A DNA stretch of 64,000 nucleotides, taken from Thermoplasma sp. Kam2015 (GTDB lineage Archaea; Thermoplasmatota; Thermoplasmata; Thermoplasmatales; Thermoplasmataceae). The translations under genes were made by a program, and so were the position numbers. The notes under the pieces were generated by a model, which saw nothing but the letters and a program-made list of their open reading frames with translations, did no database searches and had not been told where the DNA came from. Each line of letters opens with the position of its first letter. The first letter of the stretch is position 1. The stretch is taken from the NCBI RefSeq assembly GCF_003205235.1, contig NZ_QJSM01000044.1:1-64000 (forward strand), given 5' to 3'. Shown here in pieces: positions 1 to 64,000 of this stretch.

Positions 1-609
1 ATAATGTATATAAGATACAATATTAATATGGTATAATACCATATCTACCAACGAAAGAATTGAAAATTTCGGTAAGCCTCATTTTTTGACTTTGTTTAAA
101 TACCCTTACCGACATTTTCTTATATAAATAAATTATGTAGCGAAATTATATACATATATCAACTACTAGCCATTAAAAAATTATGAAAAACTCTTTAATT
201 TTATAGCTCTCACGCGCATAAATATGGGTAATGTTTTTATGGATCTTTTCGCTGCCCGCCACTATGCGGTTCAGACCGTAAAAAGGAATCGATATCTTGA
301 TAAAAGGATCGAGGATTCAAGACCATTGACCTTCAACGACCATTCCTAGCTCTCTGCACATCGATCGAACGTAGATCAACGGTACGGGATATCATAAGGA
401 CGCTACCTATGTGATATTATTCTGTCTAATATATCCCAAGGCAAGGAACAAAGCTATGCCACACATATGAGCAAAGTCCTATGAAGGGATGGTAGAATAT
501 GACCACATGGTACAGGGATGGGTGTTTTCCTGGAAAGGAATGAAGCAAATTATGATCCAACATTTTTCTTGGGAAAATTTTTAAATGAATATAGTATGGA
601 ACGGATGGT
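1..609. other. AT-rich stretch without a convincing gene
   Basis: The first 250 bases are very AT-rich with many TA steps and a short palindrome (ggtataatacc, about 29-41). The rest is of ordinary composition. I see no reading frame with the look of a protein, no tRNA and no repeat array. It is the upstream region of the unknown gene that begins at 610. Confidence 0.5.
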
Positions 610-1119
610 ATGTTCGATGACGATTTTTCCAATCTTCCGGAGAAGATCAGGGATATCGTACTGGCTTTAGACGCCGAAGAAAGAGAGATCGATCGCATCC
701 TATCTGAGGTGGAGAATGGTGAAACAGGCGAGATCGACGAAGGTAAATGGGTAAGGCTTTGGATCGATTTTCCATTTCGCCACTGGCCGTTCTGGCCTAT
801 CGCTTCCCGTTTGATCCGATCCGATGTGAACGTGGTTCCAGGGTATTACGGAATAAAAGGCGAGTGTAGCGATACGCTTCTAGTCCTTGTTGAACCGAGG
901 ATTATAGCGTTATATCCATGGGGTTGTGATCTCGAGAGAAGGTTCAGGAGGAGGATGGATGATGCAAGGAATCATCTGAATAGGTGCCCAGGCACCAGAT
1001 ACATTATATTCTGGGCATCAAACTGGGACTTCAGGGCATGGAAAAGGTATGGTGGCAGGTTCTCCAGCAGAACGGTGGTGCTTAAGCCATGGGGGTCCGC
1101 AAAGGCGTTCAGAATATGA
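610..1119 (+). CDS. Unknown protein, paralogue of the gene at 56048-56551
   Basis: A 169-residue protein of no family I recognise. It has an acidic N-terminus (MFDDDF), a Trp/Phe/Pro-rich middle (about residues 50-75), and a C-terminal block with the pattern MDxAxNxxxxCPxxRxIIF followed by W, W, Y and RF. The same pattern occurs in the same order in the 167-residue protein encoded on the other strand at 56048-56551, so the two are distant paralogues. No signal peptide or membrane span is evident, and the many Trp and Arg suggest a soluble, perhaps nucleic-acid- or protein-binding role, but that is a guess. It stands alone among decayed sequence. The ATG at 610 is preferred because the acidic start aligns with that of the paralogue. 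Confidence 0.6.
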   Translation: MFDDDFSNLPEKIRDIVLALDAEEREIDRILSEVENGETGEIDEGKWVRLWIDFPFRHWPFWPIASRLIRSDVNVVPGYYGIKGECSDTLLVLVEPRIIALYPWGCDLERRFRRRMDDARNHLNRCPGTRYIIFWASNWDFRAWKRYGGRFSSRTVVLKPWGSAKAFRI

Positions 1120-1396
1120 CGCAGTCATTCGCAAGGACCGATCGGGAGCATGCGTGATGCGTTTATCCCATTTCTTCGATAATTTCCGTCCTGTCATCAC
1201 ATTTACCGTATGCCTTGGCATCGGAGTCGCAGAAGAGGTTGACGGGATTCCGATTGCCGGCCGATGGATAGTGCAAGATCCGCTACGACGTATCCATAAA
1301 TGAATCCGAAGTGAATACCGGTGGATAGAAGGAATTATGGACATGCCACATATCCTAAGATGCAAAAAATAAATTTATTTAAAAAAGGACTCCCTT
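1120..1396. other. Gap without a supported gene
   Basis: Short open frames exist on both strands but none resembles a protein family. The region lies between the unknown gene and the zinc-finger remnant and looks like decaying sequence. Confidence 0.4.
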
Positions 1397-1579
1397 TTAA
1401 TGCATATGGTGCTGTTTGATGTGCTGCTCAAATTCCTGCTGCGTATCAAAACTAATGTTGCACTCCTTGCAGAGGTATTTTTCACTCGATGATGCCTGCT
1501 CGTCGCCCATATGCATCTTTGCATGATCCATCAGTTCTTCCTTGCTTTCGAATCCCATTCCACACCGATCGCATACGTA
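1397..1579 (-). pseudogene. Two-finger C2H2 zinc-finger protein, start lost
   Basis: Read on the minus strand, this open frame encodes two classical C2H2 fingers. Finger 1 has the Cys pair in YVCDRCGMGF and the His pair in HAKMH; finger 2 has CKEC and HIKQH, ending HHMH before the TAA at 1397-1399. The frame is closed by a TAA at 1580-1582, directly before finger 1, with no start codon between that stop and the first Cys pair. The first in-frame ATG (1558) lies after the Cys pair and would yield a protein with one and a half fingers. So either the 5' part has been lost by frameshift or nonsense mutation, or a non-standard start is used. Small C2H2 proteins are known in archaea as DNA-binding proteins. 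Finger identification is direct; the pseudogene call is inference. Confidence 0.6.
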
Positions 1580-1858
1580 TTAGGACATTACTGCCAAATA
1601 ATCATGGACGGTGTATACTTAACCGTTTGCGGATAACGGCTGAATGGAAACGATGGGACATTCTAAAATGAATCCGTGGGTAGGGATTGGATCCACGACC
1701 AGAAATGGTCACTTTGCTTGTCTTCAATCCTGTCTCCTTGACTTCAACGGTTGACGGGAAAGACTTCTTAACCCTAGACCCTTATCATATCGATGAAGAT
1801 AAATAGCGAATGGTGTTCTTTGTTCAGCATGGGGAGGACGGAACATAAAGATTCGGCC

Positions 1859-2230
1859 ATGACCCTTCAGATAGTCGCCTATTCTGATGGTAAATCCTAT
1901 GACGGCATTAGAGCTGGCATAAGGCAATTGCCGGTGGATAAGATCGTTATACTGCATGAAGAGACTCGTTATTTATCCGCAGGATCAGATCAAATACCTT
2001 TTAGCGTATTCACAAAGCAATTATCTGATACGCTAGGGATAGACGTAGAGGAGACGAAGATCAAATCCCAGGACCTGAATGATGTATTTACTGCGGTAAG
2101 GAATGTCATAAGGAACAACGAAGGCGCCTTCGCCAATGTCCACATGAACGTTTCAGCCGCTTCGAAACTACTGGCATGCACACCAATATCTGCAGGTTTC
2201 ATTTGGAATCCAGATGTTTTATATATATGA
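1859..2230 (+). CDS. CARF-domain half of a split CARF-winged-helix regulator
   Basis: About 123 residues from the ATG at 1859 (upstream in-frame ATGs at 1793 and 1829 are possible). It has the Rossmann-like CARF layout: beta strand TLQIVAYSD, a helix, strand KIVILHEET, and the late element VSAASKLLACTPISAGFIW, which corresponds to the ligand-side loop and helix of CARF proteins. CARF domains bind cyclic oligoadenylate or related ligands. The frame ends at TGA 2228-2230 just where the CARF domain should pass into a linker, and the next frame (2214-2516) continues with the linker and a winged helix. In related regulators (Csa3-like, DUF6293-like) both parts are one chain. The break lies in a (TA)n run. 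Translation of both parts with overlap, phase variation or mutation are all possible. The Csx1-like gene follows downstream in the same direction. Confidence 0.6.
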   Translation: MTLQIVAYSDGKSYDGIRAGIRQLPVDKIVILHEETRYLSAGSDQIPFSVFTKQLSDTLGIDVEETKIKSQDLNDVFTAVRNVIRNNEGAFANVHMNVSAASKLLACTPISAGFIWNPDVLYI

Positions 2231-2516
2231 TGGTGAAATCAAAAGGTTTCCCATGTTAAAATTGGGATACAATGGGATACTCTCTGAGACAAAGATCGCC
2301 ATCCTTCGCGACCTAGCAAAAGCTGGCGGAAAGGTCAGCAGTCTCGAGTCCCTTTCGGATCTTACCGGTATCGATAAGACATTATTGAGCGAGCATATTA
2401 ACGGATCGGAGGATTCCCGAGGACTCGTTGAACTCGGGCTTGTTGAGGTTAATAGGTATTCTAGGGGAAGGCTGCAGATAGAGATCACAGCCCTCGGTAA
2501 CATCGTATTGTTATGA
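2214..2516 (+). CDS. Winged-helix half of the split CARF regulator
   Basis: A 100-residue product whose first residues (YIYDGEIKRFP) continue the CARF reading and whose residues 25-100 form a winged helix-turn-helix: helix LSETKIAILRDLAK, helix SLESLSDLTG, recognition helix DKTLLSEHING, then a wing (GLVEVN...GRLQIEIT). This is the MarR/ArsR-like arrangement found C-terminal to CARF in Csa3-type regulators. Its ATG at 2214 overlaps the end of the CARF frame by 17 bases in the +1 frame, so it may be made as a separate, translationally coupled subunit, or the pair is a single gene broken by loss of one TA unit in the run at about 2218-2227. Likely target: its own promoter or that of the adjacent Csx1-like gene (inference). 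Confidence 0.55.
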   Translation: MFYIYDGEIKRFPMLKLGYNGILSETKIAILRDLAKAGGKVSSLESLSDLTGIDKTLLSEHINGSEDSRGLVELGLVEVNRYSRGRLQIEITALGNIVLL

Positions 2517-3048
2517 TGGATACTTTCAAGAACCAATAGGATCCCTTCGATACCAAATAACGTATTAAATCAAATTTGTCGTTTATCCTGACGTTTGCCG
2601 CTTAAGGGCTGTCGTACTCTATTTCATACCTAGTCTTCTAATACTTGAAATGCTTGTAAATTTCTTTACATTTTATTCCGCAGTTTCTAAACGATATCCA
2701 AACGTCTTGGTACTTGAGTGAAAACGCTGAAATCTGAATTCACGTGCGTGGATGCCGCTGCATCGGGATCGTCTTGATGCAAAGGCAGATACCTATCCGC
2801 TGAAGGCTGGCCCTAAGCTTTAACGAGAGGAAGCTGACAGAACGAATCATCCTTTTTAGTGGATGATTTCCATGTCCATGACTGTTCCGCTTTTCTTTTG
2901 ATACGTTCAACGAATATCGATCAAGAAATCCAGTATATTATGTGGTATGTTTGATAATACACCTATCCGATCATCCATACGCGAAACCTATCAGATGGGG
3001 GCCTATTTTTTATCCTGCATTTTTAGAAAAACAAAGTATCTACAAAAT
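2517..3048. other. Intergenic region with a short hairpin
   Basis: About 530 bases between the split CARF regulator and the Csx1-like gene. I find no coding frame and no regularly spaced repeats, hence no CRISPR array. The only clear structure is an inverted repeat, aatcatcc at 2845-2852 and ggatgatt at 2861-2868, with an 8-base loop. Confidence 0.5.
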
Positions 3049-3060
3049 CTTATAAATAAT
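3049..3060 (+). promoter_or_regulatory. TATA box of the Csx1-like gene
   Basis: The sequence cttataaataat lies 17-28 bases before the ATG at 3077, the distance expected for a leaderless archaeal transcript. It argues for the start at 3077 rather than at 3059. Confidence 0.55.
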
Positions 3061-3076
3061 GATATATTTTACAAGT

Positions 3077-4318
3077 ATGGAAGAAAAGAAGATACTCTTC
3101 TCCACTTGGGGCATGCCAGCGCAATGGAAGGACATAACATACACATACGATGAGATGAGCGTTCATGCTTGTACAACGCTAAAGCTCCTTTCAAAGAAAT
3201 ATGATAGAGTCATACTCTTCGTTCTCGACAGTATCGCAGATTTTAATGGAGTATCGAACTCGTCTCAATGTGGGACTTGTTATTCCCAATCCTTCAAAGA
3301 TTTCATCTACTCAGGCAGCTATAGCGATGTGATCTCTTCGATAGAGGAGCGGACTAAGAAAATGTTGGCCTGCCTTGGCATAGAGGATGCAGAGGTAATA
3401 GTGCTTCCTGCCAAGGGCAAGCCCGGCGGCAGGATGCAGTTCAATGGTGATGTCAAAGATTATCTATCGATTGCCCTGCTCTCATCCTATATCCGGATCA
3501 AAGAGGATCTCAGAAGCGCTTCGCAGATCGGCCTTGACATAACGCATGGTATAAACTTCTTGCCTACGCTGACCTTTCAGGCGGTGATGACCCTGATGTA
3601 TGCGGCCCTGATATCTGGGAATAACGAAAAAATATGGTTCAAGGTCTATAATTCAGATCCGGCAACCCCACTTGTAAATAACGTGGCCATAAACGTGATG
3701 TATGAGAGGGAGGTCTCCCATATATGCGTAGAAGGAAAGAATGTGGAAAGAGCTATCCGTACTAAAGGCGAGAAGTTCTCTGATTTATCGAGGCATTTCA
3801 ATATGGTGTACTCCAATGAAGTATATCCCCTCATCTCCACCCTCCTCAATCCTTTCCCGCTTGCAGCTGCTAAACTGTCCTCTATATCAAAGATTGATGT
3901 TCAATGGATGTTGAATGGGTGGATAGAGAGCTCCAGCATCGATCTCGGATCGGTGTTCCATGATATCCATTACGATCCCGTAGCAATCGAGCAGGCGGTT
4001 ATCGCAGACGCTTTTTTAAATAGAATGCGCGAATTCAACTGCGGGGATTGCTGCGACATTAATTTGATTGATAAAATTACGAAAGAAATATATAAAAAGG
4101 TATCACTCGAAAATTATTACATTCTAGAGCAGGAGATATCAGACATTAGAAGAAAAGCAAGCGATTATCAATGCGGTCCATGCAAACCTAATAAAAGGAT
4201 AATGGTAGCACACGGTGGCTTTCAGAAAGAATGTGTTGAGGTACAAAATGATCATGTGAAGTATTGTAATTGGGATAAAATATTCGAGTTCATCAAAACG
4301 TTCGAACGCCCTCGATGA
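3077..4318 (+). CDS. csx1: Csx1-family CARF-HEPN ribonuclease (DxTHG protein)
   Basis: 413 residues from ATG 3077. The N-terminal half is a CARF domain: it opens with a beta strand (KKILFSTWG) and carries the family signature DxTHG as DITHG at residues 154-158. The C-terminal half is helical and ends with a HEPN motif of the RX4H type (R374 to H379, in RIMVAHGGF), matching the catalytic motif of Csx1/Csm6 nucleases. In type III CRISPR immunity such proteins are switched on by cyclic oligoadenylate made by Cas10 and then cut RNA without sequence choice. Three CxxC pairs (SQCGTCYS, FNCGDCCD, YQCGPCKP) are unusual and could bind metal or form disulfides. No Cas10, effector or repeat array is present within 60 kb downstream, so in this window it is an orphan beside a CARF regulator. 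Family assignment is firm; activity is inferred. Confidence 0.85.
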   Translation: MEEKKILFSTWGMPAQWKDITYTYDEMSVHACTTLKLLSKKYDRVILFVLDSIADFNGVSNSSQCGTCYSQSFKDFIYSGSYSDVISSIEERTKKMLACLGIEDAEVIVLPAKGKPGGRMQFNGDVKDYLSIALLSSYIRIKEDLRSASQIGLDITHGINFLPTLTFQAVMTLMYAALISGNNEKIWFKVYNSDPATPLVNNVAINVMYEREVSHICVEGKNVERAIRTKGEKFSDLSRHFNMVYSNEVYPLISTLLNPFPLAAAKLSSISKIDVQWMLNGWIESSSIDLGSVFHDIHYDPVAIEQAVIADAFLNRMREFNCGDCCDINLIDKITKEIYKKVSLENYYILEQEISDIRRKASDYQCGPCKPNKRIMVAHGGFQKECVEVQNDHVKYCNWDKIFEFIKTFERPR

Positions 4319-4409
4319 TATTTTTCCTTCCTTACCTGTATACGGCGATTTTTGTCATAGATTTCCTTCGTATGCAAATCATTAATATTTTTATTCACAT
4401 ATCGAAGAT

Positions 4410-6179
4410 ATGTGGAAAAAATTCCACCTCTCCTCCCTCCCCTATTTTGAAAAATGGTTTATCATGGGCATAATCATAGGGATAATATCCGGCCTGGGTG
4501 CACTTGCTTTCTACTTTGCCATACGTTTGTTCGAATATCTATTCCTGGCGAGGTTCGTTGGCGTATCGGTACCAAGGCCGCTTGGAGAGGGCGGTTCCCT
4601 TGTCTTCCTCTATCACGTCCGCTACTTCTACCTTATACCGGTCTCAATTGCCCTTGGCGGGCTCTTCTCCGGCTTGATCGTCTACACATTCGCACCTGAG
4701 GCGGAGGGGCACGGTACAGATGCTGCGATAAGGGCCTTCCACAACGATCAGGGTAAGATAAGGCGCAGGATACCGCTAGTGAAGACGATCGCCTCGGCCA
4801 TAACGATCGGTTCAGGCGGAAGCGCAGGCAGGGAGGGCCCAACGGCGCAGATCGCTGCTGGCCTCGGATCCATGATCGCGGATCTCTTAGGCCTGAGCGA
4901 TACGGACAGGCGAATTGCGGTGGCCGTGGGCATCGGTTCCGGCATAGGGACGATATTCAAGACGCCCATAGGGGGGACGATGCTCGGCGCCGAGATACTT
5001 TACAAGAGGGATCTTGAGACGCAGGCCATATACCCATCGCTGGTCGCGAATGCCATAGGCTATTCCATCTTCGCATCTGTCGTCGGCTTTGAACCCATCT
5101 TCGGATACTACACCGGATCCTTTGACGTGGCAAGAATACCATATTACGCCATATTGGGCGTGATATCTGGACTATTCGCCATATTCTATGTCCGCTTCTT
5201 CTACTTCACTGTTTCTCTTTTCAAGAAAATGCGCATAAGCAACTACTTCAAGCCAGTCATAGGAGGAGCAGTCACAGGACTCATAGCGCTCGTATTTCCA
5301 GAGGTCATGTCCACTGGATACGGCTGGGTGGATCTGCTCATGTTCCAGAAGTTCCAGTATTTTCCCACTTTCGGCATTCCGATCATACTGCTGCTAATAG
5401 CCCTGCCCTTCATCAAGGTGTTCGCCACATCCTTCACCGTGGGCTCTGGCGGAAGCGGAGGTGTCTATGCCCCGGGCATATTCATAGGCGCCTCGCTCGG
5501 CGCAGTCACAGGGATCGCCTTCCACTATGCGACCCCAACGCTTGTGCCCATAATAACGCCCTTCGTCATCGTTGGCATGATATCATTCTTCGGAGCAGCT
5601 GGCAAAGTACCGCTTTCCGTTATACTGATGATCGTGGAGATGACGGGCAGCCTCCAGCTCCTCCCCGCAGCCATGATCGCCGTCTTCATATCCTACCTGG
5701 TCTCAGGAAAATACACGATATACCACAACCAGGTGGAGGATAGGAGGAGCTCCCCAGCGCATTTTGGAGAGTTCAACACACCAGTGCTTCTTGACATCAA
5801 GCTTGACGAGGTTACGTGCGGCGACATAAGCATAACGGACGATACAGACGTCGAAGAGGCGAAGAGAATAATGGATGAAAATAGCATATCAGCTGTTCCA
5901 GTCGTAGTCTATAAACGCCTCATCGGCGCGGTGTACCTCTTCGACATAGCGGAGATAACCAGCGGCACCGTTAAGGATTACATAAGGAGGGGCATAACGT
6001 ACCTCAGGTCGTCCAACAACGCCGAGGAGGCGTGGGAGGTCATGATGAGGAATAAGACGACCTGGTGCCCAATAGTGGACAACGGCGAGTTTAAAGGCAT
6101 CGTCACGCTCAAGTCCATACTTGACGCCTACCAGAAGAAGGTCATGGCAGCCAAGGATACGTCCGTATCCTTTGAGTGA
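4410..6179 (+). CDS. ClC-type chloride channel/antiporter with CBS domains
   Basis: A 589-residue membrane protein with 10 or more hydrophobic helices over residues 15-450, the ClC filter motif GSGGSAGREGP at 134-144 (including the gating Glu of GREGP), a second Gly-rich motif GSGGSGGVYAPG at about 345-356, and GAEIL near residue 194 at the place of the internal proton Glu of ClC antiporters. Residues about 460-580 are a pair of CBS domains (TVDEA-like VEEAKRIM, then EEAWEVMM), which in this family bind adenine nucleotides and gate transport. Retention of both glutamates suggests a Cl-/H+ exchanger rather than a channel, perhaps for pH homeostasis in acid. It is a single gene, with its start 90 bases after the Csx1 stop. 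Confidence 0.92.
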   Translation: MWKKFHLSSLPYFEKWFIMGIIIGIISGLGALAFYFAIRLFEYLFLARFVGVSVPRPLGEGGSLVFLYHVRYFYLIPVSIALGGLFSGLIVYTFAPEAEGHGTDAAIRAFHNDQGKIRRRIPLVKTIASAITIGSGGSAGREGPTAQIAAGLGSMIADLLGLSDTDRRIAVAVGIGSGIGTIFKTPIGGTMLGAEILYKRDLETQAIYPSLVANAIGYSIFASVVGFEPIFGYYTGSFDVARIPYYAILGVISGLFAIFYVRFFYFTVSLFKKMRISNYFKPVIGGAVTGLIALVFPEVMSTGYGWVDLLMFQKFQYFPTFGIPIILLLIALPFIKVFATSFTVGSGGSGGVYAPGIFIGASLGAVTGIAFHYATPTLVPIITPFVIVGMISFFGAAGKVPLSVILMIVEMTGSLQLLPAAMIAVFISYLVSGKYTIYHNQVEDRRSSPAHFGEFNTPVLLDIKLDEVTCGDISITDDTDVEEAKRIMDENSISAVPVVVYKRLIGAVYLFDIAEITSGTVKDYIRRGITYLRSSNNAEEAWEVMMRNKTTWCPIVDNGEFKGIVTLKSILDAYQKKVMAAKDTSVSFE

Positions 6180-6268
6180 GATAGCGTTAATGCAATCATG
6201 TGGAAGCTTTCATGCGCTAAATTTTTCATGAATATGATAAAATAATCATTATAAGGTAAAAATGGATT

Positions 6269-7444
6269 ATGCTGTGTATGACTAAGAACATAGTGATAAT
6301 TGGCGCAGGGGCCGGCGGCGGCATTTCGCTGAGCCAGCTGAGGCATGCGCTTAAGGACGAAGACGTCAAGATCACGCTGATCGATAAGATCGGAAGAACT
6401 GATTTCCAACCCTCATACGTTTTCCTTGCACTTGGAGAAAAACGCACGAATGATATATTCAGGGACATGTCGTCCCTGAACACCGATCGGATAAAGACTG
6501 TTAAGGATGAGGTCGTCGAGGTTGATGCAGCCAACAGGGTTGTCAAGACGACAAAGGGCAGCTACCAGTACGACTACCTCATAATGTCGCCCGGGCCGAA
6601 GATCGAAAACGCTGCCCTCAAGGGTCATGAGGCAACGCACAGCGTCTGGACCATGGAAGATTCCATCCGGCTCAGGGACAGCATAAGGGAGTTCAAGGGT
6701 GGAAAAATACTCATAAGCGTGTCGACACAGTGGTACAAATGCCCACCCGTTCCCTGGGAGATGGCACTACTTTTGGACGATTACTTCAAGAGAAAGGGGA
6801 TGAGGGATAAGGTGGATATAACCGTTGCACATCCAGTCTCGAAGCCCATGGAGATGTACGGGCCTGGGCTATCTAATCCTTTCTCCGCCATCCTAGAGGA
6901 GAGGAACATTCACGGCATATATGGCCAGATGGTGTCATCCGTGGATGCTGAGAAGGAGGAGGCCGTGCTGAGCAAGGGCGAGGGCTTCAAGTTCGATCTT
7001 GCCATAGTCGCGCCTCCGCACCTGCCGCCGGATTTCATAAAGAACAACGACGATCTCCGTTCGCAGAGTGGCTGGGCTGCCACTAACCTTAGGGACTTCA
7101 GGAATCCAAAGTACAGCGAGATCTTCGCCATAGGCGATGTCATCGCACCCACGATACAGATAGGCATGGCCGGCGTTCTAGCCCATTTCCAGGCTGATAC
7201 CGCCTCATCTGCCATAGCCGAGGAGATCGCAGGTTATCCATTCATAGATTACAACAAGGTGGCTGTGTGCATAATAGCTACAGGCGGATCAGGCATATTC
7301 TCGTACTGCGACCTGTCCAAAAAGATGGCGGATCCGAGTACCAAGTTTCCGGAATGCAGGATGATAGGCAACGATCCGCTGTTTCGCTTTGCCCATGACC
7401 TTTATGAGGTAAACTTCCTATCGTCGATATACGGGAGCAGGTGA
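6269..7444 (+). CDS. sqr: Sulfide:quinone oxidoreductase-like flavoprotein
   Basis: 391 residues; FAD-binding GAGAGGG motif close to the N-terminus in IVIIGAGAGGG, a second dinucleotide region with EIFAIGDVIAP near residue 290, and two Cys typical of SQR-type enzymes, in KCPPVPWE (about residue 155) and VAVCIIATG (about 332). SQR-type proteins are membrane-bound and pass electrons from sulfide to quinone; the Cys pair carries the sulfur chain. The next gene encodes the DUF1641 protein that commonly accompanies SQR in archaea and overlaps the stop by 4 bases, supporting the call. The start could also be the ATG at 6278 (MTKN). Other SQR-fold enzymes (type II NADH dehydrogenase, flavocytochrome c) are less likely because of the CPP motif. 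Confidence 0.85.
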   Translation: MLCMTKNIVIIGAGAGGGISLSQLRHALKDEDVKITLIDKIGRTDFQPSYVFLALGEKRTNDIFRDMSSLNTDRIKTVKDEVVEVDAANRVVKTTKGSYQYDYLIMSPGPKIENAALKGHEATHSVWTMEDSIRLRDSIREFKGGKILISVSTQWYKCPPVPWEMALLLDDYFKRKGMRDKVDITVAHPVSKPMEMYGPGLSNPFSAILEERNIHGIYGQMVSSVDAEKEEAVLSKGEGFKFDLAIVAPPHLPPDFIKNNDDLRSQSGWAATNLRDFRNPKYSEIFAIGDVIAPTIQIGMAGVLAHFQADTASSAIAEEIAGYPFIDYNKVAVCIIATGGSGIFSYCDLSKKMADPSTKFPECRMIGNDPLFRFAHDLYEVNFLSSIYGSR

Positions 7445-7857
7445 TTGCGATGTCTGATGATGATATGAAGAAGATTGCGGAAACGATACAGGATCTCATG
7501 CCAACGATAGAACTCCTGAAGAGCATGCAGGAAAGCGGCCTTACTGAAACGCTTTCCTACCTCGTCGAGAATTTCAACGTGATATTCAACTACACGACAA
7601 AGATGGAATTATACGATCTGATAACTGCAGCCAGGAAGCTGGCAAAGGTCATAGAGCCCTTATCAAGGTTGGACGACGGCGAACTTGAACCGCTAGCAGA
7701 TGTGGTAGCGTCCCTTCCGGACATAATCGAAGAGGCCAGGAAGGGGGCAAAGGAGAGGAAGACAGGCATCATGGATCTTCTCAAGACTATGAGATCCGAG
7801 GACTTCGTCTTCCTGATGCTGATCGCCATGGCCATATCTGAAAGGATGAGGAAGTAG
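7441..7857 (+). CDS. DUF1641 protein, partner of sulfide:quinone oxidoreductase
   Basis: A 138-residue helical acidic protein starting at GTG 7441 (alternatively ATG 7450). It belongs to the DUF1641 type by its size, its opening helices (KKIAETIQDLMPTIELL) and its position directly after an SQR gene. Stop and start overlap (gtga), so translation is coupled to that of SQR. The C-terminus contains a hydrophobic helix (DFVFLMLIAMAI) that could dock on the membrane or on SQR. Its biochemical role is not known; association with SQR is from genome context. Confidence 0.75.
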   Translation: MIAMSDDDMKKIAETIQDLMPTIELLKSMQESGLTETLSYLVENFNVIFNYTTKMELYDLITAARKLAKVIEPLSRLDDGELEPLADVVASLPDIIEEARKGAKERKTGIMDLLKTMRSEDFVFLMLIAMAISERMRK

Positions 7858-7884
7858 AGAACGTAACGAAGCTTCCGGATCCGC

Positions 7885-9153
7885 TCAACGTGCTCGCATT
7901 GTGCCGCCGGACGGGCTCCCGGGCTGCTTAGAACGCAGGAGGAATGAATACAGGCCCAGCGGAGCTCGTCCCTTCTGATCCGGCTCTCTGAGGCCTATGA
8001 AGAGAAACGCCGAGATGAACCTGCCCGCGAACACGATCATGTAGGAGTATATCAGCGCAGTTCTTATTGGAAACAGCGCCTCCATGAACGCGAGTATGTA
8101 GCCGCCGGACAGCGCTCCGATGAGGTACACCAGGCCGTTGAAGCCGTTCATGATGGATATGTACTCCGCCCTGTGTCCATCTGGCACTATGTCAAGAAGA
8201 TAGGAGTTCATGACCACATTCTGTATTGATCCGAGTATGCCGCTGTATATCTCCATTGCTACGAACTCCCTGAAATTGGAGAAGAAGGCGTAGAACAGCG
8301 GTATTGCGCTGAGCATGACCCTGTTTCCGAATATCAGCGGGGGCCTGCTAACCCTGTCAGTTATCCTACCGAGCAGATACTGCACCACAACCGAAGTGAA
8401 GAGCGAGGCTATGGTGAGCAGGGCAACCTGCGATAGATCGAATTTCATAACAAGAACTATGGTCATGGGGAACATCGGCCATGCCATGGACCAGAAGAGG
8501 CCCTGCACGTTCATGGCCATGAAATACCTGTAGAAGAGCCTGTTTTCGCGCCTCAGGTTCTTCAGTGTGATCATCAGGTTGCCGGAGAATTTCCTCGCTG
8601 CGCTTGATTCGTTCAGGAATGCCATAAGCACCGCAGATATGATGTATGATCCGGCCGCAGCGGAGAACGGTATGAAGATGTCCCGTGTCACGCTTCCTCT
8701 GAAAAGGAAGACCATGGCTATAAGCGAAGCTATCGTGCCTATGGAACTCAGCACGTTGACTATTGAAAGGAATCTACCGCGCACAGTGCTGTTTATCTGA
8801 TCAGCTATGAGCGAGAACCAGTTCACGGTGATCAAGGATCCGAAGAGCGATATGGCGGCGTACACCATGATGAGGCCAAGCGGGGTCCTTATGTAGCTCA
8901 GCATATACCACAGGACGGCCAGGACAACGCTGCCTGAGATCAGAAATGGCTTTCTCCTCCCGAACCTGTCGCTGAGGCGCCCCCACAGTATCTGGCCACC
9001 GTTTGATATTGCGTTTGCTGTGGACTGCAGCCAGCCCATCTCCACAGCCGTTGCACCTATGAATACACCGAATACTCCTATGAAGCTGCTGGCGGCCGTT
9101 GCACCGGCTGAAACGATAAACGATCTTATGGCTATCAGGGTGCCGTTCTTCAT
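7885..9153 (-). CDS. Major facilitator superfamily transporter
   Basis: 422 residues with about 12 hydrophobic helices and the MFS loop 2-3 signature in WGRLSDRFGRRKPFL (about residues 57-72), with a related one in the second half (LGRITDRVSRPP). The substrate cannot be read from the sequence. The C-terminal tail is short and basic. It faces the SQR operon and may be co-transcribed with nothing, since the next minus-strand gene upstream starts about 110 bases away. Confidence 0.88.
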   Translation of the reverse strand: MKNGTLIAIRSFIVSAGATAASSFIGVFGVFIGATAVEMGWLQSTANAISNGGQILWGRLSDRFGRRKPFLISGSVVLAVLWYMLSYIRTPLGLIMVYAAISLFGSLITVNWFSLIADQINSTVRGRFLSIVNVLSSIGTIASLIAMVFLFRGSVTRDIFIPFSAAAGSYIISAVLMAFLNESSAARKFSGNLMITLKNLRRENRLFYRYFMAMNVQGLFWSMAWPMFPMTIVLVMKFDLSQVALLTIASLFTSVVVQYLLGRITDRVSRPPLIFGNRVMLSAIPLFYAFFSNFREFVAMEIYSGILGSIQNVVMNSYLLDIVPDGHRAEYISIMNGFNGLVYLIGALSGGYILAFMEALFPIRTALIYSYMIVFAGRFISAFLFIGLREPDQKGRAPLGLYSFLLRSKQPGSPSGGTMRAR

Positions 9154-9265
9154 AATTCAGTCCTGTGAATTGAGGTCTGGCATCCCCCTGCCTTATTTTA
9201 ATCTTACCCTGCACCGATATATTTCGCTGCGGATCGCCACTTAAAAAATCGATCATAGATATATC

Positions 9266-10171
9266 TCAGTATCTTCGGTTCTTTGCCATGACTATGACGA
9301 GTATGGCCAGCAATATCAGCAGGCCTCCGAAGTACTGCATGGCGCTGAGGCCTATCCCAAGCAGCATGTACGATGATAGGGCTGCAGCCACTGGTTCAAG
9401 CGTGCCCGATACTGCGGCCTCAACAGGGCTGATGTACCTCATGCTTCCGATGTAGAGATAGAAGGCAAGCGCCGTGCCGAAAATTATGACGAAAAGCGTG
9501 AGCCCTATGACCGGAAGCACATCGCCATGCGGTATGTGATAGAAGTACAGGTATCCGGAGTATGATCCAAACGGTACGGAAACGATGCCGCCGATCAACA
9601 TGCCGGACGATACCGTTTTAATGCCGCCGTACTCCTTCACCACCTTCGACGAGGTCACCGTATACAGCGCTGCGGCGGCTGCCGTGGCAAGACCGAGGGC
9701 GGTTGTAAGTGTGCCTATGCGCACAGATTCACCTCCTGTTGGAAAGCCTGTTGTCAGCTCGTATATTCCCATTACAGAGAGGATGAGCGAAAATACAAGG
9801 TAAGGAAGGGATATGCCCCTCGACATGGCGTAATCGTAGACGGCAACCATGGGGAAGAACAGGAACTGGAGAAGGGTCGCAACAGGGGCATTGGAATAGG
9901 ATATGGTGGCCAGATAGAGTATCTGTACACCGAAGAGGCCCGGTATTGCGAACGTGAGGAACGTCCATATATGGCGCATGCCTACGAAGCCCCGGGAGAT
10001 CGCCAGCAGTATCAACCCGGAGAAGACCATGCGTATGGTCACAAGGGTAGAGAAGGGCATGCCGTAGCGATCGAACAGTATGGAAGACACAGTTCCAGAA
10101 AGACCCCACAGTGCAGATCCCACTATCGCATACGCCAGCATCCTGTACCTCATCGCCCGCTCGGTATTCAA
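9266..10171 (-). CDS. EamA/DMT-family transporter
   Basis: 301 residues, ten predicted hydrophobic helices in two repeated halves, typical of the drug/metabolite transporter superfamily (EamA). The N-terminal half carries the usual ALWGLSGTVSS segment. Substrates of the family include amino acids, nucleotides and drugs; nothing in this sequence or its neighbours selects one. It is divergent from the glycosyltransferase gene. A second EamA protein lies at 39849-40706. Confidence 0.88.
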   Translation of the reverse strand: MNTERAMRYRMLAYAIVGSALWGLSGTVSSILFDRYGMPFSTLVTIRMVFSGLILLAISRGFVGMRHIWTFLTFAIPGLFGVQILYLATISYSNAPVATLLQFLFFPMVAVYDYAMSRGISLPYLVFSLILSVMGIYELTTGFPTGGESVRIGTLTTALGLATAAAAALYTVTSSKVVKEYGGIKTVSSGMLIGGIVSVPFGSYSGYLYFYHIPHGDVLPVIGLTLFVIIFGTALAFYLYIGSMRYISPVEAAVSGTLEPVAAALSSYMLLGIGLSAMQYFGGLLILLAILVIVMAKNRRY

Positions 10172-10227
10172 TATATGATATACGCCTATGATCGTTATAT
10201 TTTTTTATTCACAGGCGTTGACATCAT

Positions 10228-11190
10228 ACGATCAGCGTAATAGCCACCGCATTCAACAGGAGGGAATTTCTGAGGCATGCACTGCTTTCCCTGATCAACC
10301 AGGATGCGGATCCCGATTCCTTCGAGATCGTTGTTTCCAAGAACTTCTACGATCAGCGAGTTGACGAACTGTGCTCCGATCGCGGCATAAGGGATGTGAC
10401 CACCGATTCCTCGTCATCCGGCGAACGCGTATACGATGCCCTGCATGCTTCACATGGAGAGTTCGTACTGTTTCTGGATGATGATGACATATTTTACAGG
10501 ACAAAGGTTTCGCGCGTTATGCAGGTGATATCGATGGACGGAATTGCATTTTACAGGAATGCGATATTCCCGGTTACTGCGGATGGCCATGTGGCGGCAG
10601 GATACCAGCCCCACATGGATGCGCCGCTGCGCATAGATCGCCCGGGCAGATCGGATGCCCATCGCATGCGCAGGCTGAACTGCATGTTCAACAGCAGCTC
10701 CATGGGCATTTTAAGGGACATCCTGGACGACCATGCTGGCGATCTTAGGCGGATAGCGCTGGCCGTTGATACATTCTATTTCGCGATGGCCCTATCCACT
10801 GGAAGGCCAGTATACTGCGACAGCAGCGTTGAATCGATATATCGCATAATGCCCAGGAGCACGTCAAGGGATCTGCGGAGCTTCAGCAGCTTCGTGGCCT
10901 TCGAAAAATCGTTCCTCCACAGGTACGTGCCGGATCTCGAAAGGATCAATGATATGGTGCGCGGTACGCCGGCCGAAGCCTTCATGGAATCGGAGCTCTC
11001 CATCTACGAGATGCTGCTTTACGTCTTCGAGGATGATGAGTGCGAAAGCAGGCCTCCCATCTCCCGCCGTTTGAGGTTCCTCAGAATGAGGTTTCCCTGT
11101 TCACTCATGTATTCCCGAACTCTGAGAAATCTTGCGATGGAGTGCGAGTTCAGGAGGGATATGGGGCGCATATACGGAGATGTGCGTTGA
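10228..11190 (+). CDS. Family 2-type glycosyltransferase with non-standard (ACG?) start
   Basis: The conceptual protein begins ISVIATAFNRREFLRHALLS, the nucleotide-binding beta-alpha start of a GT-A fold, and continues to the metal-binding acidic run FLDDDDIFY at about residue 90. The frame is open from a TGA at 10219-10221, but it has no ATG, GTG or TTG before or within the first strand. The first codon fitting the family start is ACG at 10228-10230, exactly where MISVIATAF would be expected, and a TATA-like element (gttatatttttt, about 10194-10205) sits at the distance for a leaderless start here. The first GTG (10396) would remove half the nucleotide-binding fold. Either ACG is used, or the start codon has been lost by one T-to-C change. 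About 320 residues; acceptor and donor sugars unknown. Confidence 0.7.
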   Translation, partial: TISVIATAFNRREFLRHALLSLINQDADPDSFEIVVSKNFYDQRVDELCSDRGIRDVTTDSSSSGERVYDALHASHGEFVLFLDDDDIFYRTKVSRVMQVISMDGIAFYRNAIFPVTADGHVAAGYQPHMDAPLRIDRPGRSDAHRMRRLNCMFNSSSMGILRDILDDHAGDLRRIALAVDTFYFAMALSTGRPVYCDSSVESIYRIMPRSTSRDLRSFSSFVAFEKSFLHRYVPDLERINDMVRGTPAEAFMESELSIYEMLLYVFEDDECESRPPISRRLRFLRMRFPCSLMYSRTLRNLAMECEFRRDMGRIYGDVR

Positions 11191-11333
11191 AAGGCCATGC
11201 TTACCTAACGCCTTCATCCTCATGGGATCGAAACACCGCTCGTCATCGCTTGTCGTCCCAGAGCTACCTAAAATTTATACGCACATTTGATCTATCTTGA
11301 TCCGGTAGAATATTGACCCCACAGAAGATCGAC

Positions 11334-12098
11334 ATGGACGGGCATTCGCTCTTCTTCAAGAACATCGCCAGCGGAAGCAAGGGAAACTGCACTCTCATCT
11401 GGGACGACAGTGATCTCATAGTCATAGATCTTGGAATAACGATGAGGAAGTTCATGGAATCGTTCAAGGCCCTCTCGCTGGAAAACAGGGAAATATCGCT
11501 GTTCATAAGCCATGAGCATTCCGACCATATCGGCGGCGTTCCCATAACATCAAAATATGTAGATATGGATATATATGCAAGACCGGCCATAGCGCATTCC
11601 TTCAGGAAGAAGACGTACGAGATGGACGGAACCCTCGTTGTTGGCAATTTTGAGATAAGGGCATTCGAAATACCGCATGATGCTGCTGATCCAGTGGGTT
11701 TTTCTGTGCACTGGCATGATCGCAAGATATCAGTTGTATCCGATCTGGGCAAGGTCACGGATCGCGTGATCGATGGCGTGAAGGATTCAGACATTCTCGC
11801 ATTCGAGTCAAACCACGATGTTGAGATGCTCAGGACAGGCAGCTATCCGGAGGTTCTGAAGAGGAGGATACTCAGCGACCACGGCCATCTCTCCAATGAG
11901 CAGTCTGCCGAGGCCATAGCAAAGGTCTCTACGGATCGCACCAGGATAATACTCACGCACCTCAGCCAGGAGAACAACACGCCGGAAACGGCTATCAAAG
12001 AGGTAAAGAGCTACCTTGACAACAGAAATGTGCCGTATATGAGCATAGAAACGGCTGATCAGTATAGGGGAAGCAGCCTCTACGTCCTTGAAAGATGA
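11334..12098 (+). CDS. Metallo-beta-lactamase fold hydrolase (YycJ/WalJ-like)
   Basis: 254 residues from ATG 11334; an in-frame TTG at 11313 is an alternative. The zinc-binding signature HEHSDH is at about residues 59-64, with later metal ligands expected in the SDLGK and DHGHLSNEQ segments. The opening (ASGSKGNC) and the short length place it in the YycJ-like branch of the MBL superfamily, which includes exonuclease-like enzymes. A TATA-like aaaatttata at 11270-11279 precedes it. The actual substrate is unknown; a nucleic acid phosphodiester is plausible from family members. Confidence 0.85.
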   Translation: MDGHSLFFKNIASGSKGNCTLIWDDSDLIVIDLGITMRKFMESFKALSLENREISLFISHEHSDHIGGVPITSKYVDMDIYARPAIAHSFRKKTYEMDGTLVVGNFEIRAFEIPHDAADPVGFSVHWHDRKISVVSDLGKVTDRVIDGVKDSDILAFESNHDVEMLRTGSYPEVLKRRILSDHGHLSNEQSAEAIAKVSTDRTRIILTHLSQENNTPETAIKEVKSYLDNRNVPYMSIETADQYRGSSLYVLER

Positions 12099-12151
12099 AG
12101 AAATTATCCTTTCGAAATAAAATATGGCTTCTGTGATCCGGATCTTCCAGA

Positions 12152-14458
12152 TCACTTATCGCATTTTCCCGTGGGGCATGCCGGATCGAATGTGGAATCC
12201 AGCTTAAGGTACTTGTCCGGCATCTTTGTCACGAGTTCTATGACCTCCTTCTCCTCTGGCTTCTTAGTCTCTGCCGTACCCGCTGTGAGCACCTGAACTG
12301 ATTTGCTCTTGTCCCTGTAGACCGTTATGCCCTTGCAGTGGAGATCCTTGGCCATCCTGTATGCCCTTGCTATGTCCTCCCTTGTGGCGTCGCTCTTCAT
12401 GTTTATCGTCTTCGATACGCCAGAATCGCAGTACCTCTGGAACGTGGCCTGCATGAGCACATGCCACTGCGGATCTATCTCGTGAGCGGTCACGAATATC
12501 TTCTTTAGATCCTCGTTTATCTTTACGTTCTCCAGATTTCCGGTCTCTGCTACCTCCCTCATGAGCTCCTCCGTGTATATGCCAAGCTCGCGTGTCTTCT
12601 CCTCGAAGAGCGGGTTGACCTCAAGCAACTCCTGGCCGTTAAGCACGTGCCTCACGAAGGCGAGGGCAAATATAGGCTCTATGGATGATGAGCATCCGGC
12701 GATTATTGATATGGTGCCTGTTGGGGCTATGGTCGTCGTGGTTGAGTTTCTCATCTTGATGCCCTCCTTCTCCCACTCAGATCCGTACCAAGCCGGGAAC
12801 ACCCCGCGCTCCTCAGCCAGGGCCTGCGATGCCTTGTGGCTCTCCTCGTTTATGAAGCTCATGACCTTTTCGCCTATCTCCAGCGCCTCCCAGCTGTTGT
12901 AGGGTATCTCCAGCTTTATGAGCATGTCGGCAAAGCCCATGACGCCGAGACCGATCTTTCTGGTCATCCTTGTGACCTTCTTTATCTGATCAACCGGGAA
13001 CTTGTTGGCATCTATGACGTCGTCCAGGAAGCGGGTTGCGGTCCATACCGTATCACGAAGCCTGTCGAAATCTATCTTCTTGCCATCGACCACGTACTTG
13101 GCAAGGTTTATGGAACCGAGGTTGCAGGACTCGTATGGGAGGAGCGGCTGCTCTCCGCATGGGTTCGTAGACTCTATGTCGCCAACGTTCTTCACAGGGT
13201 TCTTCCTGTTGATCTCGTCCAGGAATATGAGCCCTGGATCGGCCGTCTTCCAGGCCTGATCGATTATAGCATCCCATATCTCCTTTGCCTTTATCCTCTT
13301 CATTATCTTCTTTGTCCTTGGATTGATCAGATCTACGTAATCGTCATTGTCGAGCTTGTCGAAGAACTCATCGGTCACTCCAACGGATATGTTGAAGTTA
13401 CTGAGCACCTTGTTTTCAGAATCCTTGCTCAGTATGAATTCCATTATATCCGGGTGGTTGTAGTTCAGTATACCCATGTTGGCGCCGCGCCTCTTACCGC
13501 CCTGCTTTATCACGTCGGTCGTTACGTCGAATATCTTCATGAATGATACTGGGCCGGAGGCCACGCCCTTCGTGGAACCGACTATATCATCCTTCGGCCT
13601 GAGCCTGGAGAACGAGAAGCCAGTGCCTCCCCCAGATTTGTGTATAAGCGCCGTGTTCTTCAGCGTCTCGAATATGTCCTCTATGCTGTCTCCAACTGGA
13701 AGCACAAAACATGCTGATAGCTGGCCCAGCTTTGTTCCTGCATTCATCAGGGTGGGCGAATTTGGCACGAAATCGAGTGAGGACATCACTTCCTCAAACT
13801 TGCTTATGTAGCGCCCCGCTGAGGTGCCCTTCGTCTGGATGAAGTCCATGAACTCCTCGAATGTACCCTCCATTATGCCGTCATCCTTCATGTATGTGAA
13901 GGCTCTCCTGAGGACCTCCTCCTGCGTGGGCGATACCTTGCCTATGATCTCGGCTTTCTCCGGAAGCTTTCCGGTCTTTCTGAACGTTATGTAATCGTAA
14001 AGGGCCTCTATTATTCCGATGTGCGATGCCACGCGCCTGAACATCTGCCTGGGCGTTTCGATTATCTTTCCATCCTCGTCCTTCAGCAGGTATCTGGCCT
14101 CGAGCACCTTGACTGCGTTGAGTGTCAGCTTGAGATCATCCTTGACGCCCATGAGCTCCTTCTCTTCCCTTATGGCGCGCCTCTTCTCCCTGTACAGTAT
14201 GTATGATTTCGCCACATCGGTGAAAGTCCTCCCCTCTATCTTTGATGTCATGAGGACGTCTTCAACAATATCCTGTATCTCCTCCACCGTTGGCCTGTCC
14301 TTATCCTTAAGCCTTGCGACTACCTTATCGGCCAGCAGTTCAGCATCCTTCATCGTTCCGTTCTTCACCGAAAGCATGGCCTTGTAGATAGCCATGGTGA
14401 TCTTGTTCTTCTCGAACGGCACTACCGTTCCATCTCTCTTAACTACTTCTTTGACCAT
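12152..14458 (-). CDS. nrdJ: Adenosylcobalamin-dependent ribonucleotide reductase (class II)
   Basis: 768 residues. An N-terminal ATP-cone (VKRDGTVVPFEKNKI, residues 1-90) is followed by the ten-stranded barrel with NPCGEQPLLPYESC near residue 431, which contains the active-site Cys and Glu, and ends with the Cys pair CPTGKC that reduces the active-site disulfide. No subunit R2 gene is nearby, as expected for the B12-dependent class. It reduces ribonucleotides to deoxyribonucleotides for DNA synthesis. No intein is visible. ATG at 14458 is separated by about 170 bases from the divergent formiminotransferase gene. Confidence 0.95.
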   Translation of the reverse strand: MVKEVVKRDGTVVPFEKNKITMAIYKAMLSVKNGTMKDAELLADKVVARLKDKDRPTVEEIQDIVEDVLMTSKIEGRTFTDVAKSYILYREKRRAIREEKELMGVKDDLKLTLNAVKVLEARYLLKDEDGKIIETPRQMFRRVASHIGIIEALYDYITFRKTGKLPEKAEIIGKVSPTQEEVLRRAFTYMKDDGIMEGTFEEFMDFIQTKGTSAGRYISKFEEVMSSLDFVPNSPTLMNAGTKLGQLSACFVLPVGDSIEDIFETLKNTALIHKSGGGTGFSFSRLRPKDDIVGSTKGVASGPVSFMKIFDVTTDVIKQGGKRRGANMGILNYNHPDIMEFILSKDSENKVLSNFNISVGVTDEFFDKLDNDDYVDLINPRTKKIMKRIKAKEIWDAIIDQAWKTADPGLIFLDEINRKNPVKNVGDIESTNPCGEQPLLPYESCNLGSINLAKYVVDGKKIDFDRLRDTVWTATRFLDDVIDANKFPVDQIKKVTRMTRKIGLGVMGFADMLIKLEIPYNSWEALEIGEKVMSFINEESHKASQALAEERGVFPAWYGSEWEKEGIKMRNSTTTTIAPTGTISIIAGCSSSIEPIFALAFVRHVLNGQELLEVNPLFEEKTRELGIYTEELMREVAETGNLENVKINEDLKKIFVTAHEIDPQWHVLMQATFQRYCDSGVSKTINMKSDATREDIARAYRMAKDLHCKGITVYRDKSKSVQVLTAGTAETKKPEEKEVIELVTKMPDKYLKLDSTFDPACPTGKCDK

Positions 14459-14628
14459 ATTTCAACACCGTGGGTTTTGTCTTATCCCATTACATTTGAA
14501 TATTTTTTCCGTTAATATGATGTGATATGATATAGTTTAATCTTTTGTAACTAGTTTGATCACAATACTGATCACAATGAAAACCAGCGCATAGCATTGT
14601 TTATTCATAACAATGCCATGATCCAGCC

Positions 14629-15528
14629 ATGTCTCTTGTGGAGTGCGTTCCAAACTTCAGTGAGGGAAGGGACAGGACGAAGGTTGACAAGATAAGGGAT
14701 GCGATTGCGTCTGTGGATACCGTCAAGGTGCTGGATGTGGAGATGGATCCGAACCACAACAGATCCGTCATAACGTTCGTGTGCGACTCGTCAAAGGCAG
14801 TTGACGCAGCCTTTGCAGGCATAAAGACCGCCGCAGAGATCATAGACATGGATGTACACCGCGGCGAACATCCAAGGTTCGGTGCAGCGGACGTTATACC
14901 ATTTGTTCCGCTCCAGGATACGAAGATGGAGACCTGCGTGAAGCTGGCCAGGGAACTGGGAAGAAGGGTCGGCGAGGAGCTCAACATACCGGTATACCTT
15001 TATTCCGAGGCGGCGCAGAGGCCTGAAAGATACGATCTTGCAGCGATAAGAAACAAGAATTTTCAGTATGAGCAGCTCAAGGAGGCCATAAAGGATGATA
15101 GGTGGAAGCCAGATTTTGGGCCCTCTGTTGTCGGGAAGGCTGGTGCATCCATAATCGGTGCGAGGGACTTCCTGATAGCGTACAACGTGAACCTTAACAC
15201 AGCAAACATGGAGATAGGTAAGAAGATCGCCTCTGCACTTCGCGCCAGGGATGGTGGTCTCACCTTCGTCAAATCTCTGGCATTCTTCCTCAAGGATAAG
15301 AACATGGTGCAGATATCAATGAATCTTACGAACTACAGGAAGACACCCATATACCGTGCCTTCGAGCTCGTTAAGCTTGAAGCGGCTAGGTACGGTGTTA
15401 TGCCTGTTGAGAGCGAGATCGTGGGGCTCGTACCAGAACAGGCGCTGATAGACGTTGCGAAATTCTATCTGCAGCTCAACGGATTCGACGAGGGAAATAT
15501 ACTCGAACGCAAGATGGAGAAGTCATGA
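14629..15528 (+). CDS. ftcD: Glutamate formimidoyltransferase
   Basis: 299 residues matching the formiminotransferase half of the animal FTCD enzyme: it starts with MSLVECVPNFSEGRD, the family hallmark, and has VDMDVHRGEHPR-like DMDVHRGEHPRFG near residue 73-85. It transfers the formimino group from N-formimino-glutamate to tetrahydrofolate (histidine breakdown), giving 5-formimino-THF. The cyclodeaminase and formate-THF ligase follow at 15681 and 16292, so the three make a route from the formimino group to formyl-THF or formate plus ATP. Start ATG is clear. Confidence 0.95.
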   Translation: MSLVECVPNFSEGRDRTKVDKIRDAIASVDTVKVLDVEMDPNHNRSVITFVCDSSKAVDAAFAGIKTAAEIIDMDVHRGEHPRFGAADVIPFVPLQDTKMETCVKLARELGRRVGEELNIPVYLYSEAAQRPERYDLAAIRNKNFQYEQLKEAIKDDRWKPDFGPSVVGKAGASIIGARDFLIAYNVNLNTANMEIGKKIASALRARDGGLTFVKSLAFFLKDKNMVQISMNLTNYRKTPIYRAFELVKLEAARYGVMPVESEIVGLVPEQALIDVAKFYLQLNGFDEGNILERKMEKS

Positions 15529-15680
15529 TCCACAGCTGCGGCATATGCCTTCAATGATCATCGGCCAGTGAATAGCGAATAGAATCATATGGTGATCGAG
15601 GGCATTTAATTGATATGTTCAACCATATCTTTATATTTATGAATGCATAAATTTAAGAATTTTGTAGCGTTTAAAGTGAT

Positions 15681-16295
15681 ATGGAGGGCATAGAAGATTT
15701 TCTTGAAAAACTTGCCAGCCCCTCTCCCGCACCCGGTGGTGGTGCAGCAAGTGCCTTTGTCTCCATAGTCGGCGCATCGCTTATATCAATGGTTTCTCAG
15801 CTGACCATAGGAAAGAAGAACTATGCGCAGTACGATGAAGAGATGAAGGGTATCCTGGAAAAGGAAAGGCAGATCGAGAAAGAGCTCCGCTCGCTGATCG
15901 ATGAGGATGAGAAGGCGTTCAATGCCATAATGGAAGCGCTGAAGATGCCGAAGGAAACCGAGGAACAGAAGAGGATGAGGGACGAGAGGCTTCAGGCTGC
16001 CCTCAGAACTGGCATAGAGGTACCATGGAACATAGCGAAGAAGTCCTATGAACTGCTGACACTGGTGGAACCACTTGCGGATCACGGCAACAAGAATGCC
16101 GTGACGGATGCTGGATCCGCAGCACTATTTCTGCAGGCAGCGATAAAGGCCGCGCTCTACAACGTGAAGATAAACCTCAAGATGGTTAAGGACGAGGAAT
16201 ACGCTGCGGATCAGAGGATGAAGATGAACGTGTTCCTTGAGAATACGGATGAGACGTTCGAGAGGATCAAGAAGAAGGTGGAGGAGAAACTATGA
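15681..16295 (+). CDS. fchA: Formimidoyl-tetrahydrofolate cyclodeaminase
   Basis: 204 residues of the FTCD_C type. The N-terminus carries the typical PSPAPGGGAASAF segment (residues 13-25) that binds folate in this family; the rest is an all-helical bundle. It releases ammonia from 5-formimino-THF to give 5,10-methenyl-THF. It overlaps the next gene by 4 bases (atga), indicating coupled translation with the ligase. A TATA-like ctttatatttat lies near 15629-15640, so this gene and the ligase probably have their own promoter apart from the formiminotransferase gene. Confidence 0.93.
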   Translation: MEGIEDFLEKLASPSPAPGGGAASAFVSIVGASLISMVSQLTIGKKNYAQYDEEMKGILEKERQIEKELRSLIDEDEKAFNAIMEALKMPKETEEQKRMRDERLQAALRTGIEVPWNIAKKSYELLTLVEPLADHGNKNAVTDAGSAALFLQAAIKAALYNVKINLKMVKDEEYAADQRMKMNVFLENTDETFERIKKKVEEKL

Positions 16296-17902
16296 GGGAT
16301 ATAGAGGAGATAATTAAAGAGATTGGACTTGGAAAGGAAGACTACGAGCTGTACGGTAGGTACATGGCGAAGTTGGATCTTAGCCTTCAGTCACGAGGCA
16401 GGCCAAAGGCAAAACTCATACTCGTCACCGCAATGACGCCGACACCTGCCGGAGAGGGAAAGACCACAACGACCATAGGGCTTGGCCAGGCCTTCAAAAG
16501 GCTCGGTAAGAACGTGGCAATAGCCATAAGGGAGCCTTCGCTGGGACCGTGTTTCGGCATAAAGGGAGGTGCAACAGGTGGCGGAAAGTCCAAAGTCGAG
16601 CCGAGCGACCGCATCAATCTCTTCTTTACCGGCGACTTTCCTGCAATAACGGCTGCGCACAACCTCCTGTCAGCGATGATAAACAACCACATGTACCACG
16701 GAAATGAACTGGCCCTGGATCCCAAGAGGATCACGTTTCCAAGGACCATCGATATGAATGATAGATCACTCCGCAATATCCTTGTTGGCGTCGGATCCAG
16801 GGATATGGGGGTTCTGGCAAACGACAACTTCGTGATAACGCCGGCAAGCGAGGTCATGGCGATAACCGGGCTTTCCCTCAACTATCAGGATCTGAAGAAC
16901 AGGCTATCAAAGATACTCGCCGGCTTCACAAACAAGAACAAGCCTGTATTCGCAGGCGATCTGAAGGCGGAGGGGTCTATGGCGGCACTTCTCAGGGATG
17001 CGCTGAAGCCGAACCTTGTGCAAACCACAGAGGGCGTCCCAGCGTTTGTCCACACGGGGCCGTTTGGAAACATCGCTCATGGAACGTCAAGCCTGGTTGC
17101 AGACAAGATCGCAATGAACCTGTTCGATTACGTCATAACGGAGGCCGGCTTCGGTTCAGATCTGGGAGCTGAAAAGTTCTTCAACCTCGCCTCAAGGATC
17201 GGCAACCTTCCGATAAATGCCGTCGTGCTTGTTGCCACCATAAGGGCAATAAAGCACCATGGTGGGAGCAAAAAGGAGGGCGAAGACGTCGATGCCGTTA
17301 AGATCGGATCAAAGAACCTGATCAGGCATGTGCAGAACATAAGGAGGTTCGGAATCGATCCTGTCGTAGCCATAAACCGCTTCCCTACTGATACTGATGC
17401 TGAAATAAGGACTCTTGGCGAGATCCTGGATTCGAACGGCATAAAGTGGGCCCTATCGGAGGTGTTCGCAAAGGGAGGCGAAGGCGGCATCGATCTGGCC
17501 AACAAGGTGCTCGCATCCATCGGAGACTACGAGATAAAGCGCACCTATGATTTGAAGGACGACATACGCACAAAGATAGAGAAGATAGCGAAATACGTTT
17601 ACGGAGCAGACGGCGTGATCTTTGAGAAGAAGGCCCTCACCGATATGAAGAAGGCAGAGGAGATCATGGAGAATCCATACGTGTGCATGGCCAAGACGCA
17701 GTACTCATTCAGCGATGATGCCTCACTGCTGAACGATCCGCATGGCTTCACCGTGAAGGTTCAGTCCATGAACATATCTTCCGGTGCGGGCTTCGTTGTT
17801 CCAATACTCGGTGAGATCATGACAATGCCTGGCCTTCCAAAGCATCCGGCTGCGGAGAACATCGATTTAACAGACTCTGGAGAGATAACCGGACTCTTCT
17901 GA
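16292..17902 (+). CDS. fhs: Formate-tetrahydrofolate ligase
   Basis: 536 residues, near the usual 550. The P-loop TPAGEGKTTTT is at about 50-60, followed by REPSLGPCFGIKGGATGGG, the folate/formate site signature. It joins formate and THF using ATP to give 10-formyl-THF, or runs in reverse to make ATP. In this operon with the formiminotransferase and cyclodeaminase, the reverse direction in histidine breakdown is plausible (inference). No cyclohydrolase (FolD) gene is in the neighbourhood. Ends in GEITGLF, the common C-terminus of the family. Confidence 0.96.
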   Translation: MRDIEEIIKEIGLGKEDYELYGRYMAKLDLSLQSRGRPKAKLILVTAMTPTPAGEGKTTTTIGLGQAFKRLGKNVAIAIREPSLGPCFGIKGGATGGGKSKVEPSDRINLFFTGDFPAITAAHNLLSAMINNHMYHGNELALDPKRITFPRTIDMNDRSLRNILVGVGSRDMGVLANDNFVITPASEVMAITGLSLNYQDLKNRLSKILAGFTNKNKPVFAGDLKAEGSMAALLRDALKPNLVQTTEGVPAFVHTGPFGNIAHGTSSLVADKIAMNLFDYVITEAGFGSDLGAEKFFNLASRIGNLPINAVVLVATIRAIKHHGGSKKEGEDVDAVKIGSKNLIRHVQNIRRFGIDPVVAINRFPTDTDAEIRTLGEILDSNGIKWALSEVFAKGGEGGIDLANKVLASIGDYEIKRTYDLKDDIRTKIEKIAKYVYGADGVIFEKKALTDMKKAEEIMENPYVCMAKTQYSFSDDASLLNDPHGFTVKVQSMNISSGAGFVVPILGEIMTMPGLPKHPAAENIDLTDSGEITGLF

Positions 17903-18046
17903 ATTTTTAAATTTTTTGTAAGGCTGGTAAAACCAGCTTCAGTGTATTCCATCTTAATTTTTTATCCTCTGCTTTCCTGCATGTTGCTGATGATCTGCTG
18001 CCCGATCCGTTGAAGAGGTATATATATCAAGTAAGAATTGTGAAAT

Positions 18047-18895
18047 ATGGCAAAGGGAACAATAAAGACAAATACACCGCCGCCTGCTCCGGTTATTGCG
18101 CCACCAGGCAAATCGACGAAGTACAAGGTTAAGTATACAATAACCGTTATGAGCGGCAAGGGAGGTGTTGGAAAATCCACCGTGGCCGTTAATCTGGCCG
18201 TATCTCTGGCAAAGAGAGGGCTGAAGGTCGGCCTGATAGACGCAGACATAAACGGCCCAGACGACCCCAAGCTGCTGGGCGTTTCTGATCTGAAGCTCTA
18301 TGCAGATGAGGAGGGTATAATACCGGCTGAGACGAGATATGGAGTGCGCGTGGTATCAATGGGATTCCTGATCCCCACTGAAGATACCCCAATAATATGG
18401 CGCGGATCGTTGATGCACAAGGCCATACAGCAGTTTCTGGAGGACGTCAACTGGAAGGACACGGACATCGTGGTTCTGGACATGCCTCCTGGAACCGGCG
18501 ATGTTGCCCTCAGCGTGGCGCAGCTCATCCCTGAATCCAACGGTGTTGTCATCGTTGTGACGCCTCAGGATGTCGCGCTTCTGGATGCAAGGAAGGCCAT
18601 AAACTTCGCAAAACAGTTAAAGCTGCCAGTTCTTGGAATAATCGAAAACATGAGCGGTTTCGTATGCCCGCACTGCGGCAATGTTACCTATATATTCAAG
18701 AACGGGGGCGGAGAGAGATCAGCAAAGGAATACAATCTGCCGTTCCTTGGAAAAATACCGCTTATTCCAGAGATCGCTGATAACGGAGATAAGGGGATAC
18801 CTGCCGTCGAGATAAACGACAAGATAAAAGAGATATTCGACAGTATAGTCGATCAAATACTCAAAGAAGCACAGATAGAGAACATAAAACAGTGA
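18047..18895 (+). CDS. Mrp/NBP35-type P-loop ATPase, Fe-S cluster carrier
   Basis: 282 residues. Deviant Walker A GKGGVGKST at about 36-44, switch DADINGPDDP at 65-74, and a CPHC pair near residue 206 that holds a bridging 4Fe-4S cluster between two subunits. The first 30 residues are a Pro-rich lead. It loads Fe-S clusters onto apo-proteins in the cytoplasm. One oddity: the family usually reads DADIxGPSxP; here Ser is replaced by Asp. Single gene, convergent with the 23S rRNA gene, separated by a T-rich terminator. Confidence 0.93.
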   Translation: MAKGTIKTNTPPPAPVIAPPGKSTKYKVKYTITVMSGKGGVGKSTVAVNLAVSLAKRGLKVGLIDADINGPDDPKLLGVSDLKLYADEEGIIPAETRYGVRVVSMGFLIPTEDTPIIWRGSLMHKAIQQFLEDVNWKDTDIVVLDMPPGTGDVALSVAQLIPESNGVVIVVTPQDVALLDARKAINFAKQLKLPVLGIIENMSGFVCPHCGNVTYIFKNGGGERSAKEYNLPFLGKIPLIPEIADNGDKGIPAVEINDKIKEIFDSIVDQILKEAQIENIKQ

Positions 18896-18967
18896 AAACT
18901 CATTTATTTTATACTTAATTTTTAAATTTACATAGCTATCGCTAATCATCTTAGATTTAAGGACCAA

Positions 18968-19004
18968 CACAAAAAAACTATAAAAACAATAAAAAACAAA
19001 AATC
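18968..19004 (-). terminator. T-rich terminator of the 23S rRNA gene
   Basis: On the minus strand, directly after the rRNA processing stem, there are several runs of five to seven T (complement of aaaaaaa, aaaaa and aaaaaa runs). Oligo-T runs are the standard termination signal of archaeal RNA polymerase. Confidence 0.6.
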
Positions 19005-19006
19005 AA

Positions 19007-19015
19007 ACACGCTTA
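19007..19015 (-). repeat. 3' arm of the 23S rRNA processing stem
   Basis: The sequence acacgctta (plus strand) is the reverse complement of taagcgtgt at 22037-22045. The two 9-base arms flank the 23S gene and can pair in the precursor. Inside them the segments gaattc...agac (about 19017-19032) and gtctcatcaaaattc (21981-21995) extend the pairing with a few mismatches and bulges. This is the expected position of the stem cut by the archaeal splicing endonuclease. Confidence 0.7.
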
Positions 19016-19039
19016 TGAATTCGACCAGACGAGAATTTA

Positions 19040-21965
<2,926 letters not shown>

Positions 21966-22004
21966 GCCATCTCTCATCTAGTCTCATCAAAATTCGACAT
22001 CTTC

Positions 22005-22029
22005 CCTTTTAATGTAATGCATTAAAAGG
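22005..22029 (-). repeat. Hairpin in the 23S leader
   Basis: Perfect inverted repeat, ccttttaatg at 22005-22014 and cattaaaagg at 22020-22029, with a 5-base loop. It lies in the transcribed leader between the processing-stem arm and the mature 5' end. Confidence 0.6.
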
Positions 22030-22036
22030 TGCATTG

Positions 22037-22045
22037 TAAGCGTGT
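22037..22045 (-). repeat. 5' arm of the 23S rRNA processing stem
   Basis: taagcgtgt, reverse complement of 19007-19015; see that entry. The arms lie about 80 bases before the mature 5' end and 30 bases after the mature 3' end. Confidence 0.7.
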
Positions 22046-22136
22046 ATGGACTATATCATTAACAGGGATATAAGCATTTTGATCCTGAAGCCCAATTATC
22101 TAATAATTTTATATTACTTCCCCTTCGGAAATAATA

Positions 22137-22150
22137 ATATATTTTTATAC
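22137..22150 (-). promoter_or_regulatory. Probable 23S rRNA promoter (TATA box)
   Basis: On the minus strand the sequence reads gtataaaaatatat, a strong archaeal TATA element, about 90 bases before the processing-stem arm. A second candidate, taatataaaattatt, is at 22102-22116. Transcription would start near 22115-22120 or near 22080. Confidence 0.55.
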
Positions 22151-22183
22151 TTAGATTTCAATCGGAACTAGAAAAAAGCTGTT

Positions 22184-22588
22184 TCAATGCCAATCTGCTG
22201 GTGCGCCATGAATTATGTCACGCTTCCAGATTGGAGCTCTTTCCTTGATCTGGTCTATGATATACCTGCAGGCGCTGAAGGCCTGATCCCTGTGCGGAGC
22301 CGACACCGCAATGACCACAGAGTCCTCTGTTATCTGTACGGTGCCTATCCGGTGAACAACTGCAGCATCGGTTATGTTAAATCTTTCAACACAGTAATTC
22401 ACCATGGATTCTATTTCCCTTATCGCCATTTCACGGTAGCTCTCATAATACAGCGCGTCAACCCTGATACCGTCCGATTCTTCACGCACAGTCCCCTCAA
22501 ATGTCACTATGGCGCCGGCTTTTGGATTCCTCACCCGTTCTATGAGATCTTCAACGGATATCTTCGATTCCACGATGTCTATAAACAT
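22184..22588 (-). CDS. moaE: Molybdopterin synthase catalytic subunit MoaE
   Basis: 134 residues. Family signatures: GAIVTFEGTVRE near residue 25, YESYREMA near 47, VVHRIGTV near 75, and the active-site lysines in the QIKERAPIWK segment at about 112-121. It makes molybdopterin from precursor Z using sulfur carried on MoaD. MoaD is not adjacent. The next gene upstream on the same strand, a degenerate alpha/beta hydrolase-like protein, ends 8 bases before its start, so the two are probably one transcript. Confidence 0.95.
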   Translation of the reverse strand: MFIDIVESKISVEDLIERVRNPKAGAIVTFEGTVREESDGIRVDALYYESYREMAIREIESMVNYCVERFNITDAAVVHRIGTVQITEDSVVIAVSAPHRDQAFSACRYIIDQIKERAPIWKRDIIHGAPADWH

Positions 22589-22596
22589 GCGAACAC

Positions 22597-23187
22597 CTAG
22601 TCAATGGCAATATAGTTTCGGAGCATGGAGAAGAACCTGTCTGTGCTGTCCTTCAATGGCCTCTTACTTCCATCAAAAACCTTGAACACAGAACCTGCGA
22701 TCAGGTCATGATAGGACTGGCCGATCATGGTTTCGCGGTATCCCCTTGCACCACCCCATACCAGCAAAACTGGCTTCTGAACCCGATACAGTTCCTCTGC
22801 ATACCCCTCATAGCCGGTACCGTCCACCACGATCACATTGCTGTATTTCTCTGGATGGTTCATAGAACATTTCAATGCAACATCCGCGTTTATGCCCTCG
22901 CCCATCAGCATAACGTTCTTCAATTTCATGGCCTGCACAAAATCGTAGTAAAATTCCGAGGCGGTATCAATGCTCCCGTGATATTTTGAATTCTCACCTT
23001 CATTTCCCGGAAATACCGGCATGTATACATTTACATTCCACTGAACTATCCTGTCCGGTGCCCTGATATCATTCCAGATGCCTTCCCCGTTTATGTCTAT
23101 AAGCACAAGGTTCTTCTTGATCCCTGCCTTTGCAGTATAGCTGTAAAGGATTTTTGAACCGGAGATCAGGATCTCTCCACTTTCCAT
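22597..23187 (-). CDS. Alpha/beta hydrolase-like protein lacking the nucleophile
   Basis: 196 residues with the order of an alpha/beta hydrolase: strand NLVLIDING, strand VNVYMPVFPG, a helix, then the nucleophile-elbow position LMGEGINAD (about residues 95-103), strand VIVVDG, and KPVLLVWGG with a late Asp. At the elbow, where GxSxG is expected, the sequence is GEGIN, so the Ser (or Asp/Cys) nucleophile is absent. It is probably a non-catalytic or altered member. Cotranscription with moaE is likely from the 8-base gap. No signal peptide. Fold assignment is by pattern only. Confidence 0.55.
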   Translation of the reverse strand: MESGEILISGSKILYSYTAKAGIKKNLVLIDINGEGIWNDIRAPDRIVQWNVNVYMPVFPGNEGENSKYHGSIDTASEFYYDFVQAMKLKNVMLMGEGINADVALKCSMNHPEKYSNVIVVDGTGYEGYAEELYRVQKPVLLVWGGARGYRETMIGQSYHDLIAGSVFKVFDGSKRPLKDSTDRFFSMLRNYIAID

Positions 23188-23410
23188 ACATGATCATTTC
23201 ATTCGATTATACTAATATTGGGGAATCATGATCCGTTCTCGTTGTACAGGGTGGCATTGTAATATTTGCTTGACCAAGTGCCATAAAATGCATTCTGATA
23301 CAACGGCATGCCTGCAGCATAGCATCGCTGTGTATTCCAAGAAAATACAGTAGGCATCTTGCCTTTATGAACTGGTTGCCGGATCGCATAATGTGCGGTC
23401 TCAGAAAGTT

Positions 23411-23419
23411 AAATAAATA
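23411..23419 (+). promoter_or_regulatory. TATA box of tRNA-Gln
   Basis: aaataaata, about 25 bases before the first base of the tRNA at 23440, the spacing expected for an archaeal promoter. Confidence 0.55.
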
Positions 23420-23439
23420 CAGTTTGCATGATCGTGCAT

Positions 23440-23512
23440 AGCCCTGTGGTGTAGTGGACAAGCATTTTGGACTTTGGATCCAAAGACGGCAGTTCGAATC
23501 TGCCCAGGGCTA
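23440..23512 (+). tRNA. tRNA-Gln (anticodon TTG)
   Basis: 73 bases with a 7-bp acceptor stem (agccctg with cagggct), discriminator A, anticodon stem ttgga/tccaa with loop ctttgga giving anticodon TTG, and a T arm with ttcgaat. CCA is not encoded. No intron. A protein gene starts 13 bases downstream on the same strand. Confidence 0.95.
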
Positions 23513-23525
23513 TCAAGGTGCAAAG

Positions 23526-23984
23526 ATGGCAGATCCTGTCCAAGTAGAGACGCAGCCCTCCGTAAAACGCGCAAGGAAGATCGCCGCAGCTGTAGCATTG
23601 GCTGTTATAGCCATTTCATTTGGGATCGTCTATGGATTATCTCTGAACGGAACCGTAACAGTGAACGTAATGTACGTGAACGTAGTGCTGAACGAAAATG
23701 GCGCATCAAGGACCATTTCGATCCAGTTCAATCATGAAACTCTCTCATCCGGCGAAAAGGTGTACCTGTCGCTGCAGCTGAATGGGGGCAGCACCGGTAC
23801 GACATTAAATTCCATAAGTTCAGGCACGCCCGGGTTCACCGTGGGATCCGTGACTCCACTTCCCATAACAATACCTCCAGATCAGCATTACGATCTGAAG
23901 CTGTTCTTCGTTACGCCGTCGCATGATTATGCGGGCGACATCACCATCCTAATCTCGGCGGATCAGCCCCAGGCTGCGTCATGA
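23526..23984 (+). CDS. Membrane-anchored extracytoplasmic protein of unknown function
   Basis: 152 residues. A short basic N-terminus (VKRARKI) is followed by one hydrophobic helix (about 20-43), then a Ser/Thr/Gly-rich beta-type domain of about 105 residues that would lie outside the cell, anchored at its N-terminus (or secreted if cleaved). The outer part resembles an immunoglobulin-like sandwich in its alternation of hydrophobic strands, but I recognise no family. It starts just after tRNA-Gln and may be read through from that promoter. Confidence 0.7.
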   Translation: MADPVQVETQPSVKRARKIAAAVALAVIAISFGIVYGLSLNGTVTVNVMYVNVVLNENGASRTISIQFNHETLSSGEKVYLSLQLNGGSTGTTLNSISSGTPGFTVGSVTPLPITIPPDQHYDLKLFFVTPSHDYAGDITILISADQPQAAS

Positions 23985-24099
23985 ATTGCAGACAGATCGC
24001 CATAGATGATCACCTTCTGGATCAAATAGAAAAATCCTGAAAAACGTGCTCGCTATGCTATTGCATGAAAAAATAATATAAAGAAATATGAGATAGTTT

Positions 24100-25077
24100 T
24101 TATCTTTCTACTTCAGCCTTTGATCCTGCCTGCATCTTCGAGAAACTGTTCGCCACGTAGACCATGTATATCAGCATCAGGATCAGCAGTATTCCCCCAC
24201 CGAGGGTTATGTAGAAGTAGGCTGTGGCCATGGCGGTATTGGTAAGAAACGCCGACACTGGAAGCGTCCCACCGAAGAATTTTGGATAGACCAGCGAATA
24301 GAACGGATAGATGGACAATGTAAGGAGGGAAAGAAATACTATCTTATTCTCTATGATCTTTCTTGTTGGCCTGTAATAGAACAGCGCCGGTGCTGCAAGA
24401 CCTATTATTATGGTTATGATAAGAACTGGCGAAAATGGTACTGCAGTTATTGCAGAGTGTATCCATATCACCGCGCCTATTTCAAGTATGACGCCCAGAT
24501 ATGAAGCTACCAACGATACCTTCATGTAATTCTCCAGTCCATAGAATATGAACGAAAACCCGTACATCAGGATGATGGCTCCTATGACAAACAGGATATC
24601 TCCAGGCGCCGCTGCCCATTTTCCGGCGTTGAAAGCCATCTTTGACAGGATCACGCCGCCGCCAGTTACAACGGACGATGCGAATATGACGAAGACTAAG
24701 CAGAACAGGCATTCGAAGATGGAGAATATCGAATACATGGATCTGTCGTTCAACCAGCCCTTCTTTATGAATTCACCGAATATTATGAAGGCGTTTCTTC
24801 CTATGAATGCTATCAGGAGGATAAGCAGAGGCACGGCAAATATGTATGCTGCAGGTATCAGTATTGATGGATAGGCAAAATCAGATGTGACGACCCAGAA
24901 AGCTATGAATGTGCCTGTCAGCTCCCATATGGGTATAACATAGGGACTGACCTTTTTCTTAGATCCTTCGTAGTGGAAGAGAAAGAGCATTGCTCCCATC
25001 GACTCTGTGATGAAGAGGGCAAGCATTATCGACATTATGAGGAAATTTAAACCAAACACTGCGTTCATATTTTGCAC
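24100..25077 (-). CDS. cydB: Cytochrome bd-type quinol oxidase subunit II
   Basis: 325 residues with about nine hydrophobic helices; a CydB-like protein by position 1 base after the cydA stop and by overall layout. It is the non-haem partner of CydA. Sequence identity signals are weaker than for CydA, as usual for archaeal CydB. The first residues (MQNMNAVFGLNFLIMSIMLALFITESMGAMLFL region) correspond to helix 1. Ends with a basic tail. Confidence 0.8.
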   Translation of the reverse strand: MQNMNAVFGLNFLIMSIMLALFITESMGAMLFLFHYEGSKKKVSPYVIPIWELTGTFIAFWVVTSDFAYPSILIPAAYIFAVPLLILLIAFIGRNAFIIFGEFIKKGWLNDRSMYSIFSIFECLFCLVFVIFASSVVTGGGVILSKMAFNAGKWAAAPGDILFVIGAIILMYGFSFIFYGLENYMKVSLVASYLGVILEIGAVIWIHSAITAVPFSPVLIITIIIGLAAPALFYYRPTRKIIENKIVFLSLLTLSIYPFYSLVYPKFFGGTLPVSAFLTNTAMATAYFYITLGGGILLILMLIYMVYVANSFSKMQAGSKAEVER

Positions 25078-25078
25078 C

Positions 25079-26446
25079 TCAGAAGTTGACCCCTGTTGCG
25101 GACTGGGATTCCGAAACTTCCTTGCTGACCTCTTCCCTGTTGAACACTCTCGCCGAGAAGTAGAACGACACCGGTATCAACAGCGTGTAGAAGATGATCA
25201 TCGCTATACCCGGGCCTATCATCGAGGTTGTGGTGTTCGCACCCTGGTATACATACATTACGTTATATATTATCCATGGCTGCCTCCCGACTTCATCCAC
25301 AACCCAACCATCCTCCATGGTGTACATTGATATCAATCCGAAAAGCGGAAACAGAATTGCCATCCATTTATTGCTGTATGGCTGCTTCTTCATGGCCCAC
25401 ATTATCAGATAAGCAAGCAAGTAGAGACCGATCAGTATACCGAACAGAACCATCAGATCGAACATGGTGTGCACTATCAGTGGCGGCCATTCATTCATCG
25501 GATAGTACATAAGTCCCTTTGGTACAACATAGGATGCGTTACCTGTTCCAGCAAGCAAGCTCTGCAGGCCAGGTATCGTAATAGCACCCACGATCTTGCC
25601 GTATGCGATTGTACCGAAGAGCTTCTCTGGCTCAAATGCACGGCCCCCCATAAGATTCAGCTCTATGGCGGAATACTTAAGTGGCTGATAGGCGATCAGC
25701 GCACTGGCCTCAAGGGATCCGGATATGCCTGTGAGTATCACGTAGAACATGGATAGGGCTGCCGCTATCTTGCTTCCCTTCATATAAAATGTTCGCTCAT
25801 CGATGTCCTTCGACCTCAGATATCTGTACGCGAAGTAGCCACCTATAAGCATTGTTCCGGCAAGGAGTGTCTCAGGTACGACATGCGCGATCTGGGCCAG
25901 GAAGGAGGGCGCATTAACTGATGCCCATGGATTCACGTCCACGATCTTGCCCGTACTCTCGTACACTGGTATGTTGAATCCATTGGGCGTATTCATCCAG
26001 GCATTGACCATCACTATAAAAGCTGCCGAACCGAGTGTTCCTGCCCCAATGAAGAACGTGAGGATCCAGTGCGTTATCCTGTTCTTAAATGCATCCCAGT
26101 AGTATATGTATATTATGAGAAATATGGTCTCCGTAAAGAAGGCAAAGATCTCCAGGTAAAAGGGAACCATTGCAACTGCTGCTACAACTGCAAAGAACTT
26201 CGGAAACAGTATGACAAGCTCAGCCGCCATCACTATGCCGCTTGCCGTTCCTATGGCAAAAAATATCGTGAATACCTTGGCGAGTCTTTTTGCCATCAGA
26301 TCATAATATTTGTCCTTGTATCTTATGCCCAGGTACTCAGCCACACTGAGAACGACAATGGTAGAGATGCTCATCGTGACCAGTATTATGTGAACACCGA
26401 TCGAGTAGGCGAAGAGCAACCTGTCAAAAGTCGTTATAAACGCCAT
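25079..26446 (-). CDS. cydA: Cytochrome bd-type quinol oxidase subunit I
   Basis: 455 residues, nine or more membrane helices. His near residue 18 in the first helix (IGVHIILV), His near 187 (AQIAHVVPETLLAG) and the conserved GRQPWIIYNV segment near residue 390 fit the haem-binding scheme of CydA. It oxidises quinol and reduces oxygen in the cell membrane. It forms an operon with cydB, 1 base apart. The Q-loop is short. The promoter must lie in the AT-rich region shared with the divergent tenA gene. Confidence 0.93.
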   Translation of the reverse strand: MAFITTFDRLLFAYSIGVHIILVTMSISTIVVLSVAEYLGIRYKDKYYDLMAKRLAKVFTIFFAIGTASGIVMAAELVILFPKFFAVVAAVAMVPFYLEIFAFFTETIFLIIYIYYWDAFKNRITHWILTFFIGAGTLGSAAFIVMVNAWMNTPNGFNIPVYESTGKIVDVNPWASVNAPSFLAQIAHVVPETLLAGTMLIGGYFAYRYLRSKDIDERTFYMKGSKIAAALSMFYVILTGISGSLEASALIAYQPLKYSAIELNLMGGRAFEPEKLFGTIAYGKIVGAITIPGLQSLLAGTGNASYVVPKGLMYYPMNEWPPLIVHTMFDLMVLFGILIGLYLLAYLIMWAMKKQPYSNKWMAILFPLFGLISMYTMEDGWVVDEVGRQPWIIYNVMYVYQGANTTTSMIGPGIAMIIFYTLLIPVSFYFSARVFNREEVSKEVSESQSATGVNF

Positions 26447-26707
26447 ATTTTGATTAATAACTGGTTCATATTTAAACCTTATTTTATTATATAATAATCT
26501 TTCGTAATTAGATAATGCTACATAGCACTATCATGCGTCATTTATGTAAAAAGCCTAAATATACGGTTTTTTTAGCTTATCAAATTCGAAGAATAAGGCT
26601 TAAATTTTAGGGCATATGGATCGAATGTAGCATCAAAATATACAATTATTCATTATCTCCTTCAAATTTTCAAAAAGAAAAAATACAATGATCCCCTTTA
26701 TGATATT

Positions 26708-27325
26708 ATGATAGCGGAAAGCTTGAAGTCTCTCTATGATGACGAATGGAAGGGGTATGTGGATCATGAATTTGTATCGAGGATGAGAAATGGAGATCTG
26801 CCAATAGAAAACTTCAAATTTTACCTCGTCCAGGATTCGCTATATGTGAACGAGATGATCAAGGCTGTGATAAGGTCGGCAGAACTGATGCCAAGCGATA
26901 TGGCCTTTCAGATACTATCCGCCGTCATCTTGGGAAGGGACAAGGGCATGGAAACGCATGCTTATCTGGAAAATGAACTTGGCGTAGAGGGCAACGGCAG
27001 GATGACCATGACAACGTATTCCTACACCAGGCATCTCCGTTATTCATCCACAATCGGATGGCCACAGTTCCTTGCAGCTTGGATACCATGTATGTGGGGC
27101 TATTCTGAGGTCGGCAGGTCTGTCTCTTCATCTCCCAATAAATATTACAGGATGTGGGCTGAATTCTATGCTTCGAAAGAATATGCAGACAGAGTGTCCG
27201 TAATACTGAGCGCAATGGACAGATTCAATGGCGATATAACTGAGATCAAGGATTACTTTCTCATCAGCCTGAAATTTGAACAGCGTTTCTGGCAGGCCGC
27301 GCTGGAGATGGAAAGCCCCATCTGA
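26708..27325 (+). CDS. tenA: TenA-family protein (thiaminase II-like)
   Basis: 205 residues, all helical. Hallmarks: FYLVQDSLYVNEM near 38-50, the active-site Cys in the segment IPCMWGYSEVG near residue 127, and the C-terminal FEQRFWQAALEM. TenA hydrolyses damaged thiamine pyrimidines (aminopyrimidine) for salvage. No thiamine genes are adjacent, so the substrate remains open. A start at ATG 26708 fits the family; the upstream region is AT-rich and shared with cydA. Confidence 0.9.
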   Translation: MIAESLKSLYDDEWKGYVDHEFVSRMRNGDLPIENFKFYLVQDSLYVNEMIKAVIRSAELMPSDMAFQILSAVILGRDKGMETHAYLENELGVEGNGRMTMTTYSYTRHLRYSSTIGWPQFLAAWIPCMWGYSEVGRSVSSSPNKYYRMWAEFYASKEYADRVSVILSAMDRFNGDITEIKDYFLISLKFEQRFWQAALEMESPI

Positions 27326-27452
27326 AAACATAGCTGTCTGGATCGGAACTATCAGCTATATCTTCATTCATCATTGTTTAATATCTGCGAGTACCTAAAC
27401 AGAAAGCCCATCATTCTATAAAAATATATTGTACAATTCGTTACGATCGTAC

Positions 27453-28532
27453 ATGTCGCTGAAAGGAGTTCTGATGGCTGGAGGAAAAGGGACAAGGCTG
27501 AGACCGATAACATATTCAATTCCAAAGCCTCTTGTTCCAGTTGCTGGCAAGCCCGTGATATCGTACATACTTGATGCGTTCTACAGATCCGGAATAAATG
27601 ACATAATAATCACAACTGGATACAAATTTGAATCCCTGATAAAGGGTGTGCTTGAAAATAAGAATGGAGACCAGAACATACTGTTTTCGGTTGAGAAGGA
27701 AGCTGCAGGCACTGCCGGCGGCGTCAAGCTTGCTGAAAATTTCCTGGACGATACCTTCGTCGTTGGAAGCGGAGATATACTTATCGACTTCGATGTTGGG
27801 GACATGATCAGGGAGCATCAGCATAAAAAGAACAAGATAACCATAGCCATCACAAAGGTCGATGATCCATCACAATTCGGTATAGCAGAGATAGATGAAG
27901 ACGGATACATCAAGAGATTTCTCGAAAAGCCCGGCAAAAATGAGACGTTCTCAGACACGATAAACGCTGGCGTTTACGTCATGGATCGATCTCTTCTTCG
28001 TTATATTCCTCAGACCGGACAGTACGACTTTGCGAAGGATCTCTTCCCGAAATTGCTCTCCCAGGGCGTGAAGATCGGAACATATTTGATAGATGGGGTA
28101 TGGCTGGATGCCGGCAGGCCAAAGGACGTCATAAAGGCAAACCAGATCATGGTTGAAAAATACGGAGAAAGTTTCAACGGATCTGGAAAGGCCATAGTCA
28201 GGTCGAAGGTTCCGGATGGCGCTTCTGTGAAGCCGCCGATATACATAGGCGAAGGTGTCCATATGGGCAAAAACATAACCATATCAGGATCGGCCGTTTA
28301 CGACAACGTCTCAATCGGGGACGATGTTCATATAGAGAATTCAGTTATAATGGCTTCTTCAAAGATAATGAGGGGAACGAAGGTGGTCAACTCCGTCATA
28401 ATGCAGAACACGACCATAGGCGAGGATTGCGAAATACATGAGAGCGTGCTCTCTCAGAAGCTTAACCTCCAAAACGGATCCAAAGTGTATCAGGTGGCCC
28501 TATCCTCTGAGATAGTACAGGATGAAAACTAG
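27453..28532 (+). CDS. Sugar-phosphate nucleotidyltransferase with C-terminal left-handed beta helix
   Basis: 359 residues from ATG 27453 (a TTG at 27429 is upstream). N-terminal nucleotidyltransferase with MAGGKGTRLRPIT and PKPLVPVAGKPVI motifs; about residues 1-240 form the Rossmann-like catalytic domain. Residues about 255-350 have hexapeptide repeats (left-handed beta helix). The product would be an NDP-sugar (dTDP-glucose, GDP-mannose or UDP-glucose type); the sequence does not tell which. A TATA-like tataaaaatat at 27417-27427 supports the ATG. Its 3' end overlaps that of the convergent DUF131 gene by 33 bases. Confidence 0.9.
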   Translation: MSLKGVLMAGGKGTRLRPITYSIPKPLVPVAGKPVISYILDAFYRSGINDIIITTGYKFESLIKGVLENKNGDQNILFSVEKEAAGTAGGVKLAENFLDDTFVVGSGDILIDFDVGDMIREHQHKKNKITIAITKVDDPSQFGIAEIDEDGYIKRFLEKPGKNETFSDTINAGVYVMDRSLLRYIPQTGQYDFAKDLFPKLLSQGVKIGTYLIDGVWLDAGRPKDVIKANQIMVEKYGESFNGSGKAIVRSKVPDGASVKPPIYIGEGVHMGKNITISGSAVYDNVSIGDDVHIENSVIMASSKIMRGTKVVNSVIMQNTTIGEDCEIHESVLSQKLNLQNGSKVYQVALSSEIVQDEN

Positions 28533-28913
28533 GATTATGAGAACGACAACGCCTATTGATATGTAAATTAAATTCTTATCATTTCCAAATATTATCGGAA
28601 TTGGGCCTATCATTATGAGGCCGCCATAGTGTTTTTCCTCTTTTCTCTCCTCGCGTGCATTATCCTCAAAGCTGCTTTCATATTCAGGCGGTATGAACAC
28701 CTGATCTGCATCCCTTTGGAACTGAAATGGAGAGAAGAACATCAGCACGATACCGAGGAATATGAGGAGAAACGGTATTATGGACAAACCTGAACCGTAT
28801 ATGATAGGAAATATGATAAAAAGAGCAAAATGAGCAATCCCGATTGCTGCCATGGCAATCAGGATCAGGATCCCAGCCAGTACCAGCAGGTAACCCAACC
28901 TGAATATGTTCAT
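28500..28913 (-). CDS. DUF131 membrane protein
   Basis: 137 residues with hydrophobic helices at about 6-28, 32-58 and 112-133 and the family segment GGLIMIGPIPIIFGNDK before the last helix. Members are found across archaea, function unknown. Starts 1 base before the stop-side gap of the coiled-coil gene (28915), so the two are one transcript. Confidence 0.85.
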   Translation of the reverse strand: MNIFRLGYLLVLAGILILIAMAAIGIAHFALFIIFPIIYGSGLSIIPFLLIFLGIVLMFFSPFQFQRDADQVFIPPEYESSFEDNAREERKEEKHYGGLIMIGPIPIIFGNDKNLIYISIGVVVLIILVFILYYLRG

Positions 28914-28914
28914 A

Positions 28915-29802
28915 TCACAGGAATCCCGCTTTCTGAAGGATCAATAGATCATCCGTGGTGAGTTCCTCACCGTTCTTGAATTTCTCGAAGAGGATCTCAG
29001 CCTTCTGCTGAAGCTCATCATCCTTTTCCTTCTTCTTGGTTGCCCTCTTCTTTGTCTTAAGCCCGGCTATTACCTTCTCTAGATCCTTGAGATCGTTCTT
29101 CGCCTGTATGAAAGCTTCATGTTCCTGTTCAGACTCCTTTCCGTATTTTATGGCCATCTCATGCATTTCATCGGCCTTCTTCCTGACCTCATCAAGTTCC
29201 TGGAGAGACTTGTTTATATCGTTGCTTATTTCGGATATCTGGTTTGATATTTCCTCTGCTCTCTTCTTCAGATCCCTTGCGAGCGTCTTTTCCTTTTCTA
29301 TCTCGGCCAGCAGATCTTTGACCTTCTCGTTCTCGCTGAGCTGTTTCTCCCTGTCCTCCTTCATCTTCTTGATCTCGTTGCTGAGGCGCTTAATCTCCTG
29401 CACAACCTTGTCCTCTTCCGCCTTTGTCAGCTGCATTGTTTCTTGTTTCTTTATCAGCTTCTGAAGCTCCCTTTCCTTGGCTCTGATCTCTCTCTGGTTC
29501 ACGTTCGTGTAGTTGGCTTCTTCAGCTATCTTTTTGTACTCCTTTCTTAGCTCTGAAAGCTTCTTAAAATGCTCTTCCTTCTCTGACCTTATCTTCTGAA
29601 CTTCCTCTATGAGGGCGTTCTTCTGTGATATCTTCTGTTTGACCTGGTCCCTCATTTCGTGAACCTTGGCGTTCAGCTGGTCCCTCTGTTCGGCATAATT
29701 ACGGCTTTGCTGTGCAGCTTCATCTCTTTTCTTTATATGCTCCTCTATTGCCTTTCTCAGAATGTCTCTCTTTTCCTCAAATTCCTGGAGAAGATCCGTC
29801 AT
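28915..29802 (-). CDS. Archaeal coiled-coil protein (COG1340 type)
   Basis: 295 residues, almost entirely coiled coil (about 1-230; heptads rich in Glu, Lys, Gln), then a Lys-rich linker (KKRATKKKEKDDE) and a short C-terminal helical part (FKNGEELTTDDLLILQKAGFL region). This matches the conserved archaeal family of long coiled-coil proteins, some of which are linked to ribosome or RNA binding. It is upstream of DUF131 and separated by 77 bases from the DRG GTPase gene, all on the minus strand. Confidence 0.85.
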   Translation of the reverse strand: MTDLLQEFEEKRDILRKAIEEHIKKRDEAAQQSRNYAEQRDQLNAKVHEMRDQVKQKISQKNALIEEVQKIRSEKEEHFKKLSELRKEYKKIAEEANYTNVNQREIRAKERELQKLIKKQETMQLTKAEEDKVVQEIKRLSNEIKKMKEDREKQLSENEKVKDLLAEIEKEKTLARDLKKRAEEISNQISEISNDINKSLQELDEVRKKADEMHEMAIKYGKESEQEHEAFIQAKNDLKDLEKVIAGLKTKKRATKKKEKDDELQQKAEILFEKFKNGEELTTDDLLILQKAGFL

Positions 29803-29879
29803 AGTAACACTTCATTGCAGAATTCTATCCTTTATTAATGTGAGGCATATATAGATTTCGCCATTTAACTTGTATGTGC

Positions 29880-30962
29880 TCAGAATCTGCTTATTATGGT
29901 GACGATATCCTCATCCATAAGCTGGTAATCGATGCCTACCCTCTGTTCGCCGATGGGTCTGTTTTTGCCGGACACTATTGCATATCTGAAGGAATCTATC
30001 ATGCTTCTGTTTATCTTCCTGCAGACCTCCCTTACCGTTGTACCTTCTCTCAGTATCAGCGGCTTCTGGAAATCAACCACTCCCGCCTTGTTTCTGAGAT
30101 ATACTCTGATGAGGCTCAGTGACTTGAATATCCCCTCCTTCAGTTCCTCTATACCATAACCTGTCTTTGCCGAAACTCTGAACACCTCACCGTACTGCGA
30201 TACCTGCGATGTATCGAACGAGGGATTCATATCAATTTTGTTGACTGCAACGATGGATGGAATGTAAACGTAACGGCCCTGAAGCGTTTCTATTATATCT
30301 TCGACGCTCACATTTTCGCGTATGTATACATCCGCATTAACAAGCTTGAACTCCTTCATTATCTCCTTTATGTAATCCTCATCTATGTCAACGGTCTTTG
30401 GCTTGTGCAACCTTATTCCACCGGAAGTTGTCTTCTTGATCTCCACGTTTCTGCGTTTTCTGTTCACGACTATACCCGCATTATAAAGCTCTGTCAGTAT
30501 CTTATCGATGCCACCAGCCTGAACATCGGTAACGATGACTATCAGATCCGCTGATCGCACTGCACTGAGGATCTCTCTCCCCCTTCCAGCACCATAGGAT
30601 GCATTCTCAATGATGCCTGGAAGATCGAGTATCTGTATCTCCGCGCCCTTGTATTCGAGTATACCCGGTATAGCTTTCAGTGTAGTGAAGGCGTAATCGC
30701 CTATCTCGCTGTCAGAGTTTGTGAGGCGATTCAGAAGGCTGCTCTTACCCACATTGGGGAAGCCGACAAGTGCAACTGTAGCATCTCCTGACTTTGGAAC
30801 TGCAAATCCCGCATGGGATCCGCCGTGCCTTGCGCTGGCCTCCATCTGCAGCTTTGCTATCTTCGCCTTTAACAGACCGATATGATGCTCTGTCGCCTTG
30901 TTATACTGCGTTCGCTTGATCTCATCCTCAATCTCCTTTATCCTATCTTCAATTGTTGGCAT
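29880..30962 (-). CDS. DRG-type GTPase with TGS domain
   Basis: 360 residues. G1 is GFPNVGKSS (about 66-74), G3 is DLPGI (112-116), G4 NKID near 237-240; the C-terminal TGS domain begins near residue 290 (KPLILREGTTVREVC). Helical N-terminus of about 55 residues precedes the G domain, as in Drg/Rbg1. These translation-factor-like GTPases act on the ribosome. The start codon is about 100 bases from the tricorn start on the opposite strand. Confidence 0.95.
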   Translation of the reverse strand: MPTIEDRIKEIEDEIKRTQYNKATEHHIGLLKAKIAKLQMEASARHGGSHAGFAVPKSGDATVALVGFPNVGKSSLLNRLTNSDSEIGDYAFTTLKAIPGILEYKGAEIQILDLPGIIENASYGAGRGREILSAVRSADLIVIVTDVQAGGIDKILTELYNAGIVVNRKRRNVEIKKTTSGGIRLHKPKTVDIDEDYIKEIMKEFKLVNADVYIRENVSVEDIIETLQGRYVYIPSIVAVNKIDMNPSFDTSQVSQYGEVFRVSAKTGYGIEELKEGIFKSLSLIRVYLRNKAGVVDFQKPLILREGTTVREVCRKINRSMIDSFRYAIVSGKNRPIGEQRVGIDYQLMDEDIVTIISRF

Positions 30963-31064
30963 CGATTCTACTTTCTTCCTTAATTTTCCACCTGTTTATA
31001 TCTCTTTGCGGGTCATATACGAAGCTTCAAAACTTTTAAGACAGATGAAATGCATATTCCCTGT

Positions 31065-34000
31065 ATGCCGAATCTTTTGTTGAATCCGGATATATATGGA
31101 AACAGTGTTATATTCATATGCTGTGATGATCTCTGGGAATACGATCTGGCCACCCATGAAACAAGAAAACTTGTCTCAGGCCTCGGAGTTATAAATAACG
31201 CTAGGTTTTTCCCTGATGGAAAGAAGATAGTTTTGCGCGTTATGCGAGGCGCCTCGCTCAATACAGCCGAGCTGTACACGTACGATCTTTCTGACGGCAG
31301 CCTCAGGCGGATAACGTACTTTGCGGGGAAAAGCACGGGCAGGAGGATGTTCACAGATGTGGCCGGCTTTGGGCCAGACGGCAGTCTTATAATTGCAACA
31401 GATGCAATGCAGCCATTCTCATCCATGACCTACCTTTATGCTGTGGAGGGGGATGGTCTCAATTTCAGGCCATTAAATCTTGGTCCAGCAACACACATCA
31501 TCTATGCCGGCAGCAGGAGGATAGTAGGCAGAAACACATATGAACTGCCGCACTGGAAGGGGTACAGGGGCGGAACGCGCGGAAAGGTCTGGATAGAGAG
31601 CGAGGATGGCAAATTCAGGAAAATTATAGACATAGAAACCCATGTATCAAGTCCCGTCCTGGTTAGCCAGCGAATATATTTCATAACCGATCTGGAAGGC
31701 TTCGGCCAGATCTATTCGACTGATCTGGACGGTAAGGATATGAAGAAGCATACAGACTTCAGAGATTACTATCCAAGGCATCTCAATACGGATGGAAAAC
31801 GCATAGTCTTTTCCATGGGCGGATCCCTATACATATTTAACCCGGATGATGAGAGGGTGGAAAGGTTAGAGATAGGGGACATCGAGTCTCCGGAGGATAG
31901 AGTGACAAGCTTACCTTCAAAATTTCTTGAAGATTTCTCCATTCTGGACGGGGATCTCATCGCCCTCGTAAGCAGAGGGCAGGCGTTCATACAGGACACC
32001 TCGGGCAATTATGTGATGAGGGTACCTCAGCCCCTGAGGGTGAGATATGTCAGGAGGGCTAGCGATACGAAGATAGCCTTCATCTATGGAACGAGAGACG
32101 GCGATTTTCTCGGGATATACGATTACAGAGATGGAAAGAGCGAGATATTCGGTGAGAACCTGGGAAACGTATTTGCAATGTCCGTCGACAGATCTGGCAA
32201 GTTCGCCGTGATAGCAAACGACCGCTTCGAACTTATGATGATCGATCTTGAAAGCAAGTCTTCAACGCTGATCGAGAGAAGCACTGAGGGCATGATAACT
32301 GATTTCACCATATCAGATAACTCCAGGTTCATAGCCTACAGTTTCCCGCTAAAGCACAACAGCACTGGAGGCTATGTAATGCAGTCAATACATGTGTACG
32401 ACATTTCCCAGAAGACGGTTTATCAAGCCACAACAGATAATTCGCATGACTACGCCCCAGCCTTCGACTCTGATTCAAAATACCTCTATTACCTGTCTTA
32501 CAGAAGCCTGGATCCAAGCCCTGACAAGATCGTTCTCAACTTCAGCTTTGAAGTTGTATCCAAGCCCTTCGTAGTGCCACTTATTCCCGGCCTGCCAAAT
32601 CCCACAAAGCTTGTGCCTCAGTCGCTGGTTGAGGGCGGCACGGAATACGATCTGAACGAAATGTACAGGAGATCCAGCCCGATAAATGTGGAACCAGCAG
32701 ACTACAGAATGATCATACCGCTGGAGACTTCCCTTCTTCTGTACAGCGTTCCGGTACATGGAGAATATGCCTCCTACTATCAGGGTGCACCTGAAAAAGG
32801 TGTACTCAGCAGATACGACATAAAGACAAAGAAGGTCACCGAACTGAAGAGAAACCTGACGGACATCAGGCTTTCTCTTGATAGAAAGAACGCGATCATA
32901 AGGAAGGATGACGGTAAGCTCTACATCTTCAACCTGGATAAGCCAGAAGAAGAAAAGGCTCTGGAAACCGACAGGAGGCCAATCGTATCCAGCAGGCAGG
33001 AGGAATTTCTGCAGATGTATGATGAATCCTGGAAGCTTGCGAGAGACAATTACTGGAACGAGGCCGTTGCACGTGAGATCTCGGAAAGGATATATGAGAA
33101 GTACAGAAAGCTTGTGCCTCTGTGCAGGACAAGATTCGATTTGAGCAACGTCATAGTTGAGATGCAGGGGGAATATCGCACATCTCATTCCTACGAGATG
33201 GGTGGAACATTCACCGATGCGGATCCATTCAGCAGCGGCAGAATAGCATGCGATGTGAGCCTGAAGGAAGATCACTATGAGATAACGAAGGTGTACGCCG
33301 GCGATTTTTCCAATGAGGGCGAAAAATCGCCAATATTCGAATATGGAATAAACCCGATGGGATACAGAATAGATGAAGTCGATGGGGAACCTGTTGGCCC
33401 AAAGAAAAGCATATACAGCGCACTGTCCACCAAAGCCGGCACATCCGCAAGGATCAAGATATCCGAGGTTCACGGTGAAAGCAGAGAAATATTCGTCGAT
33501 GTCCTTGAAGATGACAGGTTCATAAGGTATCGATCATGGGTAGAGGAGAACCGCAGATATGTTCATGAGAGGAGCGGAGGAAAGATAGGCTATGTACATA
33601 TACCGGATATGGGGATGATGGGGCTCAATGAGTTCTATAGACTGTTCATAAACGAGGCTTCATATCCTGGCCTCATAATCGATGTCAGATTCAACGGCGG
33701 AGGCTTCGTATCACAACTGATAATAGAGAAGCTGCTGAACAGGAGGCTCGGCTATGACAATCCTAGAAGAGGGAGCCTGAGCCCGTATCCAACAAATTCC
33801 GTCAGGGGGAAGATGATAGCCATAACAAACGAGTATGCCGGATCTGACGGTGATATATTCAGTTTCTCCTTCAAGAAACTCGGCCTTGGCAAGCTGATAG
33901 GGACAAGAACGTGGGGAGGCGTGGTGGGCATATCACCCAGGCGCAGGCTGATTGACGGCACTGTTCTTTCCCAGCCAGAATACGCCTTCTGGTTCAGAGA

Positions 34001-34166
34001 CACTGGTTTCGGCGTGGAGAACTATGGAGTAGATCCTGACATCGAAGTTGAATACAGGCCGGATCACTACATTAAGGGCGTTGACCCGCAGATCGACTAC
34101 GCGATCGATAGCCTGATGGAGGATCTCAAGTCATGGAGCGAAGAACTTCCTGAACGCCCCTCTTGA
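31065..34166 (+). CDS. tri: Tricorn protease
   Basis: 1033 residues from ATG 31065 (MPNLLLNPD; ATG 31050 gives five more, and the frame is open further upstream). The chain has an N-terminal six- and seven-bladed propeller pair (to about 640), a C1 helical domain with SHSY (Ser707, His708), a PDZ domain (about 720-815), and the C2 domain with the nucleophile Ser927 in AGSDGD, Asp928, and Glu985 in GVENYG. These positions equal those of the T. acidophilum enzyme (Ser745, His746, Ser965, Asp966, Glu1023) shifted by exactly 38, so no indel separates the motifs. It is a giant cytoplasmic peptidase downstream of the proteasome that cuts 6-12-residue peptides and passes them to the F1-F3 factors. 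A TATA-like element lies near 30993-31002. Confidence 0.98.
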   Translation: MPNLLLNPDIYGNSVIFICCDDLWEYDLATHETRKLVSGLGVINNARFFPDGKKIVLRVMRGASLNTAELYTYDLSDGSLRRITYFAGKSTGRRMFTDVAGFGPDGSLIIATDAMQPFSSMTYLYAVEGDGLNFRPLNLGPATHIIYAGSRRIVGRNTYELPHWKGYRGGTRGKVWIESEDGKFRKIIDIETHVSSPVLVSQRIYFITDLEGFGQIYSTDLDGKDMKKHTDFRDYYPRHLNTDGKRIVFSMGGSLYIFNPDDERVERLEIGDIESPEDRVTSLPSKFLEDFSILDGDLIALVSRGQAFIQDTSGNYVMRVPQPLRVRYVRRASDTKIAFIYGTRDGDFLGIYDYRDGKSEIFGENLGNVFAMSVDRSGKFAVIANDRFELMMIDLESKSSTLIERSTEGMITDFTISDNSRFIAYSFPLKHNSTGGYVMQSIHVYDISQKTVYQATTDNSHDYAPAFDSDSKYLYYLSYRSLDPSPDKIVLNFSFEVVSKPFVVPLIPGLPNPTKLVPQSLVEGGTEYDLNEMYRRSSPINVEPADYRMIIPLETSLLLYSVPVHGEYASYYQGAPEKGVLSRYDIKTKKVTELKRNLTDIRLSLDRKNAIIRKDDGKLYIFNLDKPEEEKALETDRRPIVSSRQEEFLQMYDESWKLARDNYWNEAVAREISERIYEKYRKLVPLCRTRFDLSNVIVEMQGEYRTSHSYEMGGTFTDADPFSSGRIACDVSLKEDHYEITKVYAGDFSNEGEKSPIFEYGINPMGYRIDEVDGEPVGPKKSIYSALSTKAGTSARIKISEVHGESREIFVDVLEDDRFIRYRSWVEENRRYVHERSGGKIGYVHIPDMGMMGLNEFYRLFINEASYPGLIIDVRFNGGGFVSQLIIEKLLNRRLGYDNPRRGSLSPYPTNSVRGKMIAITNEYAGSDGDIFSFSFKKLGLGKLIGTRTWGGVVGISPRRRLIDGTVLSQPEYAFWFRDTGFGVENYGVDPDIEVEYRPDHYIKGVDPQIDYAIDSLMEDLKSWSEELPERPS

Positions 34167-34399
34167 TCTGGATGTGCAACGGAACGTTTAGATTCAAAAG
34201 ATACGCATGCCAGATCGCAGGCTTGAAAATATTGCGATCATGGCATATATATTGAATGCTTCTAAGCGATCACGTTGATATGGTTTGAAAGATCATAAGT
34301 TGAAGCACTGTCCATTTTTCGTTTTTCGTCAATAAAATACGTATTTAGTATAAGATCATAACATATTAAATGTACCGCAGAGAATGTATCTATTTACCT

Positions 34400-35362
34400 T
34401 CATCGCGTGCGTATTTTCCTCATGAAATAGGTCTCTCCCCTGTATTTCAGCTCCACAACCTTTTTATCATTTACCAGTTCTTCGAACGCGCTCCATTCAT
34501 ATCCGTTTTCAGCGAGCGCCTTCTCTATAGCCTCCTTCTTCATAGGATGCACAGATGTGATGCTGAGCAGGCTGGCGATGACATCACTCGCTACTGAAAA
34601 ATCATCCCCCTCATAACCTATCAGGTATTCAACCTTATCGGATCCGAGAATCTCTGAGAATATCTGGAACGATGTGTTTATGAAATCCTCGTCCGGTGGC
34701 GTCACCCATGTTTCAGCAGGAGGGCGTGTTGGTACGGCGATGTAGGATCTCTTCACCGATTCAAGAGAGCTGATAAAATCCGCAATCTTCTCTATATCAC
34801 CGGCATCCTGTATTCCCTTGACAAGCATCGTTTCCGTTGCCAGATATCCTCCATATTCCACGGAGAAAGACCTGATCCCTTCCAGAATATCATCAAGCTT
34901 TGTGCTGCCGTATGGCCTGTTTATTCTTATCCATCTCTTTGCATCAATTTCATCAATCTTCAGTGAAACCCAGTCAGATTCAGAGAGATCAGACCTGACC
35001 TCCTCAAGCGATATTAGTGAGGAATTGCTTATAACTGCGGTTTTTATGCCAAGGCTCTTGACTCCGTCTATTTCCTTTCCAAGATTTACGTCGAGTGTGG
35101 GCTCCCCGTCAGGAACGAAGGTTATATAGTCGATCCTTTCCCCTCTGGATTCTATCTCTTCGACCCTTCTGGAAACTGCCTCAACCAGATCCTTTGGATC
35201 ATAGAACTGCCTTCTTTCTGTTGAATATGATATGGTTCTTCCAAGCTGGCAGTAAACGCAGGAGTATGAACACAATTTTGGAGGTATATTGTTGACACCC
35301 AAGCTCCTCCCAAGTCTTCTGGATGGGACTGGACCGAACACGATGCTGCTGATATCTTCCAT
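34400..35362 (-). CDS. Radical SAM protein (COG0731-like)
   Basis: 320 residues. The radical SAM cluster is CSYSCVYC with Cys31, Cys35 and Cys38 (CX3CX2C), preceded by the family lead FGPVPSRRLGRSLGVN. A Gly-rich SAM segment with VPDGEPTLD is near residue 106. C-terminal helical domain of unknown fold follows at about 240-320. The substrate is unknown for this archaeal subgroup; relatives include wybutosine and maturation enzymes. Single gene; about 230 bases separate it from the tricorn stop. Confidence 0.88.
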   Translation of the reverse strand: MEDISSIVFGPVPSRRLGRSLGVNNIPPKLCSYSCVYCQLGRTISYSTERRQFYDPKDLVEAVSRRVEEIESRGERIDYITFVPDGEPTLDVNLGKEIDGVKSLGIKTAVISNSSLISLEEVRSDLSESDWVSLKIDEIDAKRWIRINRPYGSTKLDDILEGIRSFSVEYGGYLATETMLVKGIQDAGDIEKIADFISSLESVKRSYIAVPTRPPAETWVTPPDEDFINTSFQIFSEILGSDKVEYLIGYEGDDFSVASDVIASLLSITSVHPMKKEAIEKALAENGYEWSAFEELVNDKKVVELKYRGETYFMRKIRTR

Positions 35363-35733
35363 ATTTAAACATTCTGTCCCATTATTTCTAAATTGTCATG
35401 GTGATCCGTTTTCGTGGCATGATTGGTATTGATGGTGATATTCGATCATCGCAGTAACCACCGCTGAATGCGTCTTGGTGAGGCTTCTAGAATTGCATGG
35501 CCGCTATGCTATGAATTTGAAAACCCTATTCAAGAAAGTATATATCATTGTACATGAATTTTCTTAACAGCATATCACCCATAGGAAATACTGCCGATAT
35601 CCATCATCGAAGTTGATATATCAATAAATTTTTTTCTTTTAACTTTTAATGAATATCCTTATATACGATATTTGGTTGATTTATATGCATAACTCGATAA
35701 GCTTAACTATATATTTGCAATCATTAATTTCCT
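35363..35733. other. Intergenic region holding two divergent promoters
   Basis: No coding frame seen. A TATA element aactatatattt at 35706-35717 lies about 20-28 bases before the ATG at 35734, suggesting a leaderless transcript for the DUF6015/ABCE1 genes. The other end holds the promoter of the radical SAM gene. Confidence 0.5.
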
Positions 35734-36183
35734 ATGGAAGCTTCAGAAGAGGTTGCTATGATCAATAAGAGCGATGACGGTAAGTCCGGGATTAGGTATT
35801 ACACCACTCTTGAAGAATTATCAAAGGCTATAAATGCCGGTCTTAGCCTTCAGGATCGGCGGATGAGTGAGGAGGAAGCTATGGAGGCTGCTGAACATAT
35901 AATAAACTTTTTTGGATATAATGACCGTGTTATTGATAACATGCTTGAACCAGAAGATAGGGATTCTTTTTACACCATGGAGGATATAGGTATATTGCAG
36001 ACGGAAAGGGAGGAGACGACTCTCTTTGATGGTAGGGAGTGGCGCATACATTACTGGATTCTGAACATAAACAAGATCATAGAACTTGCCAACATGAAGG
36101 TAGATTTTAGGAAAAAGAAGACGGATGAGGAATACAGAATATACGACGAGATCCCTGATGACTACTGGAAGGTCGTTCAATAG
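35734..36183 (+). CDS. DUF6015-like protein upstream of ABCE1
   Basis: 149 residues; acidic, with helices LEELSKAINAGL and EEEAMEAAEHIINFFGY, then a beta part (REWRIHYWILN). It resembles the small conserved thermoplasmatal/euryarchaeal protein encoded next to the ABCE1 gene, function unknown. The stop is 9 bases before the ABCE1 start, so co-transcription is very likely and a role in ribosome recycling or its control is a fair guess (inference). Family name is from memory. Confidence 0.65.
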   Translation: MEASEEVAMINKSDDGKSGIRYYTTLEELSKAINAGLSLQDRRMSEEEAMEAAEHIINFFGYNDRVIDNMLEPEDRDSFYTMEDIGILQTEREETTLFDGREWRIHYWILNINKIIELANMKVDFRKKKTDEEYRIYDEIPDDYWKVVQ

Positions 36184-36192
36184 GGATGCCCG

Positions 36193-37962
36193 ATGCATGT
36201 AGCCGTCCTTGATCGAGACAAATGCCATCCAAAAAAATGCCATCACGAGTGCCAGTATTACTGCCCACCCGTCCGCAATCATGTGATGGCCATTGATTTT
36301 CCTGATCCTGATGGCCAGCCGCTGATATCTGAAACTTTATGCATAGGGTGCGGTATCTGCATAAGACGATGCCCATTCGGTGCAATAAAGATAGTTACGC
36401 TCCCGGACGAGCTCAACAAAGAAGTTCTTCACCGATACGGGGTAAACGGATTCAGGATATACTCCATCCCCACCATAACGCCAGGCAGGGTCTCGGCCAT
36501 ACTTGGCCAGAATGGCTTGGGAAAGACCACGACTCTCAACATACTCTCCGGAATCACGGTGCCGAACCTAGGATCGTATGACAGCCCGCCATCAAAGGAG
36601 GCTGTCATAAACAGATTTGCCAGAACAGAGATGGGTGCCTATTTCAGGGGCCTGTATGAACAGAACAAGAAGGCAGTGCTGAAGAACCAGTATGTTGATT
36701 ATATTCCGAAAGTGGTGAAGGGCACAATAGGGGAGATCCTGAAGAAAAATGACGAAACCGGAAGATACAGCGATATAGTGACCCAGCTTAATCTGGAAAA
36801 TTCAGTCAACAAGAGCGTGACCGAATGTTCCGGAGGAGAGCTGCAGAGGCTGGCCATAGGTACAGTTCTTGAGAAGGATGCAGACATCTATCTGTTTGAC
36901 GAGATGACCTCCTATCTGGATATAAATGAGAGGTTGAATGCATCCAGGATCGTTCAGGATCTTGCCAGGAAAAAGACCGTCATAGTGGTGGAGCACGATC
37001 TGGCCATACTCGACTGGCTCGCGGATTCCGTGAACATAGTTTACGGCGATCCAGGCGTTTACGGCATCTTCTCAGAGCCGCTCTCCACAAACAGGGCAAT
37101 AAATGCATACCTATCCGGTTTCCTCAGGGAAGAGAACGTACGCATACGGAGCTATCCCATAGAGTTTGAGGAGAAGACGTCAAGGCGTGATAAATTCACC
37201 CAGGATCTCATTTCTTGGACGGATCTCAAAAAAACGCTGGGAGACTTCACGCTCGATGTTTCTGCCGGAAAGATACATAAGAGCGAGATCGTGGGAATTC
37301 TTGGAAAAAACGCGCTGGGAAAGAGCACATTCATAATGATGCTTGCTGGCGTAATGACACCGGATTCAGGAACCATATCCCAGAACCTGAGGGTGTCATA
37401 CAAGCCGCAGTACATAACCACATCATTTGACGGATCCGTCTCCGATCTGATAAGAACTTCACTCGGAGAGAGGTCCGAAGATTCCTTCGTCAAGAATGAG
37501 ATATTCCATCCGCTGAGCATAGAGGATCTGATGGAGAATCCCGTCAGCGGGCTATCAGGTGGAGAGCTTCAGAGGCTGTCCATAGCGCTGACCCTTGCAA
37601 GGGATGCGGATATATATCTGATAGACGAGCCATCCGCGCATCTGGATTCTTCCTTTAGGATGGTTGTCGCCAAGGTGATAAGGAGGGTAATGGAGAACAC
37701 CAAGAAGACCGCAATGGTCGTTGACCATGACATATATCTGATTGATCTCATATCGGACAGTCTGATCGTCTTCTCTGGCGTACCAGGATCGCATGGTCAA
37801 TCGGAAGGACCCATGGACATGCGCGATGGCATGAACAGATTTCTCAAGATCGTGGGCGTGACCTTCAGGAGGGATCAGAACTCAAGAAGGCCAAGGATAA
37901 ACAAGGAGAACAGCAGCCTTGACAGGATGCAGAAGGAGCAGAACAACTATTATTATTCGTGA
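36193..37962 (+). CDS. rli1: ABCE1 ribosome recycling ATPase
   Basis: 589 residues. N-terminal two 4Fe-4S clusters: CHPKKC, HEC, YYCPP, then CIGCGICIRRCPFGAI. Two nucleotide-binding domains follow: Walker A GQNGLGKTT (about 104-112) with signature CSGGELQRL, and GKNALGKST (about 374) with signature LSGGELQRL; Walker B of site 1 reads FDEMTSYLD where DEPSSYLD is usual, site 2 is IDEPSAHLD. The first P-loop has Thr after Lys where most have Ser. It splits ribosomes after termination. The tgtA start lies 3 bases after its stop, so these genes form one operon. Confidence 0.97.
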   Translation: MHVAVLDRDKCHPKKCHHECQYYCPPVRNHVMAIDFPDPDGQPLISETLCIGCGICIRRCPFGAIKIVTLPDELNKEVLHRYGVNGFRIYSIPTITPGRVSAILGQNGLGKTTTLNILSGITVPNLGSYDSPPSKEAVINRFARTEMGAYFRGLYEQNKKAVLKNQYVDYIPKVVKGTIGEILKKNDETGRYSDIVTQLNLENSVNKSVTECSGGELQRLAIGTVLEKDADIYLFDEMTSYLDINERLNASRIVQDLARKKTVIVVEHDLAILDWLADSVNIVYGDPGVYGIFSEPLSTNRAINAYLSGFLREENVRIRSYPIEFEEKTSRRDKFTQDLISWTDLKKTLGDFTLDVSAGKIHKSEIVGILGKNALGKSTFIMMLAGVMTPDSGTISQNLRVSYKPQYITTSFDGSVSDLIRTSLGERSEDSFVKNEIFHPLSIEDLMENPVSGLSGGELQRLSIALTLARDADIYLIDEPSAHLDSSFRMVVAKVIRRVMENTKKTAMVVDHDIYLIDLISDSLIVFSGVPGSHGQSEGPMDMRDGMNRFLKIVGVTFRRDQNSRRPRINKENSSLDRMQKEQNNYYYS

Positions 37963-37965
37963 GCT

Positions 37966-39864
37966 ATGGAGATAAAGGAAAGGGACGGCCTTGCAAGGAT
38001 AGCAAAATTCGAGACGCCGCATGGTACCATCGAGACACCCACGGTGCTGCCGGTCATAAACCCAAACATAATGGATATAACGCCGGAGGAGATGAAGCCG
38101 CTTGGCCTGCAGGGCATAATAACGAACAGCTACATAATACTCAGGACGCCGCAGCTCAGGGAACGGGCGCTGAAGGATGGGCTTCACGCTCTGATCGGAT
38201 ATGACGGGCCAATAATGACGGATTCCGGTACGTTCCAGAGCTACGTTTACGGTTCCATAGAGTTCAACAACAGGGAGGTTGTGGAGTTCCAGAAGAGGAT
38301 AGGAAGCGACATATCCACCATACTGGATGTTTTTACCACGCCCGGAACGCCAAGATCCCAGGCTGAGAAAGCCGTAATAGAGACGTATAACCGCATGCTT
38401 GAGGTAAACGATGAGGACGGCATCATTGCTGGTCCTGTGCAGGGCGGAGTCTATTCCGATCTCAGGAGGAGATCCGCTGAGCTGATGAATTCAACAAGAG
38501 CAATGTACCATCCTATCGGTGGTGTTGTACCGCTTCTGGAAACGTACGATTATTCCACGCTCGTCGATATAATAATAAATTCAAAGATCAACCTGAGCTT
38601 CAACAAGCCGGTGCATCTCTTCGGCGGCGGCCATCCCATGTTCTTCGCCTTTGCAGTATATCTTGGAGTAGATCTTTTCGACTCAGCCTCCTATGTGAAG
38701 TACGCGAAGGATGACCGCCTCATATATCCGGACGGTACGAGGGATCTTGCCCGCATAACTGAACTGCCCCAGTGGAGCCCGCTTTACGGCAGATACACCC
38801 TGAAGGAGCTGAGGGATCTTGAAAAGGAAAAACGCAGCATAGAGATAGCCAGACATAATCTCAAGGCCATATTCATGGAGATCGCGGAGATAAAGGAAAG
38901 GATATATGAAGAGGGCCTTGCACAGTATGTGGCGCAGAAGGCCAGATCCCATCCAAGCCTCCTGAAGGCCTACTGGAGGATGATGTCCTATTCAAATATA
39001 TTGGAGAGATACGAGGATCTCTCAAAGAAAACCGCCTATTTCTTCTATGATTCCTTCTCAACGAAGAATCCATATGTTTCAAGGATAAGTAAATTCACGG
39101 ATCAGTACCTGTCGTCCAGCAGGAAGGACACATATGTTTTCACGGGCAAGGCCTGGAATCCAGGCTACACCAATACAGATTTCGTCAGGAACGTGTACCA
39201 GAAGATCGACTGCAATGCCCTCATCTCATGGTCTGGCACCTTTGTTCCTGCTGAGCTTGAAAATACATATCCGGTGGAACAGACAGTAAGCTCTGGCTTT
39301 GAACCTGATCCTGATTTCTCTGCGGTTAAGGATATCATCTCTCCATTCAGGGTTGATGTTTACAAGGGAGAAAAGTTCGAAGGCGATCAGATCAGAAACT
39401 TCAATCTGAACAAGATAAGGGTCATAGCGGATTATCAGTTCGGTATGGGTACGGGAAAGATGATCTTCAGGGATGACGTGAAGATTAACGTGTCGAAGAC
39501 CGGCAGGATAAGGGGCATACTCTCAAGGGACGGTAGGCTGATAGCCACGCTGAGAAACGATGGCTTCTTCACGCTGACCTATTACGGTGGATATCTGCTT
39601 CATTCATCGCTCAAGCCACCCAGACTCAGGGTGGTGGTCTCAAATGAGAGCGCAGAGTACAATGCAAAGGGATACAGCGTATTCTTCAAATTCATAAAGG
39701 ACACAGACGAAACCATAATAGCGAAGAACGACGTCCTTGTGGTGGATGAGGATGGAAACCTTGCCGCTGTGGGAAAGGCGATGGTGTCAGGCAGGGAGTT
39801 GAGGGAGTACGGAGAGGGCATAGCCGTGAGGGTGCATGAGGGAAGGGATCAGTCCGAGAAATAG
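37966..39864 (+). CDS. tgtA: Archaeosine tRNA-guanine transglycosylase with PUA domain
   Basis: 632 residues. Catalytic domain about 1-340 with DSGTFQSYVYG (nucleophile-side Asp near 86), GPVQGGVYSD near 157, and GGGHPMFFAFAV; C-terminal part contains the helical and OB-like domains and a PUA domain at about 545-625. It replaces guanine-15 of tRNA by preQ0, the first step to archaeosine. Downstream enzymes (ArcS/QueF-like) are not in the neighbourhood. Convergent overlap of 16 bases with the DMT transporter gene. Confidence 0.95.
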   Translation: MEIKERDGLARIAKFETPHGTIETPTVLPVINPNIMDITPEEMKPLGLQGIITNSYIILRTPQLRERALKDGLHALIGYDGPIMTDSGTFQSYVYGSIEFNNREVVEFQKRIGSDISTILDVFTTPGTPRSQAEKAVIETYNRMLEVNDEDGIIAGPVQGGVYSDLRRRSAELMNSTRAMYHPIGGVVPLLETYDYSTLVDIIINSKINLSFNKPVHLFGGGHPMFFAFAVYLGVDLFDSASYVKYAKDDRLIYPDGTRDLARITELPQWSPLYGRYTLKELRDLEKEKRSIEIARHNLKAIFMEIAEIKERIYEEGLAQYVAQKARSHPSLLKAYWRMMSYSNILERYEDLSKKTAYFFYDSFSTKNPYVSRISKFTDQYLSSSRKDTYVFTGKAWNPGYTNTDFVRNVYQKIDCNALISWSGTFVPAELENTYPVEQTVSSGFEPDPDFSAVKDIISPFRVDVYKGEKFEGDQIRNFNLNKIRVIADYQFGMGTGKMIFRDDVKINVSKTGRIRGILSRDGRLIATLRNDGFFTLTYYGGYLLHSSLKPPRLRVVVSNESAEYNAKGYSVFFKFIKDTDETIIAKNDVLVVDEDGNLAAVGKAMVSGRELREYGEGIAVRVHEGRDQSEK

Positions 39865-40706
39865 GATATGACGCCGATCGAGGCTATCATTATGCATATC
39901 CCAAGGACTTCAACAGGCCCAACGGGCTCATTGAAGAGGAATATGGAGGTTATATCTGCGAATATTGGCTCTCCTATGAGTATGACGCCAACCTTTGTCA
40001 CGTTCATCCTGGAGAGCGCCGATACGTATATGTAGGTGGCGAGGAAGGTGGCGAATATGGCCGTGAATACCACAACGAACAGCGCATAATAGGAAAAGAC
40101 AAGCGGATACATATCTGTGCGCATGAAAGCAAGCGATAGTACCGCGACCACGACTATCTGCAGGAATGAGAATGTTAGCGGATCCACATCTGAAGCGTAT
40201 TTTGAGACGTAGACAAGCTGCATGGCATAAAATATGGCGGCGATGAAAGTGAGTATGTCGCCCGCCTCTATTGCCAGATTGTGCAGCCCGCTGTAGGACA
40301 TGAGTACAAGGCCGATGAATGCAAAGACAGACGAGTATATTTCAATGCGCATGACACGTTTTCTCAGGTAGATGTAGGATATCAGAGGCACAAATACCAC
40401 GTATATGCCAGTTATTGTACCGGATAGAGCAGGCTCAGTGTACATGAGCCCTACAGTCTGAAGATAATACGCTATGAATAGGAAGATGCCTGCTATCACG
40501 CCGTATCTTATCGTATCTCTGTTAGATTCCTTCAGCTTCCTGTAAACAAAGGGCAGAAATATGAGGGATGCAATGACAAAGCGTATGGCAAGGAAGGAGA
40601 CAGGCGAAAGGTATACGAAGACATCCTTGATCATGGGGAACGTTACGCCCCAGATGAAAGTCACGAATATGAGCAGAGCCAGATAAATTATCTCTTTACG
40701 TTCCAT
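39849..40706 (-). CDS. EamA/DMT-family transporter
   Basis: 285 residues, ten hydrophobic helices, EamA repeat organisation; start MERKEIIYLALLIFVTF. Motif FIWGVTFPMIKDV near residue 18-30 is typical. Substrate unknown. It is separated by 3 bases from the upstream geranylgeranyl reductase family gene on the same strand, so likely one transcript. Confidence 0.88.
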   Translation of the reverse strand: MERKEIIYLALLIFVTFIWGVTFPMIKDVFVYLSPVSFLAIRFVIASLIFLPFVYRKLKESNRDTIRYGVIAGIFLFIAYYLQTVGLMYTEPALSGTITGIYVVFVPLISYIYLRKRVMRIEIYSSVFAFIGLVLMSYSGLHNLAIEAGDILTFIAAIFYAMQLVYVSKYASDVDPLTFSFLQIVVVAVLSLAFMRTDMYPLVFSYYALFVVVFTAIFATFLATYIYVSALSRMNVTKVGVILIGEPIFADITSIFLFNEPVGPVEVLGICIMIASIGVISYFSD

Positions 40707-40709
40707 GGT

Positions 40710-41837
40710 CTACTTCCACATGGAATACAGTATTCCGGGATTCCTGATGAGTACTTTAATTATTACAGTGGAAGGGTAATCTATATCGCCGCTTCTGTTT
40801 ATGACGTCTATTATCTTCTCGCTTGATATCATGTTGTATATCCTGTCAAAGGATCTATCGCTGATCCTTGAGTATATGCTCTGCACGATAGCATCCTTCT
40901 TCAGCTCCTTCCCTATGGTCGATCTTATCTCCCTGTCGTATTTCCTGAGGATCTTTTCTGGTCTGTCGTCCTCTAGAGCCTCTGATATATATTTCGAGGC
41001 AACATCAGATGAGAATATTCCAGTGTATATTCCGCCGCCGGATAGAGGTTTAACGATTCCTCCTGCGTCCCCCACAAGAACGGTTCTGCGTGTGTTCAGG
41101 AATTCCGCCATCCTTATGGGTATACCGGCCCCGGTTATTGCCAGAACCCTGTTTTCTCCAAATCTGACTGACAGATTATCCATATACTGGCGAGCGGAGG
41201 ATCTGTAGCTTCCCGTTCCGACCCTGATGATATCGCCACCAGGGACGGCCCATCCGAAAAATCCATGCGTGTATTTCGATCCGAGATACACGTTTACCGA
41301 ATCTTCGTCTTCGATCCTAGAGGCCATATCATACTGGAGCGTGGAAACGACATGCTTCTGCCTCAAGCCGTAGACATCGCGCCTTACGATGCTGTTGATG
41401 CCGTCCGCACCGACAGCAATTCTCGCATCTTCCTCCTTCAGGTTTCCGTTTTCTCTGAATCTTACGGTGACATGATCGTCATGTTCCTTCACCGAGATCG
41501 CACGCGCATTGATCCTTATATTTGAACCTGACCCTATGGCCATGGCTGCAACATCCTTGTCAAAGGAGTCCCTGAACAGCACTATGGTGCGATCTTCCTT
41601 CTCTATATGCAGGCTCTTTCCGCTGGGGAAGAAAATGTTTGCGCCCCTGACCGTTCCGGCTATGCTCTTCGTTCTAACATACTGAAGGACGCGCTGCGAG
41701 ACAAGCCCGGTGCATTCCACAGGCTTCCCTACCTCTCTATGCTCTTCAAGAAGATCGACGCTGAAGCCTGCCTTTGCCAGCCTATGCGCCGCAAAGGAAC
41801 CTGAGGGGCCCGCCCCTATTACGATTACGTCCTTCAC
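40710..41837 (-). CDS. Geranylgeranyl reductase family flavoprotein
   Basis: 375 residues. FAD-binding GAGPSGS at residues 8-14, ECTGLVS near 42-48 (the substrate-side motif of the family), GADGINS and GDAGGIVKPLSGGG in the C-terminal half. Members reduce the double bonds of archaeal membrane lipid chains; this copy may be a paralogue of the digeranylgeranylglycerophospholipid reductase rather than the main enzyme. Family identity is clear, substrate inferred. In an operon with the DMT transporter. Confidence 0.85.
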   Translation of the reverse strand: MKDVIVIGAGPSGSFAAHRLAKAGFSVDLLEEHREVGKPVECTGLVSQRVLQYVRTKSIAGTVRGANIFFPSGKSLHIEKEDRTIVLFRDSFDKDVAAMAIGSGSNIRINARAISVKEHDDHVTVRFRENGNLKEEDARIAVGADGINSIVRRDVYGLRQKHVVSTLQYDMASRIEDEDSVNVYLGSKYTHGFFGWAVPGGDIIRVGTGSYRSSARQYMDNLSVRFGENRVLAITGAGIPIRMAEFLNTRRTVLVGDAGGIVKPLSGGGIYTGIFSSDVASKYISEALEDDRPEKILRKYDREIRSTIGKELKKDAIVQSIYSRISDRSFDRIYNMISSEKIIDVINRSGDIDYPSTVIIKVLIRNPGILYSMWK

Positions 41838-41977
41838 TCTTTCTCATTTCTGCCTTCCTAATAAGTTTTATACATGGAACTGAGACTTCACATAAGCACG
41901 ATTAGCCTGCTATGGGAGGTTACGGATCCGTGCTTTGAAGTTACGAAAATAATAAAATTAATACATAAAAAAGAGAT

Positions 41978-42020
41978 AACACCATAGCTCATGGTATCTG
42001 GAACGATACCCGCGGGTGTT
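41978..42020 (+). promoter_or_regulatory. Nested hairpin leader before a 50-residue gene
   Basis: Outer arms aacacc (41978-41983) and ggtgtt (42015-42020), inner arms ggtatc (41993-41998) and gatacc (42005-42010) with a 6-base loop. The structure ends 5 bases before the ATG at 42026, so it would sit at the ribosome entry. TATA-like sequence (aataataaaatta, near 41949) places the transcript start close to the outer arm. It may be an RNA control element or protein-binding site. Confidence 0.5.
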
Positions 42021-42025
42021 GTATT

Positions 42026-42178
42026 ATGGGACTCAGCAAAAGGGATCTTAACAGAAAGAAGAAGAGCCTTGAAATGAAACTCCAGGAACTTGAAGAGAAG
42101 GCAAAGAAGAATCCGATGAACAAACAGTTACAGGAAGAAATAGCGGATCTGAAGAAAAAAATAGAAAAGGCTGGATAG
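42026..42178 (+). CDS. Small coiled-coil protein (50 residues)
   Basis: 50 residues, ATG 42026 to TAG 42176-42178: MGLSKRDLNRKKKSLEMKLQ region then EELEEKAKK and EEIADLKKKIEKAG-like segments. Highly charged (Lys/Glu), one long helix with heptad spacing. It is preceded by a strong hairpin, not by a clear ribosome binding site. Codon use fits the neighbours, and the short frame has no shadowing gene, so it is likely real. It ends just before the convergent PadR gene. Function unknown. Confidence 0.65.
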   Translation: MGLSKRDLNRKKKSLEMKLQELEEKAKKNPMNKQLQEEIADLKKKIEKAG

Positions 42179-42200
42179 ATAAAGCTAAATTTATTTTATT

Positions 42201-42668
42201 TTACCAGCCCAGGATCGACTCTATGTCGTTCTTCAATTTTTTAAGCTTTTCCATATACGCCGATGAGGATCGTACCTGTTCACGGTTGTCCTTGAGATAA
42301 TTGATATAATCGCTGACACGATCTATCGCGTCGCCAATGCTGGATGTCTCCAGATCCCTGCCGTAGAAAGGGCCTGCTCCGAGCATTTCAAGCATCTCTC
42401 TGCCCTTTTCCTGCAGCGAATAGTACTTCTTGTTGTCCCTCTCGGTGCTCCTTATGTATCCCTCGTCTTCCATGTCCCTCAGCAGCGGATAGACTGCGCC
42501 TGGAGACGGCCTCCACCTGCCCATAGACATATTCTCCATAGTTGCCATTATATCTGCTCCGGTCTTCTCTCCATCAGCCAGTATTCTCAGTATCCAGTAT
42601 CGGATGCCAACGAAACCCCTTGAATGGTATACATGGTGGCCCCATGGCCCTCTCATTCCTCCAAACAT
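42201..42668 (-). CDS. PadR-family transcriptional regulator
   Basis: 155 residues. After a Gly/His-rich N-terminus (GGMRGPWGHHVYH) comes the PadR winged helix: LADGEKTGADIMATMEN and the characteristic SPGAVYPLLRDMEDEGYI near 55-73. The C-terminal helix of about 40 residues is for dimerisation. A ribosome binding site gaggtgag precedes the ATG. Three direct repeats lie directly upstream (see 42692-42726), suggesting self-control. Ligand unknown; His-rich start might bind metal. Confidence 0.9.
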   Translation of the reverse strand: MFGGMRGPWGHHVYHSRGFVGIRYWILRILADGEKTGADIMATMENMSMGRWRPSPGAVYPLLRDMEDEGYIRSTERDNKKYYSLQEKGREMLEMLGAGPFYGRDLETSSIGDAIDRVSDYINYLKDNREQVRSSSAYMEKLKKLKNDIESILGW

Positions 42669-42691
42669 GCTCTCTCACCTCATATCGATAT

Positions 42692-42726
42692 TCAGATATC
42701 GATAATCAGATATTCTATTCAGATAT
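42692..42726. promoter_or_regulatory. Triple direct repeat, probable PadR operator
   Basis: tcagatat occurs three times at 42692-42699, 42706-42713 and 42719-42726, spaced 14 and 13 bases, between 24 and 58 bases upstream of the PadR start. The neighbouring atatcgatat (42682-42691) is a perfect palindrome. Position over the promoter makes autorepression likely. Confidence 0.5.
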
Positions 42727-42822
42727 TTAAACATTGCTAAAATGATGCTGGTTGAGCGATTATCAGCATCTGCCGTATATTCAGAATCTGGATACGACCT
42801 TACGTATTGTCAATTCTCCGAT

Positions 42823-42836
42823 CTAAAAATATAAAT
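42823..42836 (+). promoter_or_regulatory. TATA box of glnA
   Basis: ctaaaaatataaat, about 22-35 bases before the ATG at 42858, standard archaeal spacing for a short or absent leader. Confidence 0.5.
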
Positions 42837-42857
42837 CATGCATGTTCATAGGCTGCT

Positions 42858-44195
42858 ATGCCAGAGGATCTTGTTTCTAAAACGCTTAAAAGGATAGAGG
42901 AGGATCGTGTTGAGTTTCTGCAGATGCAGTTCACGGACATAGTGGGAAATGTTAAGAGCCTCACCGTTCCGAAGAACAGGTTCGAGAACGCCCTCACGGA
43001 GGGTGTTGTGTTTGACGGAAGCTCCGTCGCAGGATATGCGCAGATCGAAGAGAGCGATATGCGTGCACTGCCCAACCTTGAGAGCTACACGCTTCTTCCT
43101 GATGAATTTGGAAAGAACAAGATAGCGAGATTCGTATGCAGCGTCTATTCCCCAGATGGAACAAGATTTCCAGGAGATCCAAGGTATGTCCTTGAACGCA
43201 TCATCGATCAGGTGCATAAGGAAGGCAACGAGTTCTTCGTGGGCCCTGAGTTTGAGTTCTTCCTGTTCAAAAGGGACGCCAGCGGAAACCCAACAACCGA
43301 GCCAAGCGACTATGGCGGATACTTCGACAACACGCCGCTCGACTCAGCCAGCGATATAAGGCAGCAGATAATGAAGGAACTCTACGATCTTGGTTATCAA
43401 CCAGAGGCCGCACACCACGAGGTTGCCTACGGTCAGCAGGAAGTTGATCTTAGATATGCGCCGGCACTTAAGATGGCAGACAGGATAGTCATGCTAAAGA
43501 GCATCATAAAGAACATAGCTGAGAGGAACGGCCTCTACGCCTCATTCATGCCGAAGCCGATAAACGGCGTTAACGGTTCCGGCATGCACATTCACCAGAG
43601 CATAATGAGCGTTGATGAAAAGGTGAACAGGTTCTACGATAAAAATGCGAAGTACGGGCTTAGCGAATATGCTATGCATTATCTGGGTGGCATTCTCAAG
43701 TACGTGAACGAGGCTTCTGCGATCCTTGCGTCCACTGTTAACTCTTACAAGAGGCTCATACCAGGCTATGAAGCACCCGTTTACATATCATGGGCAAACA
43801 AGAACAGATCGGCGCTGGTTAGGATTCCGGCTGGCGAGGGGGTCAGAAAGAGGATGGAATTGAGATGCCCTGATCCGGCTGGAAACCCATACCTGCAGTT
43901 TGCAGTCGTTTTAGGAATGGGGCTTGAAGGAATAAAACAGAAAATAGAACCTCCTGAGCCCGTTGAAAAGGACATATTCCATATGACGCCGGAGGAAAGG
44001 CTATCGGAAGGAATCATGTCCATGCCCGAGAGCCTGGGTGAAGCGCTACACCATCTCAGAGGAAGCAAGCTTATGAGATCCGTCCTCGGAGACCATGTGT
44101 ACGAGAACTTCATAACTGTAAAGCAGAGGGAATGGGATCAATTCAGATCCTACGTAGGCGAGTGGGAGATAAAGAGGTATCTGCCAACGCTCTGA
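42858..44195 (+). CDS. glnA: Glutamine synthetase type I
   Basis: 445 residues. Beta-grasp domain with FDGSSVAGYAQIEESDM near 54-70, catalytic domain with GPEFEFFLF near 131, NGSGMHIHQS near 239 and RSALVRIPAG near 317. The C-terminus lacks the NLYxxP adenylylation segment of GSI-beta, so this is the non-adenylylated alpha type. It makes glutamine from glutamate, ammonia and ATP. Monocistronic; promoter as given. Confidence 0.97.
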   Translation: MPEDLVSKTLKRIEEDRVEFLQMQFTDIVGNVKSLTVPKNRFENALTEGVVFDGSSVAGYAQIEESDMRALPNLESYTLLPDEFGKNKIARFVCSVYSPDGTRFPGDPRYVLERIIDQVHKEGNEFFVGPEFEFFLFKRDASGNPTTEPSDYGGYFDNTPLDSASDIRQQIMKELYDLGYQPEAAHHEVAYGQQEVDLRYAPALKMADRIVMLKSIIKNIAERNGLYASFMPKPINGVNGSGMHIHQSIMSVDEKVNRFYDKNAKYGLSEYAMHYLGGILKYVNEASAILASTVNSYKRLIPGYEAPVYISWANKNRSALVRIPAGEGVRKRMELRCPDPAGNPYLQFAVVLGMGLEGIKQKIEPPEPVEKDIFHMTPEERLSEGIMSMPESLGEALHHLRGSKLMRSVLGDHVYENFITVKQREWDQFRSYVGEWEIKRYLPTL

Positions 44196-44551
44196 TCTTT
44201 CCACTCCCACTTTTTTCAGCAGAATTTTCTTAAACTGCAGATCTCGGATCTATCATAAGATAGCATTCGCCTCCCCGATGAAGCGATGCCGCCCGCTGTG
44301 ATGAAGGATGCACATATGATAAAGCTGGGATGCCTCAATTCCTCTTAGTGAGGTGCGTCTATTGCCTAGATGCACTCTTTTTCACAACTGGAAAAATTGA
44401 TAAAGATATATAACATAAGCTCTTCACCGGTCTGATCGCCGCATAGATAATGCCGTTTCAGACAGGTGATCTCATCTGGCTGGCATATGGTGTTCCTTTA
44501 CGAGACTGTGCCAGGTCTGGTATGAGAGAAGAATGAAACCCGGGTTGCATC
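44196..44551 (+). other. Intergenic region with possible structured leader of rfcS
   Basis: No coding frame. A TATA-like gatatataac at about 44404-44413 would start a transcript near 44435, leaving a leader of about 115 bases before ATG 44552. That leader can fold: atgcc (44450-44454) with ggcat (about 44482-44486), and an internal caga/tctg pairing. The first 200 bases show nothing specific. Confidence 0.35.
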
Positions 44552-45508
44552 ATGATCGAGATATGGACTGAAAAATACAGGCCAAAGAGCCTTTCCGAGA
44601 TATATGGTGAGGACGAGAACATACAGAAGTTGAAATCGTTTGTGGAGAGGAAGGAGATACCCCATCTTCTCTTCGCAGGTTCTGTCGGCACCGGCAAGAC
44701 GTCCACGGCCATTGCTCTGGCCATAGAACTCTTCGGAGATTCATGGAAGGAGAACATGGTCGAGATGAACGCCTCCAACGAGAACGGCATCGATGTCATA
44801 AGGAACAAGATAAAGGATATCGCCAGGATAAAACCCTCAAACCCGCTGGGATTCAAGATACTGTTTCTGGATGAAGCGGATCAGCTCACAGCAGAAGCCC
44901 AAGCCGCCCTCAGAAGAACCATGGAGATATATTCTGAGACCACGAGGTTCATCTTTTCCTGCAACTATTCTTCAAAGATAATACCGCCAATACAGTCGAG
45001 AACCGTGGTTATGAGGTTCAGGCCTGTACCTGATGAGTACATAAGCAAGAAGCTGCGTGAGATAGCAGAGAATGAAGGCTTCAAGATAGACGATGAGAGC
45101 ATGCATGCTCTCGTGGAGGTATCGGCCGGAGATATGAGAAAGGCCATAAACGTTCTACAGGCCGTGTACACCTCCGGGGAGATATCGCCGAAGAAGATAT
45201 ATGAGATAATAGGCTACGCAAGCCCAGAAAAGGTTCAGATGATGGTATCCAGAGCCATCAACGGCCTCTTCGATGAGGCAAGGGACATTGTGGACGGCAT
45301 GCTCATATACGATGGCCTCTCCGGAATCGACATAGTAAGGAGCCTGCACTCATATGTGAGGAGCAGCATGATCTCGCCGAAGCAGAAGATAGAGATCATA
45401 AAGGCCCTGGCAGATGCTGAGTTCAGGATCGTTGAGGGATCAAACGACAGGATACAGTTAGATGCACTGATCGCAAGGATCGCTGAGATAGGAAACACGA
45501 CAGATTAG
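44552..45508 (+). CDS. rfcS: Replication factor C small subunit
   Basis: 318 residues. N-terminus WTEKYRPKSLSEI, Walker A GSVGTGKTS (about 45-53), Walker B DEADQLT, arginine-finger motif in RFIFSCN (SRC-like) near 138. AAA+ clamp loader that opens PCNA and places it on DNA. The convergent Hef-type helicase gene ends 1 base away and carries a PCNA-binding tail, a possible functional link. Ends with ARIAEIGN. Confidence 0.96.
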   Translation: MIEIWTEKYRPKSLSEIYGEDENIQKLKSFVERKEIPHLLFAGSVGTGKTSTAIALAIELFGDSWKENMVEMNASNENGIDVIRNKIKDIARIKPSNPLGFKILFLDEADQLTAEAQAALRRTMEIYSETTRFIFSCNYSSKIIPPIQSRTVVMRFRPVPDEYISKKLREIAENEGFKIDDESMHALVEVSAGDMRKAINVLQAVYTSGEISPKKIYEIIGYASPEKVQMMVSRAINGLFDEARDIVDGMLIYDGLSGIDIVRSLHSYVRSSMISPKQKIEIIKALADAEFRIVEGSNDRIQLDALIARIAEIGNTTD

Positions 45509-45509
45509 G

Positions 45510-47036
45510 TCAAAAATCAAAGAGCCTTGTCTGTGCATCCTGTTTTTCCTGCTTCTTATCGTCTTCGTTGTCCTGCCTCAGGTCCTCGATCGCCTGCGAC
45601 ATTCTGGAGACCTTTCTGATGCTGCTGTAATAGTAGGCCATATCTCTTGAATTTTCGAAAACTAGAATGTAAACCTGTCCGTTCCTGCTCCTGCCCGTTC
45701 TGCCCTTTCTCTGAATGTACCTGATCTCGGACGGCACGGCCTCATAGAATATGACAAAGTCCGTATCAGGTATATCCAGGCCCTCCTCAGCTATGCTTGT
45801 CGCTATCAGGACATTGTACACATTGTTCTTGAAGTCCTCTATTATCTTTCTCTGCTGATCCTGAGACAGCCCCTGATCGGAGCCACGATCGGCCTGCCCT
45901 ATGAATCTGACCGGCTTCAGATCCGGTGCGTTCCTGTGCATGTATTCCATGAGTATATCCGAGGTTATCCTATAGTGAGTGAAGACTATGGCCCTGGCGT
46001 TGCCGTGTAAATGCGCAGAGAGTATGCTAACCACCCTCTGCATCTTTGGATTTACGTATTCTGCCGCATAAGAAGCCATCTTCCTCTCAAGATCGCCGAA
46101 TTCCTCAAGCCCGGAAAGGATGGACATGGCCCTCCTGATGCTGGAATCCTCGCTGTTCTTCATCTCCTCCAGGTAGTGCATGGCAACGTCAAGCCCCTGT
46201 GTTTCGATGTACTCTCTCAGATAGTCGAGCCTTATAGCTGCAGTCAGCCTGCGCACAAGCTGGAATAGGCTCCTATCCTCCTTTGCGGAGTCGATAACCT
46301 TCTGCATTGCTGCAACAAGATCCTTTCTTGATCTACCGATTCTGAAGCCGCTGTTCTTCAGTGGCTCAAGAAGCTTCGTCATTATGGAGCCTATTACGGA
46401 CAGTATCTCTCTTGTGCTCTCTGGCTCCGGTATCTTTACGAGCTTAACATCGATCGTTTTCACATACCTGCGAACATCCTCATCAAACTCTGTTTTCGCA
46501 ATTACCTTGGCTATTCCGAGGTTCGTCATGATCTCATCGATCTTCTCCCTGTCTCCTCCCGGGCTTGCGGTCAGGCCTATTATGAGTTTTTTCTTGTATT
46601 TCAAGTACTCCTGTGCTATATCAACGTATGCATAGTTACCAACCGCGCGATGGGCCTCATCAAATATGAGAAGATCAAACTTTGTGATATCTAGTATGCC
46701 GGATCGCATATCATTGAATACAACCTGCGGAGTAGAAACGAATACACGCCTTGTGACCCATATTACGTCCCTCTCCTCTGCGTCGATCTCTCCTGTGAAT
46801 ACGCCGATCTCATTCTCGCTTATTCCTGTTGATCCGGCAATTGTCTTTGCATGCTGCAGAACCAGTGGTTTGGTAGGTGCCATCATCAGGCTCTTTTTCT
46901 TCTCATTATAGAATTTCTCTATCATCATTGCCGCTATGACTGTCTTACCTAGTCCAGTGGGCATAACTATCAGTGTATTCTGGTCTATTGAATTTTTAAA
47001 TACGTTTAACTGATATTCCCTGGGCTGAATAATCAC
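45510..47036 (-). CDS. Hef-type helicase without nuclease domain
   Basis: 508 residues. SF2 helicase of the archaeal Hef/FANCM/Mph1 group: Walker A MPTGLGKTVIA (about 25-35), DEAH (125-128), motif VI QRKGRTGR near 441-448. Full Hef of other Euryarchaea adds an XPF-type nuclease (about 750 residues); here the chain stops after the helicase. The last residues, QTRLFDF, fit a PCNA-interacting (PIP) box, so it is not simply truncated. It acts at stalled replication forks. A TATA-like element (minus-strand ctatataaat area, about 47053-47066) lies before the start. Confidence 0.92.
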   Translation of the reverse strand: MIIQPREYQLNVFKNSIDQNTLIVMPTGLGKTVIAAMMIEKFYNEKKKSLMMAPTKPLVLQHAKTIAGSTGISENEIGVFTGEIDAEERDVIWVTRRVFVSTPQVVFNDMRSGILDITKFDLLIFDEAHRAVGNYAYVDIAQEYLKYKKKLIIGLTASPGGDREKIDEIMTNLGIAKVIAKTEFDEDVRRYVKTIDVKLVKIPEPESTREILSVIGSIMTKLLEPLKNSGFRIGRSRKDLVAAMQKVIDSAKEDRSLFQLVRRLTAAIRLDYLREYIETQGLDVAMHYLEEMKNSEDSSIRRAMSILSGLEEFGDLERKMASYAAEYVNPKMQRVVSILSAHLHGNARAIVFTHYRITSDILMEYMHRNAPDLKPVRFIGQADRGSDQGLSQDQQRKIIEDFKNNVYNVLIATSIAEEGLDIPDTDFVIFYEAVPSEIRYIQRKGRTGRSRNGQVYILVFENSRDMAYYYSSIRKVSRMSQAIEDLRQDNEDDKKQEKQDAQTRLFDF

Positions 47037-47070
47037 ATATGATTATGCTTCAACTATATAAATATTAGAT

Positions 47071-47142
47071 GGGCCGGTAGATCAGCGGTAGATCGCCTGC
47101 TTCGCAAGCAGGAGGCCTCGGGTTCAAACCCCGACCGGTCCA
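47071..47142 (+). tRNA. tRNA-Ala (anticodon CGC), island insertion target
   Basis: 72 bases; acceptor stem gggccgg with ccggtcc (one G-T pair), D arm with ggtag, anticodon stem cctgc/gcagg, loop ttcgcaa giving CGC, T arm with ggttcaaaccc, discriminator A. CCA not encoded, no intron. Its 3' end (tcaaaccccgaccggtcca) is repeated three times downstream at 52701-52714, 53645-53663 and 54391-54411, marking it as an integration site. Confidence 0.95.
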
Positions 47143-47172
47143 CTTAAATTACTAATCGAATACTTTTTTTAT

Positions 47173-47457
47173 ATGGTTATTATTTATGTCCCTATAAGCA
47201 ACACAGCCGAAACATCAGAGGGTGTTCTTCTGGATGAGGATGTGAGAAATGCGTTGAAGCAGGCTTATATCGAAGTCGAGGGAGAAACTTTAAGAAACTC
47301 TGGAGACAGGGATTTACTGATATTCGCCTCCCTTATAAGAAATCAGGACACCAACAGGGCATATGCAGAGGTATCGAACAATAACAACATTCTTCTAAAA
47401 GGGATGAGGAGATCCACATTCTTTCAGAACGTAAGCTATTTACAGAGTCTTGGATAA
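47173..47457 (+). CDS. Unknown small protein, first gene of the island
   Basis: 94 residues with no family I recognise. It has helical segments with several acidic residues, no membrane span and no Cys. It lies 30 bases after tRNA-Ala and, with the 33-residue frame that follows, heads the type III R-M operon, where it could regulate or help Mod/Res. Start ATG 47173 is preceded by a T-rich, TATA-like stretch. Composition is AT-rich like the rest of the island. Confidence 0.6.
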   Translation: MVIIYVPISNTAETSEGVLLDEDVRNALKQAYIEVEGETLRNSGDRDLLIFASLIRNQDTNRAYAEVSNNNNILLKGMRRSTFFQNVSYLQSLG

Positions 47458-47459
47458 TC

Positions 47460-47561
47460 ATGTTAATAAGGAAGAAGATCGACAGATATTATACAATGGA
47501 GTCGCAAATATTATTATCGGATGAATCGATAGTATCTGAAGAGCTAAGAAAGAAGCTATAA
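47460..47561 (+). CDS. Possible 33-residue protein between island genes
   Basis: ATG 47460, 2 bases after the previous stop, to TAA 47559-47561; it begins MLIRKKIDRYYTMESQILL and ends SEELRKKL. The tight spacing to the upstream gene and 21 bases to the Mod start suggest an operon member. It is helical and charged. Too short to be sure; it may also be non-coding. Confidence 0.35.
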   Translation: MLIRKKIDRYYTMESQILLSDESIVSEELRKKL

Positions 47562-47582
47562 AATCAGAGGTGAAATCGCAAT

Positions 47583-49445
47583 ATGAAAGATTTCGGAATT
47601 TATTGGAAGAATAAACGTGAAGAAGTAGAAAGAGTAGAACTGCCGTTTCAAAAGATCGAAACAATAAACCTTCCGAGGTCTAATATCGGAACCTTAGCTC
47701 AATTTAGGGATAAGACCGAAAATAACGAATGGAAGAATAGGTTAATCTGGGGAGACAACAAATACGTCATGGCTTCGTTATTAACAGAGTTTAGAGGGAA
47801 AATTAAGCTGATATATGCGGATCCACCATTTTTCACTGGAACAAACATGAATATTACCTTAGCAGTTGGAGATGAAGGTGCAGTAAAAGAACCATCAGCT
47901 ATAGAGGAAATAGCTTATAGAAACATGTGGAAAGAAGGGCCGAGCTCTTTCTTTCAATATATGTATGACCGTTTTGTATTGATGAAAGATCTGTTGTCAG
48001 ATGATGGTTCTATTTGGGTAAGATTTGACTATCATTATTCCCATTACATCAAAGCAATTTTGGATGAAATATTTGGTTATGAGAACTTTAGAAATGAATT
48101 GATAGTCAACAGAACAAGGAAAAACGTGATGGCCAGTCGAACTCAGATAGTATTTCCAACAGCAACAGACTCTTTATTTTTTTATGCAAAATCTGAAACA
48201 ACGTTACTGAATCAGACTAAGATCAGGAAGTCTGAAGAAAGAAAAGGTTATTGGAGGCATATGGATGATTCAGCTGGACAAGGCTCAGCTAAGATGTTCT
48301 TTGGCCGATCTATAGAGCCACCGCCGGGGAAACATTGGAAATTTTCTCAAGAAAATATAGATAAAATGATAAGGGAAGGGAAACTAAGATTAAACCCAAA
48401 AACAGGTAGACCTGAATACTGGGTGGAACCAACAGATGAATATCTTTTAGATACTAATTGGACGGATATTCCTGGATATTCCTTTAGCACTGGTTATCCC
48501 ACCGAAAATGCGGAACAATTACTTGAAAGGGTAATTTTATCTGCTTCTAATCCTGGGGATCTTGTTGCTGATTTCTTCGCAGGTTCTGGAACAACTGCCG
48601 CTGTTGCAGAGAAACTGGGCAGAAGATGGATAGTTGCTGATATCGGTAGGTTTTCGATTCACACTATAAGAAAGAGACTGTTAGACATACCTAACTGCAA
48701 GCCCTTTGAAGTTTTGAATTTAGGAAAATATGAACGCAAGTACTGGATGGATCAAAACCTTGGCTCTGTTTATAGAAATTACATCGATTTTATTTTACAG
48801 CTTTACAAAGCAAAGCCAGTATATGACTACAAGAATATTCACGGCATAATTTCTGGAAAAGCCGTTCACGTTGGCCCTATAGATTACCCTGTGACAAAGG
48901 GAGAAGTTGAGGAATGCCTGAAGGAGGCAAAGGGTAATGGTTTTAGTTCTTTGGATGTCCTGGGATGGGACTTCGAAATGGAATTCAATGATAAAATATT
49001 AAAAGAACTTAAAGAAACTTACGACTTTGACCTTTCATTAAGAATAATCCCCAATGAAGTGATGGATAAGAGAGCTGTTGATGCTGGTGACGTTGACTTT
49101 TTTGAACACGCCTTCTTAGATGTTAGTTTATCTGTAAACGACAGAAAGGTCAGGGTTAAATTGAATAACTTTATAATTCCAAATCCAGAGTCAATCCCAG
49201 AAGAACTCAGGGATAAGATGCTAAAGTGGAGCGACTTCATCGATTACTGGAGCGTGGATTGGAACTATAGAGAGGACACATTTCATAATGAATGGCAGGA
49301 ATTTAGAACAAGGCAAAAGAAGAACCTACAACTCCAATCTATTGAACATACCTATGATGAGCCAGGAATTTATAAAATAGTGGTGAAGGTGATAGACGTC
49401 TTTGGAAATGATACCACCACTGTAAAGGAGGTGAGGATAGAGTGA
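47583..49445 (+). CDS. mod: Type III restriction-modification Mod subunit (DNA adenine methyltransferase)
   Basis: 620 residues. Catalytic motif IV is DPPF (about 81-84, in YADPPFFTGTN), and the SAM-binding motif I, FFAGSGTTA, comes later (about 330-338), so the order is that of beta-class amino-methyltransferases. Between them lies the target recognition region. The last 30 residues (YDEPGIYKIVVKV, then VFGNDTTTV) look like a PKD-like beta domain, unusual for Mod. Mod methylates adenine and, together with Res, gives sequence recognition. The Res start overlaps its stop by 4 bases. AT-rich codon use marks it as acquired. Confidence 0.92.
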   Translation: MKDFGIYWKNKREEVERVELPFQKIETINLPRSNIGTLAQFRDKTENNEWKNRLIWGDNKYVMASLLTEFRGKIKLIYADPPFFTGTNMNITLAVGDEGAVKEPSAIEEIAYRNMWKEGPSSFFQYMYDRFVLMKDLLSDDGSIWVRFDYHYSHYIKAILDEIFGYENFRNELIVNRTRKNVMASRTQIVFPTATDSLFFYAKSETTLLNQTKIRKSEERKGYWRHMDDSAGQGSAKMFFGRSIEPPPGKHWKFSQENIDKMIREGKLRLNPKTGRPEYWVEPTDEYLLDTNWTDIPGYSFSTGYPTENAEQLLERVILSASNPGDLVADFFAGSGTTAAVAEKLGRRWIVADIGRFSIHTIRKRLLDIPNCKPFEVLNLGKYERKYWMDQNLGSVYRNYIDFILQLYKAKPVYDYKNIHGIISGKAVHVGPIDYPVTKGEVEECLKEAKGNGFSSLDVLGWDFEMEFNDKILKELKETYDFDLSLRIIPNEVMDKRAVDAGDVDFFEHAFLDVSLSVNDRKVRVKLNNFIIPNPESIPEELRDKMLKWSDFIDYWSVDWNYREDTFHNEWQEFRTRQKKNLQLQSIEHTYDEPGIYKIVVKVIDVFGNDTTTVKEVRIE

Positions 49446-51976
49446 ATCCATTTGATGAACCAGAAGTGAGAGTGGAATCAACTGCACCCTTAGTGGAAGC
49501 TCTGCGCCAGGAGGTTAGAGCGTGGAGAGACTCTGGTTATCCCGGATCTTCTAAAACAACAATGCGGTTGTTACAGTTCTGGTTCGATGAAGAACATAAA
49601 GTAAACGGGGAAAACTTTAGATTTTATTTTGCACAAAGAGAGGCTATAGAAACCCTGATTTATATATATGAAGCTAAGAAATTTACGAAAATGAGCGATC
49701 TGATACTTAATTATGATAAAACTAAGAAAATCGCATATAATCCAAATGAATATTTGTTTCCTAAATACTGTTTTAAGATGGCTACAGGCTCTGGGAAAAC
49801 ATATGTAATGGCACTAGCCATTGTATGGTCTTACTTCAATAATATTATTGAGGAAAATAAGCTATTTCCAAAAAATTTCCTTATACTGGCGCCAAATATT
49901 GCGGTATACGAAAGACTCGCTGAAGATTTCTCAGCTGGAAAAATATTTAACTCGGGGATCCTAATTCCTGAAGAATTCCAATATCTCTGGGACATGGATT
50001 TTGTCACCGAAGACTATATTCCGGTTAGAAGTTCCAAAGGCCGTATTTATCTGACTAACATACAGAAGGTTTACGAGAGAGAAGACTCACCAGTAAATCC
50101 AATACAGGAAATAATAGGCAAGAGACCATCAGATACTATTAGGTATTATGATCAAATTATATCTGAACTTAGATCGTTAGATAGTCTTGCTATCATAAAT
50201 GACGAAGCACATCACGTTTGGGATAAGGAACTGGTCTGGAATCAATTTATTCTTAAATGTAATGATGTACTTAAAGAAAAAAAGAAAGAATTATCATTCC
50301 AACTCGATTTTACAGCGACACCAAAGAGACAGGATACAGGTAGCATTTTTGAGTGGGTCATATCGGATTTTCCACTGGCAGATGCTATAAGATGTGGCGT
50401 CGTAAAGTCACCTATAATTGGGGAATTAGAAAACCCGCACGAAACACCATCAGATAAGGCAGATGTAATCTATAGGGACTATATTGAAGGTGGATGCAGA
50501 CGTTGGTCCAAATATAATGAGGCAATGGAAAAGGTAGGCAAACAGCCCGTGATTTTTTTCATGGCAACTAAGACGTCGGAAGCAGAAGATATATACAATT
50601 ATCTTCAAACAAAACCAGAATTTAAAGGAAAAACTTTGATTATCCACACCAATCTTAAGGGTGAAATAAGCGATAAAGAATGGCAAAAACTAAAGCAAGA
50701 AACAAGAGACATTGACAAGACGAATAAATATAGGGCCATTGTAAGTGTCTTAATGTTAAGAGAGGGGTGGGATGTCAAAAATGTTTGTGTAATTGTTGGC
50801 CTAAGGCCATTCACCTCTAAGGCAGAAATACTACCTGAACAGGCAGTTGGGAGAGGTCTCAGACTAATGTTTGGTCCAGAATCCGGATATGAAGAAACTG
50901 TGGATATATTTGGAACACAGGCATTTGTGGATTTCATAGACGAGGAAATGAAAAAGCAAGGAGTTGATATAAAAAGATACAAGGAAAGAGACTTGCCTAA
51001 TATAACAAATATTTTTCCAGATACGTTGAGAAAAATTGACTACAATTTTTCAATTCCCATCCTGTCGCCTAAGTACAAGAGAGAGAACAGATCTTTCAAC
51101 GAAATTGATGTATATAAGCTTCCCGAGGGAAAGTTTGACCTAGATTTGAAAATTTATACAAACATAAAAAGAGCAGTAGGGAGAGATGCCCTCACTGAAA
51201 AGGAGAGATGGCGTGATAGATGGGAACAGCCCATACCTGAAAACTATCAATCTGTTATCTCCTACTTGACAAATTTAATACTTAGGGCTTGTAAAATACC
51301 TTCTAGAAATAGCGAGCTGGTTGGAAAATTAGATGAGTACATCAGCAAGAAATTATTTACAGCCAATGTGACACAAGAAATCAAGGAGGACTATAGATTT
51401 CTTCAAGCTCTTAGTGAACCGAAGGTTACGGATTTCCTAACAGAACTCTTTGTAAAAGTGATAAATAAGCTAACCATACTATCCACAGAGGTTAAACTGG
51501 AACCTGCTACGAAAGAGGTCAAAGACATTAGACCATCCCTAACAAGGAAAAAGACCTATGAGCCTAAGAAATGCATCCTTAATTTAGTTCCAGTAGCCAA
51601 CGATTTTGAGTACGACTTCTGTAAATTCTTAGATGATGCAAAAGATGTAAAGAAGTATATAAAGAATGACAACAATCTGAATTTTTATTTAGAATATGTA
51701 AACGAAAAGAAAGGGCTTTCATATTATATCCCAGATTTTATCGTGTTATCAGATTCTGAAAATTATATCATAGAGACGAAAGGCGAGGAATCTGTGGAAG
51801 TGAAAAATAAAGACAAGAGGGCCAAGGAATGGTGCGAAGATGCAACTCAACTAACAGGTTCTAAATGGACCTACCTAAAAGTTCCTGAGCATATATTTAA
51901 AAACAATCAGGGCGTAAAGAGCCTAAAGAAGTTAGAAGATATCGTCAGAGCCTATGAAAGTGTTCAACAGATTTAA
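49442..51976 (+). CDS. res: Type III restriction endonuclease Res subunit
   Basis: 844 residues from GTG 49442. SF2 helicase/translocase: Walker A MATGSGKTYVM (about 111-121), DEAH in INDEAHH near 252, helicase motif VI PEQAVGRGLRL near 464. The C-terminal nuclease is PD-(D/E)xK: PDF near 763 and ETK in YIIETKGEE about 12 residues later. It needs ATP and Mod to cut unmethylated DNA between two sites. No stop or frameshift is seen, so the system looks intact. Confidence 0.93.
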   Translation: MNPFDEPEVRVESTAPLVEALRQEVRAWRDSGYPGSSKTTMRLLQFWFDEEHKVNGENFRFYFAQREAIETLIYIYEAKKFTKMSDLILNYDKTKKIAYNPNEYLFPKYCFKMATGSGKTYVMALAIVWSYFNNIIEENKLFPKNFLILAPNIAVYERLAEDFSAGKIFNSGILIPEEFQYLWDMDFVTEDYIPVRSSKGRIYLTNIQKVYEREDSPVNPIQEIIGKRPSDTIRYYDQIISELRSLDSLAIINDEAHHVWDKELVWNQFILKCNDVLKEKKKELSFQLDFTATPKRQDTGSIFEWVISDFPLADAIRCGVVKSPIIGELENPHETPSDKADVIYRDYIEGGCRRWSKYNEAMEKVGKQPVIFFMATKTSEAEDIYNYLQTKPEFKGKTLIIHTNLKGEISDKEWQKLKQETRDIDKTNKYRAIVSVLMLREGWDVKNVCVIVGLRPFTSKAEILPEQAVGRGLRLMFGPESGYEETVDIFGTQAFVDFIDEEMKKQGVDIKRYKERDLPNITNIFPDTLRKIDYNFSIPILSPKYKRENRSFNEIDVYKLPEGKFDLDLKIYTNIKRAVGRDALTEKERWRDRWEQPIPENYQSVISYLTNLILRACKIPSRNSELVGKLDEYISKKLFTANVTQEIKEDYRFLQALSEPKVTDFLTELFVKVINKLTILSTEVKLEPATKEVKDIRPSLTRKKTYEPKKCILNLVPVANDFEYDFCKFLDDAKDVKKYIKNDNNLNFYLEYVNEKKGLSYYIPDFIVLSDSENYIIETKGEESVEVKNKDKRAKEWCEDATQLTGSKWTYLKVPEHIFKNNQGVKSLKKLEDIVRAYESVQQI

Positions 51977-52252
51977 AGAATACTATTTTTATCCCTTCCA
52001 GCTCAAATTCACTCCGTCTTGCTTCGCAATCCATCCCTCTTTGAGTCTCCGCTAATTACTATGTGCCCTCCGCTCACCTGCACGCCGAGCACAGGACCCC
52101 ATGCTTCGCCTCCAATCAAAATTCACCCCCTGCCCCCTCTTTTGATTTACGGCTCGCTTCGGGCACATTATTCTCTCCTGCGGAGTGCAATTTAGGGGAG
52201 GGGGCTTAGAGGGCCTAGATAATTTTAATAATAAATGATACATAGCTAGAAC
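51977..52252. other. C-rich non-coding segment in the AT-rich island
   Basis: About 275 bases, much richer in C on the plus strand than the genes on either side, with repeated gcttcgc words. The word tgcttcgcaa at 52020-52029 is identical to the anticodon loop area of tRNA-Ala (47098-47107). Two related blocks, ttccagctcaaattcactccg (52000s) and gcctccaatcaaaattcacccc (about 52108), resemble each other. No convincing coding frame; possibly a structured RNA or an old insertion boundary. Confidence 0.4.
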
Positions 52253-52675
52253 ATGTCAGATAACTTGAACAATTCCAAAATCGGAAGAAACCAGCTTGTA
52301 TCAAACGAAGGACTCTACTATGTATGCTACCAGCTCAGCAAGAGGGGGTGGAATGCTATGCCTACTTCCAGAAATGCAAGGGGAATAGATGTTTTGATCT
52401 ATAACAGAGAAGGCACAAAAATGCACACAATTCAGGTAAAAGCACTTTCTGACAGAAGCCCGGCGCCGTTTGGAAGCAAACTTGACAATCTGATAGCAGA
52501 ATATGTTTTCATAGTAAACAATCTCTCAAAGGAACCTAATCTTTATATCGTGGATACGCAAACAGCAAGGGGGTTGATTCATGAAGGAGAAAAAAACGGG
52601 AAGAAAAGTTATTGGTTTCAGCCAAACGATTATGAAAAATTCAAAGACAACTGGAGTATAATAGGCGAGAGCTGA
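52253..52675 (+). CDS. PD-(D/E)xK-like protein (possible nuclease)
   Basis: 140 residues with GRNQLVSNEGLYYVCYQLSKRG near the start and the pattern RGIDVLIYN followed by TIQVKAL about 11 residues later. The G-x-D ... Q-V-K arrangement and the leading helix fit the catalytic core of restriction-like or Holliday-junction-like nucleases. Start ATG 52253. It lies downstream of Res and is followed at once by the first 38-bp repeat. Role in defence is inference from place. Confidence 0.6.
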   Translation: MSDNLNNSKIGRNQLVSNEGLYYVCYQLSKRGWNAMPTSRNARGIDVLIYNREGTKMHTIQVKALSDRSPAPFGSKLDNLIAEYVFIVNNLSKEPNLYIVDTQTARGLIHEGEKNGKKSYWFQPNDYEKFKDNWSIIGES

Positions 52676-52680
52676 CTTGG

Positions 52681-52714
52681 TATTCGCTTAAAACATTAAT
52701 CAAATCCCGATCCA
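52681..52714 (+). repeat. Island direct repeat R1 (att-like, 4-base deletion)
   Basis: Starts tattcgcttaaaacatt and ends caaatcccgatcca; compared with R2 and R3 it lacks ccgg in the tRNA-derived part. It begins 5 bases after the stop of the PD-(D/E)xK-like gene. Confidence 0.8.
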
Positions 52715-52781
52715 CAAAGCAGATAAAATTATTATAATACCATCAGATACATTCAATAACAAACAATATCAGGTTTTAATT

Positions 52782-53021
52782 ATGAAACGTTTGGAGTTCG
52801 GTATCTGCAAAAATTGCGGGCACCAAGTGGTTAAATATAATTCAAAGTGTTTTCATCACATCACACGAAGTAAGCTTTTGGGGTATCCGCACTGGCCTGC
52901 AGGTCACGTAATCACTCTAGACTGCAAATATAAAGATTGCAAATGTAATAATCCTGAACTGGATCAGAATATGCCTTTTAAAATCAAGATGGTATATCTG
53001 GGAAAAAGAACTAATCCATAA
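52782..53021 (+). CDS. Cys-rich zinc-ribbon-like small protein
   Basis: 79 residues with CKNC near the start (residues 9-12), then KCFHH, and CKYKDCKC in the second half. The spacing of two Cys pairs fits a zinc-binding fold. No known family. It is the first gene after repeat R1, AT-rich. Start ATG 52782; no clear binding site for ribosomes. Confidence 0.6.
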   Translation: MKRLEFGICKNCGHQVVKYNSKCFHHITRSKLLGYPHWPAGHVITLDCKYKDCKCNNPELDQNMPFKIKMVYLGKRTNP

Positions 53022-53211
53022 AATATTCAATTCTTATTTGTGGTCAAAATAATATTTATTCAATTCATATCGGCAGTCAGGAGCTAGAAATTGCAGGAGA
53101 GGGCAAGTGGTATATAGGATAACAGAAAATTAAAGTGGTGAAAATATAAGAACAATCTGGAAGGAGGTAAAGAGAGAACAGAAAGATGGCATTATTTGAA
53201 AGGTGTGAAAA

Positions 53212-53607
53212 ATGAATAGTAAAGTTTTCAAATCTTTAATTTTTTACATAATAGGTGTGATGTCCCTTTACGTCTCTGTTCTGATGTCCCAATATTTCAA
53301 ATACAAAGGAGATTTTGTTTATGCCATGCCCTTAATTTTTCCAATTGTATTTGCCTTCGTTTTCTTCAGTATATCAGTTCTCTTTATCATGGATAGAAAA
53401 TATCCATGGTTTTTTAGAACCGGAATTATGAGCCTTGTCAGCGGTATAACACTTTTTATTTTCGGTATGATATCATTTCAGTTCAAGGTGAATTCCATCA
53501 TATGGGCTGGATCTCTTGGAATTAGTGTTTTATTTATTCTATTAGCCATAGTCAGATTAATTATTCAGAGAGGATTAACTGCATATAAAAGGCAAAAAAA
53601 CCAGTAG
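53212..53607 (+). CDS. Small four-helix membrane protein
   Basis: 131 residues with four hydrophobic segments (about 8-28, 42-66, 74-94, 99-120) and a basic C-terminus (KRQKNQ). The start ATG 53212 overlaps the stop of a 9-codon leader frame (MALFERCEK, ATG at 53186) in an atga arrangement, and aaggtgtg lies just before it, so translation may be coupled. Function unknown. Repeat R2 follows 18 bases after its stop. Confidence 0.65.
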   Translation: MNSKVFKSLIFYIIGVMSLYVSVLMSQYFKYKGDFVYAMPLIFPIVFAFVFFSISVLFIMDRKYPWFFRTGIMSLVSGITLFIFGMISFQFKVNSIIWAGSLGISVLFILLAIVRLIIQRGLTAYKRQKNQ

Positions 53608-53625
53608 ATATGTCTAAAGAATTAG

Positions 53626-53663
53626 TATTCGCTTAAAACATTGATCAAACCCCGACCGGTCCA
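53626..53663 (+). repeat. Island direct repeat R2 (att-like)
   Basis: 38 bases: tattcgcttaaaacattga followed by the tRNA-Ala 3' end tcaaaccccgaccggtcca. This copy has the longest perfect match (19 bases) to the tRNA gene. Confidence 0.85.
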
Positions 53664-53774
53664 TTGTGAATTCCAATTCTCTCATATTCCATCCACAACT
53701 TTTCCTTCTGCCTGCTGCTTACCTAACTTCTTGATTTCTGATATACGAGCATAGAAAAGCGTTACTGGATTTGA

Positions 53775-54329
53775 TTATTTTTCATTTGTTACTGCGACCC
53801 ACATATTTTCAGGAATATTGACATTTATAGCATCTTTCGTTTCTGCAACATGACCTGCATTGAGCTTGTAATGAACGGAAACATAGAAATCAACGAGACC
53901 GAAACCCGTGTAGAATTTTCCGTCTCCCCACCCTCCCTTTGAAAGTACAATTGCCCCGGCAGAATTACCGATTATTATCCCCGAGAATTCAAGTAACCTG
54001 TCCTGCAAAGCCCTCTGTTTTAATTCGCGATATAGGACCTCAGTGTCTCCACCTGGAAGATAAATGGTGTCTACTTCAGAGAATTTTCGTTGCATTTCAT
54101 TTTCAGGATCGTTTTTGGCCAGAAACAATACCTTTTCAAACCCGCAGTGTGAAAAATAGTCACGGAGCATTCTGGAATATTCGGCTTCCTTCTCAAGAGA
54201 ATCCGAAGTCCATGGTATAACCAGGATTTTCCCTGAACTTGATAACTTCCTCACTTCTTTGAAGAGGGTTTCGTTGGTCCTGCGTTTAACGTCCTCGCCT
54301 CCCTGCATGATTATGATTTGGGTAGTCAT
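53775..54329 (-). CDS. Peptidase E-like serine peptidase (family S51)
   Basis: 184 residues. The nucleophile elbow GNSAGAI near 118-124, with YLPGGDTEVL (about 90-99), is the signature of S51 peptidases (dipeptidase E, cyanophycinase). Asp/Glu-dipeptidase is the usual activity. It is a little shorter than E. coli PepE (229), mostly at the C-terminus. It lies between repeats R2 and R3 in opposite orientation to the other island genes, with composition closer to the island than to the core. Confidence 0.85.
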   Translation of the reverse strand: MTTQIIIMQGGEDVKRRTNETLFKEVRKLSSSGKILVIPWTSDSLEKEAEYSRMLRDYFSHCGFEKVLFLAKNDPENEMQRKFSEVDTIYLPGGDTEVLYRELKQRALQDRLLEFSGIIIGNSAGAIVLSKGGWGDGKFYTGFGLVDFYVSVHYKLNAGHVAETKDAINVNIPENMWVAVTNEK

Positions 54330-54373
54330 ATACCTGTTAAGAGAGTAAGATTTTAAAAATCTGTGGTTTTAAA

Positions 54374-54411
54374 TATTCGCTTAAAACATTAAACAAATCC
54401 CGACCGGTCCA
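54374..54411 (+). repeat. Island direct repeat R3 (att-like, right boundary)
   Basis: 38 bases: tattcgcttaaaacattaa then acaaatcccgaccggtcca. It is the outermost copy and the probable right end of the island. Confidence 0.85.
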
Positions 54412-55489
54412 CTGATAGCAATCGAATTAGTTTATCTTGTTAATGAATTACGATATGATAGTATATAAACTTCTGTTGCAGTAATCGATTATGGTGATTT
54501 CATTTGATGCTAGAATAAGAAATAAGACTGCCACAAAACCAATTTTACGTTCAAAGCGCTCAGATGTATTCCATAAAGATGTTTCCGAATTCATAACTGG
54601 AGTCACGCCATAGCCTGCAGTTATCAACTATAGTGCCTTTTTATGCTGATTTGATATTATCATTAGCAACGGCTCTGATAATCGAATGGAAATGCATTTT
54701 GAACTACCTTCTTCCTATAAGCTTTGCCTGCGAAGGTGACGGCCATAAACACATTAATAGAAGCAGTCATAATTAAGTCATATTGAAATTCAAGACTATT
54801 TAAAGGTATCATCATTATTTAATTTTTAATGTCTTCAATGATAAATTACCAGAGATCGATGACCTCAAAAAAACTCCTTGCTTGGATATATCTTTAAAAT
54901 TTTTTTCTCTGACTGGGTGGTATCTTTTCACAGCTTGCCTCCTCTGATCGATTTCAGTCCATTCATGGCATTTGCGTGCATCTAATAAGGCTTAAATTTT
55001 CTCTTTGCCCATCGTTAAATTCTTGATGTGCGTCCATCTATACCTTTTTGCGCTTGAGGCTTTCTTTATCCATGCCTATCTGATTCATTATGCATTGTTC
55101 TGCGACCACATCATCACTTTAATTTTTCTTAACCACAGACGATACATGTTCCAAGGATGATCATGGATGTTTGCCAGTCCATCCTTATCAGGAGATCCAG
55201 GGCCTTTATCAAAGGAGTTATTCTGATCGAAGACGGCCATGCTGAGCTATGATCACTTTAAATAAACTGAATAAGTGTATGGTGCCGGAAGGCTAGCAAA
55301 ATCGAATACTAATATTCATTTTTAGTATATTTATGATTATATGTAAATGATTAATGGAAGAGACCTAAGAAAGCAATTCTAAAGCCAAACGATCGAAAAT
55401 ATATCCCTGACCTCAGACATGACTTTGCAGTTTCTGCAAAGTCTTCTCTGACCATGATCGACTGTTTTCGATCGAAAAATCCCATGTAT
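54412..55489. other. Gene-poor, AT-rich region right of the island
   Basis: About 1.1 kb with stop codons in all frames and no recognisable gene. A 50-codon minus-strand frame starting MAVFDQNNSFDKGPG (about 55087-55239) is the longest notable one, without a known relative. The sequence looks like eroded mobile or intergenic DNA and precedes the repeat field. Confidence 0.4.
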
Positions 55490-55544
55490 AGTAGGGATAT
55501 AAAGTAGGGATATTAAAAAATATATCCCTCCAATATCCCTCATA

Positions 55545-55985
55545 TATCCTATTGAAAATACGGCTTCCGCAATAAATGGTGTGGTAACGCAGGGATATTT
55601 AGGGATATATTCCAATATCCCTCATTTATCCCCTTGAAAATACGGCATCAGCATTAAAAAAGTATGGTAACTTGGGGATATTCAGGGATATATTTCAATA
55701 TCCCCAATATATCCCCTTGAAAATACTGCGTCTGTATTAAAAAGTATTGTAATTTAGGGATATATTCCAATATCCCCAAATTGATGCAATTTCGTCGCCA
55801 GATCACGCATTACCAAAGGGATAAATGCAATCAATAATTTATATCCCTCATTTATCCCCTTGAAAATACGGCTTCCGCGATGAAAGGTATGGTATCTAAG
55901 GATCTATCTTGTTACCATACCATTTATCCCATTGAAAAAAGGGCTTCGGAAGAAAAAATATCGTTTATCCCATTGATAATAGGGC
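55545..55985. repeat. Field of about 82-bp degenerate repeats with hairpins
   Basis: The core ttgaaaatacgg(c) begins at 55552, 55634, 55717 (actg variant), 55860, and shorter versions at 55932 and 55973; steps are 82, 83, 143, 72 and 41 bases. Each of the first units contains, in order, tatccccttgaaaatacggc, a rtatggtaac box, and an agggatat...atatccct inverted repeat. The inverted repeat (e.g. 55602-55622) would form a 7-bp hairpin. The last units are truncated. This is neither a CRISPR array (units and spacers are not distinct) nor a simple microsatellite. It might be a replication-origin-like or protein-binding iteron array, or a hairpin RNA. It lies just 3' of the paralogous gene 56048-56551. 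Confidence 0.7.
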
Positions 55986-56047
55986 TCGGGCATTGAAATT
56001 ATCATTCATATGATCGATAAATGTATGCCTTGTATCGATTGAACTGT

Positions 56048-56551
56048 TCACGGCCTCAACACTGAGTATGTTGATAGAAAGAGCTTCAGATACACGTTGT
56101 ATCCCCTGAACCTGTTCCTGTAATTGCCCCAAACCGAAGTTGACCAAAATGGGCCATAGAATATGATATCTCTCAACACAGGGCAACCCTCTGCATAGTT
56201 CAGAGCCTTATCCATGATGGTATTTACGGGATAATGGAATGGTAAGCGTTCCAGCGCCCACAGATCCGATTTGGGATAGAAAAGGAAGACGAGCAACGTC
56301 CTATGGCATCCACCTTTCCCATCTCCAGGGATCACGGCTATCTCCTCCGCCGATCGATTATCTGATCCAGCAGATCTGGATGCGCTTGCATCACCGAGTA
56401 TCTTCTCGTATATGCGATCGAGTATATTGCTGTCGAATAGGCGGCGCCAGTAATCGTCGCCATCCAAACCTCTGAAGAATTCATCGATGTAATCGTCCAT
56501 ACTATCGAGTATACCCATGACGTTCCTGACGGTTGCGGAAGCCCTTACCAT
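56048..56551 (-). CDS. Unknown protein, paralogue of the gene at 610-1119
   Basis: 167 residues, no known family. The N-terminal part is helical and acidic (MDDYIDEFFRGLDGDDY), followed by a Ser/Arg-rich linker, strand RTLLVFLFYP, and the C-terminal block MDKALNYAEGCPVLRDIIF with later W, W, Y and RF, shared with the first gene of the window. The start could be at the ATG of MGILDSMDDY, about 12 codons in, which would match the paralogue better. Its 3' end points into the 82-bp repeat field. No membrane span or signal. Function unknown. Confidence 0.6.
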   Translation of the reverse strand: MVRASATVRNVMGILDSMDDYIDEFFRGLDGDDYWRRLFDSNILDRIYEKILGDASASRSAGSDNRSAEEIAVIPGDGKGGCHRTLLVFLFYPKSDLWALERLPFHYPVNTIMDKALNYAEGCPVLRDIIFYGPFWSTSVWGNYRNRFRGYNVYLKLFLSTYSVLRP

Positions 56552-56827
56552 AAGATAGAATCGATCAAGTTTATTAAAAATTGTTGAATTCGATCCTTTC
56601 TTTAGCTCTTATTTCATAATATTCTCGATAGATCCGATGAGGAGACATAATAGGACAGGAAACATCGGCATTGAAATGATGGCTTACAAAATATTCGGAT
56701 CTCTGAGTTCCTAAAGAAATTAGATCCGATCCACTACATATTTCCGGATCGGTTTTTACAATCCTGTTTCCAATGTTTAAATTTTTTCTACTGATGTCAT
56801 TTTATTCCTTGAAGTAATTATTATCCA
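56552..56827. other. Gap between the paralogue and the dead transposase
   Basis: I see no gene, repeat or RNA here. It may include the left end of the former insertion sequence; no clear terminal inverted repeat was found. Confidence 0.35.
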
Positions 56828-57769
56828 ATGATAAAGAGTATAATCAGGAAGCTTCTTAAAGCTCCCTGTGGGAATGTATCATCTATTACACGTGTGGATG
56901 AATACTCAAAGAGGTTGAATCTGCTTGAGCATGCATCACTCATTGTGGAGTATGCCATGCTCAAGGAAGATCTTACAGGCATATCTATGGACAACCATGT
57001 GAGCGAATCCCAGAGTCGAAGCTTGATATTGGGAGACCGCATCAAGCCTTTGTAGAGATATTCTACGAGCTCGTATACCCTTATGCGATGGCTCACAACT
57101 ATAACATCCATGGGTGATTCCTCACCGTCATCTGGATCGGTTTGACATTCATGCGCACTATGATAAACGGATCCGGAAAATACAGGAGGCAGAAGACGGG
57201 GAATGGTATAAAGCTGCATGAAGCAACTATTCCTTTTTCCATCCACACTACCTATTGAAGCACTCATGGCTCCTGCGAACCTAAATGATTCTCCAGAATT
57301 TGAAGAAATGATAGAAGGCATGGATCCGAATATCCTCAATCAATAGGTTTTAACATTCGATCTGGGCTATTACGATCTCGGAAGGTTCATGAAGCTCGAG
57401 TATAGCGGGATAAGATTCGTGACGGGGATGAAGAGGAATGCGAAGTATGGGGTGATCAAGGCTTATGCCCATTCCAGGATCGTTGAGTTCCGCAACGGCC
57501 TCCAGTTCAGGCTCGTAACTATGGTGATCTAAGGGGAGCAGAAGGATTATCTAATAGACATCATGAACCTTTCTGATCTCTACATCCAATGGATATATCC
57601 ACAGAGATGGAATATAGAGATAAGGGCAATCAACGGCGTCCTTGTACAGATATTCTCCGCACTGATTGCATACATTCTGTTGCTGATGATGCAATCGATT
57701 CTTCGCTATGCCATGACTGTTCCGAAGATAATAAGACCAATAAGGCATGGAATGCCGCTGCCGGTGTAG
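56828..57769 (+). pseudogene. IS4-family-like transposase, heavily decayed
   Basis: Fragments in three frames. The first (56828-57055) begins IKSIIRKLLKAPCG and has EYSKRLNLLEHASL, like an IS4 transposase N-terminus. A middle piece near 57170-57230 reads KTGNGIKLHEATIPF. The third (57360-57530) has FDLGYYDLGRFMKLEY, with the Asp of the DDE triad, and VTGMKRNAKYG. The last (57560-57769) has LYIQWIYPQRWNIEIR, the Y-RxxRW-IE signature with the catalytic Glu, then ALIAYILLL. Several stops and frameshifts separate them, so it cannot be active. Family assignment rests on motif order. Confidence 0.75.
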
Positions 57770-58051
57770 CATGATAACAGGATAGTCATTTTATTATCAA
57801 AGGTGTAACAATAATAGGACGTCCGGTTCCCCCTCTAAGGGAGAGACCATTACCTCGCTTTATAAGAGCATATTATGATTCGTATCGTCGAAATTATGTT
57901 TTCGCATGTGATTTTCAATATGAAAAACTCGACTTTATGATTCTTTAGGCCTGCTGTTAATATTCGAGATCAAAAGAATTGAAGAATTCCATCAGAAATT
58001 CTAGTAAGAAAAACATAAATATACTAAACTCATTTGTACAAAATATGATAA

Positions 58052-58360
58052 ATGTTTTTGCGTTCATTTTTTTTCGATGTTCTTTTCCTCATGCTCTTCA
58101 TGATTATAGCCATTGTATATCTTGTATTGAATTCAACCGGATCTGAAATGACTGCAAGGAGAATATTTTCTTATTCCTACATCGTACTGGGGCTGTTGGG
58201 CCTGACCTTAAATGCAATCATGCTACCGTTTATCTCCTACTTCTTTATTTTTTACGTTTACATGACTGTACCGGTCTTCATGATCATCTACGCGGTGATG
58301 ATCTACCTTGGTTTCCGAGTCCTAAGACATAGCCAGAAAAAGATATATATAAATTATTAG
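58052..58360 (+). CDS. Small membrane protein, three helices
   Basis: 102 residues with hydrophobic helices at about 5-28, 40-66 and 66-92, and a basic C-terminus (RHSQKKIY). No known family. It lies 13 bases before the J-domain gene on the same strand, so the two are likely one transcript and might work together at the membrane. ATG 58052 is preceded by AT-rich DNA. Confidence 0.65.
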   Translation: MFLRSFFFDVLFLMLFMIIAIVYLVLNSTGSEMTARRIFSYSYIVLGLLGLTLNAIMLPFISYFFIFYVYMTVPVFMIIYAVMIYLGFRVLRHSQKKIYINY

Positions 58361-58373
58361 ATGGATAATAAAC

Positions 58374-59057
58374 ATGGATCCCATACCTTTTTCTCTATTT
58401 CCCAAGGCTGAACTGAACCTATTCAGCAAGAGGGGTGAAATAGATTTCAGGTACAGGATAGACGATATAGCCGCCAATAGTATCGAGCTCTACATATACT
58501 CATACTTCGTAACCCCATCCTCTAGAAACGGCAAATCGTGGATCGTATCTGGAGCTTCAGTTGGAGGTTTCCCAACTGTTTATGAGAAGAGGCTGCGCAT
58601 CCATGAAATAGACTGGAAATTCAGAAGATCCGCAGAAGGGGAGATAGACCTGCTCCTCATTTATATATCTGGAAATGGTAGCATGGCGCGTTCAGAGCTC
58701 GTTAGCGATCCAAGGGTCAGAAATGAGGATATAATAACTGCTGTGAAGCCCCTCGTAGCCGCAGCCAGGCGCTTCGGAATGCCAAAAGATGGAGCTCAGA
58801 TATCCTACGTCTATTCTGAGTTCGAGAAGACTGATGGCGAGAAGAAGCTCAATATGCCTGATGATGAAAGATATTTCAGAGTGTTGGGCCTGCTGCCGAC
58901 ATCAAACATAGGTCTCATCACGGCGGCATACCGGGAGCTAGCAAAGCAGTACCATCCAGATGTGGCTGGCGGAATCAGCGAGGAAAGAATGAAGGAGATC
59001 AATGAAGCATACGAACATGTGATATCAAAGTTAAGAAACAAAAATAATACCCGTTGA
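58374..59057 (+). CDS. Protein with a C-terminal J domain
   Basis: 227 residues. Residues about 1-155 are of unknown type (beta-rich; FRYRIDDIAANSIELYIY). Residues about 160-222 form a J domain: YFRVLGLLPTSN, then AAYRELAKQYHPDVAGG with the HPD triad, then MKEINEAYEHV. J domains recruit and stimulate Hsp70 (DnaK). In DnaJ the J domain is N-terminal; here it is at the end, so this is a class-III-type co-chaperone that may bring DnaK to whatever the N-terminal domain binds. The upstream membrane protein gene may encode its partner (inference). Confidence 0.85.
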   Translation: MDPIPFSLFPKAELNLFSKRGEIDFRYRIDDIAANSIELYIYSYFVTPSSRNGKSWIVSGASVGGFPTVYEKRLRIHEIDWKFRRSAEGEIDLLLIYISGNGSMARSELVSDPRVRNEDIITAVKPLVAAARRFGMPKDGAQISYVYSEFEKTDGEKKLNMPDDERYFRVLGLLPTSNIGLITAAYRELAKQYHPDVAGGISEERMKEINEAYEHVISKLRNKNNTR

Positions 59058-59897
59058 TCTTTATATGTCGCTACCATAACGGTATATCGTATATATTGCC
59101 CGAAAAACCTTCAATCTGTTGCAATTTGACCGCGTCATGCCTTAGGATCATGGATAGGTGACCTTAGGAAATAAAAAAATATAGAATACGATCCTTTTTT
59201 AAAACGTAAAGATAGGAACATTACCTTTTCACGGTCTGCCAATGAGGTTCAATTGCCTCGGCGCCCCTCAGTCTGAGCGGCCTAGTCATACTTGTCAGGG
59301 GCTATGAGAAAATACATCGAGCGTTATTGTCCTTTCCATCATCATCGATCATTCCTTCCTGTTATGACCGCATCCTAGATGCTCTCGAATGGCTGAAGGG
59401 CTATGGTTCTGACGCCACTCGACAGGCATCCCATGGGCCTTATCTCCTACAGGGAGAATCGGATCATTCCGTCAAGGTTGGCCTGGACGAGCAGATCGCT
59501 ATCGCCTTCATGCTCCTTCAGTGTCCTGATCCAGCCTTGTTCCACCGTGGCCTCTTCATGGCCCTTTACCGTTTTGGGGCGTATATGGATAAATATAACT
59601 ATGAGAAATAAGACCTATTGCCTCATCATCCTCTATTTTTAGATATCAGTGGATATAAGTTAATCACTTAATTTAACCCTATATTCATTTCTTATTTCTA
59701 AACATTAATGAGCAAAATTTGTATATCATGTATAATTACAACAATCATAAATTTACAGCTCTGCCTGATCCTTAAAATGGCCAATTGGACGCTATTTCGA
59801 TGTTATAATGTAAAGTTATTATTTTTAACGTTCTGATGAATAAATTTTTTAACATCAAAATTCCTCACATTATATTCTTATAATCAGCATGATAATT
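59058..59897. other. Gene-poor region with a short palindrome
   Basis: 840 bases without a supported gene. A palindrome with arms gcc-ctcag and ctgag-ggc lies at 59263-59281. A 94-codon frame at 59327-59611 and overlapping frames on both strands have no resemblance to known proteins. Probably degraded mobile or intergenic DNA; the right end is AT-rich and holds the end of the next minus-strand gene. Confidence 0.4.
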
Positions 59898-60434
59898 TTA
59901 AGAGAAAACAACAATGTAGGCCATCAAGCTGATCATTATGATCTGCAAAACAAGCTGCACAGAAGCTGTGATGGAAATGAGCCACAGCTTTCTAGATATC
60001 AGCCCCTTGCTGGACTCATCATGACCATATATGAAAAACGCGTTGGGAAGAATAAGAACATAACTCAAGATGATCAGTATTGCCGATAGGATCAAGATAA
60101 CCATGAAAAATAGATCCATAGAAAATATTCCCTCTCTCACTGCCAAAGCGTATCCAGCAACGGGTACGATAACAGAGACTGCAGGTATGAAGAACATGGT
60201 CATAGGCAACAATCTTTTACCTATGTGGTATCTTATGTCTTCATCCATGCCGGAAATCACAATGAAAAATATGAAGCCTAGGAACGCGTCGGTTCCAGTC
60301 CAGATGGCGGCTAGGAGCACATGCACATAATCAAGCATCAATATTCCGGGAAGACCCAGACCCATTAAAAGACCGATCGCCGGAATAACAACTGAAATAG
60401 ATCCAGCCTTCAAAACATCCGCATTATGTTTCAT
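59898..60434 (-). CDS. Membrane protein, tandem duplicate B
   Basis: 178 residues, five hydrophobic segments. Shares with the upstream protein the segment HVLLAAIWTGTDAFLG (His near 38, then WTGxD), the RLLPMTMFFIP motif and C-terminal helix. A conserved His next to WTG in a helix suggests a haem- or metal-binding membrane protein, reminiscent of DUF2269/CopD-type proteins, but this is pattern only. Start ATG overlaps the stop of the upstream gene (60431-60434) by 4 bases, so the two are co-translated. Confidence 0.7.
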   Translation of the reverse strand: MKHNADVLKAGSISVVIPAIGLLMGLGLPGILMLDYVHVLLAAIWTGTDAFLGFIFFIVISGMDEDIRYHIGKRLLPMTMFFIPAVSVIVPVAGYALAVREGIFSMDLFFMVILILSAILIILSYVLILPNAFFIYGHDESSKGLISRKLWLISITASVQLVLQIIMISLMAYIVVFS

Positions 60435-61030
60435 ATCGAGACACCCGTGGCAAAATGAGCCATCAGCATTATAATGGCCATCTGAAATACTACCTGAAGC
60501 AAAGAGAGCTTGAGATTAAACATTGTCAATCTTACGATTTTCTCTTGATTCTTTGCACCATGAAGAATTTCATCGTACACCCTCAATTCATTTGGCAAAA
60601 ATATTCCGATGCCTTGAATGAAAAGCACCGCAGCTATGATCAGCGCCGCTATCATATATGATGATGAAAATGGAATTGAAAGATCCATTGCGAGATACAC
60701 ACCGGCCGTTATAGTTACTGCGGCAATGGATGGCATGAAGAACAGCATCGTAGGCGTCAGTCTCATGGAGATCCTAGTTCTCTGTATGTTATTCAGGCCC
60801 TTCATCACATATGCGAAGAAAAGACCAAGCACTAGATCCATGCCGGTCCATATAGATCCAGCTAAAACATGAAAATATTCGAGTGTGTAGAAATTTCTGA
60901 AGAGAAGTATTATTAAAAGGAGGATAGGAGGAATGATAAGCATTGGCAATCCTCTCTTCATCGAAGCCCCTAAACTGAATCTATTGTCAAGAAAAATGGA
61001 AAATGGTTCTGCCGTGCTGATATTGCTCAT
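60431..61030 (-). CDS. Membrane protein, tandem duplicate A
   Basis: 199 residues with an extra soluble N-terminus of about 25 residues, then five hydrophobic helices with HVLAGSIWTGMDLVLG and RLTPTMLFFMPS, homologous to the next gene. The two may form a heterodimer. The AT-rich region upstream (61031-61292) is shared with the divergent acyl-CoA dehydrogenase gene and holds TATA-like sequences. Function unknown. Confidence 0.7.
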   Translation of the reverse strand: MSNISTAEPFSIFLDNRFSLGASMKRGLPMLIIPPILLLIILLFRNFYTLEYFHVLAGSIWTGMDLVLGLFFAYVMKGLNNIQRTRISMRLTPTMLFFMPSIAAVTITAGVYLAMDLSIPFSSSYMIAALIIAAVLFIQGIGIFLPNELRVYDEILHGAKNQEKIVRLTMFNLKLSLLQVVFQMAIIMLMAHFATGVSI

Positions 61031-61292
61031 ATGGTCCTAAGCTGTTCATATTGATATTTTTATTGTAGCATTGATTTTTAAGTAGTCTCGTTCTACCGCA
61101 TGTTCATTTCTATTCAAAAGGCACTACACAGTACCGAAATGATGCTAACAGACGCTGTGCAGCAATCTTCATGCCATTCGAACTAAAAACATAAAACAAA
61201 AATCACAAATATGATAATAATTCATATTAAAGAAAAATAATAAATACGTACTTGCAATTACTCAATAATAATGATTTAAAAGTGATGAAAGT

Positions 61293-62387
61293 ATGATGTG
61301 CCTATCAGAGGAACAGCAGATCCTCAGGGGAAGTATCAGAGATTTTGTGAAAAGATACGTGATCCCCAAGGAGAAGGATATAAGAAATGGCGATTTCCCA
61401 AGGGAAATATTCAAGAATCTGGGTAAGAATGGCTTCTTCAACGTAATGATACCGGGCTTCGGCGTTCAGGACAGCTATTCATACTCCCTTATAACCGAAG
61501 AAATAGCATCAGAATCGCCTTCGCTGGCCTGGATCTATGTGACGCATGTCGCAGCTGCCTATGCGTTATCCAAGCTGGGAAGTGAAGAACAGAGATCAGA
61601 ATACGTTGAAAAGATGGCAGATGGCAGCCTCATATCTACCATAGCCATAACCGAATCCGCATCTGGTGCAACAGCCGCTGCAGTTCAATCCAGAGCCGAA
61701 AAGGAAGGTGATTATTGGAGGATCAGCGGATCGAAGACATTCATAACCATGGCAACGGAAGCTGACGTTTTTCTTATCATGGCACGCTCGGGCAAGGATA
61801 AACCGGCCTTCACGGACTTCCTGATCAGGAGCGATGATGAAGGCTTTTCCAGATCTTCGTCCCTGTATGGAAGTGGACTTCCCGGCATTGGCTGGGGAGA
61901 AATAAACTTTGAAAATATGAGGATCGGACCGGAACGCGTGCTTGGAAATGAAGGTGAGGGAATAAAGATAATACCAACCATTGCCAAGGTTTTCACAATA
62001 GGCGCAGCGTCCATATCGCTGGGCATAATGGACGCCATAAACGCCCGCGTCATGGAACACATCAAGGAGAGAAAGATAAATGGATCCGCGCTCATTTCAT
62101 TCCAGTCTGTTCAGGACAAATTCATGCATATGTATGCAGACGCACAGGCAGCCAGTGCGCTGATATACAGGGCCGTAATAAACGAGGATATCAAACTCTC
62201 ATATGCAGCAAAGTTGTTTGCCAGCGAGAGAGCCATAGAGAACGCAGTAGTTGCCTCGAAACTGTTCGGTGCCAATGGTTACGATAGATCCGTGGGAATT
62301 CCGAAATACGTTGACGATGCACTTGCCGTACCACTTCACTTCATAAACAATGACATACTGATCGGCCTCTTCACAAACTCGCTATAA
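61293..62387 (+). CDS. Acyl-CoA dehydrogenase-like flavoprotein
   Basis: 364 residues. N-terminal helical domain; middle domain with ISTIAITESASGATAAAVQSRA-type segment near 110-128 and GSKTFITMA near 148 (FAD binding); C-terminal helices with LFGANGYDRSVGIPKYVDDAL. Members oxidise acyl-CoA to enoyl-CoA, passing electrons to ETF. At the place where the catalytic Glu of medium-chain enzymes is found (YEGT after RDA), the sequence is FINND, so that Glu is absent; the base may be elsewhere, as in isovaleryl-CoA dehydrogenase, or activity differs. No ETF gene is near. Confidence 0.88.
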   Translation: MMCLSEEQQILRGSIRDFVKRYVIPKEKDIRNGDFPREIFKNLGKNGFFNVMIPGFGVQDSYSYSLITEEIASESPSLAWIYVTHVAAAYALSKLGSEEQRSEYVEKMADGSLISTIAITESASGATAAAVQSRAEKEGDYWRISGSKTFITMATEADVFLIMARSGKDKPAFTDFLIRSDDEGFSRSSSLYGSGLPGIGWGEINFENMRIGPERVLGNEGEGIKIIPTIAKVFTIGAASISLGIMDAINARVMEHIKERKINGSALISFQSVQDKFMHMYADAQAASALIYRAVINEDIKLSYAAKLFASERAIENAVVASKLFGANGYDRSVGIPKYVDDALAVPLHFINNDILIGLFTNSL

Positions 62388-62567
62388 GGCTGTAGATCAG
62401 TATCATGACTGTCTAACATTACAATTTTCTATTTTTGATCATACAAATTCATGAGGATCATCGAAAATCTCATGGCCGTCTTATTTGAATCCCGATATAG
62501 TCTGGAAAGTAATATTGCATACTATTAACCTAGTGAGGAAAATATACAATATCATAGCTGTATAATT

Positions 62568-63161
62568 TCATCTGTTAATTTCTTTAATATCGTGCGCATG
62601 GGTTCCTATCAAGTTCGTTATAAAGATCAATGCAGCAAGGGCAATGGAAACGTATGCAAGCACGGAGAGCTGAACGGCTAGGTTTGTCTGCCCACTCTTC
62701 TCATATAATACAGCCACAGCAACCACCTCAAGTAGGAAAAGAGTTGAAACGATTATCGGCATCGAAATGCCTCTGCCTCTCCTAGTGAGGGATCTTCCAG
62801 ACAGATACCGTGATATCAATGCAAGCGGGGAGGTGACGAGAAAACTTACCATGCCCAGAAATGCATAATCAAGTACCATGTGCAGGTCATATATGATGAG
62901 GAATGCCAGGATGACTCCAAACAGTGCTATGGAAAAGCTGAAAAGTGTGCTCTTATTCATTAGATAATATCCCGCTATGGAGAAGATGAATGCACCCGGT
63001 ATCAGTCCCTCCAGCAGTGGCACAAGCTGCCTGGGATCTCCTATCAGGTATATTATGTTGAATGCATAGGCTATAGCCAGAATGGTGAAACCAGCATATA
63101 TAGAAAATGCAATTATATAGAGTGCTTGTTCAATGCCTTCTGTTCCTTTCGTATACCTCAC
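62568..63161 (-). CDS. Membrane protein, about six helices
   Basis: 197 residues from GTG 63161; a start at ATG 63188 would add nine residues (MVPCYSGWE) that are the shifted frame of the end of the upstream gene and are less likely. Hydrophobic helices at about 12-35, 45-68, 72-92, 95-115, 140-160 and 168-190. ggaggtgag at the start gives a strong ribosome binding site. Unknown function. It overlaps or abuts the C-terminal tail of the phosphoesterase frame (63130-63261). Confidence 0.65.
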   Translation of the reverse strand: MRYTKGTEGIEQALYIIAFSIYAGFTILAIAYAFNIIYLIGDPRQLVPLLEGLIPGAFIFSIAGYYLMNKSTLFSFSIALFGVILAFLIIYDLHMVLDYAFLGMVSFLVTSPLALISRYLSGRSLTRRGRGISMPIIVSTLFLLEVVAVAVLYEKSGQTNLAVQLSVLAYVSIALAALIFITNLIGTHAHDIKEINR

Positions 63162-63261
63162 CTCCCATCCAGAATAGCACGGCACCAACCACAGCGATTA
63201 TGATAAAGTAGGCCGGACTGTAGTAAAACGGCGTATAGGAAATATCATGCTCTATGAAGAT

Positions 63262-64000
63262 TCAATAATGCAGGGACGAAAGAGTAACGTTGGAGGCGCC
63301 TTCCCTGGGGTATGGAAGCACGCCATAGCTGTACTGGGGTACAAATGGAAACGTCCCAGAAAAATTATAATCGATCACCTTTGGATCGATTGACAAATGC
63401 AAATTTGGCGGGAGGTGTTGTTCACTCTGGAGATCTATGGGTGGTCTGGCTACGCAGCCATTCTTATATGGCATGCTGAAATCGAACATGTCAAGCGGTA
63501 TTTTTGATAGAGACACGAACTTGTTCAGTGCTGGAATTTCCCAATTATAATCGATAAATGCGATTATCGATGTGTGTGTCATAACGGTGTTGGAAACGTA
63601 ATCCTCCTTGGCAAATGGCGATACCAGTATCATTGGAAGGCGCATTCCTAGCTGCACGCCATCCATCATCGGAGGATCGACCTGGTCATAGAAGCCGCCC
63701 GGATCATCATATGTGATGAAGATGGCCGTTGAGTTCCATGACGGACTTTCCTCTATCTCGTTGATCAGGTAAGCCAGCCATATCTCCCCCTTTTCAACGT
63801 TGCTGGGCGGTGCCTGGCTGAATCCAGGCGGGCCCTCTGAGAAAACGTAACTGACCGCAGGCAGCGAGTTGTTTTGCGCCTCCGATATTAGATCAGACCA
63901 GCTCAGCAGATGTCCGGAATATTGATTCCAGTTTGAAATGTAATGCTGCATGTTATCAAAGTTTCCTGTTGTATTGTTCTGTACATATATATTCCAGCTT
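63262..64000 (-). CDS. Secreted phosphoesterase (PF04185-like), 5' end outside the window
   Basis: The frame is open to the window edge, so the N-terminus is missing; at least 245 residues are seen. Motifs of the phospholipase C/acid phosphatase family: ITYDDPGGFYDQVDPP (metal and phosphate ligands) and MRLPMILVSPFAKEDYVSN, then THTSIIAFIDYN. Cleaves phosphate esters outside the cell in acid (inference). The frame ends with TGA at 63262-63264, but continues in the same frame for 43 codons to a TGA at 63130-63132. That extension contains a hydrophobic helix (YFIIIAVVGAVLFWMGG) and a basic end (YERNRRH), i.e. a C-terminal membrane anchor. The internal TGA is thus a probable nonsense mutation or readthrough site. 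Confidence 0.85.
   Translation of the reverse strand, partial: SWNIYVQNNTTGNFDNMQHYISNWNQYSGHLLSWSDLISEAQNNSLPAVSYVFSEGPPGFSQAPPSNVEKGEIWLAYLINEIEESPSWNSTAIFITYDDPGGFYDQVDPPMMDGVQLGMRLPMILVSPFAKEDYVSNTVMTHTSIIAFIDYNWEIPALNKFVSLSKIPLDMFDFSMPYKNGCVARPPIDLQSEQHLPPNLHLSIDPKVIDYNFSGTFPFVPQYSYGVLPYPREGASNVTLSSLHY

Follow-up and report, generated by a model that had tools for sequence, protein, structure and literature searches.

A field of palindromic boxes in Thermoplasma sp. Kam2015 as an orphan CRISPR-boundary copy and candidate DNA-binding array

A non-coding box field of about 630 bp (positions 55392–56017) in the window, by which we mean the whole 64,000-nucleotide stretch analysed (contig NZ_QJSM01000044.1, C44), is well supported by sequence comparison as an orphan copy of a box field that borders a CRISPR array elsewhere in the same genome. 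At about even odds (roughly 0.5), such an orphan CRISPR-boundary field would constitute a multi-site DNA-binding array, operator- or insulator-like in character, with a genome-specific box code. The oldest (far) end of CRISPR arrays is usually taken as passive; if this reading is true, a species-specific box array of conserved position at that end, with a duplicate at a remote locus, would point to a putative DNA-binding factor that organises, insulates or preserves CRISPR loci in one archaeal lineage.

Repeat Units and Boxes of the Field

The limits of the field are set by homology to its second copy. An earlier note on this DNA had placed a field of hairpin-bearing 82-bp repeats at 55545–55985; the field is real, and these limits are too narrow. 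The units that the note had described (at least four with ordered boxes) are found in register at 55531, 55613, 55696 and 55839, with steps of 82, 83 and 143 bp, the last of which corresponds, as had been proposed, to a unit carrying an insertion. The two truncated units that it had also listed start at 55917 and 55958 (55917–55985, plus strand, 41 bp apart), and TRF reports a period of 83 with 2.9 copies over 55529–55763 (score 307).

The hexamer GGGATA/TATCCC occurs 20 times in the field versus 0.44 expected, and 44 times over the remaining 63.4 kb of the window (Poisson P ~2e-26 for the field). These boxes are mostly ordered as four-box dyads (+,+,−,−) with start spacings of 10–13, 14–16 and 11 bp and conserved linkers between them, namely cluster 0 (55494–55539; spacings 13, 16, 11), cluster 1 (55592–55632; 10, 14, 11) and cluster 2 (55675–55715; 10, 14, 11), with a partial cluster 3 (+,−) at 55757–55776 (spacing 14). 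Eleven close neighbour pairs obey a single grammar (++ at 10–13, +− at 14–16 and −− at 11). The GGGATAT...ATATCCC dyad of the earlier note is also borne out, its 30-mer having two exact matches versus none expected. A linker box, TTGAAAATACGGC, lies at 55552–55564 (plus strand) and again at 55634, 55717 and 55860, with decayed forms at 55932 and 55973; three of its occurrences in the field are exact and one has one mismatch, and with up to two mismatches it is found at 10 sites in the window versus 1.4 expected, a number reached by 0 of 100 shuffles. The count of TATGGTAAC is at chance level (12 versus 9.9), yet this box recurs in register. The field further contains a core motif, ATGACTTTGCAGTTTCT (55419–55435, plus strand), which forms the left part of a hairpin at 55413–55451, a hairpin at 55806–55870 (arms 55806–55827 and 55849–55870), and a hairpin GATGAAAGGTATGGTA / TACCATACCATTTATC at 55879–55928, the arms of which are unchanged in both copies.

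Dyad boxes repeated at helical spacing, as expected of an operator array, are thus present, and among the three roles that the earlier note had offered (replication origin, partition site, or binding array of a regulator), the last fits this box grammar best. In plasmid parC, tubC and rep iterons, short boxes with dyads recur roughly once per helical turn, and the field resembles these iteron, operator and centromere arrays in both box repetition and dyads. Unlike these arrays, it has no gene for a binding, replication or partition protein next to it (no par-type gene adjoins it among the proteins scanned), exists as two remote chromosomal copies and has a CRISPR location. A replication origin or plasmid-type partition site, to which the iterated dyad boxes do bear a resemblance, is very improbable. 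The field matches no plasmid or phage sequence; viral or plasmid iterons are ruled out on this ground, and three matches of the hairpin to viral contigs trace to one phage coding sequence and are a chance match. Archaeal origins carry ORB boxes (CTTCCAGTGGAAAC...GGGG) near orc1/cdc6 (PMC4153887). An origin finds no support here: the field contains no ORB-like box, the orc1/cdc6 genes are on contigs C21 and C18 instead of C44, and GC skew does not turn at the field. A caveat is that beside those orc1/cdc6 genes, too, no canonical ORB was seen.

The Second Genomic Copy and Its CRISPR Locus

Across the genome (1.79 Mb, 63 contigs; one of its proteins is 99% identical to a protein of Thermoplasma sp. 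KMA_Bin19, in keeping with Thermoplasma), the sole other full copy of the field lies at 17833–18294 of contig C42 and is 88–89% identical to the window copy in each BLAST segment. A search for the boxes outside the window, as the earlier note had advised, therefore yields one further genomic copy and no plasmid match, and the units are not scattered through the genome, so that a common dispersed repeat is ruled out. REP/BIME and MITE-type repeats are dispersed, palindromic and non-coding; the units of the field are likewise palindromic and non-coding, but occupy two loci per genome.

The C42 copy is situated between cas6 (start at C42:17213) and CRISPR array 2 (C42:18302–20267), the repeat of which is GTTTCAGAAATACTAGTTAGTATGGAAG in crRNA sense, and the cas set is of type III-A (Csm1, Cas6, Cas1, a Csx14/Crn1-like protein and Csx1). 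Contig C44 follows C42, as judged from a 32-nt overlap and from Csx1 (CARF-HEPN), which belongs to this type III CRISPR locus, at 3059–4318 of the window (plus strand). The leader of array 2 continues from C42 into window positions 1–143 and is 99% identical to that of array 1; the two arrays share this leader, which is located at the high-coordinate end of each. The field, on the other side of array 2, therefore abuts its leader-distal end, and a variant end repeat (18302) is found on the field side only. The field is like a CRISPR leader in being non-coding DNA beside an array with motifs for proteins, but differs in its leader-distal position, and a leader is ruled out by the true leader common to both arrays. 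Part of a cas6 promoter kept across genera is also ruled out, as no comparable field was found in relatives within the 1.5 kb that immediately precede cas6. The window copy lies 55 kb from array 2. No CRISPR repeat occurs in the window within 8 mismatches, the 82-bp diverged units themselves not constituting a CRISPR array, and no decayed CRISPR repeat above background adjoins the window copy.

Alignment with C42 over 55392–56017 gives 80–100% identity, mostly above 85% (one 40-column window is at 80%), with 36 substitutions in 460 shared columns and a 165-bp gap by which the unit number differs between copies. Beyond the field, identity is absent to the right and falls to about 57% in the left flank (54990–55391, homologous to C42:17400–17832), the local alignment score of which is 59 versus 21 ± 2.9 for shuffles; a left-flank pseudogene is ruled out, as no long frame is present. 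Next to the field is an orphan gene without a Pfam match (56048–56551, minus strand), its 3′ end facing the field. As the earlier note had recognised, this gene has one paralogue in the window (610–1119, plus strand; BLASTP E 3e-9), which is the first gene past the array 2 leader; the two are old paralogues with 31–32% identity. The contrast between field and flank, together with the age of these neighbouring genes, suggests an old duplication after which selection or gene conversion preserved the likeness of the field. Retention of identity in the field while the left flank decayed counts for a binding array, although gene conversion, rather than selection, could also account for such high identity between the copies.

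Several further features of these loci were observed. Distant relatives of the orphan family occur in genomes G049 (near a tubulin/FtsZ-family gene) and G009 (near a GmrSD restriction gene). At the leader-distal end of array 1, C42:7683–7732 contains AGGGATAAATGCAA and two TGTTGCAT boxes, which are of the type found in a Thermoplasma volcanium-like genome (see below), and matches the window field over 14 nt; this is suggestive of a remnant field at the far end of array 1. Spacers are duplicated inside both arrays (C42:7733–8839 and 18302–20267), beginning TACTTACAAGG..., ATGTGGAAGG... and AGGTGAAAAA.... Beside the CRISPR leader, at window positions 1793–2516, an ORF with an HFX_2341-type CARF domain (Pfam) overlaps a winged-helix-looking ORF, the pair reading as one CARF-HTH regulator split by a frameshift; no homologue of these ORFs was found in the T. 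volcanium-like genome.

A Counterpart in a T. volcanium-like Genome

Ten relatives carry arrays with the repeat type seen here, and among the 13 leader-distal flanks inspected, a box field far above shuffles is present in one, that of the array adjoining cas6 in the T. volcanium-like genome G004. The other 12 arrays, including the second array of G004, have no comparable field, which counts against the binding-array model. In the G004 field the hexamer GTTGCA/TGCAAC occurs 36 times, for the most part within GTTGCAAC palindromes, and the clusters are 65–71 bp apart; in a whole-genome scan this field ranks first among non-CRISPR fields (score 77.6 versus 29.9 for the 99.9th percentile) and scores well above the CRISPR arrays themselves. 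A further GTTGCA field in G004, at 907 kb, is 95% identical over 401 bp and is situated inside a glycosyltransferase cluster near a tyrosine-recombinase-like fragment, and a third copy is a 95-bp fragment at 1,097,569. Solitary CRISPR repeats also occur in G004 at C1:700668–700850 and 1095547, a 93%-identical leader copy following 700668.

The box differs entirely between the two species but, within each genome, is common to both remote copies, as co-evolution of the box with a trans-acting reader would predict. The only sequence common to the fields of both species is the core motif ATGAC(T/C)TTGCAGTTT(C/T)T, and of the two sites genome-wide in G004 within two mismatches of this motif, one is in its CRISPR field.

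The same decayed CRISPR repeat terminates all three G004 copies, none of which extends past its outer edge. On the left, each of the two fields is bordered by a further decayed repeat, with 7 and 9 mismatches out of 28; outside the arrays, the whole genome has only 6 and 25 sites of this kind, respectively. These shared ends, the recombinase-like fragment near the 907-kb copy and the varying unit number in Kam2015 (the 165-bp gap) are consistent with a passenger, that is, CRISPR-end DNA (field plus terminal repeat) spread by recombination or as a non-autonomous mobile element and functionless now. This origin is unlikely, if worth keeping in mind: there are only two or three copies per genome, neither terminal inverted repeats nor target duplications are seen by eye, the field occupies the same position in two species, and the sharp identity step next to a decayed flank points to constraint or concerted evolution.

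Protein Binding, RNA Structure and Related Systems

The core motif ATGACTTTGCAGTTTCT is also found at C20:114097 and in genomes G009 and G019. At the C20 locus, 11 GTATTG/CAATAC boxes lie upstream of a gene for a 175-aa HTH protein, and in related genera the core motif precedes HTH-coiled-coil genes with box arrays in steps of 10–13 bp (TACGG, GTCCG, TTCAA). The HTH-coiled-coil loci L117, L119, L120, L122 and L123 (in G019, G045, G011, G104 and G106, respectively) have 5–7 boxes about 360–550 bp upstream; each array is matched by 0 of 200 shuffles, and the box sequence varies by lineage. Since box arrays stand ahead of HTH genes at loci sharing the motif, protein binding is the natural reading of the boxes, and we infer that the field too is bound by a protein. 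Against this model, no HTH gene is found beside the window or C42 field, the only HTH-coiled-coil homologue of the genome being at C20. No decayed CRISPR repeats were found at the edges of the C20 field or of the HTH-coiled-coil loci tested. Several of the HTH-coiled-coil loci adjoin genes resembling those for surface-glycan biosynthesis.

In the proposed mechanism, the field has its home next to cas6, where the type III-A array ends on the side away from its leader, and the window copy is an orphan. Each unit would present two GGGATA half-site pairs in dyad order at a spacing of about one helical turn, and a putative dimeric or tetrameric sequence-specific protein would read one box code at both loci. 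The nucleoprotein array at the CRISPR locus may then separate the end of the CRISPR array from the cas6–csm promoter as a boundary, or serve there as an operator, and the window copy may be a second, remote binding locus or the relic of one. More tentatively, a previously undescribed cis element of Thermoplasma CRISPR loci may be envisaged: an extended field in which palindromic boxes lie at the oldest array end between decayed repeats, with a box code that turns over completely between species but is identical in remote copies of one genome. A DNA-binding protein co-evolving with this code would read it, marking or insulating the CRISPR locus and a second locus. No description of such a field was found in the open-licence literature.

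The hairpin at 55806–55870 counts against the binding-array model. Relative to C42 it has four paired changes that alter box letters and leave the arms complementary, so that complementarity is kept where the boxes are lost, which boxes alone would not predict. This may instead reflect a structured non-coding RNA under selection for pairing, for example a 3′ hairpin array ending a minus-strand pre-crRNA (in the window, the mRNA of the orphan gene). Shuffled sequences fold far less well than either copy (z −8.0 and −5.4 for the minus strand of the two copies), and the copy-to-copy substitutions keep the structure (consensus energy −122.7 versus −100.8 ± 7.9, with 0 of 150 random placements as good), with 4 double compensatory changes versus a mean of 0.8 and with more G–U pairs on the minus strand. 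However, both strands fold well and the T. volcanium-like field prefers the opposite one (z −6.6 versus −3.4); all four compensatory changes are in the one hairpin and may represent a single template-switch event; perfect palindromes such as GTTGCAAC leave no room for a loop; and Rfam has no match to the field at the gathering threshold. An RNA role, the main functional alternative to protein binding, is unlikely.

Returning to the DNA-binding array, a parallel within CRISPR biology is offered by the operator sites that Csa3-type (CARF-HTH) regulators have in CRISPR-cas promoters (PMC4333418), a further CARF protein being MM_0565 (PMC7465815). The likeness is that sequence-specific regulators would act on genes of a CRISPR locus; unlike those sites, the field strings about 20 boxes along 630 bp, lies at the far array end and has a remote copy.

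To the left of the field in the window, a tRNA-Ala(CGC) gene lies at 47071–47143, and a single short repeat then occurs three times (52680–52710, 53623–53666 and 54374–54414), with the tRNA 3′ end included, att-like, in two of the copies. Between these elements are a gene for a type III restriction enzyme and small genes, and the same arrangement is found at C42:4508–5739.
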